From the NCBI GenBank assembly GCA_028280615.1, contig JANQLK010000052.1, positions 1-64,000 on the forward strand: a DNA stretch of 64,000 nt, read 5' to 3'. Shown here one piece after another: positions 1 to 64,000 of this stretch. The notes beneath the pieces are model-generated. The model saw only the letters and a list, made by a program, of their open reading frames with translations. It had not been told where the DNA came from and made no database searches. Position numbers and translations under genes: made by a program. This stretch comes from Woeseiaceae bacterium (GTDB lineage: Bacteria; Pseudomonadota; Gammaproteobacteria; Steroidobacterales; Woeseiaceae). How positions within the stretch are numbered: the stretch's first letter is position 1; the number at the start of each line of letters is the position of its first letter.

Positions 1-171
1 GAGTGACGACAGCACCCGGATACGGTCCTCAATCCATTGCCGACGGTGCTCATAGCTCCTACCCGACACACGGTCTTCACCGCACAGGAAAGCGCGACGC
101 ACACAGCGCGAGGTGACGTGGTAGTACGGCGTCTCGGACAGGCAGACGATGTGTTTTCGAGCGCGTGGCAT
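1..171 (-). CDS. REP-associated tyrosine transposase (Y1/IS200-like), N-terminal part, truncated by window edge
   Basis: Reverse complement of 1-171 reads [57 protein letters not shown] with no stop; the [16 protein letters not shown] stretch is typical of RAYT/Y1 transposases. Not in the ORF track because it runs off the edge. Confidence 0.8.
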
Positions 172-222
172 GCGATCGACAGTAATCTCAAGTCATTTTT
201 ATATCGACCGATCAATCTGCCA

Positions 223-388
223 GGAATCAGCTGTTTTGTGCCTGTCCACGATTACTCGACTATGTGCCTGTCCACGATTACTCTGGGAATCGGCTGTTTT
301 GCGCCTGTCCACGATTACTGTCCCACGATTACTCTATGGTTTGCGCCTGTCCACGATTACTGTCCCGATTACTCTGTCCACGATTACT
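223..388. repeat. Cluster of about seven full or partial copies of CCTGTCCACGATTACT
   Basis: Copies at 241-256, 267-282, 304-319, 320-333 (partial), 346-361, 361-373 (degenerate), 374-388. A longer unit GGAATCRGCTGTTTTGYGCCTGTCCACGATTACT occurs at 223-256 and 286-319. Confidence 0.85.
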
Positions 389-457
389 CCATTAGAGAGG
401 CGCTGGTGGTAACTCTGGCACCCGGCGGCCCACCGACTAATGTTCAGGCCTGCGTGT

Positions 458-1462
458 TCAGCGTCCGCAGGTCGGGCAGCGTCCCGCGCGCTCGGCTTCC
501 AGCATGCGTTGGACCTTGCCGGCGTCGAGAATCTGGCTCGCAGTCTCGCGGCCCAACCCGAGGCTCTTGCGGTAACGCTCCAGCTCCTGCTTTTCGGTCT
601 CGCTCAGCACACCGTCGTCCCAGGCGCGACGGGCAGATTCCTCGAACCGCGCCGAGCGCATCTTCAGTTGCGCGGCGAAGCCTGACGCGATGATGCCGGT
701 TGGCAGGGCCACCATGCCGAGCCCGACCACCGTGATTGCGGCACCGAAAACTTTGCCACCGGTCGTTACGGGCGTCACGTCCCCGTAGCCGACGGTGGTC
801 AGGGTCGAGAATGCCCACCACATCGCCGCCGGTATGCTGCCGAAATCGACCGGCTGCGCATCGCGCTCGAAGTAGTAGATCCCGGACGCCGCCAGCAGCA
901 TCACCGTCAACAGGATAAAAAAGGCGGCGGCGAGGCTGCGGCCGTTCTCGACGATCGCCGTTACCAGCATGTTCAGCGCCGGCGAGTAGCGCGTCAGCTT
1001 GAGAACGCGCAACAGGCGGACGGCGCGCAGGAAGCGCATGTCTGCGTTCCCGAACAGTCCGGCCTGCATCAGGAAGAACGGCAGGATTGCGAGCAGGTCA
1101 ACGATGGCGTGGAACGAAGTCAAGTAGCGTAGACGCCGGCCAAAGGCGTCGCGCAGGCTACCGTCGCCGCGCTCGCGTTCGATGCAACTCCAGGCGCGCA
1201 GCAGGTATTCGACCGAGAAAACCGACACGGTGATCACTTCGAACAGGAATAGTTCGTCGCCGTAGCGGGCCGCAAACGACGGTACGGATTCCAGCACTAC
1301 CGCTGCGACCGTGAGCACGATCAGGCTCACCAGCAGCACGTCCACGACGAGGCTCAGCCGGTCGCCGGCCTGTGCGGTCTCCAGGGCACGGAATACGATA
1401 GCGCGCAGTGGCGATCTGCGCTTTGAACCGGTGCCTGTCGTGATTCTGTCGATGGCCTGCAT
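458..1462 (-). CDS. Voltage-gated potassium channel-like ion transporter
   Basis: Six-TM layout, S4-like RFLRAVRLLRVLKLTR, selectivity filter TLTTVGYGDVTP. Confidence 0.93.
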   Translation of the reverse strand: MQAIDRITTGTGSKRRSPLRAIVFRALETAQAGDRLSLVVDVLLVSLIVLTVAAVVLESVPSFAARYGDELFLFEVITVSVFSVEYLLRAWSCIERERGDGSLRDAFGRRLRYLTSFHAIVDLLAILPFFLMQAGLFGNADMRFLRAVRLLRVLKLTRYSPALNMLVTAIVENGRSLAAAFFILLTVMLLAASGIYYFERDAQPVDFGSIPAAMWWAFSTLTTVGYGDVTPVTTGGKVFGAAITVVGLGMVALPTGIIASGFAAQLKMRSARFEESARRAWDDGVLSETEKQELERYRKSLGLGRETASQILDAGKVQRMLEAERAGRCPTCGR

Positions 1463-1631
1463 GGCGTGCCCCCTCGTCGGGCAAAAGCACGCGACGGGTC
1501 ACAGCCGCGGGGCCGCGACAGCTGCCCTGCGCGCGCTTCTGCCCGGGGTATCGGCCGGCACGAGCCCGGCTTTAGTCGAGCGGGATGTCGCACCGTCGGC
1601 CGGGTCGCGCCCGTCCCCCCGTTTTCGGACA

Positions 1632-1667
1632 GTCGCTGCCGGACAGATTGTCGCTGCCGGACAGATT
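1632..1667. repeat. Perfect 18-bp tandem duplication GTCGCTGCCGGACAGATT x2
   Basis: Identical copies at 1632-1649 and 1650-1667. Confidence 0.9.
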
Positions 1668-1942
1668 CGGCCTTGTTTCTCACGACCTTCACCAGCTGTT
1701 CGCCGACAGGCTCCCGGCGCCCTGCACCTTGGGCACGCTGTGGTTCTTCGAAACACTCGGCGACTACCAGGGCAACTTGAACAGCGGCAGCCGATCAGTG
1801 CGAGCCGTGAGGTATTTCTCTACGGCAGCCTCTAAGACGGCCGCTTTGACGTTCGAAGCCGTCGTTCGAGTAACCGCCTTCGGGATACACTTACTGCAGA
1901 GGTCAATATCTCTATGGTCGCAAACCCGAGGGCGAAAGATCT

Positions 1943-2593
1943 GTGAAAAAAGCGAGAAATTGGTTGGCTGCACTTTGTCTGTTGTTCGTCGGATGTCAAT
2001 CTACGGCGGCGTCAGCCGCCGAAGCGTTGCTCAAACGATACGTGCCAGCCTCCGGGATTCCGTTCTCCGAAATCGACAATGTACGTATCGACGAGCTTCA
2101 CAAGCGGCCAAACACTTTCGTATTTGCAATCAACCGTGACACGGGAGATCAGGGCCGAGGCGCGTATTGGGGGACGCTGGACGAGATTGGCTGGATCCGT
2201 TTTTACGAGTCGGGTCCGCGGACATCGCTATTTCAGGTAAGTCTCATCGCAATCTCCGATGACGACCGGTTTTTGGCGGTGGAAACGACCGGAGAGGGGC
2301 ATCCGGTTCTGGACGTGTTCGAACTGCAGGACTGGCTACACTACGCGCCACGCGGTATGGACAGAGACGCTCCCCCTGTTGAGCCGATCGCAACGCTGAA
2401 TCCGTATCCGTTCAGCCTCAAATCCATCGGGTGGCGCGACAATCATTTCGTCATACAGAGCCATGGACGACTGGACGAGATTCGTGAGCGCCGCCGAACA
2501 GGTCGGACTCAATACTCGGACGAAGAACTGGAAAGTAACGAGAGCCACGTATTTCTTTGGAACGTGGAGAGTGACCAGATTCAAGTCGAATAG
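1943..2593 (+). CDS. Uncharacterised secreted protein, probable lipoprotein
   Basis: N-terminal signal MKKARNWLAALCLLFVGCQS with lipobox-like LFVGC. Confidence 0.6.
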   Translation: MKKARNWLAALCLLFVGCQSTAASAAEALLKRYVPASGIPFSEIDNVRIDELHKRPNTFVFAINRDTGDQGRGAYWGTLDEIGWIRFYESGPRTSLFQVSLIAISDDDRFLAVETTGEGHPVLDVFELQDWLHYAPRGMDRDAPPVEPIATLNPYPFSLKSIGWRDNHFVIQSHGRLDEIRERRRTGRTQYSDEELESNESHVFLWNVESDQIQVE

Positions 2594-2824
2594 CCAGGGA
2601 CGACTCATCCGTATACCCTCCGGAAGGCTATCAAGAGGGCAGTGTGAGAATTGTGTGACCGAGTGCTGCTTCGTTGTGCCATGTACTGAGTTTGCAGTGG
2701 ACGTCGCCCCGGTCGCTGTCGATTGACTCAATTTCTGAGAAGCGAAACGGCGAATTCCGAAGGCGGGGGTCAGAGGTTTGAGACCTCTCGGGCGCGTCAG
2801 CTCGAGATCCGCCGGGTTCGTCGT

Positions 2825-5647
2825 TCATTCGGGAACCGACTCTGCTGCGGGCGTAGACAATCGGCCAAGAATTGCGTCCAGTTCGCGGATTTGCGGGGCC
2901 TTCGGGTGCAATGAGAGCCGAAGCCGGCTCGCGGCTTCGGTCAGCCGGGCAAGGGTCGACGAGGAATCGTTTCTCTCGATGTCGGCGCGTGCGACTTCCG
3001 CATCTGCCATCGCGACAATCCAGCTTGCGGCCGGCAGCCCGTCCATTGCCAGCTCGCGGGCGAGTTGTGCATCCGCCGCGGCGCGATCGAAATCTCCCGA
3101 CCGGCGTCGATGGGCGGCGCGGGCGATCAACGCCTCGATGGCGGCGCCGCCCGGACGGCCGGCACCGTGTTCCTGTTCTTCGAATATCCGGACAAACTGT
3201 GCCGACGCTTCGTCGAAGCGGCCCTGGCGGCTAAGGGCCGTTGCGAATTCCTTGCGCGCGTTCCATTCCACGCTCTTCTGCGATCGACCCTGTCGCGCGA
3301 GCAGTTCGGTGAATATCGCTTCTGCCTTCCCGAATTCGCCGGCGCGGGCGAGGGCGATGGCGCCGCCCAGCCTGCCGGCGTATACGGCCGGGCTGTCCGC
3401 AGAGCCGCGTTGTTTCGCCAGAGCTAGCCCCTCCTCATAGGTCTCGAAGGCCCCCGGATGCCCGTACTCCAGCCGCCAGCGCGCGAGTGCGTAGACGTTG
3501 CTCACCGCCTCCATTGAATCTTCTCGGCCGGCCTCGCGCGTGATCGCCGCGGCTTTGTCCAGCTCGGCCTGCGCTTCTTCAAACCGCCCGAGGCGCTGCA
3601 GCATACGCGCGCGCCAGCGGCGATCGTAGGAGTTGCCTGGATGGGTTTCCGGGTTGACTCGTTCGCCTAGCGCGATGGACTCGTCGAGCAGCCGCAAGCC
3701 CTCCTCGGTCCGGTACGCCTGATGCAGGAAAATGCCGGAGTTGCCGATACGTATGATCGTGCCGGGGTGCCGTTCGCCCAACAGCTTCGTCGACAGATCG
3801 ATCGATCGCCGGTTGGTTTCGATGGCCTCGACGAAGCGACCGGATTGGGCGAGATTGACCGCAACGATGCCCAGCATGTCCAGCAGTTCGTCGTCCTGCT
3901 CGCCGATTCCTGTCTTGATCGCGATCGCTTGCTGCAAGAGCTCAAGCGCCTCGGGCGAGCGCCCCTGCCAGCCGAGCGCGCCGGCGAGGCGTGCCATCGC
4001 GAACGCGACGTCAGAGTGTTCGTCGCCGAGCACGCCGCGGCGCAGATCGAGAGCCCGCCGATAGCCGCCAATAGCTGCCTCGTGACGCTGTAATTCGTGA
4101 TTCGCTCGCGCGAGCGACGCGACCACGTCTGCAACGACAAGCGGATCGGCATCGCTTGTGTTTTCCAGCAGTCCAAGCGCCGTTTCGAGATGTGCGCGTC
4201 CGCTGTCGTACGCGCCGAGTTGGGTGTAACTGTCCCCGATCACGCGCAGAAGGCTGGCTTTGAGAATCGGCTGGGCATCCAGTTCGTCGATTCGCCGGCT
4301 GCCCTGTTCCAGCAGGTCGATTGCCGTAACTTCCTCGCCCTGCGCCGTCACGGGAGACGCGCCTCGAAAGAGCGCTGCCAGGAATTCGGAGACCTCGGTC
4401 GCTTCACGCGCGGCGAGATTGGCGCGATCGCGCTCCTCGGCCAGGCGCAGCGTGTGAAAGACGGTCAGCACAAGCGCCGCGATGACTGCCGTGGCCGCTG
4501 CCGTGACGGCCGTGCGATTGCGGCCGAAGAACTTCGCCGTTCGGTACGACCACGAAGGCGCTCGCGCCGATACCGGTCGCCCGGACATGAAGTCACGGAT
4601 ATCGTTCGCGAACTCGCGCACGGTTTCGTAACGACGCTCGGGTTCCTTGCGGATCGCTTTCATGACAATCCGATCGAGGTCGCCGACAAGTTGTCGCGCG
4701 CGGATACGGTCACCCGCTAGCGATGCAGCCTGGCTGGGGTGCTGCGGTAGCGTCTCGCAGATCAGGCCCAGCAGATCGGAGGATCCCGGTTCGGCGCGGA
4801 ACGGTCGGCTTCCGGACAACAGTTCGTACAGCAGAACGCCGAGGCCCCAGACATCCGTCGAAAGCGTGACACGCTCACCGCGAACCTGCTCGGGGCTTGC
4901 GTATTCCGGTGTCAGAATTCGTGCTTCGATGCGGGTCAGCGCCGGGTCGACCGCGGTGTCCAGCAGCTTTGCAACGCCGAAGTCGAGCAGTTTAGGCAAG
5001 CCGTCACCCGTAACGAGAATGTTCGACGGCTTGATGTCGCGGTGCACAACGAGCTGCCGGTGCGCGTACTGCAGGGCATCGCAGACTTTGAGAAACAGGT
5101 CGAGCCGGCCGTTGAGCGGCAGTTCCTCGCGGGCACAGTAATCGACGATCGATTCGCCTTCGATGTATTCCATTACGAGATAGGGCACGCCCGATTCCGT
5201 CGTGCCGCCGTCCAACAGGCGGGCTATACCCGGGTGATCCAGGTTAGCGAGGATCTGGCGCTCCTGCCGGAATCGCTCCAACAGCGTCGGCGAAGCGACG
5301 GTTGGACCGACCGTCTTGATCGCGACGCGCTGTTCGAACTCGCGGTCGTCTCGCTCGGCAAGATAGACGAAGCCCATCCCGCCGGAGCCGATAACGTCCA
5401 GCAAGCGATACGGCCCGATGCGCTCTCCTTCGTTGAGCCTGCCGCTGAACGAGCCGGCTGCCGCCTCGATGATGCTGTCCAGATCTGCTGCGCCGGCAGC
5501 CGGCTCGTCTATCAGCGCGACGACTTCCGCGGCAAGCGCCTTATCATCGCCGCATTGCGCCTCGATGAACTGGCGACGCTCGCTTTCGTCAATTCTCAGG
5601 GCTCCCTGATAGATGCGCTTTATGCGCTGCCAGCGCTCCTCGTCCAC
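2825..5647 (-). CDS. Serine/threonine protein kinase with C-terminal TPR repeats
   Basis: Kinase motifs VVHRDIKPSNILV, LLDFGVAK, PEYASPEQV; TM near the middle; TPR-like C-terminus. Confidence 0.95.
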   Translation of the reverse strand: MDEERWQRIKRIYQGALRIDESERRQFIEAQCGDDKALAAEVVALIDEPAAGAADLDSIIEAAAGSFSGRLNEGERIGPYRLLDVIGSGGMGFVYLAERDDREFEQRVAIKTVGPTVASPTLLERFRQERQILANLDHPGIARLLDGGTTESGVPYLVMEYIEGESIVDYCAREELPLNGRLDLFLKVCDALQYAHRQLVVHRDIKPSNILVTGDGLPKLLDFGVAKLLDTAVDPALTRIEARILTPEYASPEQVRGERVTLSTDVWGLGVLLYELLSGSRPFRAEPGSSDLLGLICETLPQHPSQAASLAGDRIRARQLVGDLDRIVMKAIRKEPERRYETVREFANDIRDFMSGRPVSARAPSWSYRTAKFFGRNRTAVTAAATAVIAALVLTVFHTLRLAEERDRANLAAREATEVSEFLAALFRGASPVTAQGEEVTAIDLLEQGSRRIDELDAQPILKASLLRVIGDSYTQLGAYDSGRAHLETALGLLENTSDADPLVVADVVASLARANHELQRHEAAIGGYRRALDLRRGVLGDEHSDVAFAMARLAGALGWQGRSPEALELLQQAIAIKTGIGEQDDELLDMLGIVAVNLAQSGRFVEAIETNRRSIDLSTKLLGERHPGTIIRIGNSGIFLHQAYRTEEGLRLLDESIALGERVNPETHPGNSYDRRWRARMLQRLGRFEEAQAELDKAAAITREAGREDSMEAVSNVYALARWRLEYGHPGAFETYEEGLALAKQRGSADSPAVYAGRLGGAIALARAGEFGKAEAIFTELLARQGRSQKSVEWNARKEFATALSRQGRFDEASAQFVRIFEEQEHGAGRPGGAAIEALIARAAHRRRSGDFDRAAADAQLARELAMDGLPAASWIVAMADAEVARADIERNDSSSTLARLTEAASRLRLSLHPKAPQIRELDAILGRLSTPAAESVPE

Positions 5648-5879
5648 GCGTCGAAACTCTCCTGATCTGCCGAATCAACGTTACCAGAGATACCGGGTGG
5701 AACGGCACGGACGACGCAGACGCAGCCTCGACACCGCAAGTAGCAGTCTCGAGCAGTTCAACGGGATCTTCATGAGCGTCTCCGGACAAAATTCTCCGAT
5801 CTTGTCTGGATGGGCGTGATCCGGCCGGTTCTGTTCAGAAAAACTTGCGGAGTTGGCTCCTGCCGTGGCGTTTCGCGCT

Positions 5880-6530
5880 TTATTCGTCGTGGGCTTCGTC
5901 GGCCATTTGGGTTCGCAACCAGGCCTTTGCGAGCGTTATGTCCTCGGCAAGCCGGGTCTTGGAAACATCCAGTGCCGCCGCCGCCTCTTTATAGGTGAGG
6001 CCGCCGAAGAAGACGAGTTCGACGGCGCTCGCAAGTTGGTCGTCGAATTCGGCAAGCCGAAGCAATGCCCGGTCGAGATCGATGACATCCCGTTCTTGCT
6101 TGTCTCCCGCAACGGCGCCCTCGTCCAGTGTTACCGGACGCAAGCCGCCGCCTCTTTTTTCGCTTTTCTTTCGGCGTGCGTGGTCAACCAGAACTCGACG
6201 CATCGTGCGCGCCGCCATCGCGAGAAAGTGGCGCCGGTCCTCGTAATCGAGTTCCAGGTTGGCAAGGCGCAGGAAAGCCTCGTTGACCAGTGCCGTGGCC
6301 TGCAGCGTGTGCGTCGCGGTTTCCTGCCGCATTCGCCCGAGCGCCAGGCGGTGCAGTTCCTGATAGACATGCGGCATCAGGGCGTCGAGCGCTTGCTGAT
6401 CGCCCTGCTGCCACGCGTTGATCAGAATCGTCAGGTCCTTGTGAATCACTCCAGCCCCTGGCGCACTGCGTCGTTCAAACCGGGATCGCCATTCTGGCAC
6501 GGAGCGGCGGGACAATTCAGTGATCGGCAA
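5880..6530 (-). CDS. ECF-like RNA polymerase sigma factor
   Basis: ATHTLQATALVNEAFLRL, FLAMAARTMRRVLVDHARRKKSEKRGG, region 4 LTYKEAAAALDVSKTRLAEDI; start codon uncertain. Confidence 0.9.
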   Translation of the reverse strand: MPITELSRRSVPEWRSRFERRSAPGAGVIHKDLTILINAWQQGDQQALDALMPHVYQELHRLALGRMRQETATHTLQATALVNEAFLRLANLELDYEDRRHFLAMAARTMRRVLVDHARRKKSEKRGGGLRPVTLDEGAVAGDKQERDVIDLDRALLRLAEFDDQLASAVELVFFGGLTYKEAAAALDVSKTRLAEDITLAKAWLRTQMADEAHDE

Positions 6531-6706
6531 TGAAACCTGTCGTCACTGCGGCAGCGAGCCGCGTGTCATCACCAGCAACGCACGCCACGTAACGTGCCGC
6601 GAGCACTGCGTGTACAGAACCTGGTCCTATGATGCGAACAGAGTCAGCAGCGCAACGAGCCAGACGAGATTGCCCAACGGTTCGTGACCATCCTGCTGAA
6701 TTGACG

Positions 6707-7903
6707 CTAGTCGATCGGACGGACGAGCCAATCCGTGATCGGGTTCCCCAGTTCGAAAGCCAGCGGCTGTCCACCCATGCGAATCTTCTCGAAGCGGCTG
6801 AAAAGCGCCGGGACGCCCTTGGCGTCGATCCACGCGTCGCCGTCCATCAGGTTGAAGTGGATGTGCGGCACCTGGGAGACACCCGAGTTCCCGACGTTGC
6901 CGATGAAATCGCCCGCCTTCACTCTATCGCCCACGGCCACGGGGATCGTGCCGGCACGCATGTGACACGTCAACGAGTACTCGCCGTTGCCGTGATCGAT
7001 CGTAACCAGGTTCCCCGCGAACACGTCATCGTCAGCCTCGAGCACGGAGCGCGGCGGCGTCTCTCCGATGCCGTACTCGGCGATGTCGTTTCTGACGTCG
7101 ACGACGACCCCGTCGCCGGCGGCATACACCGGCTCGTCGTAGCCCCAGTAGTCTGCGGGCGTTTCACCCGTGGTGCGATAGGGCAGGCCGTTCGGGCCGA
7201 GCCTGGTGAAGTCCCAACCGTACATCGTGAGCGAGTTCAGCCCGGTGCGCCGGTGGCCGGTCGTGAGATCGTTCCCCGCGTTCACGGCCCATGTTCCTTC
7301 GAACGGAAGGCGGAGATCGACCCGCTGATCGGGACGGACGAGAGGCACGGCGTGGCGGGCGACGCCGCCGGCTCCGGTCGCACTGGAAAGCGTGAGCGTG
7401 ACGTCAACACGATCGGCGCCGGCGAACCACGGCGCCGCCAGCGGGATCCGTACCCATGAGACCGCTTCACCCGGCGGCAGCGCGGGCCCCACCGGCGTCT
7501 CGATCGCCGACATGTGGTTGTCGACAAACTCGATGTTGTCCATGAAGTACTCGGTGGTGTCCGCGAACGCGCCCGCGATCCATTCGGTGCGCTCCATGTA
7601 CGCGGGCCCGTATGACGTCTCCCACAGCGTTTCGCCGCCTTGGACAAAAGTCATGTCCACACGCTCGACATCGAGAACGCTCGCCTCCCGCGAGTGGAAC
7701 ACAAGGTGGAAGAGCCACGTGAGCCGCTGGGTATCGGCGTGCGAGCCCGCCTCGTCCACGGGCGTGAACGCGCCTTCGCTCGCGGTGTACACGACCGCGG
7801 GCACGTGGCTCACGTCGACGTCGACGACCGGCGGCTGAGACGGCGCACACCCGACGGCGCTCGCGCCGAGGACGAAGGCAACGATGGAAATCCTCTCGAA
7901 CAC
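6707..7903 (-). CDS. M23-family peptidase domain lipoprotein
   Basis: GTG start with upstream AGGAG-like RBS, lipobox VLGASAVGCAPS; DHGNGEYSLTCHMRAGTIPVAVGDRVKAGDFIGNVGNSG...PHIHFNL typical of M23. Confidence 0.85.
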   Translation of the reverse strand: MFERISIVAFVLGASAVGCAPSQPPVVDVDVSHVPAVVYTASEGAFTPVDEAGSHADTQRLTWLFHLVFHSREASVLDVERVDMTFVQGGETLWETSYGPAYMERTEWIAGAFADTTEYFMDNIEFVDNHMSAIETPVGPALPPGEAVSWVRIPLAAPWFAGADRVDVTLTLSSATGAGGVARHAVPLVRPDQRVDLRLPFEGTWAVNAGNDLTTGHRRTGLNSLTMYGWDFTRLGPNGLPYRTTGETPADYWGYDEPVYAAGDGVVVDVRNDIAEYGIGETPPRSVLEADDDVFAGNLVTIDHGNGEYSLTCHMRAGTIPVAVGDRVKAGDFIGNVGNSGVSQVPHIHFNLMDGDAWIDAKGVPALFSRFEKIRMGGQPLAFELGNPITDWLVRPID

Positions 7904-8159
7904 TGACACTCCTGGTTGCAGCGCCCGCCTTTGACGACGGCGTAGACGCGCTTCATCGCGCCGAAGTCTTCGAGCGCTTTGCGCGGACAGTGTACATAAG
8001 GGGTCATTTTGGCGGGAGCGCAATCGCTGGAGCGAGCTGAAACCGGGCCGATGAAGGCAGATCGAGGCCGCCATCTGGCAGAGTCGGCCCCACCCCTCTT
8101 CGAAGGCAGGACGCGTCATTCTCTCTCTGTCGGCAGTCCGCAACCGCGCCTCACGGCAC

Positions 8160-8558
8160 TCAGGCTGCCGTCTTACGCTCCAGGTAGACCGTCCGAGTGA
8201 GCATCAGGAACAGCCCGATGCTACCGGTGAAGATGACGGCGAGCACCCATACCTCCGATTTCATGCCGGCGGCCCGCGCGCGGTTTTGGAGTAGGAAGAA
8301 CGCCGCCGTGACGCTCATCAGGCGGTCGAACCAGACCTGTAACCCCCAATGGGATCCCATTAGGGGCGGCAGGAAGCCCAAAGGCCCCTCCTCGACGATC
8401 GCGAGGCCGGTCCACACCGTGAAGGGAACGACCACTACCGCCGGGATTAGCCAGGCCGGCGCGGAAATCCGTTCCTTGGTCTGGGTGACGAGCAGCATGG
8501 CGACGGCAGCGACTACAAAACCGGCGAGTGCAATCAACTCGGTGTGCGACATCCTCAA
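8160..8558 (-). CDS. Small integral membrane protein, uncharacterised
   Basis: Four hydrophobic segments. Confidence 0.6.
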   Translation of the reverse strand: MRMSHTELIALAGFVVAAVAMLLVTQTKERISAPAWLIPAVVVVPFTVWTGLAIVEEGPLGFLPPLMGSHWGLQVWFDRLMSVTAAFFLLQNRARAAGMKSEVWVLAVIFTGSIGLFLMLTRTVYLERKTAA

Positions 8559-8857
8559 CGCTCCATGTCAATTGATAAACGGCGACGCAAGATGGCGGCA
8601 CCATAGCGTATCGAGGTCAGGCGGGGCTAGTTTGTTCTCCGGCTCACCCGATCCGTCTGGTTGGCGGCCACTGAGACAAGGCCTCGCCGTCGAAGCTCGG
8701 GTCTGACCACCGCCGCATCCACCGGGCGACGATCGCGAATTTGAGACGCATCAAATAGGACAGGCACGACCGGCCGCCGAATCCATCCTGATAGTGCAGG
8801 AACCCCTGCCGACTGCGCGGCTGGCCCGGTTCGCCGTGTCACACGGGCTACCATGCC

Positions 8858-10762
8858 TTGGCTATACTGCTCCCATCCGCAGGCTTTGCTGTCAAACGTG
8901 GGGATCCGGGTTTGATCGAATTCGACGGCTTCTCGGTCGATGCCGAACAACGCGTCATCAGACGCGACGGTGAGAAAATCCACCTTGCCAAGAAGCCGTT
9001 TGATGTACTGCTGTACCTGATTGAGCGGCGCGGGCAGCTGGTCACTCGAGACGAACTACTGGCGAGGTTCTGGTCCGGCGCGAGCGCCTACGATGAAGCG
9101 GTCTACAGCTGCATCAGCTCGATTCGCAAAGTACTCGGCGACCTCGGCGATGAACCGAAATACCTGGAGACGAGATGGCGTGAAGGCTATCGGTTTATCG
9201 GCAGGATAGAAGCGGAGGCGCCGGAGCTCGCGCCGAGAAAACGAAACGGTCAATTGCGGCGTTTGACGTTCACTGCCATTGCCATGCTCGTCGGCGTAGC
9301 GGCGTTGCTCTGGACTGTCGCTACGGACAACATCCAGGAGCGAGCCACGGACAACGGCGAGATATCCAGCCTCGCCGTTCTGCCGTTGCAAGGACCCGAT
9401 TTCGATCCGTGGCTCCGTCGCGGTCTGACGGAAGAGCTGCTACATACGATGTCGAGTATCGAGGGAGTTCGCGTGGTTACGGTCAACGAGACATCGTCGC
9501 TCGACGATGCTGCCGTAGAGCGGCTCAACGTGGATGGCCTGCTGGAGGGAAGCCTGCTTGTCAACGACGACGCGCATGATCTGCATTTGCGACTGCTGCG
9601 GACAAGTGATCGCTCGATCGTGTGGTCGTTCCGCGGCAACTATGCGCCCGATCAGCTGGCGGCGTCGCGCGCCGAAGTTGTTGCAAGTCTTGCCAATAAC
9701 CTGTCGGCATCGCTTCGCGGCGATCCGATAGCCGCCCCGGCGAACGCCGAGGCATGGCAGTTGTATCTCCGGGCGCGCTATCAATGGTCATTGCGCACGC
9801 CACAATCGATTCTTGCCGCGGTGGACCTGTACAAACAGGCGATCGAGCTGGACGCCGGGTACGCCGAAGCCCACGCGGGACTGGCCGAATCCTATGCGGT
9901 GGCGCCGCTTTGGGCAGGCGCGGATTCCGGCGACGCCTACGCGGCCGTGTTGAGCTCAGCCAATCGAGCACTGGAAATCGACCCCGACAATGCACGCGCG
10001 CACACCGCGCTGGCCGTGTACTACGCGCACCATCAATTCGACTGGAGAGAGTCCGAGCACTACTTTTCCCGCGCTCTCGAGCTCGACGCGAACAACGTAA
10101 CAACGCATCAATGGAAAGCCGATGCGTACTGCTATCGGCTGCTGTTCGAAGAATGCGCACTGCACATGGACATTGCGCGCTCGCTGGATCCTTTGTCACC
10201 GTTTATCGAGATGCTGCAGGGAACACCGCTCAGGTTCACCAAGCAATACGCGGCGGCGGAGGCGCACTTCAGGGACGTATTGCAACGATTTCCGAATCTT
10301 GCGCCAGCACGTTTCCAGCTCGGCATCGTTCTTGACGCACAGGGTAAGTACGAGGAAGCGCTGGAACAGTTCGAGCGCATCTACCCCGTCTACGGGCCGG
10401 CACTGCTTGGGTCTTCGATCGCCTGGATCAACGCCCAGCTCGGCAACCACGAAGCCGCGCGGGAAACGATCGAGGTGCTGCGAAAACTCAACGACGAGGA
10501 GTTTCTCTCGCCATTGATGATGGCCGGCGCGACCTCGATCTATGGGACCGAGCGGGAAGTGCTTGACTGGTTGAAACGCTCCAGAGAAGAGCACGATGAC
10601 TTCTTTTCATCGGTCGCCGTCGTGCATCATTTCTTCGGCTTGTCCACAAACCCCGAGTTTCAGGCTCTCGTCGGTGAACTCGGAATTCCTCGCGAGCGCC
10701 TCTTAAGCTACTACGACAGCCCTTCCGATCCACCGGGTCTGCCGCCCCGAAAAAACCACTAA
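8858..10762 (+). CDS. CadC-like winged-helix transcriptional regulator with TM and TPR-like periplasmic domain
   Basis: N-terminal FDVLLYLIERRGQLVTRDELLARFW ... DEAVYSCISSIRKVLGD, central TM, TPR-like C-terminus; start (TTG) uncertain. Confidence 0.85.
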   Translation: MAILLPSAGFAVKRGDPGLIEFDGFSVDAEQRVIRRDGEKIHLAKKPFDVLLYLIERRGQLVTRDELLARFWSGASAYDEAVYSCISSIRKVLGDLGDEPKYLETRWREGYRFIGRIEAEAPELAPRKRNGQLRRLTFTAIAMLVGVAALLWTVATDNIQERATDNGEISSLAVLPLQGPDFDPWLRRGLTEELLHTMSSIEGVRVVTVNETSSLDDAAVERLNVDGLLEGSLLVNDDAHDLHLRLLRTSDRSIVWSFRGNYAPDQLAASRAEVVASLANNLSASLRGDPIAAPANAEAWQLYLRARYQWSLRTPQSILAAVDLYKQAIELDAGYAEAHAGLAESYAVAPLWAGADSGDAYAAVLSSANRALEIDPDNARAHTALAVYYAHHQFDWRESEHYFSRALELDANNVTTHQWKADAYCYRLLFEECALHMDIARSLDPLSPFIEMLQGTPLRFTKQYAAAEAHFRDVLQRFPNLAPARFQLGIVLDAQGKYEEALEQFERIYPVYGPALLGSSIAWINAQLGNHEAARETIEVLRKLNDEEFLSPLMMAGATSIYGTEREVLDWLKRSREEHDDFFSSVAVVHHFFGLSTNPEFQALVGELGIPRERLLSYYDSPSDPPGLPPRKNH

Positions 10763-10878
10763 TCAATGAGTTAACAACGATTTCGGAGGAATCCAGAGTT
10801 TCCTCAGGGTTTGATCCGGGAGTTCGGGTTCCGAATTTCTAGATTGTTCCGCCTAACGCAGCGCGTCAGGGGAACAGC

Positions 10879-11697
10879 ATGAAGTGGCTCAGGATCTCCA
10901 TCCCGGCGATTGCTTCTTGGCTTGCGTTCGCATCCGCCGGCTCAGCCGAACCGAACTCGGCCACGCAGATTCCGGCAGCGTTCATTGCCAATTACGGTCA
11001 GTTCGATGCCGAAGTGGCCTACGTCTCCTCGATCCCGTCAGGGCAGCTGTTCGTCGAACGCTCGGGCGACCTGGTTTACGCCCTGTCGGATCCGGCCGGC
11101 CCAACCGGCCGCCGGGCAGTGCGCGAGTCGTTTAGTGGCGGGTCGCCCAAGCTGGTCGCTCCCCCCGAGACGAACCCAGCTTCCATTAGCTATTTCGTGG
11201 GTGCGCCGGACCGTTGGCGCAAGAGCGTGCCTGCGTACGGGCGTGTCGGTTTCGGTGAAGTATGGCCCGGAATCGAGGTCGACCTGGTTTCGAAGGGCAA
11301 CAACGTAGAGAAGCGATTCACGGTTGCCGCGGGCGCTGCCGTCAACGACATCGTGCTGACGTTCGAAGGTCTGACGGGAAGCGATCCGATAAGCGTGGCC
11401 AAAGACGGCCGGCTGATCGCCGTGACGTCAGCACGGACGATCCAGTTCACGGCGCCGATAGCCTGGCAGCTAGTCGATGGGGTCCGACGATCGGTGTCCG
11501 TTGGCTACCGTGTCGATGGCGCCAGCTACGGCTTTGTGCTCGGCGACTTCGACCCGGCGCTGCCGCTCGTCATCGATCCGCTCACCGCCGGCATTCATGT
11601 GCGTGCGTCCGAGCCCGACAACGTCCAATTCAATGCAAGCGCCGAACACGGTTCCAGTCCGGAACCGCGGGCGGAGAAACACCGGAGGAGAAGATGA
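10879..11697 (+). CDS. Secreted protein resembling the N-terminal domain of SBBP-type beta-propeller proteins, without the propeller
   Basis: AFIANYGQFDAEVAYVSSIPSGQLFVERSGDLVYAL ... YFVGAPDRWRKSVPAYGRVGFGEVWPGIEVDLV ... LPLVIDP; ends soon after VIDP. Confidence 0.65.
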   Translation: MKWLRISIPAIASWLAFASAGSAEPNSATQIPAAFIANYGQFDAEVAYVSSIPSGQLFVERSGDLVYALSDPAGPTGRRAVRESFSGGSPKLVAPPETNPASISYFVGAPDRWRKSVPAYGRVGFGEVWPGIEVDLVSKGNNVEKRFTVAAGAAVNDIVLTFEGLTGSDPISVAKDGRLIAVTSARTIQFTAPIAWQLVDGVRRSVSVGYRVDGASYGFVLGDFDPALPLVIDPLTAGIHVRASEPDNVQFNASAEHGSSPEPRAEKHRRRR

Positions 11698-12350
11698 TGG
11701 GAGTACTACGATTTGCCGCGCTGATTACGGTTCTCATCGCGCCGGCAGCGATGGCTGAGGACGATGACAACGAGCGCGGGTATTTCATTCCTGCAAATAC
11801 CGCCGCCAAGAACTTCTACGGCAGCGTGCGCCTTGGTTACGGCGACAACGACGCGCCGGGGTCGAACCAGGACGGATCGGTGACGAACGTTCGAACGGAA
11901 GAAAACGACACCGTGTTTTCCGTGTCGGGCGGCTACCGGATCACAGACAACTTCGGTGTGCAGGCGGCGTACCATGACTTTGGAGAATCCGAATTCAGGG
12001 GCGAGTCATCGGGCGGCATTTCCTGGGACCCGGGCTCCGTCAGCGCAGTTCAGGACGCGAACGGCTGGGAGCTCGGTGTCCTGGGGCGCTGGCCGCTTAG
12101 CGATCGCTGGTACATGCTCGGCTACGTCGGATATCTGTTCTGGGAGTCCAGAGAGGTATTCGAGGAATCCGGCGGCATGTCCGTTCTCGAGGAGTCCGGC
12201 AGCGACTTGAGCTATGCGCTCGGATTCGAATTCGACCACGGGCTGCGAGACCGGATCATCTACCGGTTCATGGGCAGCCATCACGAAGTAGGTGACCTGG
12301 GGTACAACGTCAATTCCGTGTCGGCGGAGATCGTGTACGTATTTCCGTAG
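11694..12350 (+). CDS. OmpA/OprF-like outer-membrane beta-barrel protein
   Basis: Signal peptide MMGVLRFAALITVLIAPAAMAED; FYGSVRLGYGDND, FGVQAAYHDFGES, ends VYVFP; ATGA overlap with upstream gene. Confidence 0.75.
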   Translation: MMGVLRFAALITVLIAPAAMAEDDDNERGYFIPANTAAKNFYGSVRLGYGDNDAPGSNQDGSVTNVRTEENDTVFSVSGGYRITDNFGVQAAYHDFGESEFRGESSGGISWDPGSVSAVQDANGWELGVLGRWPLSDRWYMLGYVGYLFWESREVFEESGGMSVLEESGSDLSYALGFEFDHGLRDRIIYRFMGSHHEVGDLGYNVNSVSAEIVYVFP

Positions 12351-12511
12351 CTCCACTCTGCTCAAGTACTCGACTTGATTTTGCCGCTCCAGCCGAGCGG
12401 CAAGATTTCCTCGCTGGCCAGGCCTCCGTGTCGGCGGCGGTTTATACTGCGTCGCGTATCCGGTGCCGACACGGCGAACCGGACCGGAATAAGCCATGCC
12501 GGGGTAAGTAC

Positions 12512-14455
12512 GTGAAGACCGACCGCTCTCGCGACAGGGAACTGGGTCTCGATCGGGGTATCACCCGACGGGATTTCGTCAGGCTCGCGGGGGCAGGCCT
12601 CGCCGGGGCCGCGACGTTCGGTTGCGCTCGGGAAGACGAGGTCGGCCGCTCGGCGGCGGGAATTGCATCGGACCCCTGGTCGGACCGGCTGGGAGCAGAC
12701 TGGTACGGCCCCGGAGGCGTGGGCGACTATGCGCTGTCGCACGGCAACACGCCCGAACTCGTTCGCGCGGCGCACCGGCTCCGCGACGCGCGGCTTGCGG
12801 ACGCGCTGGACGACGCGATCGATACGGGCGAACGATACGACGTCATCGTCGTCGGTGGCGGCCTCGCGGGACTTGCGGCGGCGCATCACTTCAAGCGTCT
12901 GAACCCGTCCGGTCGTTGCCTGGTACTGGACAACCATCCCGTGTTCGGCGGAGAAGCCAAGCGCAACGAGATCGACGTCGACGGAATTCGGGTCATGGGC
13001 CCGCAAGGATCGAATGGCTTCGCGATCCTGCCCGAGACTGGCGAGCCGGACGACTACTTCACCTCGCTCGGAATGCCACGCGAGTTCGAGTACGCACCTT
13101 ATGACGGCGACATCCGTATTCCTTTCGACAACTACGGTTTCATGCACTGGACACAGAGCCAGATGTCGGTCGGCCACTTCTTTTCGCCAGCCGAAGACGG
13201 TGGCGACGGGCGCTGGGTGACCGATCTCTGGAACCGTCCGTCGCAGGCGCCATGGTCCGAGTCCGTGCGCAAGGAGTTCGCGCGCTGGCGCGGCGCGCGC
13301 TTGGGGGATCGCGTTCCGGCGGAGGAGCGCTGGTCGCCCGGGGAGCCGCCGCGCTGGCTCGACCGGATGACCCTCAAGGACTACTACGAGGGCATCCTCG
13401 GCCTGCCTCCCGAGGTAACGGCTTATGTCGATCCCATACTCGCGAGCATCATCGGGCTCGGATGTGACGCAGTTTCGGCGTGGTGGGGCCATCATTTCGG
13501 CCTGCCGGGGTTCGGCGTGCGCGCCCGCTACGATGACGTGACATTCCATTCGTTCCCTGGCGGGAATGGGGGTATCGCGCGCTACTTCGTGAAAGACCTC
13601 GTGCCCGGCGCGATCGAAGGAGGCGCCGAGCCGGGCGATGTCATAACCGGCCGCATCGACTTCGGCGCGCTCGACGGGCGCGATCAATCAGTCCGAATCC
13701 GCCTCGATTCGACGGCAATCGATGTACGCCATACCGGTTCCGTGTCTTCGTCCGAACGGGTCCGGGTCACCTATTTGCGCAATGGTCGGGCCTACAGAAC
13801 GGAAGCCTCCGGCGTTGTCATGGCATCGGGCGGCTGGATCAATCGCCACGTGCTGGCCGATCTTCCCGAACCCCATCGGGCGGCGTACGCTACGTTCACG
13901 CACGCGCCTGTTCTCTGTGCCAACGTCGCGCTCAGAAACTGGCGATTCCTCGAGCGACTGGGCATCGCGGCCTGTCTTTACCAGGGAGACCTGGGGTTTT
14001 CCTGCAACATCCGCCGCCCGATGTACGCGGGCGATTATCGGCCGGAATTCGGCCCCGACCACCCCACCATGCTGACTTTTTACATCACCCTGCAGTCCCC
14101 GGGCGCGACCGCGGCCCAGCAGGCCGCGGCAGGCCGCATGGAGCTCCTTGGCACGCCGTTCGTCGACTACGAACGACGGCTGCGAGAGCAGATGACAACG
14201 CTGTTCAGCGAGGGCGGCTTCGATCCGGCCAGGGACATCGCGGGGATCGTGCTGAACCGCTGGGGTCACGCCTACGCGGTCCCGGGCCCGGGCTTTCGCT
14301 TCGGCAGTGGCGATACGCCGGCGCCTCCCGACGTGATTCGCGAACCCTTCGGGCGGATTGCGATAGGGCATTCGGAACTTCGAGGCCATCAGAACTGGAC
14401 CGGCGCCGCCGCCGAGGGCCGACGTGCGGTCGAGGCCGTTCTCGACCGAATCTAG
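12512..14455 (+). CDS. FAD/NAD(P)-binding oxidoreductase with Tat-like signal
   Basis: TRRDFVRLAGAGLAG; dinucleotide-binding DVIVVGGGLAGLAAAHHFK. Confidence 0.85.
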   Translation: MKTDRSRDRELGLDRGITRRDFVRLAGAGLAGAATFGCAREDEVGRSAAGIASDPWSDRLGADWYGPGGVGDYALSHGNTPELVRAAHRLRDARLADALDDAIDTGERYDVIVVGGGLAGLAAAHHFKRLNPSGRCLVLDNHPVFGGEAKRNEIDVDGIRVMGPQGSNGFAILPETGEPDDYFTSLGMPREFEYAPYDGDIRIPFDNYGFMHWTQSQMSVGHFFSPAEDGGDGRWVTDLWNRPSQAPWSESVRKEFARWRGARLGDRVPAEERWSPGEPPRWLDRMTLKDYYEGILGLPPEVTAYVDPILASIIGLGCDAVSAWWGHHFGLPGFGVRARYDDVTFHSFPGGNGGIARYFVKDLVPGAIEGGAEPGDVITGRIDFGALDGRDQSVRIRLDSTAIDVRHTGSVSSSERVRVTYLRNGRAYRTEASGVVMASGGWINRHVLADLPEPHRAAYATFTHAPVLCANVALRNWRFLERLGIAACLYQGDLGFSCNIRRPMYAGDYRPEFGPDHPTMLTFYITLQSPGATAAQQAAAGRMELLGTPFVDYERRLREQMTTLFSEGGFDPARDIAGIVLNRWGHAYAVPGPGFRFGSGDTPAPPDVIREPFGRIAIGHSELRGHQNWTGAAAEGRRAVEAVLDRI

Positions 14456-14582
14456 CCCGGATCCGTCACCGTTTACTCGGGGCCCTCGCTTTGATCACCC
14501 ATTTCGGCACTCTATCTGCAAGTCTTGACGAGACTAAGAACCTCATCCATTCGAAAACAGAATCGTATTTGAACATCTCCGC

Positions 14583-15506
14583 ATGTACAGTCACCTCGTG
14601 GGTCGGCTTTCCATGTTTGAGCCTATGTACTTCTCGAGTCGTGACGTAAAGACAGTCATCCTGCTCGCCATTCTCGTGTATGTCGGACCAGCGCGCGGCG
14701 AAACGGAGGAAGCGCCCTGGAGGCTTACTCTCGAATGGCAGCTGGATGCAGGATTTGAGTCTCCGGAGAGCGTTGTTCATGACGAGCTCCGTCAGCGAAT
14801 CTATGTGTCGAACGTCAACGGCTACGAAGAGAACGGCAAGGGCTTTCTTTCGGCGCTAAACGTCCATGGCGAATTGGTGGAGCTTGAATGGATTCGTGGG
14901 CTAAACGCGCCGACGGGCATGGCGATAAGCAACGACACGCTGTACGTCGTCGATTTCAATCGCCTTTTGGAGATTGATATTCCCAGCCGGCGTATTCGTG
15001 CACGGTACCCATCCCCGGACAAGAACCCCGGCCTCAACGATGTGGCGATCGACCCGGCCGGCTCGGTATTCGTGTCGGGTTCAGCGTCCAATACGATCTA
15101 TCGCTTGTCAGACGGCGAGCTGCGGCGATGGGCACATTCCGACGACCTCAAATTCGCCAATGGACTACACGCGGACGGTCGATTTCTCTACGTATCCGGG
15201 TACTATCTGCGGCGCATTGAACTCGAGACAATGGACATTCAAAACGTGGGGCTCGACCTCCGACTGCATGACCTGGAGTCGATCGAGCCGGATGGCATGG
15301 GCGGGTATTTCATTACGCAGATCGGGAATAGACCGATCATGCACTGGTCCGAAGACGGCGTCCTGACGAGCGTTCTATCGAGGTCGACGTATTCGGCGGA
15401 CGTAGACTTCATCGTTGAGCGGAAGCTCTTGATCGTGCCGAGTGGCGGCAACAGGATCGCCGGGTTCTCTGCTTCGTTTGCCCACGAGTCGAAGGAGCGG
15501 GGCTAA
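14583..15506 (+). CDS. Secreted SMP-30/NHL-like beta-propeller protein
   Basis: LNAPTGMAISNDTLYVVDFNRLLEIDI, NDVAIDPAGSVFVSGSASNTIYRL. Confidence 0.65.
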   Translation: MYSHLVGRLSMFEPMYFSSRDVKTVILLAILVYVGPARGETEEAPWRLTLEWQLDAGFESPESVVHDELRQRIYVSNVNGYEENGKGFLSALNVHGELVELEWIRGLNAPTGMAISNDTLYVVDFNRLLEIDIPSRRIRARYPSPDKNPGLNDVAIDPAGSVFVSGSASNTIYRLSDGELRRWAHSDDLKFANGLHADGRFLYVSGYYLRRIELETMDIQNVGLDLRLHDLESIEPDGMGGYFITQIGNRPIMHWSEDGVLTSVLSRSTYSADVDFIVERKLLIVPSGGNRIAGFSASFAHESKERG

Positions 15507-15592
15507 CAAATGCGGAGCAGCCGACCCAATTGGCAGCGGCCGGTTACCGATAGACGAGGACGCCGCAGGCGTCACGGCAAACAGGCGCTCCG

Positions 15593-16060
15593 CTAGTCGG
15601 AGGAACCGAACATCGCGAAAACCTCGGCGCCGGTCAGATCTTTGGTGGCCTCGGCGAACCGGTAGTAGCCTGGCTTTTCGTCGATGAATACCTGGGTCGC
15701 GAAAGCCAGATCGGGATCGTCCTCGAACAGGCCGACCGGCACGATGTACATGCCGTTGCCCTTCAGCCGATAGAACAGGTGGGTTCCGCAGGTGCCGCAA
15801 AACCCCCGTTCCGCCCATTCCGACGAGTCGAAGACGGACACATGGTCCGCACCCTCGATCGCGAGATCCGTTCCGCAGTTGACTTCCATAAACGGACCGC
15901 CGCTCCATCGCCTGCAGGTCTTGCAGTGGCAGGCACCTACCTCGTTCGTGCTCTGCCCGCTGAGGCAAACGGCACCGCACAGGCACCTGCCCGATCTTTT
16001 CCTGGTTTCCGACATGGCACAGCTCCCGTGATGAGGTTGTCCAAAGAGGGATGCGCGCAA
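15593..16060 (-). CDS. GFA/CENP-V family zinc protein
   Basis: CLCGAVCLSG ... ACHCKTCRRWSGG ... FCGTCGTHLFY cysteine pattern. Confidence 0.92.
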   Translation of the reverse strand: MRASLFGQPHHGSCAMSETRKRSGRCLCGAVCLSGQSTNEVGACHCKTCRRWSGGPFMEVNCGTDLAIEGADHVSVFDSSEWAERGFCGTCGTHLFYRLKGNGMYIVPVGLFEDDPDLAFATQVFIDEKPGYYRFAEATKDLTGAEVFAMFGSSD

Positions 16061-16084
16061 CCCTACCGGAAGCTCTGCGGGAAG

Positions 16085-18031
16085 TCAGCGTTCGGCGCCC
16101 CGGTTCAGGCTGAACGCCAGGACATAGTCGCCGACGCCGCCGTCGCCGGTGCGGCCGCCCGCGGTTACGACAATGAACTGCCGGTCTCCCGACACGTACG
16201 ACATGGGTGTTGCCTGCGCGGCGGCCGGCAGCGCGGCTTCCCATGCGACGCGTCCGCTGTCGAGCTCATACGCGAACAGCCTGCGGTCCTGGTCGCTGCC
16301 GGCGAATACCAGGCCGCTGGCCGTGACGATCGGACCGCCGGACGGGATCGTGCCCCAGCGCGACGCCTCGGGGTGCTCCGCGAACTCCGGAAGCACGCCT
16401 ATGGGAACCTCCCAACGCACCGCGCCGCTCGTCAGGTCGATGGCAAGCAGTGTGCCCCACGGGCCGCGCAGGCAGGGCGCACCGTTTTCCGGGTTGACGA
16501 AGCTGTGCCGTTTCATGCCGAAGGGCGTGCCGCTTTGCGCAGTGTACTGGACGCCAAGCGGTCCACCGCGGTTCTTCGCGGCTTCGGCAATGTATTTCAG
16601 TCGCGGAACGAGGGTGACGACGGTCGGCCAGCGTTTGACGACCGTGACCGCGATTGCCCTGGCCTCGTGCACCGCCATGCTGCCCCAGTTGACGCCGCCC
16701 GGATTGCCCGGATACACCAACGTCCCGCGCGTGCTGGGGGGCGTGAACATCCCTTCGTTGCGCAGCCCGGCGAGAAAATCCCGGCAATACCCGGCATGTT
16801 CGGGCGTGAGCTCCCAGATGTCATCCGCCGTGGCACGAGCCGGATGCAACGCGGGCGGCACGGTCGGGAACGGCTGCGTCGGGGATGTCTTCTCGCCCGG
16901 CACGTCGGTCTGCGGCACCGGGCGCTCGACGACCGGGAACACCGGCTTGCCCGTGTCCCGGTCCAGAACGAACACGTGGCCCATCTTCGTGGCCTGCAGC
17001 ACGACGTCGCGCTTGCCATCCCCGGTTTGCATCGTGGTCAGCACCGGCTGTGACGCGACGTCGTAGTCCCAAAGGTCGTGATGCACGGTCTGGAAATGCC
17101 AGGCAATGCTGCCGTCGGCGGTATCGAGCGCGACGACGGAGCTGCCGAAGAGGTTGTCACCGACTCGTTCACCGCCGAAGAAGTCGGGTGACGGGCTCGT
17201 GGTCGGCACGAACACCAGTCCGCGCGCCGGGTCGCCGGACATGATCGACCAGGCGTTCGCCGCGCCGGTACGGCGCGCATCTTCTTCCTCCCAGGTTGCC
17301 CAGCCCGGCTGGCCTTCCTCGCGCGGAATCGGGTCCCAGCTCCAGATCTGCTCGCCGCTGCGCACGTCGAAAGCGCGTACGTCGCCGTGATCGAGTTCCA
17401 CACCGCCGTTGTCGCCGACGGACGAACCGACGACGACCACGTCGCCGATGACGGCGGGCGGAGAGGTCACGCTGTATTCGCCGGGACGCACATTGTCGAT
17501 GCCGATCGTCAGATCGATCTCTCCGCGGTCGCCGAAGTCGGTACAACGCCGGCCGGAATCGGCATCGAGCGCGATCAGCCGCGCATCGAGCGTGCCCAGA
17601 AAAATGCGGGCGCCGCATTCCCCGTCGTCGCCTGCCCAAAGGCTGACGCCGCGCGACGTGAACATCTCGGCAAAGCCGTCGCCGAAGTCGACCTCGGGAT
17701 CGTATTCCCACACGGCCGCGCCGGTGCCTGCGTCGAGCGCAACGACCCGGTTGAAGGGCGTTGACAGATACAGTCGGTCGTTGAACAGGATGGGTGTCGC
17801 CTTGAAGGTCGTCACCTCACCGAATTCGCTGCCGTCCGACGAATCGCCGGTTCGATAGCTCCAGGCCAAAGCGAGTTCACCGACGTTGGCCGGGGTAATC
17901 TGCCGATGGGGCGAGTAGCGGCTGCCGCCGGCATCGCCGCCGTAGCGTTGCCAGCTCGTGTCCGGCGCGCCATTGGCCATCGAGGCGGCCAGCAGCAATA
18001 CTCCAAGCGCAGTTCCATTCATTTTTCCCAC
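16085..18031 (-). CDS. Pyrroloquinoline-quinone-dependent dehydrogenase
   Basis: Signal peptide; DTSWQRYGGDAGGSRYSPHRQITPANVGELALAWSYRTGD; repeated propeller blades. Confidence 0.9.
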   Translation of the reverse strand: MGKMNGTALGVLLLAASMANGAPDTSWQRYGGDAGGSRYSPHRQITPANVGELALAWSYRTGDSSDGSEFGEVTTFKATPILFNDRLYLSTPFNRVVALDAGTGAAVWEYDPEVDFGDGFAEMFTSRGVSLWAGDDGECGARIFLGTLDARLIALDADSGRRCTDFGDRGEIDLTIGIDNVRPGEYSVTSPPAVIGDVVVVGSSVGDNGGVELDHGDVRAFDVRSGEQIWSWDPIPREEGQPGWATWEEEDARRTGAANAWSIMSGDPARGLVFVPTTSPSPDFFGGERVGDNLFGSSVVALDTADGSIAWHFQTVHHDLWDYDVASQPVLTTMQTGDGKRDVVLQATKMGHVFVLDRDTGKPVFPVVERPVPQTDVPGEKTSPTQPFPTVPPALHPARATADDIWELTPEHAGYCRDFLAGLRNEGMFTPPSTRGTLVYPGNPGGVNWGSMAVHEARAIAVTVVKRWPTVVTLVPRLKYIAEAAKNRGGPLGVQYTAQSGTPFGMKRHSFVNPENGAPCLRGPWGTLLAIDLTSGAVRWEVPIGVLPEFAEHPEASRWGTIPSGGPIVTASGLVFAGSDQDRRLFAYELDSGRVAWEAALPAAAQATPMSYVSGDRQFIVVTAGGRTGDGGVGDYVLAFSLNRGAER

Positions 18032-18146
18032 TCATCCGGTCGAGATTTGCACCGGAGTTTGCGGCCGCTGTGCCGCGAGCGTAAGCGAGATGTGACGAAC
18101 GGCGGCTGCGAGGGACGAGCGGCAGCCAGCGCGTTCCGGGCTGGCG

Positions 18147-18971
18147 TCAGCGGTCCAGGCGGCCCTTGAGCTGCGCGCGGTAGCGGCGACTCATGCGGAC
18201 GACCGCGCCGCTCCGCATGTGAATTCGATAGTCGCCGCTGCCGGTCGCCTCGATCTCGCGCACCCTGTCGAGGTTGACGATGGACGACCGGTGGACCCGG
18301 GCGAACACGTCCCGATCGAGCCGGGATTCGAGGTCCGTCATCGACGCCCGCACCGGGAAGATACCTTCCGGATGGTGCAGGTTGGCATAGTTGCCGGAGG
18401 CCTCGATCCAATCGATGTCGGCGGCCCGGATCACGAACTCCTTGCCTCTTTTGGTGGCCATCAACCGCTCCAGCGGTGCACTCGAGGCGGCGTCGGGATC
18501 CGGACGGGCGGCATGCAGGAAGCGGATATGCTGCCAGAGGTAGATCACGCCGATGATCAACCAGTAGGTAACGAAGTCCTTACGGAACTCATAGGGCAGC
18601 TCGACCGAAAGATCACCGAAGTCATAGTTGCCGCCGGCGCTCCAGTAGACGGCCTCACGCAGTGCCACCATGCCGGCGACATGCAGCAGCGAAAACGGGA
18701 TCGTCGCGGCCGCGTGCAGCAGCAGTGGCCGCCACCACCTGGCGGCCGTGAGGGGAACGGCGCGATTGAACGCAACGACCAGAAAGATCAGCGCGCCCGT
18801 CGACAGCGCGCTCGAAAACTCCCATACGTAGGGCTCCCATTGCTGGAGGGGACGGTTCGCGCGCGCGTACTCGGTGATCACGGATGCCGACTCGACCAGC
18901 GCGTTGACGGTCAGGTAGACGATCCAGAAAAGGACCGCAAGGATTCGGTGATGCCGCTGCAGGTCGAGCAT
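18147..18971 (-). CDS. Membrane-anchored LytTR DNA-binding regulator
   Basis: TM segments plus LytTR-like IDWIEASGNYANLHHPEGIFPVRASMTDLESRL...FARVHRSSIVNLDRVREIE. Confidence 0.9.
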   Translation of the reverse strand: MLDLQRHHRILAVLFWIVYLTVNALVESASVITEYARANRPLQQWEPYVWEFSSALSTGALIFLVVAFNRAVPLTAARWWRPLLLHAAATIPFSLLHVAGMVALREAVYWSAGGNYDFGDLSVELPYEFRKDFVTYWLIIGVIYLWQHIRFLHAARPDPDAASSAPLERLMATKRGKEFVIRAADIDWIEASGNYANLHHPEGIFPVRASMTDLESRLDRDVFARVHRSSIVNLDRVREIEATGSGDYRIHMRSGAVVRMSRRYRAQLKGRLDR

Positions 18972-19006
18972 TCAGAACGTGTGACGCTACATTCGGAGCG
19001 GCAATA

Positions 19007-19747
19007 CTACGTCGTCGCCGCCGGCTTTGCCGCACCGGCGAGGCCCGCCGTTTCGAGCTCGGCAAGCGCCGCGTAGCGAGCGCAGCGCCGCCATACCCGG
19101 CGCCAACCGATCTCAAGGTCCCGGATAGCCGCGCGATGATCGAGGAGCACGACGAGCGTCGCGAAGAGCATCGTCATGCGCCACGCGACCCGGAAGGTTG
19201 CGACCTGCCATGGTTTTCGGATCTGCGAGCGCAGGAACCGGCAGTGGAACCGCAGATGCGCACGCTCGTCGTCCGCGATTTCCTCGAGCATCGCCCGCAT
19301 CCCGCTGCGTGGCAGCCGTCTTGCAAGCAACTGGTAATAGCAGATCCCCACGACCTCAGCGGCCAGCAGCACCATGATCCGTGTGCGAAGGCCGACGAGG
19401 CGCCGGAAGAAGACGAACAGGCGCGCGGTCCAGTTGTGCCGAATGAGCTTGCCGTCGAGCGCGTGCACGCACATTGCGAGCAGATCCGCGTGGCGATGCT
19501 CTTCGGCGACGAACAGCTCCAGCGCCCCGCAGTAGTGCTCGTCCGCGGCGGCAATGTCGCATTCCAGCGCCCGCCGCACCACGGTGCCGCCACCGGACTC
19601 ACCGAGCTGGAAAACGGCCAGCGATCGTGCCAGCGATTCCGGGAGGCCGGCGTAGACTTCTCCACTTTCCAGTCGCGGCAACGGCCGCGCGCTGCGAGCC
19701 TCGAAAAACCGGCGCCAGCGCACCCAATCCGCCGTTTCTCCGCGCAT
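19007..19747 (-). CDS. Ferritin-like diiron domain protein
   Basis: EEHRHADLL and DDERAHLRFH carboxylate/His motifs with central hydrophobic helix. Confidence 0.65.
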   Translation of the reverse strand: MRGETADWVRWRRFFEARSARPLPRLESGEVYAGLPESLARSLAVFQLGESGGGTVVRRALECDIAAADEHYCGALELFVAEEHRHADLLAMCVHALDGKLIRHNWTARLFVFFRRLVGLRTRIMVLLAAEVVGICYYQLLARRLPRSGMRAMLEEIADDERAHLRFHCRFLRSQIRKPWQVATFRVAWRMTMLFATLVVLLDHRAAIRDLEIGWRRVWRRCARYAALAELETAGLAGAAKPAATT

Positions 19748-19978
19748 CGGACTTCCTCCTTCGATCGAACGAGTATGAAGTGATCCGAAGGAAACCGGAA
19801 GGCCGATCAGATAACGCTTGTCACGACTTTCTTCTGGTGTTCGTTGCGTTCCGCCAGGCCTGGCGACGCGGAAGTGTCTACGGCGACCAGCCCGATTCAG
19901 CTGGCGATTGCATTCCGGATGAGGGGAAAGGGGGTCGCGGATTCTGCAGAAGCAGTGGTCCCGGCGCCGATCGGCCGG

Positions 19979-21085
19979 CTACTCGATCGCGATGATCACC
20001 TTGCCCCGGGCGCGCTGCGTTTCGAGATACCGCAGAGCCTCGGATGTCTCGCTCAAGGCGTAGTGCGTGTCGATGCGTGAGATCAATCGGCCGTCTTCCA
20101 TGAGGGATGAGAGGTACCTGAGATCGTCACCGGAGAGTGTCGCCAGCATCATGCCGACTTCCTGATCGACGAACGGCGACATCATCATGGCCTTGATCGG
20201 GTTCCAAAGCGGAGCGACCCAGTTTCCTTTCGGGCCGCCGACCAGCACCATGCGTCCCTCGGGTTTGAGCACGCGAAGATTGGCGGACAGCGACTGGTTG
20301 CCGACCATGTCGACGATCAGGTCGAACTCGCCGCTACTCTCGGTGTAGTTTTCCTTCTTGTAGTCGAACACGTGGTCGGCGCCGAGCGCGCGAACCATGT
20401 CGATGTTGCGTGTGCTGCAAACGCCATGCACTTCGGCGCCCATTGCCTTTGCAATCTGCACCGCGTAGGTGCCGACGCCACCGGAGGCGCCGTTGATCAG
20501 AACTTTTTCGCCCGCCTTGAGCTTGCCGGTGTCGCGCAGCGCCTGCAATGCCGTGATAGCGGCAATGGGAATGGCAGCGGCCTCGTCGAAACCGACGTTA
20601 TCGGGTTTTCGCGCCAGCGCTCGGTCCTCCGGCATCGCCAGGTACTCGGCGAAGGCGCCCGTGCGACCGCCAAAAACGGCGTCACCGACGGCGAATCGGG
20701 TGACTTCATCGCCGACCTCGACGATGACGCCGGAGAAATCCACACCCATGCGCCGATCCGTCGGGCGACCAATGCCGGCGGAAAGACGCATCAGGTAGGG
20801 CGAGCCGCGCATGTAGTGATAGTCCAGCGGATTGATCGCAGCGGCCTTGACCTGGATCAGGACGTCTTTCGGTCCCGGTTTCGGTTTCTCGACGTCGAGG
20901 TACTCGAGGGCTTCGGGTCCGCCATAGCAACGCGACACGACGGCTTTCATGGTCTCGGTGCCGGCAGGAACGGCCGGCGCCGGCCCGCAGTCCGCGGTGT
21001 AACTGAGCGTTACGGCGAACGCCACAGACGCCACGCCGAGCAACGCGAGGAAGCCGTTCAGGATCTTGTAGCGAAGTTTCATCAT
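19979..21085 (-). CDS. NAD(P)-dependent MDR oxidoreductase (quinone oxidoreductase-like)
   Basis: GEKVLINGASGGVGTYAVQIAKAMGAEVHGVCST. Confidence 0.93.
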   Translation of the reverse strand: MMKLRYKILNGFLALLGVASVAFAVTLSYTADCGPAPAVPAGTETMKAVVSRCYGGPEALEYLDVEKPKPGPKDVLIQVKAAAINPLDYHYMRGSPYLMRLSAGIGRPTDRRMGVDFSGVIVEVGDEVTRFAVGDAVFGGRTGAFAEYLAMPEDRALARKPDNVGFDEAAAIPIAAITALQALRDTGKLKAGEKVLINGASGGVGTYAVQIAKAMGAEVHGVCSTRNIDMVRALGADHVFDYKKENYTESSGEFDLIVDMVGNQSLSANLRVLKPEGRMVLVGGPKGNWVAPLWNPIKAMMMSPFVDQEVGMMLATLSGDDLRYLSSLMEDGRLISRIDTHYALSETSEALRYLETQRARGKVIIAIE

Positions 21086-21142
21086 TCACCGGAGCTTTCG
21101 ATTTCTGGCCGCGATCCTAGCACTCGGCCGCCGCAGGCGAAA

Positions 21143-21841
21143 TCATACCCGGGGTGGATTCTCGGCTCCGCCCGCGGAGGGAGAGCCGGCCTCGACGAGG
21201 CCGCTCTCGTAGGCAAACACCACGGCCTGCGCGCGATCGCGCACGCCGAGCTTCGACAGAATACTGGATACGTGTGTCTTGACCGTGGCGGCACCGATGA
21301 ACAGGGATTCCGAGATCTCCTGGTTGTTCAGACCGCGGGCAACGGCCGTGAGCACCTCTTTTTCCCGGCCGGTGAGGCTCTCGAGCTTTGGCGACAGCTC
21401 GGCATCGACGGCGAGACGTTCAGCGAAGCGGCCAATCAGGCGTCGCGTGATCGATGGCGAGAGCAGCGCACCCCCTTCAGCCACGACACGGACGGCTGTG
21501 ATCAGCTCTTCGGGCGGCGTGTCCTTCAGCACGAAGCCACTCGCACCGGCGCGCAGCGCTTTGTAAATGTACTCGTCAGGGTCGAAAGTCGTCACGATCA
21601 GGATGCGCACGGGCCAGTCGGCTTCGGCCAGAATGCGCGTGGTAGCTTCGAGGCCGTCCATATCCGGCATCCGGATGTCCATCACGATGACATCCGGGCG
21701 ATGTTCGTTGGCGACCTCGATCGCTTCGATGCCGGTACCGGCTTCGGCGACGACGTCGATGTCGCCCTGGTGGCCGAGCACCATCGCGAAGCCGCCGCGC
21801 ACGAGCGCCTGGTCGTCAACGACGGCGACACGAATGCTCAC
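21143..21841 (-). CDS. NarL/LuxR-type response regulator
   Basis: VAVVDDQALVRGGFAMVL, DVIVMDIRMPDMDGLEA, LTGREKEVLTAVARGLNNQEISESLFI. Confidence 0.96.
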   Translation of the reverse strand: MSIRVAVVDDQALVRGGFAMVLGHQGDIDVVAEAGTGIEAIEVANEHRPDVIVMDIRMPDMDGLEATTRILAEADWPVRILIVTTFDPDEYIYKALRAGASGFVLKDTPPEELITAVRVVAEGGALLSPSITRRLIGRFAERLAVDAELSPKLESLTGREKEVLTAVARGLNNQEISESLFIGAATVKTHVSSILSKLGVRDRAQAVVFAYESGLVEAGSPSAGGAENPPRV

Positions 21842-23040
21842 GTGACTTCCTCCGTTATCGGCAATCGTGCCAGCACCGAAAACCCACCCGTTCGGCGCGG
21901 TCCCGCCTCCAGCGTGCCGCCCAGCAGCTGCGCGCGTTCCCGCATGCCGGCAATCCCGTGGCCCGCCCCGGGGAGAAGCGTGCGGCCGACGCCGTCGTCC
22001 TTGATCTCGATGGTCACCTCTCGTTCGCCGGTTTCCACGCTGACTTCCGCACGTGCCTGTGGACCGGCGTGTTTCAGCACGTTGGTCAACGCTTCCTGGA
22101 TGATGCGGTAGATCGCGAGCTCGACGCGTGCCGGCAATCGCCGCCGGCTTTGGTCCGGTGTCAGATCGACCTCGAGGCCCGCGCGCTCGATTTCCGCAAT
22201 CAGGCGGGGCAGGTCGGCGCGGCCCGGTTGCGGGCCCAGCTCATCGTTGTCCCTGTCCGGACGCAATACGCCGAGCAGGTGGCGGAGCTCGTCGAGCGCC
22301 TGCCTGCCGGCGACTTCGACCGAGCCCATGGCTTCGGCGGCAGCCGCGGGGTCGGTATCGACGATGGTTTTCGCGGCGCCGGCCTGCACCGTCATCAGGC
22401 TTACCTGGTGCGCGACGATATCGTGCAGTTCCCGCGCGATGCGCGTGCGCTCCGTGGCCACGGCTTTTTCGGCCTCGACCGTTTGCTCGCGCTCCAGTTG
22501 CCTGGCGCGCTCACGCAACAGCCGCAGGTATTCGACTCGGCCACGCACACTTCGTCCGAAATACCAGATGGCGATGGGGAAGATGAGCTGCACGAAATGC
22601 TCGGGCGAGAGATCCGAGTGAGCGAAGTCGCCGACGATGATCAGCACGCAGGCGGTAGCGAGTCCGATGACACTGCCGCGCTCGTCGGTCGAGTAGCGGC
22701 CGAGGTTGTAGAGCGATATCGCCAGCGCGAAGATCGGCCCCTGCAGCTGACCGAGCAACATGCCAAGCGCCGATGCTCCCAGGACGATCCAGTGCACGCG
22801 TTCCGGCAGGCGCCGTCTCCAGTAGAGCGATGCGTTGCCAAGTACGAACAGGGCGAACCCGGCGAAGGTAAGGGACTCACCGCCGTCAGCCTGCTCGCCG
22901 GACCGGAACGCGAACGTCAACAGGAATGAGACGAAGGCCAGGGCGGCATCGGAGAGCCTTGGCCAGCGTTTGAACGGCCCGCGGAACGGCCGCCATTTCT
23001 CGATCAGCGAGGGATCGATCGTTTGTGCGGCCTCGTTCAC
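21838..23040 (-). CDS. Sensor histidine kinase (NarX/DesK-like)
   Basis: TRIARELHDIVAHQVSLMTVQAGAA; HATPase IKDDGVGRTLLPGAGHGIAGMRERAQLLGG; 4-bp overlap with response regulator. Confidence 0.96.
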   Translation of the reverse strand: MNEAAQTIDPSLIEKWRPFRGPFKRWPRLSDAALAFVSFLLTFAFRSGEQADGGESLTFAGFALFVLGNASLYWRRRLPERVHWIVLGASALGMLLGQLQGPIFALAISLYNLGRYSTDERGSVIGLATACVLIIVGDFAHSDLSPEHFVQLIFPIAIWYFGRSVRGRVEYLRLLRERARQLEREQTVEAEKAVATERTRIARELHDIVAHQVSLMTVQAGAAKTIVDTDPAAAAEAMGSVEVAGRQALDELRHLLGVLRPDRDNDELGPQPGRADLPRLIAEIERAGLEVDLTPDQSRRRLPARVELAIYRIIQEALTNVLKHAGPQARAEVSVETGEREVTIEIKDDGVGRTLLPGAGHGIAGMRERAQLLGGTLEAGPRRTGGFSVLARLPITEEVT

Positions 23041-23296
23041 CGCGCGTGTTCTCCGGGCACGGGCACACGAAGGGACTGGCGGGATTTACTGTCCATAAGG
23101 GCACTGTAGATCATTGAGGCCCCTACTGTGACTCCACGGCCAGGCCGTGTCATCCCCAGCGAGACGGAGGTGTCGTTGTATTGCCTCCCCATTTTCGGGG
23201 AGACGCAGATGGACCCGGGGGGCGATGTGCGGATTCGCCGCATTCGATAACGTTCCCGCACTGAATTCGAATGTCCGAACGGACGAGGGGGTTTCC

Positions 23297-24121
23297 ATGA
23301 CTGAAGCCGTAGCAAATCGATGGGCGCTGTCGCCGGTTCTGGCCGGCCGCACACTAACGGGAGCCGCGAGGCTCTGGTTCGTCGTCGCGGCAATTGGCCA
23401 CTGGATATTCCTTGCCTACCTGTTCGGGCACTACGGCCCGCTGATCGTCGCGGACGGTTCCAAAGGGCTCGTGGAGTCCGCCATGCCGAGCGGCCACGTG
23501 CCCGGCGACACGCTGGGCAACGCCGCGGCGCTCTTCCACATCCTGTTGGCCACGATCATCATAGGCGGTGGGCCGCTGCAACTCATTCCCGGCATACGCA
23601 ATCGTTATCCCGGTTTTCACCGCTGGCTCGGCCGCAGTTACGTCGTGGCGGCGGTCGTCAGCGCCGCGGCAGGCCTGTATATGATCTGGACACGCGGTAC
23701 GGCCGGCGGCATCTGGACGCAACTCGCGATGTCCGGTGACGGCGTGTTGATCTTCATTTGCGCGGGTTTCGCGCTGCGATTCGCGATGGCCCGCAACATC
23801 GTCCGCCATCGACGCTGGGCGCTGCGGCTGTTCATGGTGGCGAGCGCCGTCTGGCTGTTTCGCGTGAGCCTGATGGGCTGGGTTGCACTCACCGGCGGCA
23901 TCGGCATCGACTGGGATACCTTCACGGGTCCCTTCGTCTACTTCCTGGGCTTCGGCCAGTACCTGGTGCCGCTCGCGGTGCTGGAGCTGTACTTCCGCGC
24001 GCACGATCGGGGAGAGCCGGGCAGCCAGCTGGCCGTCGCTACCGTCATAGGAGCGCTCACGCTCTACATGGGCTTGGGTATCGTCACCGCCACGATGGGC
24101 ATGTGGCTACCGCGAATCTAG
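23297..24121 (+). CDS. DUF2306-like integral membrane protein
   Basis: Multiple TM helices; GGPLQLIPGIRNRYPGFHRWLGRSYV. Confidence 0.8.
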   Translation: MTEAVANRWALSPVLAGRTLTGAARLWFVVAAIGHWIFLAYLFGHYGPLIVADGSKGLVESAMPSGHVPGDTLGNAAALFHILLATIIIGGGPLQLIPGIRNRYPGFHRWLGRSYVVAAVVSAAAGLYMIWTRGTAGGIWTQLAMSGDGVLIFICAGFALRFAMARNIVRHRRWALRLFMVASAVWLFRVSLMGWVALTGGIGIDWDTFTGPFVYFLGFGQYLVPLAVLELYFRAHDRGEPGSQLAVATVIGALTLYMGLGIVTATMGMWLPRI

Positions 24122-24137
24122 CCCGGATCCGGGCTAG
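24118..24137. repeat. Perfect 20-bp palindrome CTAGCCCGGATCCGGGCTAG overlapping a stop codon
   Basis: Self-complementary by inspection; CGAATCTAGCCCGGATCCG also at 14447-14465. Confidence 0.85.
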
Positions 24138-24217
24138 CAGCGGCCTCGAAAGCAGTCACGATCGCAATGCGATCACGATCTGGTCTGCTCTCCAGGGCGC
24201 AGCGCGCGTTCCGGAGC

Positions 24218-26014
24218 TCACGTGTGTATCTCGACGATATCCGACCGCAACCGATCCATTGACGTAAGGAGCTCCGCGCGTTCTCCGTGCTCCAATGGGT
24301 ACTTCTCGAGTATTCGTTCCAGGTGATACACGAAGAGCCGCCAGTCCGACGCTGTCACGCCCATGCCTTCGTGCACTTCCGCCATGCCGCGGCCGGTGTA
24401 CAGGTAGGGCCCACCCGCGCGCTCGCACAGGAAATAGATCAGCAACTCCTTCTCGCGGCGAATGCTGTCCGCTCCCCGATGTCGCCAGAACCGGCCGAGT
24501 TGGGGATCGGCGTGCAGGGCCGGCAGCAATTCGTCGGCTAGCTGTCGCACGGACTCAATGCCACCCACTCGCGTGTACAGGGAATCCGGCCTGGGCCTTT
24601 TGATGCCGAGCTTTCTGATGCGCGAGTTGAGCGTCGATGGATTGAGGCCGAGCAACTCGGCCGTGCCGCCTGGACCGGCGACTCTCCAATCGGCATGTTC
24701 CAACGCCGCGACAAGATTGTTGCGCTCCATTTGCCTCATTTCCGCTTCCTTGATAAACCGGAGCGGCAGGATGCCGGCGTGTTCCGCGGCATCGAGGGCA
24801 GGTATTTGTTGAAGGGCCTGCTCGGGAAGCGCGACATCCAGGCGAAACTCCGTGGTCGAAAGAATGACCGCGCGCTCTATCACACTCTTGAGCTCTCGGA
24901 TGTTCCCGGGCCAGTCATAGTCCTGCAGCATACGCATCTGCTCGTCGGAGAGCGTATAACGCGGCCGATGCAGCTCCGCACATGCAGTCGCGAGGAAATG
25001 GGCGGCGAGTAACGGCACGTCTTCCTTGCGCTTGCGAAGCGGCGGTACTTCGATGGGAAACACTCCGAGGCGGAAGAACAGGTCTTCCCGAAATCGCCCG
25101 TTCTCGATTGCGGTTTCCAGGTCACGATTGGTGGCTGCAATTATCCGCACGTCGACGCGGTGCGTTTTCTCGCCACCGACGCGCTCAAACGACTTCTGCT
25201 GCAACGACCGCAGCAGCTTGCCCTGAAGCTCCTGGGGTATCTCTCCGACTTCATCCAGGAACAGTGAGCCCCCGTCGGCCAGTTCGAAACGCCCTACACG
25301 GTCGCGAACCGCACCGGTAAACGCACCCTTGACGTGGCCAAAGAACTCGCTTTCGAACAGGTCATGGGGAATGGATGCACAGTTGACGGTTACGAGCGGA
25401 GCAGCGGCTCGTTCGCTTTGACTGTGAATCAATCGGGCCACGAGCTCCTTGCCGACCCCGGACTCGCCCGTGATGAGCACGGAAGCATCGGTGGTCGCAA
25501 CCGCCTTGATGCGCTCTATCGTCTGCAAGAGAGCGGGGCTGTGGCCAATGACTTCGTCCAGCTCCCTGATCGGCTGCGTTTCGTCGCGCAGATAGTCGCG
25601 CTCCATCTTCAGGCGATCGTTGAGCTCTCGCAGCTCCTTTACCTGCTCCGTCTTCTCGCGTTCCCGCCGATTGCGCTCGGTAACGTCGTTGAACCACCAA
25701 ATGATGCACGGAGTGCCGTCGTCGTTCTTCGCCGTCGATGCCGAAGCATCCAACTCGATCACGTCTCCGTGTTTGGTCGAAACAGCCAATGACAGTCGCT
25801 GGTGCCGGCCGCCTCGATTGAGTATCTGGAGGCTGCCATCAAGCGCGTCCCGATAGGACTCGCCGACGAGATCGGACAAGGCAATGCCGATGATCTCCGG
25901 CTCGGTGTAACCGAGCTCGTCGAGCCAGGCGTTGTTCGCGCTCAGCATCCGCCCCTCCAGATCCGTCACGTGCAGCAACACGGCTGCGTCGCGGTAAAGC
26001 GCTTCGATATTCAT
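24218..26014 (-). CDS. Sigma54-dependent transcriptional activator: PAS - AAA+ - Fis HTH - C-terminal truncated-hemoglobin-like domain
   Basis: [21 protein letters not shown]-like region; Walker [52 protein letters not shown]; globin [19 protein letters not shown]...[21 protein letters not shown]. Start set at internal ATG ([11 protein letters not shown]). Confidence 0.93.
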
Positions 26015-26043
26015 CCGGGACGCTCCGGGCGGTGATCGTTGCC

Positions 26044-26097
26044 ATATTTCACAAATCGACGGGAAATGTCCACGTTGAAGTTGTGAAATATCACAAC
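26044..26097. promoter_or_regulatory. Paired inverted TTGTGAAATAT sites, the promoter-proximal one forming a palindrome GTTGTGA-AATA-TCACAAC
   Basis: ATATTTCACAA at 26044-26054 and TTGTGAAATAT at 26081-26091; palindrome 26080-26097. Confidence 0.7.
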
Positions 26098-26169
26098 CGT
26101 TTTCGCGGTAGGGGTTCCCGGTTTTTCGCAACTCATTGATTTCATGTGAAGCGACAGTCGGGCGCGCGG

Positions 26170-26186
26170 TTGGCACGGTTTCTGCT
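26170..26186 (+). promoter_or_regulatory. Predicted sigma54 (-24/-12) promoter
   Basis: TTGGCACGGTTTCTGCT against YTGGCACGRNNNTTGCW: one mismatch, GG-N10-GC spacing exact, 74 bp before ATG at 26260. Confidence 0.75.
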
Positions 26187-26259
26187 TTAGGTGCCTTGAG
26201 GTCGATGCACGCTCAAGTCCAGGACCTCGGGACCCATCAACTGCCAATCGGAGAACACT

Positions 26260-26973
26260 GTGAAGCACCTAACCCTCTTATCGCTCGCGCTGCTGACGAC
26301 CGCACCGGTTCTCGGACACGAGATCGTGAGCGAGGTCGACCCGGACAAAGTCCCGGCCTTCGATATCACCTCGGGAGCGGCGACCACGGACGGACGGCTG
26401 ACAACCTTCATCATGGAGGTGGCCGGCGTCGCGGGCAGCGAAAAGCCCGTGCCCATCGGCCGGGTGGCCGGCTCCAGGGTCGAAGCCTATGTCTGGCCCA
26501 CCAGCCTAGACCCGCACGTCGTCGGCTTCGATCCCGAGTCCGGCACGCTTGCGCTCGCCATTACCGCCCATCCCGACTTCGATGACACGCCGCTGTACGA
26601 CGAAAACAACGACGGCGATCCCGCCAATGACGGTGCCGACTGGCATTCGCACTGGGTCGTCCTGGTCGACGAGGCGGCCTGCGGTGCGGGTTTGAAGGTA
26701 CGCGATGTTTCGCCCGGCGTGGATCTGCTGCCCGCGACCGCTCCCTATTTCCCCATTGCGCTGGACAGCCCGGGTATGAGCCCGATTCTCGACGGCCGCG
26801 TGGCGAGGATCACGGTGCCCGTCGGTGACACGACCAGCGTCTCGTTCGACGCCGTTACGGCCGAACTGCAGGTAAACGAAAGCGAGCAAGTTCCCCTGCT
26901 GTGCGTAACCGGCGTTCACGACGTCGCGTCCGGCGATCTGTCACTTCCCGGTCGCGTGAGGGTCGAGAAATGA
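26260..26973 (+). CDS. Secreted protein of unknown function
   Basis: Signal peptide MKHLTLLSLALLTTAPVLG; DWHSHWVVLVDEAACG. Confidence 0.75.
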   Translation: MKHLTLLSLALLTTAPVLGHEIVSEVDPDKVPAFDITSGAATTDGRLTTFIMEVAGVAGSEKPVPIGRVAGSRVEAYVWPTSLDPHVVGFDPESGTLALAITAHPDFDDTPLYDENNDGDPANDGADWHSHWVVLVDEAACGAGLKVRDVSPGVDLLPATAPYFPIALDSPGMSPILDGRVARITVPVGDTTSVSFDAVTAELQVNESEQVPLLCVTGVHDVASGDLSLPGRVRVEK

Positions 26974-27602
26974 CTACGCCGACAACGTCGCTTCTCGCGG
27001 GTTCGCTTCTCGCTGTCCTTGCCTGCGGCGACCCGGCGTGGGGAGAGGATGCCGCCGCCTCCAACGTGCCAGCACAATCGATCGCGCCTGACCGGCTCAG
27101 CGTCGAGCTGATCAACGAAATTGGCGAAGTCATCGGCGAGGTCGCCGCACGAGAAGGTGCGATGGGCGTGCTGCTGCAGGTTCGAGCGACGGACCTGCCA
27201 TCCGGTTTTCATGGTTTGCACCTGCACGCCACGGGCGACTGCTCCGATCTTGGCGCCTTCAAACGCTCGGGTGGACATATCCAGCATACGGATCACGCCC
27301 ACGGCTATCTGCACACGGCCGGCGTCCACCGTGGCGATCTTCCCAACCTGTATGCGCATACCGACGGCGTCGCGAGCGCCGATTTCTTCGCCGCCGAGCT
27401 CGCGCTCTCGGACCTACGGGACGCCGACGGCGCGGCCCTGATCGTCCACGCCGAACCCGACAACTACTGGACTCAGCCCATCGGGGCCGCAGGCGATCGA
27501 ATCGCCTGCGCGGCCTTTGCCGGCGGGACCAACGCAACCATGAATCACGCTGCCGAATCGGACGACACGTCGCGTCCCGATCGGGTGAGGACAACGAAAT
27601 GA
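26970..27602 (+). CDS. sodC: Cu/Zn superoxide dismutase family protein
   Basis: GFHGLHLHATGDC, HAHGYLHTAGVHRGDLPNLYAHTDG, ALIVHAEPDNYWTQPIGAAGDRIAC; ATGA overlap with upstream gene. Confidence 0.88.
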   Translation: MTTPTTSLLAGSLLAVLACGDPAWGEDAAASNVPAQSIAPDRLSVELINEIGEVIGEVAAREGAMGVLLQVRATDLPSGFHGLHLHATGDCSDLGAFKRSGGHIQHTDHAHGYLHTAGVHRGDLPNLYAHTDGVASADFFAAELALSDLRDADGAALIVHAEPDNYWTQPIGAAGDRIACAAFAGGTNATMNHAAESDDTSRPDRVRTTK

Positions 27603-27949
27603 CGACTCCAAACGCAACAAATGCATCGATCCTCGTGGCTTTGCTGCTCGGCGCCTTCGTTTGCTGCGACCCGGCGTGGAGCGGCGAGACGGCCGTCCCT
27701 GAAGGCTTGGCGGATTTTCCTGCCAGCCTGATCACCGATACGCCGCAGCTGGGATTTGCACTGGCGATCAGGCTCTCCCGACTTGGCGTGAAGGCGGCGC
27801 AACCGGACGTCGCGGTGTTGAGGAAACTCCGGCCCGTGTACGCAAACAATGCCGACAGCCTGATCGCTACCAGCCAGGTCGTCGCCATTCACTTTCAGAC
27901 AATCGCCGCCGCAAACAACTACTGGAGACGGCCGGAGACGGAACAGTGA
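27599..27949 (+). CDS. Small secreted protein, possibly a degenerate relative of the upstream SOD gene
   Basis: MTTPNATNASILVALLLGAFVCCDPAWSGE resembles MTTPTTSLLAGSLLAVLACGDPAWGE of the SOD; ends NNYWRRPETE versus DNYWTQPIGA. Confidence 0.6.
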   Translation: MTTPNATNASILVALLLGAFVCCDPAWSGETAVPEGLADFPASLITDTPQLGFALAIRLSRLGVKAAQPDVAVLRKLRPVYANNADSLIATSQVVAIHFQTIAAANNYWRRPETEQ

Positions 27950-28500
27950 ACCTCAAGCCGGCTCCGGAACTGCGCACCGCGGAGTGGTTCAACGTAGATG
28001 AGCCGCTGTCGCTGAAAGCGCTGCGCGGCAAGGTCGTGATGATCGAAGCGTTCCAGATGCTTTGCCCGGGATGCGTATCGCACGGTCTACCGCTCGCGGA
28101 GCAGGTGCACAACACGTTCAGCAGACACGACCTGACCGTCATCGGTCTGCACTCGGTATTCGAACACCACGCCGTACAGGGCACTCGTGAAGCGATTGAG
28201 GCGTTTCTTCACGAATACAAGCTCAGCTTCCCGGTGGCGATGGACGCGCCATCACAGCAAGGCGGCTTGCCGCAGACCATGCGTACGTACCAGATGCAGG
28301 GAACGCCCACGCTGGTTCTCGTCGATCGCTCGGGCTACCTGCGTAAAAGGCACTTCGGCGTCCTGCCGGAGTTGGCACTGGGTGCCGAGATCATGTCGCT
28401 GATCCAGGAGTCGGAACAGCCCCTATCGGCGACCGCATCTGCCGCGTTGACCAGCGACGGCTGCGATTCATCGGGCTGCCGCGTCGCACAACAAGACTGA
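27946..28500 (+). CDS. Thioredoxin-fold redoxin with CPGC motif
   Basis: LRGKVVMIEAFQMLCPGCVSHGLP; MQGTPTLVLVDRSG. Confidence 0.88.
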   Translation: MNLKPAPELRTAEWFNVDEPLSLKALRGKVVMIEAFQMLCPGCVSHGLPLAEQVHNTFSRHDLTVIGLHSVFEHHAVQGTREAIEAFLHEYKLSFPVAMDAPSQQGGLPQTMRTYQMQGTPTLVLVDRSGYLRKRHFGVLPELALGAEIMSLIQESEQPLSATASAALTSDGCDSSGCRVAQQD

Positions 28501-28514
28501 CACAGGAGAAAACA

Positions 28515-28814
28515 GTGAGCGCATTTTTCTTTTTTGACAACGTCGAGATCCACGATCCCGACAAGCTGGCCGAGTACGCCGAAAACGTTGCGCCGATCGT
28601 TGCCCGGTACGGCGGCAAGTATCGAATCGTTGGCGGAAAGACCGAGGTGCTCGAGGGGCAATGGAAACCGACGTATCCGGTGCTCATCGAATTCGAATCG
28701 CTCGAGCAGGCGGAAGCCTGGTATCGCTCCGACGACTACGAACCCTTGAAGCGTCTCCGTCGATCCGCGGTCACCAACACCGGCGTGCTCATCGAGGGCC
28801 TGGTGGACCAGTAG
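28515..28814 (+). CDS. DUF1330-like protein
   Basis: DPDKLAEYAENVAPIVARYGGKYRIVGGKTEVLEGQWKPTYPVLIEFESLEQAEAWYRSDDYEPLKRLR. Confidence 0.85.
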   Translation: MSAFFFFDNVEIHDPDKLAEYAENVAPIVARYGGKYRIVGGKTEVLEGQWKPTYPVLIEFESLEQAEAWYRSDDYEPLKRLRRSAVTNTGVLIEGLVDQ

Positions 28815-28899
28815 TGTCCGGGGGCGGCGGCTTGATTGGCGAAGTCGCGAGCGTTTTCGTCTCGACGGGCGCGCTGGAATCAAAAACCAACATCGGGAG

Positions 28900-29349
28900 A
28901 TGACCATGCAGTCGAAACAAGCGGTTGTCGAGGAACTAAGCGTTCTCTTGGCCAGCAGCTATACACTCTATCTCAAGACACAGAATTACCACTGGAACGT
29001 CACCGGGCCCATGTTCACGACCTTGCATGCGCTGTTCGAATCGCAGTATTCGGAAGTCGTTCAGGCGATTGACGAGATCGCCGAGCGAATTCGCGCACTG
29101 GGCTCCCGGGCGCCGGCCAGCTACTCCGAGTACGCAAGACTGTCGCGAGTCGAAGAGGACACCACGAGCCCGACGGCTACCGCGATGATCGAAACACTCG
29201 CCGCGGATCAGGCAACGATTACAGCCACTGCACGTGCAGTCATTCGTGCGGCACTGGAAGTACATGACGATGCCACGGCCGATCTCGGCACGCGTCGAAT
29301 CGACGTACACGAGAAAGACGCCTGGATGCTGCGAAGCCATCTTGAGTAG
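28900..29349 (+). CDS. dps: Dps family DNA-protection/ferritin-like protein
   Basis: LLASSYTLYLKTQNYHWNVTGPMFTTLHALFESQYSEVVQAIDEIAERIRALG. Confidence 0.95.
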   Translation: MTMQSKQAVVEELSVLLASSYTLYLKTQNYHWNVTGPMFTTLHALFESQYSEVVQAIDEIAERIRALGSRAPASYSEYARLSRVEEDTTSPTATAMIETLAADQATITATARAVIRAALEVHDDATADLGTRRIDVHEKDAWMLRSHLE

Positions 29350-29538
29350 GCGGTCCTGATCGGGCGTCCGTTTGCCGATGAGTTTGCCACCTCCCACGAT
29401 ATCGAGTTGGCCGGGTACACTTGTGTATGGCCGCAGAGAATCACGAACCGGACATTCGCCGCGGGCCAGCAGCCACCGGTTTACGATTCAATGGATTGAC
29501 CGTATTGCAGGATGACGGTCGTAAGCTACGAGCACCGC

Positions 29539-30987
29539 TTAGCAGCGATTGGTAGTGCTTCGGACGCGTGTGGCTGCATCTAAGGAATCGGCTAGTTCCA
29601 CGACCGTGGCCCACCCCTGCTCTACGTGTTTCCAGGCCGTATAGGTTTGCCCGATCGAGAAGCGTAGAACAAGGTTTCCGTTTGCACGGGCCTTGGTAAG
29701 ATAGATTCGGCCGTCGTCGTTGATTCGGCGAAGCAGCTCTTCGTTCAGCCGATCCAGCGAGTGTTCCGGAGCATCGGGCCGATAGCGGAACGCGAGCAAT
29801 GCAAACCGAGGTTCGGTGACCAACTCAAAGTTATCCGTATCGCGAATCATTTCAGCAAGCGCCGTTGTCCATTGAATGTGGTTTCGTATCAACCTTCTCA
29901 GCCCACTTGCGCCGTAACTGCGCAGCACGAACCAAAGCTTCAGCGCGCGAAATCGCCGGGCCAGCGCAATGCTCATGTTTCGAAACTCAGGTATGGCGTC
30001 GCCGGACGCAGACTCCAGGTAGGTCGGCGTGATGGCCAATGCCTTGGCGAGTTCGTCCGGAGATCGGGTGTACAGAGTCGAGCAATCAAAATTTGTGAAC
30101 AGCCATTTGTGCGGGTTCAGGACAAAGCTGTCGACGGCGTCAATGCCTGCCAGGTAGTTCCGATTCTCCGGAAGAATGAGTGCGCTGCCGGCCCAGGCAG
30201 CGTCAACGTGCAAATACACGTCCTCAACGCGGGCGATTCGACCGATCTCCGGTAAAGGATCGATCGAACCGAGTCCTGTCGCCCCGAGACAAGCGACGAT
30301 GCACGCCGGCTGGTAGCCGGCCGCGCGATCTGTTGCGATCGCTTCGGCGAGCGCCTGAGGCTGCATGGCAAATCGCTGGTCGACCGAAATCAAGCGGACG
30401 TTGTCGGCGCCTATGCCGATTATTGTGGCGGCCTTTACGACGGACGAATGCGCTTCGGCCGACGCATAGATCGTCAGGCGAGGCGCGCGGCACAGTCCGT
30501 TCGAGGATGCTGTGGAGCGGGTCGCACGTTCCCGCGCCGCAATCATGGCACACAGGTTGGCGGCCGATCCGGAGTCTTGAATTGAACCAGAGAACGTCGC
30601 AGGCAATCCAACCAGGTCTCGCAGCCACTCGAGGACGCGGATCTCCAACTCATGACCCGCGGGGGAGGTTTCCCACAGCATGCATTGCGCGGCCAGCGTC
30701 GCCGTGAGCATTTCGGCAAGGATCGACGGCGGGCTCGAGTTGGCCGGGAAGTACGCAAAGAAACGCGGATGTTGCCAGTGAGTGATTCCCGGCAGCACAT
30801 CAGACACGAAATCCTCGAAGATCGCTTCGAACGGTTCCGGGGTCTCCGGGCAATTTCCGGGCAGCTTGGCTAGCAGCTCACCGGGAATTGCAGACGAGCG
30901 TACCGGTCTGTCGTCGACCGTCTCAAGATAGTCAACCATCCAGTCGGCGAGGTTGTGGGCATGATATCGAAACTCTGAGAATTCCAT
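29539..30987 (-). CDS. Pyridoxal-dependent (group II, aromatic-L-amino-acid-like) decarboxylase
   Basis: GITHWQHPRFFAYFPANSSPPSILAEM, VDAAWAGSALI, DSFVLNPHKWLFTNFDCS (PLP lysine). Confidence 0.95.
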   Translation of the reverse strand: MEFSEFRYHAHNLADWMVDYLETVDDRPVRSSAIPGELLAKLPGNCPETPEPFEAIFEDFVSDVLPGITHWQHPRFFAYFPANSSPPSILAEMLTATLAAQCMLWETSPAGHELEIRVLEWLRDLVGLPATFSGSIQDSGSAANLCAMIAARERATRSTASSNGLCRAPRLTIYASAEAHSSVVKAATIIGIGADNVRLISVDQRFAMQPQALAEAIATDRAAGYQPACIVACLGATGLGSIDPLPEIGRIARVEDVYLHVDAAWAGSALILPENRNYLAGIDAVDSFVLNPHKWLFTNFDCSTLYTRSPDELAKALAITPTYLESASGDAIPEFRNMSIALARRFRALKLWFVLRSYGASGLRRLIRNHIQWTTALAEMIRDTDNFELVTEPRFALLAFRYRPDAPEHSLDRLNEELLRRINDDGRIYLTKARANGNLVLRFSIGQTYTAWKHVEQGWATVVELADSLDAATRVRSTTNRC

Positions 30988-31368
30988 GAACGGGCTCCGG
31001 CAGTTGCGGTCGCGCGAAACGCGAGGCTGCAAAATGTCTGCTGCTCTGTCTCTGTAATCCGTCGCGCACGAACAATCGTATACGCCGTTTGCCCTCGTTG
31101 TCCCAGTTGAATGGCCAGATGGCAGGTTTGGATATTCAATTTTCATACTTGCCAGATTCAGAACCTCCATAGTTGAGCTCATGGGACAGTGTTGGACCGT
31201 TGGCGGGGCCCAATCGTCGTGATCGAAATGCCCGGCCGCTCAAGCGCATGGTGAACTCAATGGCATGGATCGGAGTAGTGAATAACGATGGCGCTGCTCG
31301 AATCGTGGTTGCACGTCGCGCGATTGCGTCCGCGGACGGCGGGGTGCCCAATGCAGGCTGAGAGCCCA

Positions 31369-31848
31369 ATGCCTGATCACGCTCTTAACGCCCGCGGTTA
31401 TGTCCTTGCGCACGTGGAGGCGCTGGTCAACTGGGCACGCACCGGTTCACTGTGGCCAATGACGTTCGGACTGGCTTGTTGCGCGATCGAGATGATGCAC
31501 GCTGGCGCGTCACGTTACGACCTCGAACGCTTCGGCGTGCACTTTCGTCCCAGTCCGCGTCAGGCGGACGTCATGATCGTGGCCGGCACGCTGGTCAACA
31601 AAATGGCGCCGGCGCTGCGCAAGGTTTACGACCAGATGCCGGAGCCACGCTGGGTGATCTCGATGGGATCCTGTGCGAACGGGGGCGGCTACTACCACTA
31701 CTCATACTCGGTCGTACGAGGCTGCGATCGCATCGTGCCGGTGGACGTCTACGTGCCGGGATGCCCTCCTACTGCCGAAGCGTTGATTTACGGGATCATT
31801 CAATTACAGAAAAAGATCCGAAAGCCAACGACGATCCACAGGCCTTGA
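31369..31848 (+). CDS. nuoB: NADH-quinone oxidoreductase subunit B-like protein
   Basis: [59 protein letters not shown]; all N2-cluster cysteines present. Confidence 0.93.
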
Positions 31849-31853
31849 AGACG

Positions 31854-32147
31854 ATGTCGATCGCAAACCGGCAAACAAGAACCTTGTCAGCTCTGGCCGT
31901 TCGAACGCTGACGGATGTATGGCTACGTTTGGGGCTGCTTGCCGTCATCGCGGGGGTGATGATCGCCACGACGCTCATCTTCTCACAGTTGCATACCGTC
32001 AACCCCGGGCAGCTCGACGAGGCCGGCCGGCAAGCGGCGATTAACCCGGTGTTTGTCGCAGCAGATCCCGACAACGACGACTTGGAGACTACCAGGCGTC
32101 ATCTCGAGCACTTTCATCACTCGATCGAAGCAAGGCGATTGAGATGA
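31854..32147 (+). pseudogene. SCO-family remnant lacking the Cu-binding CxxxC core
   Basis: VWLRLGLLAVIAGVMIATTL and FVAADPDNDDLETTRRHLEHFHHS match the intact SCO at 37729-38349 (IWLRLGLLAVVAAVTIAAIL; FITVDPGNDDAETVKRYLEHFHPS), with the intervening region missing. Confidence 0.7.
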
Positions 32148-32689
32148 TCAGTTGGTTGGAACGGACGATACTCAAGCGCCTCAGCGTGAAAGCAGCCGAT
32201 CAGTACGCCTGGCTGTACAGCGTATCGAAAGTGTCTCCCGGTGTTTTCTGGAAACTGGCAGGCTTTTCGCTGCTGGCCACACATCGAAAGCAGACGAGCC
32301 CTAAGTTGATTCATCTCGCACGAATCGGCGCCATGCAGGTCTACGACTGTGGGGCATGCGTCCAGATCGCGATCGATTTCGCCGTTAAGAGCGGCGTCGC
32401 GCCCGACACGATCCGTGCGGCATTGACACAGGAGGAATCGCTGCCCATGGAGGAGCAGCTCGCATTCGACTTCGGGGCCGCCACGGCCGCGGCCGATCCG
32501 GATCTGGCCGAGTGTATTCGAGAAGTACGTTCGGCATGGGGAGACGGCGTCCACGCGGAACTCGCCCTGGCGGCGGCAACAGGCGCGGTGTTTCCAACCT
32601 GGAAGCGCGGCCTTGGGATCGCCAGCGCATGTGATCTGGCCGAACTGACGTTCAGCGAGTCGTCAGCGGCGGCGCAGGACGACGGGTGA
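32144..32689 (+). CDS. Carboxymuconolactone decarboxylase/AhpD-like protein
   Basis: YDCGACVQIAIDFAVKSGVAPDTIRA CxxC motif context. Confidence 0.7.
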   Translation: MISWLERTILKRLSVKAADQYAWLYSVSKVSPGVFWKLAGFSLLATHRKQTSPKLIHLARIGAMQVYDCGACVQIAIDFAVKSGVAPDTIRAALTQEESLPMEEQLAFDFGAATAAADPDLAECIREVRSAWGDGVHAELALAAATGAVFPTWKRGLGIASACDLAELTFSESSAAAQDDG

Positions 32690-32800
32690 GCGGTTCTTTC
32701 CGGGCGTCGGTTCTGTTCGGCTGGCCTGCCGTCGGGCTCGGTCTCGGGCTGGCGATTCCCGGCGCTATCGCCCGGCGCCCGCCGTTGCGTATTCGCCTTA

Positions 32801-33700
32801 TTGGGGATCAACGACGATTTCGACGCTAAGACCATGGACCCGCCGAGCGTTCTTTTTCATCACCCCTTGTCGTTCAGTTCCCAGATTGTGCGACTTGCGG
32901 CCGCAGAATGCGCCGTCACTATCGCCCTGGTCGATGTCGATATCGGAGCGGGGCATGAGAACTATGCGCCCTGGTACGTCGCGATCAACCCTGACGCCGT
33001 CGTACCGACGCTCATGGACAACGGCAACACGATCACGGACTGCGTGCGCATTTCAAGGTTTCTCGATTCAACGAGCGGCGGGGAGGTACTGACACCGGAC
33101 AGCCCGGACGAGCGCGGAATTGCCGCCTACTGGATCGACCGCCAACAGGGAATCCGTGAGCGTGAATTGAGCTACGGGATGGCGAAGGGAGTTGCGGGTC
33201 GGTTTGTTCGGCTGGAACTCAATCGTCGTCGGCGATTGCTTGAGCGCCGAAAGCGGCAGAATCCCTCGCTCGCCGCACGGTATGACGCAAAGCTCAGGGA
33301 CCTGGCGCGTTGGCAGAAGCACCTGCAGGATCCGGCGGCCAGGCAAACCGTTATCGACGAGGCCGTCAGGGGCATTGCCGATCTCGAGCGTCATCTCGCA
33401 GGCCGAAAGTACATTGCCGGCGATCGCTACAGCCTGGCGGATGTCGTATGGACGGTGTTGCTGGCGCGAGTAACAATGTTGGGCGAGGAGGACTGGTTCT
33501 CACCGTCAAAGTGCCCCAACGTCTCCGGCTACTTTCGGCGAATGTCGCAACGACCCTCTTTCGCACTGGCGCCAGTCTACACGCAGCTGCCGAAGCGTAT
33601 TCTGTTCCGCACGATGATGCACGCGCACGGCAACAACGTCGCGCTCGTCGCTCTCTCGGCCTCAACACTGCTGCTGTTGCTACGCCAGGTACTCGTTTGA
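32801..33700 (+). CDS. Glutathione S-transferase family protein with C-terminal hydrophobic tail
   Basis: N-terminal thioredoxin-like half with VVPTLMDNGNTITDCVRISRFLD; C-terminal YIAGDRYSLADVVWTVLLAR; tail NNVALVALSASTLLLLLRQVLV. Confidence 0.85.
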   Translation: MGINDDFDAKTMDPPSVLFHHPLSFSSQIVRLAAAECAVTIALVDVDIGAGHENYAPWYVAINPDAVVPTLMDNGNTITDCVRISRFLDSTSGGEVLTPDSPDERGIAAYWIDRQQGIRERELSYGMAKGVAGRFVRLELNRRRRLLERRKRQNPSLAARYDAKLRDLARWQKHLQDPAARQTVIDEAVRGIADLERHLAGRKYIAGDRYSLADVVWTVLLARVTMLGEEDWFSPSKCPNVSGYFRRMSQRPSFALAPVYTQLPKRILFRTMMHAHGNNVALVALSASTLLLLLRQVLV

Positions 33701-33766
33701 ACTCCAGACAAGTTCGAAAGAGGCCCGCGACCGCAGGTGAATTCGAATGCTCGATTGGTTTGCGTT

Positions 33767-33809
33767 CTAGCAGGCTGTTGAAAAACGCAGTTTTTCGACT
33801 GCCTGCTAG
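33767..33809. repeat. Long imperfect palindrome CTAGCAGGC...GCCTGCTAG between convergent genes
   Basis: CTAGCAGGCTGTTGAAAAACGCAGTTTTTCGACTGCCTGCTAG; 9-bp outer arms perfect; inner TTGAAAAAC/GTTTTTCGA nearly complementary. Confidence 0.85.
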
Positions 33810-34792
33810 TGCTCGAGCGAACTACGAAAATTCTCGCGATAACGCGACGGCGATACGCCGAAGCGCTGCGTGAACGCTTTGCTCAAGGCCGGTTGGCTGG
33901 AGAAGCCACATTCGTGAGCTATCATCTTGACCGGGACATGAGGAGCATGCAATCGCGAGCGCGCATGTTCGAGACGAAGTTCGCTGAAGAGCTTGGCGGG
34001 CGTCATTCCGAACGCTTCCTGGCAGCGCCGGTGTAGCGTTCTGACCGAGACGGCAAGATGGTCGGCCATGTCCGCAACCGTAACGGATTCGGGCAACTGC
34101 GATTCCAGCCAGCTGACCAGCTCGTCCAGATCAAGTCCCGATGCCCGACTCTGCAGCTCCATGGGCGCCGAGAACTGCGGCTGGCCGCCATCCCGGACCA
34201 GGAACACGACCAGTCGTCTCGCGATTCGAAGGGCGATTTCAGCACCCAGGTCCTGGCGAACGAGGGCCAGCGTCATATCCACACCTGAGAGCACGCCCGC
34301 CGACGTCCATATATCTCCGTCTTGCTGGTACAGGCTGTCCTGCACTACGGTCACCGATGGGTACCATTCGGTAAGCTCGCCGGCACCGTCCCAATGCGTT
34401 GTCACGCGCCTGCCGTCCAGAATGCCAAGCTGCGCCAGGAAAAACGCGCCAGAGCATACGGACGTACGCCGAGTGCTGCGACGCTGCAGCCGGTCAATTG
34501 CGCTCAGCAATCTCGGATCCGCAAGTGCATTGTAAAGATGTCTTTTTTCGGCGCCCGGCACAAGCAACGTGTCGATATCTTTGGGCATCGAACGCCAGGC
34601 TTTCCCCTGCAGCACCAGCCCGGATGACGCTCTGACCGAGCGCTTCGCTTCGAGGCACAGGAAGTGTACCCGGTAAACCTCGCGCTGCATCTCGAAGTTC
34701 GCGACGGTAAACACCTCGGCCGGCCCCGCAACGTCCAGCAGCTCGACGCCAGGGAACAACGGAACAACGATATGTTTGGCAGATTGAGACAT
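33806..34792 (-). CDS. GlxA-type (DJ-1/PfpI + AraC) transcriptional regulator
   Basis: DJ-1/PfpI-like IVVPLFPGVELLDVAGPAEVF; C-terminal AraC HTH CGFSSQPALSKAFTQRFGVSPSRYRENF. Confidence 0.93.
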   Translation of the reverse strand: MSQSAKHIVVPLFPGVELLDVAGPAEVFTVANFEMQREVYRVHFLCLEAKRSVRASSGLVLQGKAWRSMPKDIDTLLVPGAEKRHLYNALADPRLLSAIDRLQRRSTRRTSVCSGAFFLAQLGILDGRRVTTHWDGAGELTEWYPSVTVVQDSLYQQDGDIWTSAGVLSGVDMTLALVRQDLGAEIALRIARRLVVFLVRDGGQPQFSAPMELQSRASGLDLDELVSWLESQLPESVTVADMADHLAVSVRTLHRRCQEAFGMTPAKLFSELRLEHARSRLHAPHVPVKMIAHECGFSSQPALSKAFTQRFGVSPSRYRENFRSSLEH

Positions 34793-34903
34793 CTTACTAT
34801 CATAACGGTCAAAGCGGCTTCGCGCTAGTGTCGCTACTGATCCGTTGGCAAACAGGTCAATTTCCGTACCAGGACCTGCAGCCGGTAGACCGAGGACAAG
34901 GCC

Positions 34904-35467
34904 ATGTATCGAACACTTCTCCTGGTATTTTATTCGGCGTATAGCCTGAGTTGCGGCTGCGCCGCGTCCGCCGAGAGCGCTCCGAAGACGGCTCATCTCG
35001 TTGCGCCGGTCCTCGAAGTGAATGCCCGACTCTATTTCCTGCGCACACGAGAGTCGAAACTCTATCTGTTTCGAGGCGCCGCGCTGACGATCGACGGCGA
35101 GCGCGTTGCAATTATGGGCTTCGGAACAGCTTCATACCGGGACGTGGAACCGGGCACCCATATCGTATCGGTCAGTACGTGGGATTCGCCGGGTCGCTGC
35201 ACGCGGCAACTCTCGATAGCAGCGGGCGAGGCGGCATATTTCGAAATCCTGCCGAGATCGGCAAGTTTTGACGCCTACCTGGCAGGCGAGACGGTCGCCA
35301 TGACATTGACTCAGCATGCCATGGCAGCCGCCTTCGGCGGGTTCCTCGGATCGGCGTACGAGGTCAAGCGGTCCGAGTGCAGCGGGCTTTTCGCAATATC
35401 CCCGCTTGACGGGGACACGGGGCGTCAACGAATGACGGGTTTAGCGCTCGTGCTGCCACAGCGATGA
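34904..35467 (+). CDS. Secreted uncharacterised protein
   Basis: Signal-like N-terminus; beta-rich sequence. Confidence 0.5.
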   Translation: MYRTLLLVFYSAYSLSCGCAASAESAPKTAHLVAPVLEVNARLYFLRTRESKLYLFRGAALTIDGERVAIMGFGTASYRDVEPGTHIVSVSTWDSPGRCTRQLSIAAGEAAYFEILPRSASFDAYLAGETVAMTLTQHAMAAAFGGFLGSAYEVKRSECSGLFAISPLDGDTGRQRMTGLALVLPQR

Positions 35468-35515
35468 CGCGAGAACCGAACATTCGGCGACGCCGGTCGA
35501 TTTGGAAGGAGAGTC

Positions 35516-35938
35516 ATGACACTTACGTCATCATCACTATTGATCGCATGCAGTTCACTGCTGTTCGGAACGTTGGGCATGCTGCATCTTGTCTATACGT
35601 TCCGCACCAACGCGTTTCACCCGACCGATCCAGACCTGCTGACACGCCTCAGGCAAGCGAGGCTCTATCTTTCGTATGATCTGTCGCTCTGGAGTGCCTG
35701 GATTGGGTTCAACGCAAGCCACAGTCTTGGGATCGTCGCGGTGTCGCTGATCTTCGGTTACCTGGCTCTCTTCCATCACGGGCTGCTGATGGATTCTCGT
35801 TTGCTGATTGCAACCAACGTTATCTTCTTCGCGGCATTTCTGCTGCTAGCCAAGCGGTATTGGTCCAAAACACCACTTGTCGGGATTGCATTGTCGTTGT
35901 TGCTGAATGTCGTCGGTTACGCGCTCGCTGACAGCTGA
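35516..35938 (+). CDS. Small integral membrane protein
   Basis: Four predicted hydrophobic helices. Confidence 0.65.
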   Translation: MTLTSSSLLIACSSLLFGTLGMLHLVYTFRTNAFHPTDPDLLTRLRQARLYLSYDLSLWSAWIGFNASHSLGIVAVSLIFGYLALFHHGLLMDSRLLIATNVIFFAAFLLLAKRYWSKTPLVGIALSLLLNVVGYALADS

Positions 35939-35961
35939 TCAGACCGGCGCCGTGTGTTGAC

Positions 35962-36822
35962 GTGGGCAAGAAGCTGGTCGTGATCGCGGGTGCGACTGGA
36001 TACCTGGGACAGCACCTGGTGCGGGCGTTTCACGGCGCGGGGTACAGGGTCCGGGCAATCGCTCGACATCCCGCAAAGCTTGACGCGGTGCAAGCGCACG
36101 TTACGGAGACGATTCGCCTGGAAGTCACCGATGAATCGGCTTGTTTCGGAGTCTGCAGGGACGCCGATACGGTCGTGTCCGCACTGGGAATTACCCGGCA
36201 AAAGGACGGGCTCGACTACTGGGACGTAGATTTTCGGGCAAACCTGAATCTGCTGGAAGATGCCAAAAGAAACTCGGTCGAGCGGTTCCTGTTCGTCCAT
36301 GTGCTCGGGGCAGAAGCGCTGGCCGATGTGGCGGCCGTGCGCGCGAAAACGGCGTTCGTGGACGCGCTCACGCGATCCGGTCTGGACTACCGTATCGTAA
36401 GGCCCGCCGGCTACTTCACCGACATGAGCGCATTTTTTGAGATGGCAGCGAATGGGGTTGTATGGCTGCCAGGAAACGGAGAGCGAAAACTGAATCCGAT
36501 ACATGGCGCGGACCTTGCAGAAGTCTGCGTTGCCGCAAGCGAAGGCGGCACCCGTGACGTCCAGGCTGGAGGGCCAGACATCCTTACGTACAACGATATC
36601 GCGGCACTGGCCTTCCATGCACTGCGCAAGAGGCCACGCATACGGCGTATTCCTCGTTGGCTGGTTCGAGCGTCCGTCGGCGTGCTGCGCAGAGTTACGC
36701 CGTTGCGCGTATACGGGCCGATCGAGTTTCTGGCATCTGTACTGGATACCGATATCGTCGGGCCGCGTGTCGGATCGAGGCACCTGGAGAATCATTTTCG
36801 GAACCTCGCTCAAAAGAAGTAG
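35962..36822 (+). CDS. NmrA-like NAD(P)-binding SDR protein
   Basis: GTG start; VIAGATGYLGQHLVRAFHGAGYRVRAIAR. Confidence 0.92.
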   Translation: MGKKLVVIAGATGYLGQHLVRAFHGAGYRVRAIARHPAKLDAVQAHVTETIRLEVTDESACFGVCRDADTVVSALGITRQKDGLDYWDVDFRANLNLLEDAKRNSVERFLFVHVLGAEALADVAAVRAKTAFVDALTRSGLDYRIVRPAGYFTDMSAFFEMAANGVVWLPGNGERKLNPIHGADLAEVCVAASEGGTRDVQAGGPDILTYNDIAALAFHALRKRPRIRRIPRWLVRASVGVLRRVTPLRVYGPIEFLASVLDTDIVGPRVGSRHLENHFRNLAQKK

Positions 36823-37334
36823 CTCCCGGTATCTGCCGCGGAATCGGCAGAGAACGTGGATAGCCTGGCCAGAGTCGCAGAACGAGTGATGGGTATGACC
36901 GAGGAGACCTGGGCGCGTCATACAAGTCCATGCAGCGTCCGGACCCGGTTCGCCTGCCCGTCGTTCGAGATGATGTTTACGCCGTCGGCGTCGCGTGCCG
37001 CGACCCGTGCATTCAGCTGCACGTTCACACGCAATCGCCAGAGCGAACATTCGGCATAGCTCGACATCGGTTCGCAGAATGCCGACAAAATCCGCAGGCC
37101 GGCCTCGACCAGGGTGATCCGGACGCTGCGCGGATCGATAGGGCGAAAATCCCTCAAGGTCTTCAGCATTTGGCAGATTTGGACACTAAATTATCCTAAC
37201 TGCCAAGCACTTGTCACTCCTACTATTAACGACAAGCCGTCGCGGAGATGGTGTGAAAAGTCTCATCAGAGCAGCCGGAACGCTCGTTGACATCGTCCCG
37301 CCGACCTCTTTTCGCTTTGATCGGAGTACATGCT

Positions 37335-37754
37335 ATGAACTGGATTTCACCGATTGAGAATGCACGCGACGCGGTGGCGTCCGCGCTGGCAGCGGGTACA
37401 TCGCCGTTCGGACTGCCGGCAGCGCAGCTGCTCGAGCACGGCAGCATGAAGTTGTTTCTCTACGAGCCGCGCGGCGTCGATGAGCAGCCCGTGCATGAAC
37501 AGGACGAGGTGTACGTCATTCTCTCGGGCTCCGGTCGCTTCGTCATCGGCTGGTCCGAAGATTCGCTCGAGAGCGTTTCATTCGGACCCGGCGATGCAAT
37601 CTTCACACCGGCCGGCGCGGTGCACCGCTTCGAGGACTTCACGGACGACTTTGCCACGTGGGTGATCATGTACGGGTCGTCGGGCGGTGAGAGGCCCGGT
37701 CGGCAACAGTCCATAGGGCTTGAATCGAATGTCGGCATCAAATCCGCGCGTTGA
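37335..37754 (+). CDS. Cupin domain protein
   Basis: PVHEQDEVYVILSGSGRFVIGWSEDSLESVSFGPGDAIFTPAGAVHRFEDF. Confidence 0.9.
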   Translation: MNWISPIENARDAVASALAAGTSPFGLPAAQLLEHGSMKLFLYEPRGVDEQPVHEQDEVYVILSGSGRFVIGWSEDSLESVSFGPGDAIFTPAGAVHRFEDFTDDFATWVIMYGSSGGERPGRQQSIGLESNVGIKSAR

Positions 37755-38349
37755 GGTGCCGCCCGCCGCTACGACGCGGTCGATCGACGGCATCTGGCTG
37801 CGCCTGGGGCTGCTTGCCGTCGTTGCTGCCGTGACGATTGCCGCCATCCTGGGGTTTGCGGTCGTGCACACGTATGACCCCGACCCCCGTCCGCGGTTTA
37901 CGCTGATTGATCAGCAAGGACGGCGCTATACGGAGCAGAACCTGACAGGTCACTGGAGCCTCGTCTATTTCGGCTTTACGCGGTGTCCGCATATTTGTCC
38001 GACACAAATGGGGAAAATCAGCGCGGCGCTCGGGCAGCTGGAAGAGGACCAGCCTGTGGTCAAGCCGCTCTTCATCACGGTCGACCCGGGCAACGACGAC
38101 GCCGAAACCGTAAAGCGCTACCTGGAGCACTTTCATCCGTCGTTCAGCGGCCTGACCGGCAATCCAGTTGCACTCGAGGCGGCGGCACGATCGTTCGGCG
38201 CATTGGCGGACGATGCGGGCGTTGACGGACAGGTCATGCACAGCAGCGCCATCTATGTCGTAAGCCCGGAGGGCCGGGTCATCGACTATCTGCCATTCGA
38301 GTCGACCGTCGAGACAATAGTTTCGCGCCTGGCGGAACTCACACCGTGA
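37729..38349 (+). CDS. SCO1/SenC family copper chaperone-like protein
   Basis: YFGFTRCPHICPTQMGKIS (CxxxC) and VDPGNDDAETVKRYLEHFHPSFSGLTG. Confidence 0.93.
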   Translation: MSASNPRVEVPPAATTRSIDGIWLRLGLLAVVAAVTIAAILGFAVVHTYDPDPRPRFTLIDQQGRRYTEQNLTGHWSLVYFGFTRCPHICPTQMGKISAALGQLEEDQPVVKPLFITVDPGNDDAETVKRYLEHFHPSFSGLTGNPVALEAAARSFGALADDAGVDGQVMHSSAIYVVSPEGRVIDYLPFESTVETIVSRLAELTP

Positions 38350-39746
38350 GCCAAGGCCCGCCACACAGCCAGCAGATGAGTCGAGTGGCTGTCGACAGGG
38401 CCGCCGTGCCGCTCATGCTGTCGTACCTCAACTGGGCGACGCTGTGGTTGCTGGTGGGCACGGCCTACGGTTTGCTGGCGTCGGTCAAGCTGTTCTGGCC
38501 GGACGCCGCAACGCATAGCCTATTGTCCTTCGGGCGGATTCGACCGATACACACCAACCTCGTGTTTCTTGGCTGGTCGTCGATGGCGCTGCTCGGCCTC
38601 GCGTTCTACGTCATCGCCCGCACGTCCCGCGCGCCACTGCATCGGCCGGGCCTCGCCCGCGCCGCGCTGCATGTCTGGAACGTCGCCCTCTCGATAGGCC
38701 TCGTTACGCTTTCCTTGGGGATAAGCCGCGGCCCGCAGGAGTACCGCGAGTGGGTTTGGCCCATCGCCACGCTGTACGCGATCGGGCTCGGTCTCAACGG
38801 CTGGGTTGCGATCGGCACCGTGGCGCGCCGCCGGATTCGAGAGATCTACATTTCGAACTGGTACATCCTCGGAGCAATCTGTTGGCTGGCGATCTTGTTT
38901 ACGATCAGCTACCTGCCTTTCTACCAGGGCGGAATCGGCAACATCGTTATCCAGGGCTACTACATGCACACCGTGGTCGGCCTCTGGTTCACGCCACTCG
39001 CCCTGGGAATCACGTACTACGCTTTGCCGCGAATGCTGGGCAAACCCATCTACTCGTATGCACTCGGGGTGCTCGGCTTCTGGACCAACCTGCTGTTCTA
39101 TACCCTGATCGGTGCTCACCATTTCATTTTCAGCCCGGTCGCCTGGTGGTTGCAGACGGCCGCGATTCTTTTCAGCGTTGGCATGATGGTGCCGGTCTGG
39201 TCGGGGTTCGGAAACTTCTTCCTGACCGCGCGCGGTGCGTGGCACAAGGTTCGGCGCAGCTACGCATCGATTTTCCTGCTCGTCGGGATCTGGGGCTACG
39301 CGCTCGCCTCCAGCCAGGGCACGATAGAAGCGTTTCGGTCTGCCAACATCTACTGGCACTTTACGAACTTCACGGTCGGGCATTCGCACCTGGCGATGTA
39401 CGGGTTCATCGCGTTCGTCATTTGGGGCGTCATCTACGGTCTCGTGCCGAAGATCACCGGTCATGCGCCGCGCCGCGCGTTCGTCGCATTGCACTTCTGG
39501 CTCGCGTTCCTGGGCGGCAGTCTGTACATAGTCGCCATCTCTATCGCCGGCGTTCTCCAGGGCGCGTCCTGGGTGGCCGGCGAACCCTTCATTGCCTCTA
39601 TCGAGGCCTCGGCCCCGCTGTGGCTGTGGCGGACGGTCGGCGGGCTGATGATGGTCGCGGGCCACGGCGTATTCCTCGTGAATCTGCTGCAAATGCAGCC
39701 GCGCCCGTCCCCGGCACGAGTGCTGGCCGAGGTCTCCGCGCAATGA
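38346..39746 (+). CDS. ccoN: cbb3-type cytochrome c oxidase subunit I
   Basis: RPIHTNLVFLGWSSMALLG, YYMHTVVGLWFTPLALGITYYALP, FYTLIGAHHFIFSP, HFTNFTVGHSHLAMYGF. Confidence 0.88.
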   Translation: MSQGPPHSQQMSRVAVDRAAVPLMLSYLNWATLWLLVGTAYGLLASVKLFWPDAATHSLLSFGRIRPIHTNLVFLGWSSMALLGLAFYVIARTSRAPLHRPGLARAALHVWNVALSIGLVTLSLGISRGPQEYREWVWPIATLYAIGLGLNGWVAIGTVARRRIREIYISNWYILGAICWLAILFTISYLPFYQGGIGNIVIQGYYMHTVVGLWFTPLALGITYYALPRMLGKPIYSYALGVLGFWTNLLFYTLIGAHHFIFSPVAWWLQTAAILFSVGMMVPVWSGFGNFFLTARGAWHKVRRSYASIFLLVGIWGYALASSQGTIEAFRSANIYWHFTNFTVGHSHLAMYGFIAFVIWGVIYGLVPKITGHAPRRAFVALHFWLAFLGGSLYIVAISIAGVLQGASWVAGEPFIASIEASAPLWLWRTVGGLMMVAGHGVFLVNLLQMQPRPSPARVLAEVSAQ

Positions 39747-40309
39747 GCCTGCACGACGATCATCGCGCACTCGTCGGGGTCGCGGCCTTCGGCTTTCTAT
39801 GGCTCAGCCTCTTGATTGCCGTGCTGCCGGCCTATGAGGCGCAGAAAACTCCGGCGATAGATCGCACCGCGGTTACCGATGACGTCGCTCGCGGCCGCGC
39901 CTTGTACCTCAAGGAAGGTTGCGCCGTCTGCCATACGCAGTTCGTTCGCGAACTGGCCATGGACGCGCCGTACGGGCGAGGCTCGGTGGCCGGCGATTTC
40001 GCGGCCGAGGATCCGCCGCTGCTCGGCACGCAGCGCACCGGGCCGGATCTGGCCAATGTCGGTATCCGTCAACCCAGCGAGACCTGGAACTTGATTCACC
40101 TCTACAACCCCCGCGCGGTCGTACCGGCATCCGTCATGCCGGCCTATCCCTGGTACTTCGATACGAAAGTGGCCCCGGGGCCGGACGACGTGGTCGTGCC
40201 GGTTCCAGAGGCGTTCAAACCTCAAGGGACGTCCGTCGTCGCAAGCAGCGACACGATCGCCCTGGTTCGGTATCTGCAATCGCTCGCCCAGCCGGAGCTG
40301 CAGCCATGA
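39743..40309 (+). CDS. ccoO: cbb3-type oxidase subunit II-like monoheme cytochrome c
   Basis: GRALYLKEGCAVCHTQFVRE, GTQRTGPDLANVGIR, YNPRAVVPASVMPAYPW. Confidence 0.85.
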   Translation: MSLHDDHRALVGVAAFGFLWLSLLIAVLPAYEAQKTPAIDRTAVTDDVARGRALYLKEGCAVCHTQFVRELAMDAPYGRGSVAGDFAAEDPPLLGTQRTGPDLANVGIRQPSETWNLIHLYNPRAVVPASVMPAYPWYFDTKVAPGPDDVVVPVPEAFKPQGTSVVASSDTIALVRYLQSLAQPELQP

Positions 40310-40533
40310 TCGCGCAGCTGCGCTACTGGCTTGACGTGGTGGCGACGGCCTGCGGTCTGGACACAGCCGGAGAACTGTCATTGGCCGGTGTTCTCGGCGC
40401 AACCCTTGCCGTGGTGACTTTGATACATGCCACGTTCAAGGCCGTGACCGCCACGTTCTGGCCCGGCGAGACCGACCCCGATCACGTCAAGAACCGCATG
40501 CTGCGGTATGAGGTGGAAGGCGATGCGGATTGA
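40306..40533 (+). CDS. Small single-TM protein in the oxidase operon
   Basis: Frame of ORF 39919-40533; ATG at 40306 overlaps ccoO stop (ATGA); one TM, MIAQLRYWLDVVATACGLDTAGE... Confidence 0.6.
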   Translation: MIAQLRYWLDVVATACGLDTAGELSLAGVLGATLAVVTLIHATFKAVTATFWPGETDPDHVKNRMLRYEVEGDAD

Positions 40534-41305
40534 CGTGTTCCTCGACGACGCCACGGAGCCTCTCGCGACCCTCGAGCCGCCGGATCGCTTCGAATTCGAC
40601 AGCACACGCGTGGACGACGGACGGCACGAACTGCGGTTTCGGGTCCACGATGAAGACGGTGCGCGGGGCGAACGAGTCGTACCGATCCGGACCAGCAACG
40701 GACCGGCCATCGTCGTACACGGCGTCAAGGACGGCGATCAGCTAACGGGCAGTGTCCCGATCCTGGTCAACGCCTATGGCGCACGGGTTGGCGACGCATT
40801 CGAGCCGCAACGCATCGAGACACCCGCGCCGGTCCCGACCTGGGCGTGGGTGCTTTGCCTGGCGATTCTCGGCTGGGCCGTCGGCTACGTGTCGCTCGAG
40901 ATGACCGGCGCGCCGACGTTTAACGGTATGTCGGCGGCGGGCACGGGACCGCGTGACACTCGCCCCGACGCAAATGCTGTGACTTGGCAGGCGCTCGGGC
41001 AGCGGGTGTACGACAATCACTGCGCATCGTGTCATCAGCTCGGCGGCGAGGGCCTGTCGGGCATATTTCCGCCGCTGAGAGGCAACCCGGCCGTGCTCGA
41101 CGAGAATCCGGCCGAGCACATACGGGCCGTGCTGAGGGGTGTCGCCGGCAAGACAATCGATGGCGTTTCCTATCCGGCGCCGATGCCGCCTTTTGGTGCC
41201 AAACTCAGCGATGAAGAAATCGCCGCCGTCGTGAATCACGAACGAACCCAGTGGGGTAACCGGGCACCGACGATAACCGCCGCCGACGTGGCGAAACAAC
41301 GATGA
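40523..41305 (+). CDS. Membrane-anchored monoheme cytochrome c with Ig-like N-terminal domain
   Basis: DSTRVDDGRHELRFRVHDEDG (Ig-like), TM VPTWAWVLCLAILGWAVGYVSLEM, heme motif CASCH. Confidence 0.8.
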   Translation: MRIDVFLDDATEPLATLEPPDRFEFDSTRVDDGRHELRFRVHDEDGARGERVVPIRTSNGPAIVVHGVKDGDQLTGSVPILVNAYGARVGDAFEPQRIETPAPVPTWAWVLCLAILGWAVGYVSLEMTGAPTFNGMSAAGTGPRDTRPDANAVTWQALGQRVYDNHCASCHQLGGEGLSGIFPPLRGNPAVLDENPAEHIRAVLRGVAGKTIDGVSYPAPMPPFGAKLSDEEIAAVVNHERTQWGNRAPTITAADVAKQR

Positions 41306-41511
41306 CGAGCTTCATGAATGTCCCGTCTCGATCGTGCGCGTCGGAACTATACTGAAACCTGTCCCATGTGCGTGACCTGCATTATCGCAGCGATGCTCCT
41401 CGAGCAGAGCGGCCCGCTAACCGCACGCGGATCGATCATGTGCCTCGGCGGCAGGCTCGTTTACATATAGCCACCATGAGGCAGTCGAAACGGATGCGGG
41501 CCAGGGAAGTT

Positions 41512-42213
41512 TCAGATTACGCACTGTGCCAGGTAAGCCCTGAGCGTCTTGTCCTTCTCGTCTTTGAACGTGGTTCCCGGAATAGCCAGTTCAGTCATGC
41601 GGTCCAGCCGAAAGTTTCTGAAGTCCTTTCTCGTTTCACACCAGCCTAGCACCAGCCACACGGGTCCGAAGAACACGAGTGACAGGGGCCTGATGGTTCG
41701 ATTGCTGGTCCTGTCGCTCAAGTCCGTGTAGTGGAACTCGATCTTGTGCCGAGAGCGAATGCACTCCCTGATATCGGAAAAACTCACCTCCCAGGGAATC
41801 TTGCTGCTGCTCTCTGCCGAGTAGGTAGTCAGTTGTCGCATGTCATCCAACCGCGACTCGGGAAGCACGGCCTGTATTTTCTCCAGCGCGCTCTCGGCTA
41901 CTTTGGAGAATTTTTTATCGGTCCAGGTTCGCACCATGTTGATTCCCAGTGCGACGGCTTCCAGCTCATCGAAGTCGAACGTGACCGGTGGCAGGTGGTA
42001 TTTCTTGTCGATGAGGTAGCCAACCCCGGCCGCCCCGTGAATGGGCACACCTGAATTCATCAGATCCTGGATGTCTCGATATACCGTGCGTTGACAGACC
42101 TCGAAATGGTCCGCGATCTGGCGCGCGGTGACTGCCTGGCGCATGCGACGCAGGTAGTGAACGATCTTGATCAGTCTGTCCGCTCTTCTCATGAGGTTCC
42201 CGACAGGCTTCAC
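41512..42213 (-). CDS. YafY-type HTH/WYL domain regulator
   Basis: MRRADRLIKIVHYLRRMRQAVTARQIADHFEVCQRTVYRDIQDLMNSGVPIHGAAGVGYLI. Confidence 0.95.
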   Translation of the reverse strand: MKPVGNLMRRADRLIKIVHYLRRMRQAVTARQIADHFEVCQRTVYRDIQDLMNSGVPIHGAAGVGYLIDKKYHLPPVTFDFDELEAVALGINMVRTWTDKKFSKVAESALEKIQAVLPESRLDDMRQLTTYSAESSSKIPWEVSFSDIRECIRSRHKIEFHYTDLSDRTSNRTIRPLSLVFFGPVWLVLGWCETRKDFRNFRLDRMTELAIPGTTFKDEKDKTLRAYLAQCVI

Positions 42214-42253
42214 GCGAGTTCGGAAAAAGCGAGTATAGGTTACTGCAAGTCTA

Positions 42254-42271
42254 CTGACACCATGCTGTCAG
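42254..42271. promoter_or_regulatory. Candidate operator, near-perfect palindrome CTGACACCATGCTGTCAG
   Basis: 8 of 9 base pairs complementary; between divergent WYL regulator and VOC gene. Confidence 0.6.
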
Positions 42272-42363
42272 CAGGGTGTCGGTAAAGTGAGAATCACCAA
42301 CACGGCACTCGGCAACATCCCCTGTAGCCAAACCCCTGACAAATACAGAAGAGAGGACACGAG

Positions 42364-42750
42364 ATGATCGGCTATGTGACTTTAGGAACAAACGATTTGC
42401 AGAAGGCGGCGGCCTACTACGACGCGCTATTTGGCTCGATCGGCATCGGTCGGTTCATGGAAGAAGAAGACTATTTCATCGCGTGGGCGCCGGAACCCAA
42501 CGCGCCTTCCGTTGCGGTATCCGTTCCGTTCAACAAGGAGAAGGCGACCGTTGGCAATGGCACCATGGTGGCGTTGTTCCTGGGTTCCCCGGACAGAGTA
42601 GATGCCTTTCACAAGAAAGCGCTGGAACTGGGCGGCAGCAACGAAGGGGACCCCGGTTTTCGCCCCGCCGAAAACGACAAGGGATTCTATGCAGGCTATT
42701 TTCGCGACCTGGATGGCAACAAGCTCAACGCGTTCTGTATGGTTGAATGA
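42364..42750 (+). CDS. VOC (glyoxalase-like) protein
   Basis: MIGYVTLGTNDLQKAAAYYDALFGSIG ... YAGYFRDLDGNKLNAF. Confidence 0.93.
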   Translation: MIGYVTLGTNDLQKAAAYYDALFGSIGIGRFMEEEDYFIAWAPEPNAPSVAVSVPFNKEKATVGNGTMVALFLGSPDRVDAFHKKALELGGSNEGDPGFRPAENDKGFYAGYFRDLDGNKLNAFCMVE

Positions 42751-42949
42751 CGTCGACTGGGAGCGGGTCGGGGCATGCGGAGGGTCTGTGAACCCCGGGA
42801 CTCGAGCAGCACTGGTATTTCCGGCTGCCATGTACTGTGTGCCTGTCCGTAATCAGCACACCGAGCGCAAAAACACGGCAACGCCTTCACAAGCATCCGG
42901 GGATTTAGGATCATGAGCACTCTGGGCCGACAGAAAGAAGACACACGAG

Positions 42950-43516
42950 ATGAAGAAAACCCTGGCCACGACGCTCCTCGCCGCCTCCCTGGCCTTCGTG
43001 CCCGCCCACGCCGCGAAGAAAATCGAAAACCTCGTAAATCTTCCCCTACCCGACAGGATCGACGGTTCGCGTTTCACGCTGGAGGAGGTCCGGGCGCTGA
43101 TCACGCAGGGCTGTACCAAGCGCGAGTGGAAACCGGAGTTTGAGGAGGATTCAGTCATCACGTGCTCGATCCTCGTCAGGGGGCAGCACTACGTGAAGGT
43201 CGAGATTCCGTTCAGCGAGGCTGCTTACTCCATCCTGTACCTCGACAGCGAGGAGATGAACTACAACGAAGCCAAGCAGACCATCCACCGAAAGTACAAC
43301 GGTTGGGTCAAAAACCTTCGCATGATGATCGACTGGCAGTTCCGCGACGCGGCCGAATTGCCCATCGATGAGCCGGTCGTGGAGGAGCCTTCCGGCGGCG
43401 CCGGGGACGATCGCTACGATGCCCTGCTAAAGCTCGGTGAGCTGCGCGACAAGGGGCTGATTTCGGATGAGGAGTTCGAGGCTGAGAAGCAGAGACTTCT
43501 CGGCAACGGTCAGTAG
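42950..43516 (+). CDS. Secreted protein with C-terminal SHOCT domain
   Basis: Signal peptide; C-terminal DRYDALLKLGELRDKGLISDEEFEAEKQRLL. Confidence 0.85.
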   Translation: MKKTLATTLLAASLAFVPAHAAKKIENLVNLPLPDRIDGSRFTLEEVRALITQGCTKREWKPEFEEDSVITCSILVRGQHYVKVEIPFSEAAYSILYLDSEEMNYNEAKQTIHRKYNGWVKNLRMMIDWQFRDAAELPIDEPVVEEPSGGAGDDRYDALLKLGELRDKGLISDEEFEAEKQRLLGNGQ

Positions 43517-43577
43517 CCCGTGGCAAGACAGGCGATTGAGGTCCCGGCAGGTTTCGCCGTTTCGTGACAGGAGGCGA

Positions 43578-44306
43578 TCAGGCGCGCGGAAACCGTCTGT
43601 CGAACTGCCTGGAGGCGAACAAGCCGAAGGTCGGCATGACGACGGCGAGGCCCATGTAGATCCACCCGGCCAGGCCGACAAGCCTGATCGGCAGCGTCGC
43701 CGCGAGCAGTGTCGAAACGAGTCCGAAGCTGCCGATGATCAGCCAGGCGACTACTTCCTGTTTCGTCAGGAGCCGCTCCTCGAGCGTCAGCATCAGCTCG
43801 TCGGCGCGCCTGAGCGCATGCCAGTAAAGCATCACGAGACACAGGTTCGAAACAAAGTAGCCCACGCCGTAGATCGCAAACAGCCCGCGAACCTCCCCGA
43901 AACTGTCGATGCGGAAATCGCTGGGCAGCCAGCCGTTGGTCATTGCGCTAACGGCCGCTGTCGCCATCGCGCGAAGCGGGTAAACGTAGACGAGCAGCAC
44001 GAAGACCAGGCCGAGGCTGACGAGCGTTGCGAACGTTGTGTCGAGCCCGAAGCGAATGGACCAGTTCCGGTGGCCGATCCAGAACATGGCGAGAATAAGG
44101 AACGCAAACAGGAACGCCGGTACCGCCCGCAGCGCGATCACGAGCTCCTCGAAGCTCTGCGGGACCGCATCGAACGAGATGACGAGCAGCGTCAGCGCAA
44201 ACGCGAAAGCGGCATCGACGAAGGCTTCGAGCCGCGTCGTGTCCTTGCCCCGATTGTAGAAGTGGCCGGACCTGTCCAGCTCGGCCAGCGTACTCTCAGT
44301 AAGCAC
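43578..44306 (-). CDS. TMEM175-like (DUF1211) membrane protein
   Basis: RLEAFVDAAFAFALTLLVISF and FLFAFLILAMFWIGHRNW. Confidence 0.88.
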   Translation of the reverse strand: MLTESTLAELDRSGHFYNRGKDTTRLEAFVDAAFAFALTLLVISFDAVPQSFEELVIALRAVPAFLFAFLILAMFWIGHRNWSIRFGLDTTFATLVSLGLVFVLLVYVYPLRAMATAAVSAMTNGWLPSDFRIDSFGEVRGLFAIYGVGYFVSNLCLVMLYWHALRRADELMLTLEERLLTKQEVVAWLIIGSFGLVSTLLAATLPIRLVGLAGWIYMGLAVVMPTFGLFASRQFDRRFPRA

Positions 44307-44436
44307 CGTCGATCGTCGTCACCTCCTGATCCAGTGCGAATTCTAGCAGGGATTCCGGGATGCCAGGTCGGCCGGCCCGGCGCAAAGCCGGGCGAGATCA
44401 GTCTTGCAAGAACGGTCTGCCCGTATGCCACGCGAT

Positions 44437-46755
44437 TCAGGTCCCGTTCGCGCAGCGCTCCCGTTCATTCATGTAGTCGGTGTACTGCGGGTGATTCGTG
44501 CCAAGGACAGTCGGCGCATCGGCCGCGAATTCGTCGAATAGCCGCATCGCATCGTCGATGCGTCCGGCGTGGCACAGCGATGCCGCGTAGTCACCAATGC
44601 TGTACATCGTTCGCGGGCTGTCTTCACCCATGACCGCGCGAATGACCGGCAGGTTGCCCTCATGCACGGAGACGGCCTGGTCGTAACGGCCATGGAGGCG
44701 GTAGATCTTGCCGAGGTTGTGTCGCGCGAGGATCACTCTCGGATGCTCCGCGTGCGTCAGCTTTTCGTGGCCCTCGATGGCTGACTTGATCAACGCTTCC
44801 CGCTCGGCGAAGTTTTCGGGAGTCGACTCGAAGGCCATCGCCATATTGACTTTCGTGATGTACGTGTACGGATGCTCCTCGCCGACCAGCCTGGTCATGA
44901 GCTCGAGCTGGCGTCGGCGGCCGGCCAGTGCTTCCGCCTTCCGGCCCGATTTGTTCAGCGCCTCGAGCCAGTTGCCCATCGTGACGAGCGTATTCAGGTT
45001 TTCCTCCCCCCGGGTCCTGACATCGATATCCAGCACTTCCTTGTAGCGCGCCGCCGCCTCGTCGTAGCGGCCCATCGCGGTATACATCCTGGCGAGCGAC
45101 GCCATCGCCGACGATGTTGCGGCATGCTCGGGTCCGACGACTCTGCGATTGAGTTCGATCGATTCAAGCAGAATTCGCTCGGCAAGGTCGTAGTCAGTGT
45201 CTTCCACAAGCAGGGTTGCGTAGGCAGTCATGGTGCGCAGCGTCGCCGGATCTTCCTTGCCGAACAGCTCGCGACGAAGATCAAGCGCCAGTCTCGCCGA
45301 CGCCAGCGCGGCATCGAGATCGCCTTTCTCCCGAAGCAGCCACGACAGCTCGAAATGCACCTCGGCCCTGCCCGGGTGCTTCTCTTCGCCGAGCTGGTCG
45401 TAGATGGCCAGCTTGGCCCGATGTTGCGCCTCGGCCTCATCCCAGAAGCCAAGCTGTTGAAATGTCTCGCCAATCTCACCATGCAGGCGTGCCCGCACCA
45501 GCGGCTGGTCCGGCAGATCGGTCTCCAGCGCTTCCGCCGCCTGCTCGACAACCTCGACGACCCTGACGTCGCGACCTTCCTTGTCCGGGTCGGCCGCCGC
45601 GAGCATGCGCGTCAGGAAGTCGATCACGGCCTCGGATTCGGCGCGCGCAAGCTCCGCGGCGGCGGCCTCCGTTTCGGCGCGCTGCTGCGATGCCAGCGCG
45701 GCGTCCCGGGCATCGGCGAGCTGCCAGGTGTACCAGCTGGCGCCGGCGACCGCGGCTACGATCGCAACGGCGGCCGTGATGGCCGTTGCCTTGTTGCGGG
45801 CGAGTAGTTTGCCGAATCGATAGCCCAGGCCCTGCCCCAGGGCGCTGACCGGAAAGCCGGTGCGATACGCCAACAGGTCGGCACGTAGCGCATTGGCGCC
45901 GGAGTACCGCTCATCGGCCCGCGGCCGCAGGCACTGCTCGATTATCAGACCGAGTTCCCGCGGCAGCTTGCGCCGTTGCTCGTGTCCCAGGCTGATCGGC
46001 TTCGCTTCCGCTGCGCGCTGAATCGCATCCGATATCGAGCGCTGCCTGATGACCGGCTCTCCGAGTAACAGCTGCGCGAGCAACAGACCCAGCTGATAGA
46101 TGTCGGAGCCTGTCGTGATCTCCTGTCCCAACAGCTGCTCCGGACTGGCCGACTGGGGTGTCAATGGATACGCCGTCGTCAACGACTTCGCGTCGGAATC
46201 CAGCGGTTTGGCAATGCCGAAGTCGAGAAGCTTGGGCTGGCCTTCGCTATTGACGAGGACATTACTCGGCTTGATGTCACGGTGCACAATCAGGCGATTG
46301 TGCGCGAACGCGACAGCGCCGACGATGTCGATAAACAGGTCGACGATCTCGGCTACGCTTAAGTCTCTGGCAGCGACGTACGCGTCGATCGGCTGCCCGT
46401 CAATGAGCTCCATGACCAGATAAGGCCAGCCCTCCGTCGTCACGCCGGCATCGTAGAGCTGGCTGACGTTGGGGTGATTGAGACCCGCGAGGAAGCCCTG
46501 TTCGCGGACGAATCGTTCCTTCAGCTCCTGGTTGAGGCCGGAGCCGGAGCTGATCTTGATCGCAACGTCCCGATCGAAACTGCCGTCGATGCGCTCGGCG
46601 CGGTAGACGCGCCCCATGCCGCCCTCGGCGATCAGCTCGCAGATTCGGTACTCGCCGACGACGCTGCCGAGCAGTGCACTGTCCTCAGAATCGCCGACGG
46701 ACGAAAGCACGTTCATCGCACCGCCCGTCTTCAGGCTGTCGTCATCGGTTGCCAT
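44437..46755 (-). CDS. Serine/threonine protein kinase with TPR repeats
   Basis: IVHRDIKPSNVLV, LLDFGIAK, PQSASPEQL; TPR-like C-terminus. Confidence 0.95.
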   Translation of the reverse strand: MATDDDSLKTGGAMNVLSSVGDSEDSALLGSVVGEYRICELIAEGGMGRVYRAERIDGSFDRDVAIKISSGSGLNQELKERFVREQGFLAGLNHPNVSQLYDAGVTTEGWPYLVMELIDGQPIDAYVAARDLSVAEIVDLFIDIVGAVAFAHNRLIVHRDIKPSNVLVNSEGQPKLLDFGIAKPLDSDAKSLTTAYPLTPQSASPEQLLGQEITTGSDIYQLGLLLAQLLLGEPVIRQRSISDAIQRAAEAKPISLGHEQRRKLPRELGLIIEQCLRPRADERYSGANALRADLLAYRTGFPVSALGQGLGYRFGKLLARNKATAITAAVAIVAAVAGASWYTWQLADARDAALASQQRAETEAAAAELARAESEAVIDFLTRMLAAADPDKEGRDVRVVEVVEQAAEALETDLPDQPLVRARLHGEIGETFQQLGFWDEAEAQHRAKLAIYDQLGEEKHPGRAEVHFELSWLLREKGDLDAALASARLALDLRRELFGKEDPATLRTMTAYATLLVEDTDYDLAERILLESIELNRRVVGPEHAATSSAMASLARMYTAMGRYDEAAARYKEVLDIDVRTRGEENLNTLVTMGNWLEALNKSGRKAEALAGRRRQLELMTRLVGEEHPYTYITKVNMAMAFESTPENFAEREALIKSAIEGHEKLTHAEHPRVILARHNLGKIYRLHGRYDQAVSVHEGNLPVIRAVMGEDSPRTMYSIGDYAASLCHAGRIDDAMRLFDEFAADAPTVLGTNHPQYTDYMNERERCANGT

Positions 46756-46934
46756 TAGCGACCCCTCGCCGTATTCGGCCCAACTGTGTCAATGATCCTT
46801 ATCTACATAATCGAAAAAAGCACGCGAAGACCGCCATCGCGCAGGAAGGACCGAAAGACGCCTCGCCCCCGCGCCAGGTGTTTTCTCGTGCCCTTCTATC
46901 GTAGTCCTGTACGGCCAGATGAGTGTCGCTCTCG

Positions 46935-48068
46935 TCAGGGTTCACTTGTCCCGTGCGATCGCTGTTGGCGTATCGAGATCCCGGTGCGCTCGATATCCTC
47001 GAGCAGTTGCATCGGGTCGCAGCAAAGGCCCATCAGGTGAATGCCCGGTTCAAGCTGTCCACTCAGCATCTGATTGATCATCGCCATGGTCGGGATGGTT
47101 GTCATGGCATACATGTCTTCGTGAAACAGGGAGAGTCTGAGGCGCGTCGCCTGGCCGTTGCGTTGACCCGCCGCATCGACCTGCAAGACCGTTCCATGGG
47201 GTGATCCCGAGAACTTCCTCGTGGACCAGCACAGCAGACGCGCGAGCGGGGCCGCGGTCTGTCGCGGTGCGACGTGCGAACTAAGCATTATGAGCGGCGT
47301 AACGAGGGAGTCGGCGAACCAGTTGAAACCCGCGACGACGAACCCGGTGTTCTTCAAGTCCGGTATCAATTCGGGCAGTCGGCGCAACTCCGCGAGCTCC
47401 ATCGGATAAGTCAACAACTCGCCGAATCCGTACTCGAACTCGACTTTGGGATATGCCGAGTACGGAACCTTTTGCCACTGCCCATCGATGTACATCTCGC
47501 CCTTGTAGTCGCGAAACGCTGCAACCAGCTCGGAATACGCCGACGTGAACGGCATGCCGGTCTTGTCACGCATAACGCTGCCTACGATGGCACTGTCCAT
47601 GATATCCATCTGCAGGCCTGCATAGCGCACGAGAGGCGCGACCATGCCTGGATGAAAACCGGCCTGTATGACGAAGCAACATCCGGCCCGCTCAATGCTC
47701 TTTTGAAGAACGGGTGTCGGATTCTCGAGTTCGTTGGTCATCTGCATGTCAATCCAGTCCGCCCCGTGGTCGAGGCAGGCCTGGATCAGTGGCGCGTTGT
47801 GCGGTCCCTCGCCTGTGGCATTGACGAGCAAATCGAAATCGCACAGGGCGGCGGGATCAGGATTCGCCGCATCAAGCTCCAGGACCTCCAGGCGATCTGC
47901 GAACTCTTGTTGACGAAACCCAGAGCACAGATCGTCCAGCTTCGCCTTGCTCCTGCCGCAAAGGACTACCGTCGCACCGGTTTCTTTCAGCAGGTGACCT
48001 GCCAGTCGTTTGCCCGCATAGCCTGTCGCTCCAAGCAGCAAGATTCGTTTCGATGAGCCCTGGCGCAT
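46935..48068 (-). CDS. Saccharopine dehydrogenase-like NAD(P)-binding protein
   Basis: RILLLGATGYAGKRLAGHLLKETGATVVLCGRS. Confidence 0.85.
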   Translation of the reverse strand: MRQGSSKRILLLGATGYAGKRLAGHLLKETGATVVLCGRSKAKLDDLCSGFRQQEFADRLEVLELDAANPDPAALCDFDLLVNATGEGPHNAPLIQACLDHGADWIDMQMTNELENPTPVLQKSIERAGCCFVIQAGFHPGMVAPLVRYAGLQMDIMDSAIVGSVMRDKTGMPFTSAYSELVAAFRDYKGEMYIDGQWQKVPYSAYPKVEFEYGFGELLTYPMELAELRRLPELIPDLKNTGFVVAGFNWFADSLVTPLIMLSSHVAPRQTAAPLARLLCWSTRKFSGSPHGTVLQVDAAGQRNGQATRLRLSLFHEDMYAMTTIPTMAMINQMLSGQLEPGIHLMGLCCDPMQLLEDIERTGISIRQQRSHGTSEP

Positions 48069-48087
48069 AGGTGTTGAGTGGCCGCGT

Positions 48088-48486
48088 TTAGACGGGCTTG
48101 TACGCCTCCATCTCGATCTCGATCATGAAGTCCGGGAAGGCCAAGCCCTTGACCTCAACCCACGTGCCCGTTGGATACTGCCTCGCGTAAATCGAGCTGC
48201 GGTATCCTGCCACCCCGAGGAATTGTTCCATGTCTGTCGTATAGATATTCTCAACGACGACGTCATCGAACGTACAGTCAAAGTGCGCCAGTACCTGCTC
48301 GAGATCGGAGTATACGTTCTTCGTTTGCTGCTCGAGATCACCGACGGCCGTCGGGTTGCCGTCTTCATCCATACTCAAGGCGCCCGAAATCTTGATGTAA
48401 TCGCCAACCCTGACCGCATGTGTATAGCCGTAGGTCTTCTCGACTTCCGGGCGCAATTGAAAGAACTCCGCTGTTCCGTTTTTCAT
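48088..48486 (-). CDS. RidA family protein
   Basis: HAVRVGDYIKISGALSMDEDGN ... VVVENIYTTDMEQF ... GTWVEVKGLAFPDFMIEIEMEA. Confidence 0.92.
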   Translation of the reverse strand: MKNGTAEFFQLRPEVEKTYGYTHAVRVGDYIKISGALSMDEDGNPTAVGDLEQQTKNVYSDLEQVLAHFDCTFDDVVVENIYTTDMEQFLGVAGYRSSIYARQYPTGTWVEVKGLAFPDFMIEIEMEAYKPV

Positions 48487-48627
48487 TCGTCTTCTCCATC
48501 CAGGAATCGTTCGATGCCGCGTAATCCGGATTCGACAAGCGGCGGTTCACTCCTTGGGCCTGTTCCCTAACCGTTAACCCAAGCAACAGTTTCGGCAAAT
48601 GCAGCAGCTCGCATAGCCGTACATCGA

Positions 48628-51600
48628 TCAGGCAGGGCCGGCGTCCGACAGCTCGACGCGGAACAACAGCGTGTACAGAACGGGCACGACGAGCAACGTC
48701 AACGCGGTCGCGAACGCCAGGCCGAAGATGATCGTAATCGCCATCGGCGTGAACATCGCCGTGCCGCCCCACAACAACGGTGTCATACCCAGCACGGTTG
48801 TCGCCGTCGTCAGCAGGATTGGACGCAGCCGCTGTTGCGCCGCGTAGAACACGGCGTTTGCCGGTGATCGCCCGAAGTCCTTGATCTCGATCGCAATTCG
48901 ATCGAGCAGAACGATCGCGTTGTTGATGATGATGCCAGACAGTGAAATCAGTCCGAGGATCGTAAAGAAACCGAACGTCGATCGTGCGACCAGGAGTCCG
49001 AAAGTGACGCCAATCAGGCCCAGCGGGATGGTCGTCAGAATAATCAACGGACGGCGCAGGGAGTTGAACTGGGCCACGAGCAGCAGCAGGATCAACATGC
49101 CGGCTGCCGGCAATTCAGCGGCAATGGAGGCATTGGCATCCCCGGATTCCTCGGTCTCCCCGCCGATCTCAAATTCGTGGCCCAACGGCCACCTCGCCTG
49201 AGCCTGCTCGAGCCAGGGCTCGAGTTCGGCAACGACATCGGCCGCGCTGGCGCCCGGCCTGAGCTGCACATTGAGCGATTGCGTGCGCTCGCGGTCTCGG
49301 CGCTCGATGACGCCCGGTTCGAAGTCCAGCTCGGCATCCGCAACCTGCTTGAGCGGAACGTTGCGTCCGGTTGCCTGCGAAAACACGGTCAGGCCTTCCA
49401 GCTTGCTGATGTCCTGCCGATAGGCGGCCGTGGTGCGAAGCGTGATGGGAATGATCTCATCGGCCTCTCGATACTGTGTCAGATCGAGCCCCGTGAGGCT
49501 CGCCTGTAGCGAGTAGGCTACGTCTTCACTGGTCACGCCTGCTCGTCTTGCGAGCTCCTGGTCGACCCGGATTCTGAGCTTCTTGGTTTGCAGACCCCAG
49601 GTGTTGTTTGCGTCCAACACGTCCGGTAGCGAGTAGAGGTAGTCGGTGACCTCGCTTGCCATTCGATACAGGACGTCGAATTCGTAGCCTGAAAGCCGCA
49701 CGATGATCGGATAGTCGACGGGCGGGCCGTTTTCGAGGCGCTTGATCTGCGCGTTGAGATCAGGGTGACTCGCGCGGACGAAATCTTCCATGCGACGCAT
49801 CACTGCATCGACCCGCTGGCCCTCGAAGGTGTTGACGATCACGAAGGTATTGGCGGGATTCGGATTTGGCGGGTTCAAGCTCAACATGAACCGAGGTCCG
49901 CCATCCCCAACGAAGCTCAGCCAGTTCTGCACCGTTGCACCCTCGGACTCATAAAATGCCCGCCTGATGAAGGAATCGACAGATTCGACGACCGCCTGAC
50001 TCGATTCGATGGACGTGCCGAGCGGCATCTCGAGTTTCGCTGTGAAAATCGGGTCTTCCGATGGCGCGATAAACTCCTGGCGGACCATTCCCATTCCGTA
50101 AATTGCAAGCGCGAACAAAGCAATGACAAGCAAGAGGAACTTCAACGGATTGTGGACGGCGGCGGTCAGCAGTCCCCTGTACGCGCCGTACCAGCGGCCG
50201 CTGAACGCTTCATCACGCGACGACTGCACTCTGTCGACCTTGAGTGCGACCGTTGTCAGCATAGGGATGAACGTCATCGCGAGCAGCCACGAGATGATCA
50301 GCGTGATCGCGACGACGAAAAAGATGTCGGATGTGTATTCGCCAACGGCGGACTTGGCCATCGCAATCGGCATGAATGCGATGGCCGTGGTCAGAGAAGA
50401 GATCAACAATGGTGCCTTGAGTTCCTGGCCGGCCTCGACTGCCGCCTCGACCGCAGCAGACCCTTGTTCTCTCTTGACGAGTATCGACTCCGTCATGACG
50501 ATCGCATTGTCGACGAGCAGTCCGAGCGAGATGATCAGCGCGGTCAATGAGATCTGATTGATCGTGATGTCGAAGACCTGCATTGCAAAGAACGTGGAGA
50601 CGATCGTCGTTGGAATCAGCGCGCCCACGACGAGGCCGGTCCGAATCCCGAGGAACCCGATCATGACCAGGATGACGATACCCACGGCCTGCATGAGGTT
50701 GTTCGTGAAGCTGTCGACGTTTGTGCGAACGAGATCGGCCTGGAACCAGATCTTCTCTATGTTGACGCCCCAGGGGTAGAGCGCGATAAGCTGCGGCATC
50801 AGCTCGTCCAGCCGCTCACCGAGCTTGAGAATATCCCCGCCCTCGCGCATCGAAATCGCCAAGGCAAGTGCCGGCTCGCCATTGACACGCGCAACGCTTT
50901 GCGGTGGGTCCTTGTAGCCCCGATAGATGTCCGCGATGTCCTCGAGATAAACCAGCGCACCGTTCGGCAGCTGGATGACGGCCCGCCTGAGGTCCTGCAA
51001 TGACTCGTAATTGCCCGTGGGCTCGAGTGCAATTCTTTCGCGGCCGCTAAGGATGTCACCGCCAGATGACAGGATGTTGGCGGATGCGAGCGTCGCCGCG
51101 AGTTGCTGTGGCGACAGCCCGAACTCGGACAGGCGCGAGTTGTTGTACTCGACGAAGACGACTTCCTGCTGCGCGCCGTGAATCTCGACCTTGGCGATGT
51201 CCGGCTCCTTGAGAAGAACATCGCGTAGCTCGTCGGCCACATCCTTGAGCTCGGCGTAGCTGAAGCCATCGCCCGTCAGCGTGTACACGCTGCCGAAAAC
51301 GTCGCTGAACTCATCGTTGACTACGGGGACGGTAGAGCCCTGCGGCAGTTCCTCGACCACGGTCTCTACCTTGCGGCGCAGATCGTCAAAGATCGGCCGC
51401 ATGATCCGGTAGCTCTCCTTGAAGTTGACGGTGATAATCGAAATGCCCGTTCGCGACTCGCTGATGATGTTGTCGACCTCCGGCATCTCCTGGACTTTTT
51501 TCTCAATCTTGTCGGTGACGAGTTCTTCGACGCGCAGGGGGCTCGCGCCCGGGAAACGGGTGGTGATGAGCGCAGTTCGAATCGTGAAGCCGGGATCCTG

Positions 51601-51705
51601 TGCCTTGGGTATGTCCTGATAGGCGAAGATGCCGGCGAGAACCGCGAGCACGATCACGGTGAGCGCGACGCGATTGTTGTCGATGGCGACCTGTGTCAGT
51701 GACAT
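48628..51705 (-). CDS. RND efflux transporter permease
   Basis: About 1025 aa; FPGASPLRVEELVTDKIEKKVQEMPEVDNIISESRTG; VLDRIAIEIKDFGRSP. Confidence 0.96.
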   Translation of the reverse strand: MSLTQVAIDNNRVALTVIVLAVLAGIFAYQDIPKAQDPGFTIRTALITTRFPGASPLRVEELVTDKIEKKVQEMPEVDNIISESRTGISIITVNFKESYRIMRPIFDDLRRKVETVVEELPQGSTVPVVNDEFSDVFGSVYTLTGDGFSYAELKDVADELRDVLLKEPDIAKVEIHGAQQEVVFVEYNNSRLSEFGLSPQQLAATLASANILSSGGDILSGRERIALEPTGNYESLQDLRRAVIQLPNGALVYLEDIADIYRGYKDPPQSVARVNGEPALALAISMREGGDILKLGERLDELMPQLIALYPWGVNIEKIWFQADLVRTNVDSFTNNLMQAVGIVILVMIGFLGIRTGLVVGALIPTTIVSTFFAMQVFDITINQISLTALIISLGLLVDNAIVMTESILVKREQGSAAVEAAVEAGQELKAPLLISSLTTAIAFMPIAMAKSAVGEYTSDIFFVVAITLIISWLLAMTFIPMLTTVALKVDRVQSSRDEAFSGRWYGAYRGLLTAAVHNPLKFLLLVIALFALAIYGMGMVRQEFIAPSEDPIFTAKLEMPLGTSIESSQAVVESVDSFIRRAFYESEGATVQNWLSFVGDGGPRFMLSLNPPNPNPANTFVIVNTFEGQRVDAVMRRMEDFVRASHPDLNAQIKRLENGPPVDYPIIVRLSGYEFDVLYRMASEVTDYLYSLPDVLDANNTWGLQTKKLRIRVDQELARRAGVTSEDVAYSLQASLTGLDLTQYREADEIIPITLRTTAAYRQDISKLEGLTVFSQATGRNVPLKQVADAELDFEPGVIERRDRERTQSLNVQLRPGASAADVVAELEPWLEQAQARWPLGHEFEIGGETEESGDANASIAAELPAAGMLILLLLVAQFNSLRRPLIILTTIPLGLIGVTFGLLVARSTFGFFTILGLISLSGIIINNAIVLLDRIAIEIKDFGRSPANAVFYAAQQRLRPILLTTATTVLGMTPLLWGGTAMFTPMAITIIFGLAFATALTLLVVPVLYTLLFRVELSDAGPA

Positions 51706-51722
51706 GGCTCAGGGTCGCCCGG

Positions 51723-52865
51723 CTATTGCACCAGCACGCGCTGGCCGGGCCGGATTACCGAAACGCCCGCGATGATCACGTCATCGCCCGCCACGAGGCC
51801 GTCGACGATCTCTATCCCGTTTTGGGTAAGCTCGCCCAGCTCGACCCGGCGCCGCCTGACCAGCGCCTCGCCCTCGACCTCGCCGGCCTCGGCAACATAG
51901 ACGTAGACGCCGTCCGGATCATTGACGACGGCTGCGAGCGGCAGGAGGAACGTGTCTTCGAGCCGCGCGGTTGCAAGTTCGAACGTCACGTCAGCGGCGA
52001 GACCGGACCGCAGCGATGGGTGCTCTTCACTGACGCGCACGACGACGGGAAACACGGCGGCACTGCCGGACGTCGACACCTCGGTCACCTCACCCGCGAT
52101 ACGCGTATTCGGAATCGCGCTGAACACCAGACTAACCGGCGTCGTTCTGTCGACGAACGCGATCAGGCTCTCCGGCACGTCGAGCTCGACTTCGAAGTCG
52201 GTTCCACAGCTCACGGCGCCCACCTGCTGCCCTGACGCCACGTTCTCGTTAACCTCGACGTCGATCGACGCAATCGAGCAGTCCTCCGAGGCGGTCAATC
52301 GTGTATACGACAGGTTGAGGCGCGCGATCTCGAGGGCCTTGGTGGCGGCACGAACCTGGGCCGACGCCGCCTCCGCCGTCGCGCGGGCCGCGTCGAGTTC
52401 ATTGAGCGAAGCGTTGTCGTTGGCATACAGTCCTTTTGTCCGATCGTAGGACGACTTCGCGTTTCGTTCACCGGCCTGCGCCTCGACCAGGCTTGCCTGT
52501 GCCTGCTCCACCTGCAGCACGAAGCTGTCCGAGTCCAGCTCGGCGATCAGGTCGCCTCGACTGAGCCGCTGACCGATCTGGACGGGCAGATGAGTGATCG
52601 TGCCGGATACCTTGAAGCTCAGGCGCGACTCGCGGGTGGACTTCAGTGTCCCGCTGAACGTGCGATCCCGGCCCGACACGTTGTCGGCGACCGTGAGATA
52701 GCGGACCGGCCTCAGGATCTCCTCCTCGACGTCCCGGGATTCGTTACAGGCGGCGAGCAGCGTCAGAACGATAGCGCCGGCAAGCCACGATCGTCCTGTT
52801 CGCCGATGCTGCCGAGACGTGTCGAACGATTGCCGTCGTAGCCGGCGGCGGATGGTCAGGTTCAT
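51723..52865 (-). CDS. RND periplasmic adaptor (membrane fusion protein)
   Basis: Lipobox LTLLAACNES; coiled-coil AQASLVEAQAGERNAKSSYDRTKGLYAND; barrel-sandwich region. Confidence 0.93.
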   Translation of the reverse strand: MNLTIRRRLRRQSFDTSRQHRRTGRSWLAGAIVLTLLAACNESRDVEEEILRPVRYLTVADNVSGRDRTFSGTLKSTRESRLSFKVSGTITHLPVQIGQRLSRGDLIAELDSDSFVLQVEQAQASLVEAQAGERNAKSSYDRTKGLYANDNASLNELDAARATAEAASAQVRAATKALEIARLNLSYTRLTASEDCSIASIDVEVNENVASGQQVGAVSCGTDFEVELDVPESLIAFVDRTTPVSLVFSAIPNTRIAGEVTEVSTSGSAAVFPVVVRVSEEHPSLRSGLAADVTFELATARLEDTFLLPLAAVVNDPDGVYVYVAEAGEVEGEALVRRRRVELGELTQNGIEIVDGLVAGDDVIIAGVSVIRPGQRVLVQ

Positions 52866-55216
52866 CGTGAGCGTCCCCCGAGATTCTCTCTTAGCTGGGT
52901 TGCCAGTTCTTCGCGCTCGTCCGGCGGAAGCAGAAAGTCGTAGCCTCCCGTTGCGCGCTGCAGCGCCATAACCGTGGTCAGGAAGCGATACAGGGAGTCG
53001 GCCGCCGCCGCATCCGCCGACAGGCTTGCATCCTGGGCATCGAGCAGGTCAATGATGGTCTTGGTGCCGCGCGCGTAGGCGTCCGCGACGAGTTCGAAGT
53101 TGCGCCGCGAGGACTCGGCGGCAACGCGAGTCAGGTCGATGCGGCCGTAATCCGCCTGCGCCGCGTACAGCTGAAGACGAATGCGTTCCTCGACCTTTTG
53201 CGCCGCGGAGATACGCAAGGCACGAAGCTGCATGAGCTCGAGGCTGGCCCGCGATATATCTGCGCGACGACCGCCGCCATTGAACAGCGGTATCGTCGCC
53301 TGGACGCTGACGTTCCAGTCGTCGATGTCCTGCCCGGCCAGAGGGCCGCCGCCGACGCCGGACTGTCCCAGGTTGCTTGTGTACTGGCCGCCGACGGAGA
53401 ATTGGGGCAGCCAGGTCTCGCGCCGCACGCTCTTGAGCTCCCGCTCCTTGGCGAGTATCTGCGCATCGACCTGCGCAATCTCTGGCGCCTCGTTGACACC
53501 CCGCGCGACGACCAGCTCGGAAAACAAGCGGTAGTCCGCGGGACTCGTGATCAGCCGGTCGAACTCGCGCCGGGTCAACACGAACGGTTCGTTAAAGGCC
53601 GCCTCCCGCAGAGGCACACGCCCGTCCAGCGGCAGATTCAGAAAGCGATTGAGCTGGTTCCAGGCCTGGTCGACAGCGGCACGCGCATCGAGTACACGAA
53701 TCTGGGCGCGCGCCTCTTCCGCTTCCCATCGGTAGATGTCCGCGGAAGACGACATGCCAAGATCGACGCGATTCTTCGCGAGTTCGAGGTTCCGCCGCGT
53801 AACGCTCAGGTTGTTCTCCTCGACGCCCAGCTGCGAACGCGCATTGAGCACCGAGTAGTAGGCAGACGTCGTGAGCTGCACGATGTCGAGCCGGAACTCG
53901 GACAGGCTCTCCTCACGAGACACCTGCAGTTGCCGCTGGATAGTCAGGTTGGCGGCAAGCGGATCGGCGTAGATGACCTGCCGCAGCGCCAGCGCCGCAT
54001 CCGTCGAACGCTCAGCGAAGAAACCGGTCTGAACCGCGGGTGACGTCCTGCGCTGGGTACTGCTGGCCGATGCGTCGAGTTGCGGCAGTAGATTGGCGCG
54101 CGCATTGGCAATGTCCTCGGCGCCCGCCTCGGTACCGAAGGTCTGGGAAACGAGGTCCTGGTTCTGCTGCACGGCCCGTTCGGCGATCTCGACGAGACCG
54201 TACTCCTCACCGGTCGCGGGTTCCCGCTCGTTGATGAGCGTGGCGACGCTCAGGATATTGAAACTTGGCGATATGCCGAGTCGACGCGCCGTCTCCATGT
54301 TGATCGTGTACTTCTTGTCGCCGGTCGCGAACACCGGTTGATCCTCGGGCCGCTCGCCCAGCATCACGGCCTGCATATTGAGTGCGTTCAAACGCGCCTG
54401 GCGACCGATGTCTCGAGTCTCGGAGCTCGTCATGAGGAGGCCCGCATCCACGTCGCGGGTGCCGACGAAGCTGTAGCTCGCGAGTCCGCGCGCATTGATC
54501 GATTCGACCAGTGCGAGGAAGGCCTCGTCCGGCATTCGCGGCAGGCCCGACACGAAGACCGCATCCGTGCCCTCCGGTACCCGTTCGACGAGTTCGTGAT
54601 CCTTACCGTCATGGCGTATCTCGATGAGTTCCTGGCCTCGCTCGACGACGACCGCGTTCGCGGACTCGCGAAGCTCGGGAATCGACTCCGACAGCTCTCT
54701 ATCGATGAACAGGGCGATCCGGTCGGCGTCCACGAGCTGCGAAATCGCGTCGAGGTCCTCGCCGAAATTCGCATAGACGATCAGGTAGCTCAGATTCGAA
54801 ATGCCGGACTTGCCGTCAACGGGAGGCGACGCCAGCAGGCCGGGATCGAGAATCATCGGCAAGAATGTCGGCTTCGGGTAGGCGGCCCGCTGAGTACCGA
54901 TCTGGCTCGAGATGAAACCGGTGATCAGCAGCATGTCGATCTCGGGATCGGCGTACGCGGCGTCGAAGGCTGCTTCGATGCCATCGCTGGTCCAGTTTCC
55001 GGGAAACTCACGCAGCCGAACGTCGAACTCCCGGGCGGTCAGATCGAGCAATTCGTCGATGTAGAATTGCCGCTGGTCCTGCAGACGGTCACCGGGGCCA
55101 TCGGAGATGACCGCAACGTCGACGCGTTGCTGTGCAACGGCCAGTTGTGCAGCGAACGCAAGCGCAAGTATCAGGACACGAACAGGCGACTCGTAGTGCC
55201 GCTGTAGATCTCGCAA
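52862..55216 (-). CDS. TolC-family outer membrane protein with N-terminal substrate-binding-like domain
   Basis: C-terminal half TolC-like (RNLELAKNRVDLGMSSSADIYRWEAEEARAQIRVLDARAAVDQAWNQLNRFLNLP); N-terminal ~300 aa has type I periplasmic-binding-protein character. Confidence 0.85.
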   Translation of the reverse strand: MRDLQRHYESPVRVLILALAFAAQLAVAQQRVDVAVISDGPGDRLQDQRQFYIDELLDLTAREFDVRLREFPGNWTSDGIEAAFDAAYADPEIDMLLITGFISSQIGTQRAAYPKPTFLPMILDPGLLASPPVDGKSGISNLSYLIVYANFGEDLDAISQLVDADRIALFIDRELSESIPELRESANAVVVERGQELIEIRHDGKDHELVERVPEGTDAVFVSGLPRMPDEAFLALVESINARGLASYSFVGTRDVDAGLLMTSSETRDIGRQARLNALNMQAVMLGERPEDQPVFATGDKKYTINMETARRLGISPSFNILSVATLINEREPATGEEYGLVEIAERAVQQNQDLVSQTFGTEAGAEDIANARANLLPQLDASASSTQRRTSPAVQTGFFAERSTDAALALRQVIYADPLAANLTIQRQLQVSREESLSEFRLDIVQLTTSAYYSVLNARSQLGVEENNLSVTRRNLELAKNRVDLGMSSSADIYRWEAEEARAQIRVLDARAAVDQAWNQLNRFLNLPLDGRVPLREAAFNEPFVLTRREFDRLITSPADYRLFSELVVARGVNEAPEIAQVDAQILAKERELKSVRRETWLPQFSVGGQYTSNLGQSGVGGGPLAGQDIDDWNVSVQATIPLFNGGGRRADISRASLELMQLRALRISAAQKVEERIRLQLYAAQADYGRIDLTRVAAESSRRNFELVADAYARGTKTIIDLLDAQDASLSADAAAADSLYRFLTTVMALQRATGGYDFLLPPDEREELATQLRENLGGRSR

Positions 55217-55385
55217 AACCCGTCTCCTGAGCGTAGTCCGCTGGCTGATGTCGGAATCATGTTCGTGTTCGAACTCAGCCGCGGACTCGCGACTGCCTGA
55301 TTAGCGGGCCTTCCGGACGTCTCCAGCAACCCCAATTTACACGATTTTTGCCGCGCCCCGGGGGCCTTTGCTGTGTATCGCCGAG

Positions 55386-56594
55386 TCACGCAGACAATCG
55401 GCGAATACAGTCGAGCGTCTGTTCGGCAATCTCCAGTTCTTCGTCGGTAGGCACAACCAGCACTTTTGCCTTGCCGTCGTCGGTCTGGATTTCCCGCGCT
55501 TCGTTGCCGCGAGTCGCATTCCTTTTCGGGTCGATTCGGATGCCGAGCGCATCGAGACCGCTACACGCGCGTGCCCGGATTTCACCGGCGTTCTCGCCGA
55601 TGCCCGCGGTGAAAACCACGGCGTCCACGCCGCCCATCGCCGCAACGTACGCGCCGATGTACTTCCTGATGCGGTAGCTATACACCTCTATGGCCAGCTT
55701 GGCGCGCTCGTCCCCGCTTTCAGCCAATCGCAACAACTCGCGCATATCGTTCTGATCGCTTATTCCCTTGAGGCCGCTGTCGCGGTTCAGCATCGATTCG
55801 AGCTCGTCATTGCCGAGACCCGTCGCCCTGGAGAGAAAGAAGATGATGGCCGGATCGAGATCACCGCTTCGAGTCCCCATGACGAGGCCCTCGAGCGGTG
55901 TCATGCCCATCGACGTGTCAATGCTCCTCCCGTTGACTACGGCGGCGGCGCTGGCGCCATTGCCGAGGTGCAGAATGACGAGTCTGAGCTCCTCGAGCGG
56001 CCGCCCGAGAAGCCGCGCTGCGCGCTTTGCAACGAAGGCATGCGACGTGCCGTGAAAGCCGTAGCGGCGGACGTGATGCTCTTCGTACAGCGAGTACGGC
56101 AGCGCATAAAGGTACGCATGCCGGGGAATGGACTGATGAAATGCCGTATCGAACACGGCGACGTGCGGCACGTTCGGCATGCTTGCCATCGCGACTTCGA
56201 TGCCGACGAGGTTCGCGGGGTTGTGCAGCGGCGCGAGTGGAATCTGTCCACGAATCCTGTCGATGACCTCGGCATCGATGATTGCGGGGGCCTTGAAGTC
56301 TTCGCCGCCATGCACGACACGATGGCCAACGCCGATCAGTCCCTCGAGGTTCGCGATTCCACCCGATTGGCCCAGCGCATCGGCGATCCACTCGAAACCC
56401 TCGCGGTGGTCGTCCACCTTTCCTTCTCGCACCGATGCGTGTGTGTTTGCACCTTCCTGCAATCGGTGGGTGAGGCAAGCGCGCTGTTCGCCGATTCGCT
56501 CGAGGAGACCTGATGCCAGCGCCCCGCGCTCGCTCATGTCGAATAGCTCGTACTTGATGGACGAGCTGCCCGCGTTGAGGACGAGGACCTTCAC
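55386..56594 (-). CDS. ackA: Acetate kinase
   Basis: MKVLVLNAGSSSIKYELF, GHRVVHGGE, VFDTAFHQSIP, HLGNGASAAAV, VFTAGIGENAGEIR. Confidence 0.98.
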   Translation of the reverse strand: MKVLVLNAGSSSIKYELFDMSERGALASGLLERIGEQRACLTHRLQEGANTHASVREGKVDDHREGFEWIADALGQSGGIANLEGLIGVGHRVVHGGEDFKAPAIIDAEVIDRIRGQIPLAPLHNPANLVGIEVAMASMPNVPHVAVFDTAFHQSIPRHAYLYALPYSLYEEHHVRRYGFHGTSHAFVAKRAARLLGRPLEELRLVILHLGNGASAAAVVNGRSIDTSMGMTPLEGLVMGTRSGDLDPAIIFFLSRATGLGNDELESMLNRDSGLKGISDQNDMRELLRLAESGDERAKLAIEVYSYRIRKYIGAYVAAMGGVDAVVFTAGIGENAGEIRARACSGLDALGIRIDPKRNATRGNEAREIQTDDGKAKVLVVPTDEELEIAEQTLDCIRRLSA

Positions 56595-58684
56595 GACGCG
56601 TCGGCCTGTGCCTGGATCGCCGTGATCGCAACCGTATTCACTATATCGGCAACCTTGCAGCCCCGGCTGAGATCGTTTACGGGCTTGTTCAGCCCCTGCA
56701 GGATCGGTCCGATGGCGACGGCATCGGCCGAACGTTGCACTGCCTTGTAGGTATTGTTGCCGGTGTTCAGGTCCGGGAAGATGAACACGGTCGCGCGGCC
56801 GGCGACCTCGCTTCCCGGCATCTTCTTGCTGGCTACGCCGGCGTCGATCGCCGCGTCATACTGTATCGGCCCTTCGATCAGCAGCTCGGGGTGTCGCTCA
56901 CGCGCGATGCGCGTCGCCTGCCGGACCTTCTCGACCTCGTCTCCGCTCGCCGACTCGCCCGTCGAGTACGAGAGCATCGCGACTCGTGGCTCGACTCCGA
57001 AGTCTCGGGCCGTCGCCGCGGAACTTGCTGCGATGTCGGCGAGCTGCTCCGGGTTCGGCTCCGGATTGATCGCGCAGTCGCCATAGACGAGAACGCGGTC
57101 GGCAAGGCACATGAAGAATACGCTCGAGACAACGGAACAACCCGGCGCGGTCTTGATGATCTCGAAGCTCGGGCGGATCGTATGCGCCGTCGTGTGGGCC
57201 GCCCCGGAAACCATGCCGTCCGCTATTCCCTTGTGGACCATCATGGTCCCGAAGTAGCTCACATCCGTCATCGTGTCGCGGGCGGCCTGTTCGGATATGC
57301 CCTTATGCTTGCGGAGCTCGAAGTAGGTCGCTCCGAAGTCATCCAGACGACTCGAGTTCGCCGGGTCCTCGATGGCAGCGTCGCCAAGATCGAGCCCGAA
57401 CTTGCCGATCATCTCCTGAATCGCCTGCGCATCGCCGAGCAGGGTAATACTCACCACGCCGCGCCTCAGGAGGATTTCCGCCGCACGCAGTATGCGCTCG
57501 TCCGTACCCTCGGGCAGAACGATGTGCTTGCGGTTCGCGGCTGCGCGTTCGAGAAGTTCGTATTCGAACATCATCGGCGTCACGCGAGTGGAGCGGCTGA
57601 CTTCGATTCGCCGCTCGAACTCGTCGAGGTCGACGTATGAGCGGAAGAGTCCGAGAGCGGCGGCAATCTTTCGGTCGTTTCCCGGGACAATTGAGGCCGG
57701 TAACTGGGCGACGTGCATTGCCGTCGCATAGGTATCGGTGGATACGAGAACGATCGGAACGCTGAGGTCGCCCAGACCGGCAAGGAGTTGGTCAATCTGT
57801 CGTTCGGGCCTGAGATCCCCGGTCAACAGCAGGCCGGCGACGCTGGGGGCACTTCGTGACAGGTTCGCCGCGAGGCAGCCGACCACGATATCGGCCCGGT
57901 CTCCGGGTGTAATGATCAGGCTGCCCTCATCGATGTGCTCGAGAAAGTTCGGTAGATGCATGGCGGCAACCCTGACGTCCCGCACGGCACGGTCGAGTGC
58001 GGCAACGTCACCGTACAGCAGCTCACCGCCCAGTTTACGCATGATCTCGCCCATCGTCGGGAACTTCAGCAACGGATCTTCCGGGAGCACCCAGACCGGG
58101 TCCTCATGAGGCCAGTCGTCGCTTAGCAGGGCATTGACTGTATCGCGGTCCTCCGCTGCGACACGGTTGACGAGCGTCGCTGCAATCGTGCAGCCGCCCT
58201 CCTCGAAGGCGTCATGGGCAAGGCGTATCGTCTCGACAACCTCCTCGACGTCCGGCTTGTCGCCCTTCGCTACGATCAGGACAGGGCAGCCGAGATGGTT
58301 CGCGAGCTGCGCATTGAAGTTGAATTCCAGTGCGGCCGTCTCCGCGACGTAGTCTGTACCGATACACACAACGAAATCGCACTGGCGCTGCAATGCCCGG
58401 TAGCTGTTGAATATCTTCTTCAGGATGACGCTGGTCGGCTCGTCTTTGAGCAGCGCGCTCGCCTCATCGTGGGTCAGTGCGTACATGGACGCGTGCGGCA
58501 GGTCGATGCCGAACAGCTTCTGCGCCAGTTCGATATCGTTATCGGGTTCGTCCGAGTCCGAGATGATCGGACGGAACACGCCCAGCCTGCCTACACGCCT
58601 CGAAAGAAGCTCGAGGATGCCCAGCAGCACGAACGTCTTTCCGCTGCGTGGCCCGATTGTTCCGATGTACAGGCTGTCCGACAC
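56591..58684 (-). CDS. pta: Phosphate acetyltransferase, long form with N-terminal DRTGG/CobB-like domain
   Basis: N-terminal IGTIGPRSGKTFVLLGILELL; C-terminal PEGTDERILRAAEIL, ATVFIFPDLNTGNNTYKAVQR, GPILQGLNKPVNDLSRG. Confidence 0.97.
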   Translation of the reverse strand: MSDSLYIGTIGPRSGKTFVLLGILELLSRRVGRLGVFRPIISDSDEPDNDIELAQKLFGIDLPHASMYALTHDEASALLKDEPTSVILKKIFNSYRALQRQCDFVVCIGTDYVAETAALEFNFNAQLANHLGCPVLIVAKGDKPDVEEVVETIRLAHDAFEEGGCTIAATLVNRVAAEDRDTVNALLSDDWPHEDPVWVLPEDPLLKFPTMGEIMRKLGGELLYGDVAALDRAVRDVRVAAMHLPNFLEHIDEGSLIITPGDRADIVVGCLAANLSRSAPSVAGLLLTGDLRPERQIDQLLAGLGDLSVPIVLVSTDTYATAMHVAQLPASIVPGNDRKIAAALGLFRSYVDLDEFERRIEVSRSTRVTPMMFEYELLERAAANRKHIVLPEGTDERILRAAEILLRRGVVSITLLGDAQAIQEMIGKFGLDLGDAAIEDPANSSRLDDFGATYFELRKHKGISEQAARDTMTDVSYFGTMMVHKGIADGMVSGAAHTTAHTIRPSFEIIKTAPGCSVVSSVFFMCLADRVLVYGDCAINPEPNPEQLADIAASSAATARDFGVEPRVAMLSYSTGESASGDEVEKVRQATRIARERHPELLIEGPIQYDAAIDAGVASKKMPGSEVAGRATVFIFPDLNTGNNTYKAVQRSADAVAIGPILQGLNKPVNDLSRGCKVADIVNTVAITAIQAQADAS

Positions 58685-58866
58685 TGAGGTCTCCGATGGA
58701 CCGGTATCGGCCCGCTGTCTCTTACCTGCTCCCGATCACGTGCACTAACAGCGAGTTGAAACAAGTTCAGGCAAGTGCAGCGCAACGAAGCAGCAGGCGA
58801 AATACCGCAGTGTACTAGCCGAAAATGAGGATTTTGAGACCGTTTCTGACGCCCCCGGTACGCCAG

Positions 58867-59685
58867 TCAGAATCGGAACACGATGCCGACGCTGGCCTCG
58901 ACGTTTCTGTCGTCGAAGACAATCGGGCTGTCGGCGACGTCACCCAGGAGCCGCTCGAAATCGAGGTCCGCATACAGGAACCAGGATTCGCCAAGGCGGT
59001 ACTCCGCGTTGATGTTCACGCCGAAGCTCTTGAGGCCACCGTTGGGCGTGTACTCGGGGAATCCGCTAGTGAGACTTTGCGCCGGTGTAATGCCGAAGTC
59101 CGTGCGCTGATTTTTCCCATCCGAGCCGCTGAGATCGGTCCCCACGGTGAGGAACAGCCGATCGTTCAGCGCGCGCCAGGTATAGGTGCCTGCCACAAAC
59201 CAGACGACGCCCTTGTCGCCCGTCGCCGGCGCGACGGAGAGGCCAAGCGACCACGGCCCGGAGAAGTACCGGCCGACTATCTCGAGCTCCAGCTCTTCGT
59301 CCTGGCTGCCGAGCCCCGCGAGGCGCGCATCGTCGTCGACCTCGCGCGTGTCCTCCTGTTCCAGTCGGAGCATCAGGCCGAATCTCCGGCCGAACACCCG
59401 GCTGTAGCCGAGCCCGTCACCGCTCAGGAACAGGTTGCCCCAGTCGGCCCGATAGGCGGCGATAAGAAACGGGTCGGTCTCGGTCGTACTGCGGTCGCTG
59501 CCCTGATAAGTCGGCTCCCGTTCCACGCCGGCACCCAGGCGGAGGTCCCACCGGCCGCGCCCGACCATACTCGCGCTGTTGCGGTAGCTGAGGTCCACGT
59601 CCAGGTGTTCCGGCCATTCCGCCTCGGCGCAGGCGGACCCTGCCACGGCCAGCAACACAAGTGCGAGCAGGCTCGACTTGTTCAT
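58867..59685 (-). CDS. MipA/OmpV-like outer membrane protein
   Basis: Signal peptide; WDLRLGAGVEREPTYQGSDRSTTETDPFLIAAYRADWGNLFLSGDGLGY ... VGIVFRF. Confidence 0.85.
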   Translation of the reverse strand: MNKSSLLALVLLAVAGSACAEAEWPEHLDVDLSYRNSASMVGRGRWDLRLGAGVEREPTYQGSDRSTTETDPFLIAAYRADWGNLFLSGDGLGYSRVFGRRFGLMLRLEQEDTREVDDDARLAGLGSQDEELELEIVGRYFSGPWSLGLSVAPATGDKGVVWFVAGTYTWRALNDRLFLTVGTDLSGSDGKNQRTDFGITPAQSLTSGFPEYTPNGGLKSFGVNINAEYRLGESWFLYADLDFERLLGDVADSPIVFDDRNVEASVGIVFRF

Positions 59686-59814
59686 GTCAACTCTCCAATC
59701 GAATCGAGCCCGCAGGCTAGTTGGCATGCGGTCGGACAGGCACTAGTATTTCGCGAGACCGCCCGTTACTTCGCGAACTGGCGGGAATCCTTCTTGAATC
59801 GTCCGGGTCCAGAT

Positions 59815-60615
59815 GTGAGCGGACTGCAACGCGCGCGAAAAACTCGCCTCTGGGTGCTGTTCGGTGCCCTGGTCGCGGTCATGCAGTTCTCGGATCCGCT
59901 CGGCGATTCGAGCGTTCAGGACGCGCTGATATTCTGGTCCGGCCGCATCGGCGCTCTCGCGGGCTCGCTCTGGGGCGTGGATTGGGCGCTAAGGCGTTGG
60001 TTTTCCACGCGCTGGAACGCTCCGGCCTGGCTGAAGCCGGTCGTGCTCCTGACGGCGATCGCCGCGTTGCCGATGACGGCCGTCGAGGTATTTCTCGAAT
60101 CGCTCGTGCCGCTCGAGGCGGAATATGACGACAGCGCGTTGATCGCGATCCATCCCGCACTGTGGGTCGCCGCCGAGTACCTGACGCTGTTGAGCGTCAT
60201 CATGCCCGCGAACGCCGTACTGTGGGTTGTCATCGACCTGCGTGCAGAGCCCGGGGCCGTGGCGGACTCGACGGCGATCGTCGAGCCCGATTTCCTGAAA
60301 AAGACGAACGGAATTCGGGCCAGGGACGTGATCGCCATTCGCTCGGAGGAACACTACGTCCGTGTGTTGACGGCGACCGGAAGCGAGCTCGTCTACGGAC
60401 GGCTCGCGGACGCGATCGAGCAGATGCCGGACAGCCTCGGCTCGCAGGTGCACCGTTCCTGGTGGGTGGCCGATCGAGCCGTGGAGTCGGCCTGGCGAGG
60501 CGCAAGAAGATACCGACTCAAGCTAACGGACGGCACTACGGTACCGATAAGCGACCGGTTCCAGCCGCTCGCACGCGAGCGTGGGCTGCTGCGCAATCTC
60601 GGACGTGCGCCGTGA
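59815..60615 (+). CDS. Membrane-anchored LytTR DNA-binding regulator
   Basis: TM segments and LytTR-like IRARDVIAIRSEEHYVRVLTATGSELVYGRLADAIEQMP...QVHRSWWVADRAVES; ORF track start (58825) is antisense to the MipA gene, so the real start is probably near 59815 (GTG). Confidence 0.87.
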   Translation: MSGLQRARKTRLWVLFGALVAVMQFSDPLGDSSVQDALIFWSGRIGALAGSLWGVDWALRRWFSTRWNAPAWLKPVVLLTAIAALPMTAVEVFLESLVPLEAEYDDSALIAIHPALWVAAEYLTLLSVIMPANAVLWVVIDLRAEPGAVADSTAIVEPDFLKKTNGIRARDVIAIRSEEHYVRVLTATGSELVYGRLADAIEQMPDSLGSQVHRSWWVADRAVESAWRGARRYRLKLTDGTTVPISDRFQPLARERGLLRNLGRAP

Positions 60616-60730
60616 TTGTTCGATCGCCGTCCCGCTTCACGCACCCTCCAGGGACGCGGTTTCGCAACGCACCGAACGCGTCCCGGAAGCCCGTCAGCGT
60701 CCGGCCCGATCCGACGTGCGCTTAAAGACG

Positions 60731-61063
60731 CTACTCGCCAGGAGCCGCGTAACTCGCCAGCACACCGTAAATGCGGACACCCTCGGTGAGGTCTTCCGAA
60801 TCCATCGTCATGACGGAGAAAAAACGCTGGCAGGCTTCGCTGTCAGCGACTTTGTCCATGATGGCCCTGGCGGACTCCATACTTTCCCAGCGAACGATGT
60901 CGGCATACGTCCCATCGTCTCTGCGCACGAGATCGCGGCCGATGAATCCTCGCTGGCTCGACAGGAACTCGTTCTGGAATCGCTCCGATGCCGCCAACAG
61001 GTCCTGCTGGGTTCGGCCTTCGGCAAGCCTGATTTCTGCAATTTCGATCACGTCGCTTTGCAT
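60731..61063 (-). CDS. ABM-like (dimeric alpha-beta barrel) small protein
   Basis: IEIAEIRLAEGRTQQDLLAASERFQNEFLSSQRGFIGRDLVRRDDGTYADIVRWES. Confidence 0.7.
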   Translation of the reverse strand: MQSDVIEIAEIRLAEGRTQQDLLAASERFQNEFLSSQRGFIGRDLVRRDDGTYADIVRWESMESARAIMDKVADSEACQRFFSVMTMDSEDLTEGVRIYGVLASYAAPGE

Positions 61064-61139
61064 ACGAATCTCCTCTACTGCTGCGGATGATTCGCGCAGG
61101 CTACGAGTAAATACGACAATCTATGGCATATTTAATCGC

Positions 61140-61877
61140 ATGTCCCGTACATCGACACTGTCGCGGCTACAGCGGCTCGAGCTGCTTGCCACGAGACTCA
61201 AGTCCGATGCGCCTCTGGTTTTGCGCGAGCTTGCCAATGAACTGGGCGTCAGCCATCGGACTCTCAGTCGGGATATCGATATTCTGCGTGAGCGCGGCTT
61301 GCCCATCGAGGCGTCCAGGGGTCGCGGCGGCGGCGTCCGACTGCACTGGCGATGGAGTATCGGTCGGATTGCACTCAGCTATCGCGAGGCCGTCGATCTG
61401 TTGGTGAGCCTGGCCGTCGTCGAACAGATGAATTCGCCGATCCTGATGGCGAACCTGACATCCATTCGTCGCAAGTTGATGGCGTCGTTTTCTCCGTCCG
61501 ATCAACACAAGATCAGGCATTTCCGGTCCAGAATCCTGATCGGCCAGACCGCATCCATCGACGTACAGTCGGGCTATGAATTGCCGTCGCCGTCGTGTGT
61601 GGAGCAGCTGCACACGGCGTTCCTGATGTCGAAGGTCGCGATGCTTCGATACGAGGATGAGCGCGGCCGTCAAACCGCGCGGACGGTCGAGCCGCAGTTC
61701 CTGCTTCTAAACTACCCGGTTTGGTACGCATTGTGCTGGGACCGGAGCAGAGAGGCGGTCAGGACGTTGCGATGTGACCGGATGCTGTCAGTGTCGGTTG
61801 TGCACGAACATTTTCAACCGCGCCCGAAAGACGACTTTCGAGAGGCGCTGGAAGGCATCGCGATTGTTGAGACGTGA
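61140..61877 (+). CDS. HTH/WYL domain regulator
   Basis: SRLQRLELLATRLKSDAPLVLRELANELGVSHRTLSRDIDILRERGLPIEASRGRGGGVRL. Confidence 0.93.
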   Translation: MSRTSTLSRLQRLELLATRLKSDAPLVLRELANELGVSHRTLSRDIDILRERGLPIEASRGRGGGVRLHWRWSIGRIALSYREAVDLLVSLAVVEQMNSPILMANLTSIRRKLMASFSPSDQHKIRHFRSRILIGQTASIDVQSGYELPSPSCVEQLHTAFLMSKVAMLRYEDERGRQTARTVEPQFLLLNYPVWYALCWDRSREAVRTLRCDRMLSVSVVHEHFQPRPKDDFREALEGIAIVET

Positions 61878-61952
61878 CCTCATCTCGATTTGAACGCCGC
61901 GATGCTCCGACTCAGCCCGATTAGACGCCGAGCCGCGGGGCCATGAGCTTCG

Positions 61953-62390
61953 TCAATAGCCGAAATCCGTAAACTGCGTCAACGTCCTCCCGGGCGCGCC
62001 GCCCGCAACCGCCACGGCCTCGACTTCCACCAGCCATTCCGGCTCCACAAGCCCCGCGACGATCACGGTGGTAATGGCGGGGCTGACCCCGTCGAGCATG
62101 GCCTTGCGGACGTCGACGAGCTCACCCATGTCGCCGCGGCGGATCAGGAAGAACGACATCTTGGCAATGTCGCCGAACCCGAGACCGGCCTCGCCGAGCA
62201 CCCGCCCGACATTCTCGATGGCGTTGACACACTGCCCGCGGAAGCTCTGCGGCACGGTGCCGTCCGGGCCGGCACCGATCTGCCCGGACACGTAGACCGT
62301 GCGCGGGTCGCCGGCGGCGACGCCGTGTGCGTAGATGCCGGCATAGCGCCGGTCGACGGGGTAGGGGTTCAAGCGAACGGCGGCGGGCAT
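61953..62390 (-). CDS. RidA family protein
   Basis: TVYVSGQIGAGPDGTVPQSFRGQCVNAIENVGRVLGEAGLGFGDIAKMSFFL. Confidence 0.93.
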   Translation of the reverse strand: MPAAVRLNPYPVDRRYAGIYAHGVAAGDPRTVYVSGQIGAGPDGTVPQSFRGQCVNAIENVGRVLGEAGLGFGDIAKMSFFLIRRGDMGELVDVRKAMLDGVSPAITTVIVAGLVEPEWLVEVEAVAVAGGAPGRTLTQFTDFGY

Positions 62391-62482
62391 GGCGTGACTC
62401 CGGGGTTCGTTAGCGACGTGTACAGCCTAATTGCCGAGCAAATCGCGAAAAACCCGCCGCAAGATGAAATAATAGTGACAAT

Positions 62483-63400
62483 ATGTCATTAATTGTGCCG
62501 AATCTGACAGCCGCGCAGGTTGCCGTGCTCGTCGCGGAACACGGCTCGTTCGTGGCCGCCGCACGGACGCTCGGTCTGTCCGCCTCGGCGGCCAGCAAGG
62601 CGCTGTCGCGCCTGGAGGACGAGCTTGGCGTGCGGCTTTTCAAACGCACGACCCGCAGCGTCCGCCTGACCCCGGCCGGACAGCGCTTCGTGCAAGGCGC
62701 CGGGCCGCTGCTCGCCGAGTTCCGAACGTTGGTGGCGGACGTCGCCGGCGAGGTCGGGGCGGTGCAGGGGCCGCTCAGAATCAGTGCCCCGGAAACGTTC
62801 GGGCGCCGCGTGCTCACTCCGCTGTTGCCCGGGTTCCTGGCCATGCACGCGGACGTGGATGCCGAGTTGCTGCTCGCCGACCGCCTCGTCGATTTGGCCG
62901 CGGAACCGATCGACGTCGCTATTCGCAGCGGGCCGCTGGCCGACAGCGCGACGCTGGTTGCCCGGCCCTTGCTTAACGATCCGCTCGTGGTCATCGCCGG
63001 CGCCGACTACGCCGCGGCGAACCGACCGGTGACGGCGCCCGACGACCTGTCGGCGCACCGCGCCGTCGTCTTTCGCAACGCCCGCACAGGCCGCGAAGAG
63101 CCCTGGCGTTTCAGCGGCGGCGTGAGCCGGCGGATGCACGGCGGCCTGGTCGTAAGCGACATGGAAGCCGCGTTCGAACTCGCCGCCGCCGGCGCCGGTC
63201 TCGCACAGGTTCCGCAGTACCTGGCGCGCGCGGCAATCGCCGACGGCCGGGTGGTCGAATTGATGCCTGAGCTGCGGCCAGACCCGGTCATGTACTCGGC
63301 GCTGTACCTGGACCGGCGCTACGTTATGCCGTCGATCCGCGCGTTCATCGACTATCTGGTGCGGCCGCGCGTCCTGCCTATGCCGTCGCGAACACGCTAG
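62483..63400 (+). CDS. LysR family transcriptional regulator
   Basis: LVAEHGSFVAAARTLGLSASAASKALSRLEDELGVRLFKRTTRSVRLTPAGQRF. Confidence 0.96.
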   Translation: MSLIVPNLTAAQVAVLVAEHGSFVAAARTLGLSASAASKALSRLEDELGVRLFKRTTRSVRLTPAGQRFVQGAGPLLAEFRTLVADVAGEVGAVQGPLRISAPETFGRRVLTPLLPGFLAMHADVDAELLLADRLVDLAAEPIDVAIRSGPLADSATLVARPLLNDPLVVIAGADYAAANRPVTAPDDLSAHRAVVFRNARTGREEPWRFSGGVSRRMHGGLVVSDMEAAFELAAAGAGLAQVPQYLARAAIADGRVVELMPELRPDPVMYSALYLDRRYVMPSIRAFIDYLVRPRVLPMPSRTR

Positions 63401-63434
63401 AGCGATCGCGGCTATCCAGTTGAGAGGAGAATTC

Positions 63435-64000
63435 ATGGCAAAGATGGATGCAGGGTTTCGTCGCAGTCGGGAGACTATTTTCGAACGTGAAGTAGAGAAT
63501 CTTGACAATCTGCGCACGATCAATCCTAAGAGAGTCTTAGGGAGTCTGAGTAGCACAATAGCAATCTTGCTGGACTTGTTGGTGTTCGCGAATGAAACGC
63601 CGTCGTTGGCCCTGGCGGAATTCAAGGAGAAGCGGGGAGGCGAGCTATTGGAATTGTGGGACCGAGAGTACGCAATCGTTGCCGCAATGTTCGAGCGCGG
63701 CGAGGTGAACTCTCAGTACCTGCCGCAGTTTGCGCAACTCTATCAGATCATGTTCTTCAGCTGGTTTGCACGGAAGTATCAACATACAGAAAAGTACCTG
63801 ACCGATGTGCGCAAGGGCATGGAAGCGTTAAACGCCGTAACCGTCGGCAAATACACGACCGATATGCTTCTGACTCTCGAGCGTTTCGTTGGCAAGCGAG
63901 ACGCGGCGTATCCCGCCAGCAAATATCAATACGACAAGTACGTGCTGCCCATGCGGCACTATTTGGAGTTGATGCAGAACGTCGCAGCAGGAAAGAGCCT
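63435..64000 (+). CDS. Uncharacterised protein, truncated by window edge
   Basis: ATG at 63435 with GAGAGGAG upstream; reads MAKMDAGFRRSRETIFEREVENLDNLRTINPKRVLGSLSSTIAILLDLLVFANETPSLALAEFKEKRGGELLELWDREYAIVAAMF... without a stop to the window end; absent from ORF track because no stop. Confidence 0.8.
   Translation, partial: MAKMDAGFRRSRETIFEREVENLDNLRTINPKRVLGSLSSTIAILLDLLVFANETPSLALAEFKEKRGGELLELWDREYAIVAAMFERGEVNSQYLPQFAQLYQIMFFSWFARKYQHTEKYLTDVRKGMEALNAVTVGKYTTDMLLTLERFVGKRDAAYPASKYQYDKYVLPMRHYLELMQNVAAGKS

Follow-up and report, generated by a model that had tools for sequence, protein, structure and literature searches.

Organization of the locus

A one-component sigma54 activator ending in a truncated hemoglobin (trHb) is encoded on the reverse strand of the window, by which we mean the whole stretch of 64,000 nucleotides analysed here (Table 1). 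Its 598 codons translate with 0 internal stops and 0 frameshifts. Pfam places along the protein a PAS domain, a sigma54-interaction AAA+ domain in which both the Walker A and the GAFTGA motifs of bacterial enhancer-binding proteins (bEBPs) are found, an AAA_lid_14 segment (residues 327-403), a Fis-type helix-turn-helix (HTH) and, after an in-frame spacer of about 8 residues, Bac_globin (PF01152, residues 478-593, 4.8e-11 in the whole-protein search). Other globin families gave no Pfam match in the protein. A sequence search of the PDB returned truncated hemoglobins exclusively, with M. tuberculosis HbN at the top (6.8e-10) and other group-1 trHbs besides. The domain order (PAS, AAA+ with GAFTGA, Fis HTH, globin) and the limits of the globin (about 121 aa) are those of a first-pass annotation of this DNA, which had also proposed a search of the C-terminal part against PF01152 and had named a frameshift between HTH and globin among the findings that would refute its reading. 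The last 121 aa alone match PF01152 with 1.9e-12 (47.9 bits, cut-off 21), and a frameshift was looked for and is absent. An alternative GTG at 26176 would lengthen the protein to 652 aa; the ATG at 26014 is the likelier start, since the palindromic site at 26082-26095 falls within the GTG extension.

Four genes are transcribed divergently from the regulator, and probably form a single operon (26260-28500), because neighbouring frames overlap by a few bases. Peroxidatic activity is intrinsic to HTHP, the product of the third gene (PMC4813847). Hypothetical proteins encoded by plasmids of the Roseobacter group share about 55% identity with the first product; in Ruegeria pomeroyi its homologue comes first in an operon that includes HTHP and redoxin genes and is divergent from a regulator of the MarR family. 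This comparison suggests that one stress module has been paired with different regulators. Downstream of the fusion gene, at 21143-23040(-), a NarL-type response regulator and its histidine kinase, with a 4-base frame overlap, were noted by eye.

Table 1. Features of the fusion locus (positions in the window)
Feature	Position	Strand	Evidence
One-component sigma54 activator, 598 aa: PAS - AAA+ - Fis HTH - group-1 truncated hemoglobin	24218..26014	-	translation, Pfam
PAS domain, residues 12-113	25676..25981	-	Pfam PAS_9 3.4e-8
Sigma54-interaction AAA+ domain, residues 155-322	25049..25552	-	PF00158 (Sigma54_activat) 9.9e-71
Fis-type HTH (HTH_8), residues 426-469	24608..24739	-	PF02954 1.5e-5
Group-1 truncated hemoglobin, residues 478-598	24221..24583	-	PF01152, PDB HbN 6.8e-10, AlphaFold2 model and Foldseek
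His548 codon, proximal heme ligand F8	24371..24373	-	alignment to HbN; kept in 5/5 fusions
Candidate enhancer (UAS) TGTGAAATATCACA, pattern TRYGA-N4-TCRYA	26082..26095	.	sole pattern match in 64 kb
Sigma54 -24/-12 promoter-like site TTGGCACGGTTTCTGCT, facing divergent operon	26170..26186	+	score 23/24
Exported-looking 237-aa protein, first gene of putative target operon	26260..26973	+	no Pfam match, no PDB match
Cu/Zn superoxide dismutase SodC	26967..27602	+	PF00080 1.2e-29
HTHP heme protein	27599..27949	+	PF11534 5.5e-33
AhpC/TSA-redoxin family protein	27946..28500	+	PF00578 7.4e-9
Dps/ferritin-like protein, 400 bp past operon; candidate regulon member	28900..29349	+	PF00210 8.2e-28

Predicted structure and heme pocket

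Structure prediction of the C-terminal part, likewise proposed in the first-pass annotation, recovered the trHb fold (AlphaFold2, Foldseek). The AlphaFold2 model of HTH plus globin, built on an alignment of 4 sequences only, has the expected helices (pLDDT 79.8, pTM 0.73). All 27 Foldseek matches to it at E<=0.001 are truncated hemoglobins, with 2.4e-6 to trHbN and a target-normalised TM of 0.88 to 1dlw. In the full-length model the domains are fairly confident (pLDDT 81.7) and their relative placement is of low confidence (pTM 0.43).

Alignment to HbN, whose position names (B10, CD1, E7, E11, F8) we take as generally understood from its structure, assigns Leu497 to B10, Trp510 to CD1, Glu521 to E7, Leu525 to E11 and His548 to F8. 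The proximal histidine and the leucine at B10 that had been read by eye are thereby both placed, as His548 and Leu497. The Tyr B10/Gln E11 pair of trHbN-type NO dioxygenases is replaced by Leu497 and Leu525. In the five known fusions (see below) His F8, Trp CD1, Glu E7 and Leu E11 are invariant, and B10 is occupied by Leu in four of them and by Phe in the fifth. The majority of the 35 stand-alone trHb relatives in the alignment have Leu B10, Trp CD1, Glu E7 and Leu E11 as well. Since most close stand-alone trHbs carry identical residues, the non-polar B10/E11 pocket is, on this alignment, an inheritance of the lineage and not an adaptation to fusion or to sensing. The earlier suggestion that a leucine at B10 fits sensing thus loses its force.

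Recurrence of the architecture

Four further fusions with the same junction and domain order were found, at loci L056, L191, L085 and L192, which makes five genomes in all. GTDB genome contigs scanned with the whole protein yielded 586 relatives, and among the 80 kept, L056 (51% identity over residues 13-595) and L085 match through the globin; L191 and L192 were added by whole-genome searches. No more fusions appeared in 1,632 scans of overlapping genome sets, and the architecture is therefore rare. Plasmid records gave no full-length match; among the best matches, coverage of the query reached no more than about 79% and ended at the HTH. The genome of L085 is assigned to the Alphaproteobacteria and that of L056 to the Gammaproteobacteria, and L191 and L192 belong to the class of the window's genome. 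Frames of about 600 aa in G012, G034 and other relatives from the genus were rejected as fusions, since the frame stops shortly past the HTH and the extra length lies at the N-terminus; a 524-aa open frame (G292:C144) was also rejected, being most likely an exported stand-alone trHb in a long GC-rich frame.

The inputs of these proteins differ. L085 (start MTMDAD, preceded by GGAGG) and L192 (start MSDIIG, shortly after its UAS; truncated within the globin by the contig end) consist of AAA+, HTH and trHb, without PAS. The N-terminal regions of L056 and L191 gave no Pfam PAS match, the region being too diverged. L087, a near relative with PAS but without a globin, is set opposite the divergent cupin gene known from the fusions. 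When AAA+ plus HTH are compared in a tree, L087 groups with four of the fusions (support 99/96), and L085 is long-branched and unplaced. A large globin tree was poorly resolved because the domain gives only about 120 columns; three fusions left out of it were included in a smaller tree, where the fusion globins lie on one side of a branch as one clade, with a support (94/88) that is not decisive. These data suggest a single sub-family whose inputs can be exchanged: PAS alone (L087), a globin together with an N-terminal region (window, L056, L191), or a globin alone (L085, L192). In the sigma54-contacting AAA+ loop of the L056 and L191 fusions, GAFSGA replaces GAFTGA.

Promoter and candidate enhancer

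By our own weighting, TTGGCACGGTTTCTGCT outscores every other sigma54 site in the 64 kb. At L056, L191, L085 and L192, and at L087, sites with scores of 20-23 are directed towards the divergent genes, where chance would give 0.03-0.07 such sites per 250 bp per strand. All five fusion loci thus have a sigma54 site facing the divergent cluster, and RpoN is encoded in the window's genome.

The candidate enhancer is overlapped by a longer inverted repeat (ATATTTCACAA at 26044-26054, TTGTGAAATAT at 26081-26091). Its pattern, TRYGA-N4-TCRYA, also lies upstream in L085, L191 and L192, hence at four of the five fusion loci; L056 has no match. The pattern was defined on the fusions and then tested on 77 unfused relatives, where it occurred at 26 sites in 30.8 kb of upstream sequence versus 8 in 850 kb elsewhere (90-fold; p = 2e-31, an optimistic value as the loci are related) and was present in 20 of the 77 loci. 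A match also lies shortly before C39, the unfused paralogue in the window's genome. Genome-wide the pattern is not enriched in that genome (24 sites, versus 44 in a reversed control), so that support for the enhancer is purely positional.

Gene neighbourhoods

In 5/5 fusion loci the regulator is divergent from a cluster of envelope and stress genes. L085 neighbours a cupin gene and sodC, with a ferritin-like gene behind the regulator; L056 and L191 adjoin a cupin and an exported trHb, and L192 a cupin. The cupin was searched for in the window's genome and none was found. The exported trHbs (L056, 4724-5170(-); L191, 6710-7120(-)) have an apparent signal peptide, lie beside the periplasmic-looking cupin divergently from the fusion, and carry Met at B10, Leu at CD1 and Val at E7. 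Genes for NO reductase, Hmp or NnrS were not observed beside any of the five fusions.

The neighbourhoods of close stand-alone trHbs are mixed: two contain a nor operon, one more has norBC nearby, three have a hemerythrin-like gene, and otherwise nothing is consistent among the 24 examined. At L136 (7604-10461, -) and L137 (7373-10248, -) a close stand-alone trHb, which shares about 50% identity with the globin of the fusion, stands in line with norC and norB; in L137 there is a small cytochrome c-like gene between.

Proposed function

The protein is likely, in our judgement, to be a heme-sensing one-component bEBP whose globin adjoins the HTH and which switches on the divergent operon. The globin is very likely the sensor, because two relatives (L085, L192) are without any other sensor domain, and the promoter of the divergent operon is probably under the control of the fusion activator; gene neighbourhood is an indication of regulation, not proof of it. 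The group-1 trHb domain would bind heme through His548, and a change in its ligation or redox state would be the signal, most likely redox or reactive oxygen, with NO next. The signal may pass straight from the globin to the adjoining HTH, the state of which would govern how the protein binds the palindromic enhancer around 26082 and, through that, how the AAA+ ring assembles. The ring would then remodel RNA polymerase-sigma54 at the 26170 promoter and presumably turn on the divergent operon for the exported-looking protein, SodC, HTHP and redoxin, perhaps with Dps. The PAS domain may serve as a second, optional input. In NorR, the AAA+ oligomer assembles on a scaffold formed by the enhancer sites together with the DNA-binding domain (PMC2941729), which would give a sensor placed behind the HTH a plausible handle on activity. 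The output would be oxidative, and possibly nitrosative, defence. The globin appears dispensable to the regulatory module, since L087, a PAS protein without globin, is likewise divergent from the cupin gene. The pocket shared with stand-alone trHbs, the missing UAS pattern at L056 and the GAFSGA motif of L056 and L191 also weigh against the proposal, and the norCB-linked trHbs of L136 and L137 speak for NO rather than for an oxidative signal alone.

According to the first-pass annotation, a heme module sensing O2, NO or CO controls a sigma54 activator. Control by the globin is well supported by anatomy, given F8 His in 5/5 fusions, two PAS-less fusions and outward sigma54 promoters in 5/5. As to the signal, the genes nearby, which encode SodC, HTHP, redoxin and Dps in the window and a cupin, SodC and a ferritin-like protein at L085, suggest oxidative stress at least as strongly as they suggest sensing of O2, NO or CO.

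Within the heme-sensing explanation we favour, tentatively and short of an even chance, a redox or O2 switch. A heme without distal hydrogen bonds would oxidise readily, and its ferric or ferrous state could report aerobic or oxidative conditions and turn on SodC, HTHP, redoxin and Dps. Stress genes adjoin the fusions in the window and in L085, B10 is Leu or Phe and E11 Leu in all five, and Ruegeria has a comparable operon core that diverges from the gene of a MarR-type regulator. Against this, an identical pocket is present in stand-alone trHbs, and ligand chemistry is not something that a sequence can reveal.

A sensor of NO is rather unlikely. The fused trHb would stem from a nor-linked lineage, and the SodC/HTHP/redoxin operon would act against peroxynitrite and nitrosative stress. 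This reading draws on the close stand-alone trHbs within norCB operons (L136, L137), on norBC within about 3 kb of the L199 trHb, on a distal pocket without the Tyr B10/Gln E11 pair of HbN, and on NorR as a bEBP precedent for NO sensing. However, the nor link holds in just 3 of the 24 stand-alone neighbourhoods, neither NO reductase nor Hmp nor NnrS was observed beside the five fusions, and the genes there serve mainly in defence against reactive oxygen. The weight remaining after these two signals falls to other ligands or to a non-sensory role.

Such a role, which we consider improbable, would make the globin a dimerisation module or a local scavenger of NO or peroxide, with the window protein sensing through PAS. 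Many hemoglobins are indeed enzymes, e.g. NO dioxygenases (PMC3820574), and L087, with PAS and without globin, faces the same cupin. Yet the PAS-less L085 and L192 retain the globin with its F8 His, and there would be no evident reason to tie a scavenger to a scarce activator. Finally, that the fusion is an artefact of assembly or arose by accidental read-through between two genes, as might be feared from the fragmented assemblies of the window's genome and its relatives and from unfused relatives that end soon after the HTH, is extremely improbable given an uninterrupted frame and the same junction and order in five separate genomes with globins of one clade.

Comparison with known systems

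Enhancer-binding proteins usually sense through their N-terminus, a pattern from which the fused globin departs. Like NorR, the heme-sensing bEBP proposed here is a one-component sigma54 AAA+ activator with a C-terminal DNA-binding domain and iron-based ligand sensing; unlike NorR, which senses with an N-terminal GAF domain and non-heme iron (PMC2941729), it has PAS in place of GAF and a C-terminal globin. It falls short of the NCBIfam NorR model, with 367.5 bits where the cut-off is 476, in a match confined to residues 123-472. Globin-coupled sensors (HemAT, AfGcHK) also join a globin to a signalling output, but theirs is a 3/3 globin N-terminal to the output, which is not found in the window protein; here a 2/2 trHb is C-terminal, behind the DNA-binding domain. 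With M. tuberculosis trHbN and other group-1 trHbs the domain shares the fold, the conserved glycine motifs, GGPxxYTGR and the F8 His; it differs from trHbN in lacking Tyr B10/Gln E11, in having Trp CD1 and Glu E7, and in its fusion to a transcription activator. A trHb is one module of a larger protein in known fusions too, to a protein kinase and to nitrate reductase (PMC7082302, PMC3820574), none of those in the two sources being a transcription factor or sigma54 activator. In the searchable literature, mostly outside subscription papers, we found neither a trHb fused to a sigma54 activator or other transcription factor nor heme sensing by a trHb-class globin in a transcription factor.

It is tempting to speculate, and on balance we lean slightly this way, that these proteins represent a new sensor class, in which a trHb behind the DNA-binding domain controls enhancer-dependent ring assembly and PAS and globin are exchangeable inputs. 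We know of no established role for most bacterial truncated hemoglobins. Here the globin is tied physically to a measurable sigma54 promoter, so that ligand, affinity and direction of response would be directly readable, and the natural series of PAS only, both, and globin only offers a ready domain-swap experiment.

Another combination of trHb with signalling modules was observed at L214 (G900:C12, 2-2161(-)), where a CheA-type histidine kinase frame (H-kinase_dim, HATPase_c, CheW) carries two truncated-hemoglobin domains, one of them inserted inside the CheW-like part; this is possibly a heme-sensing chemotaxis kinase.
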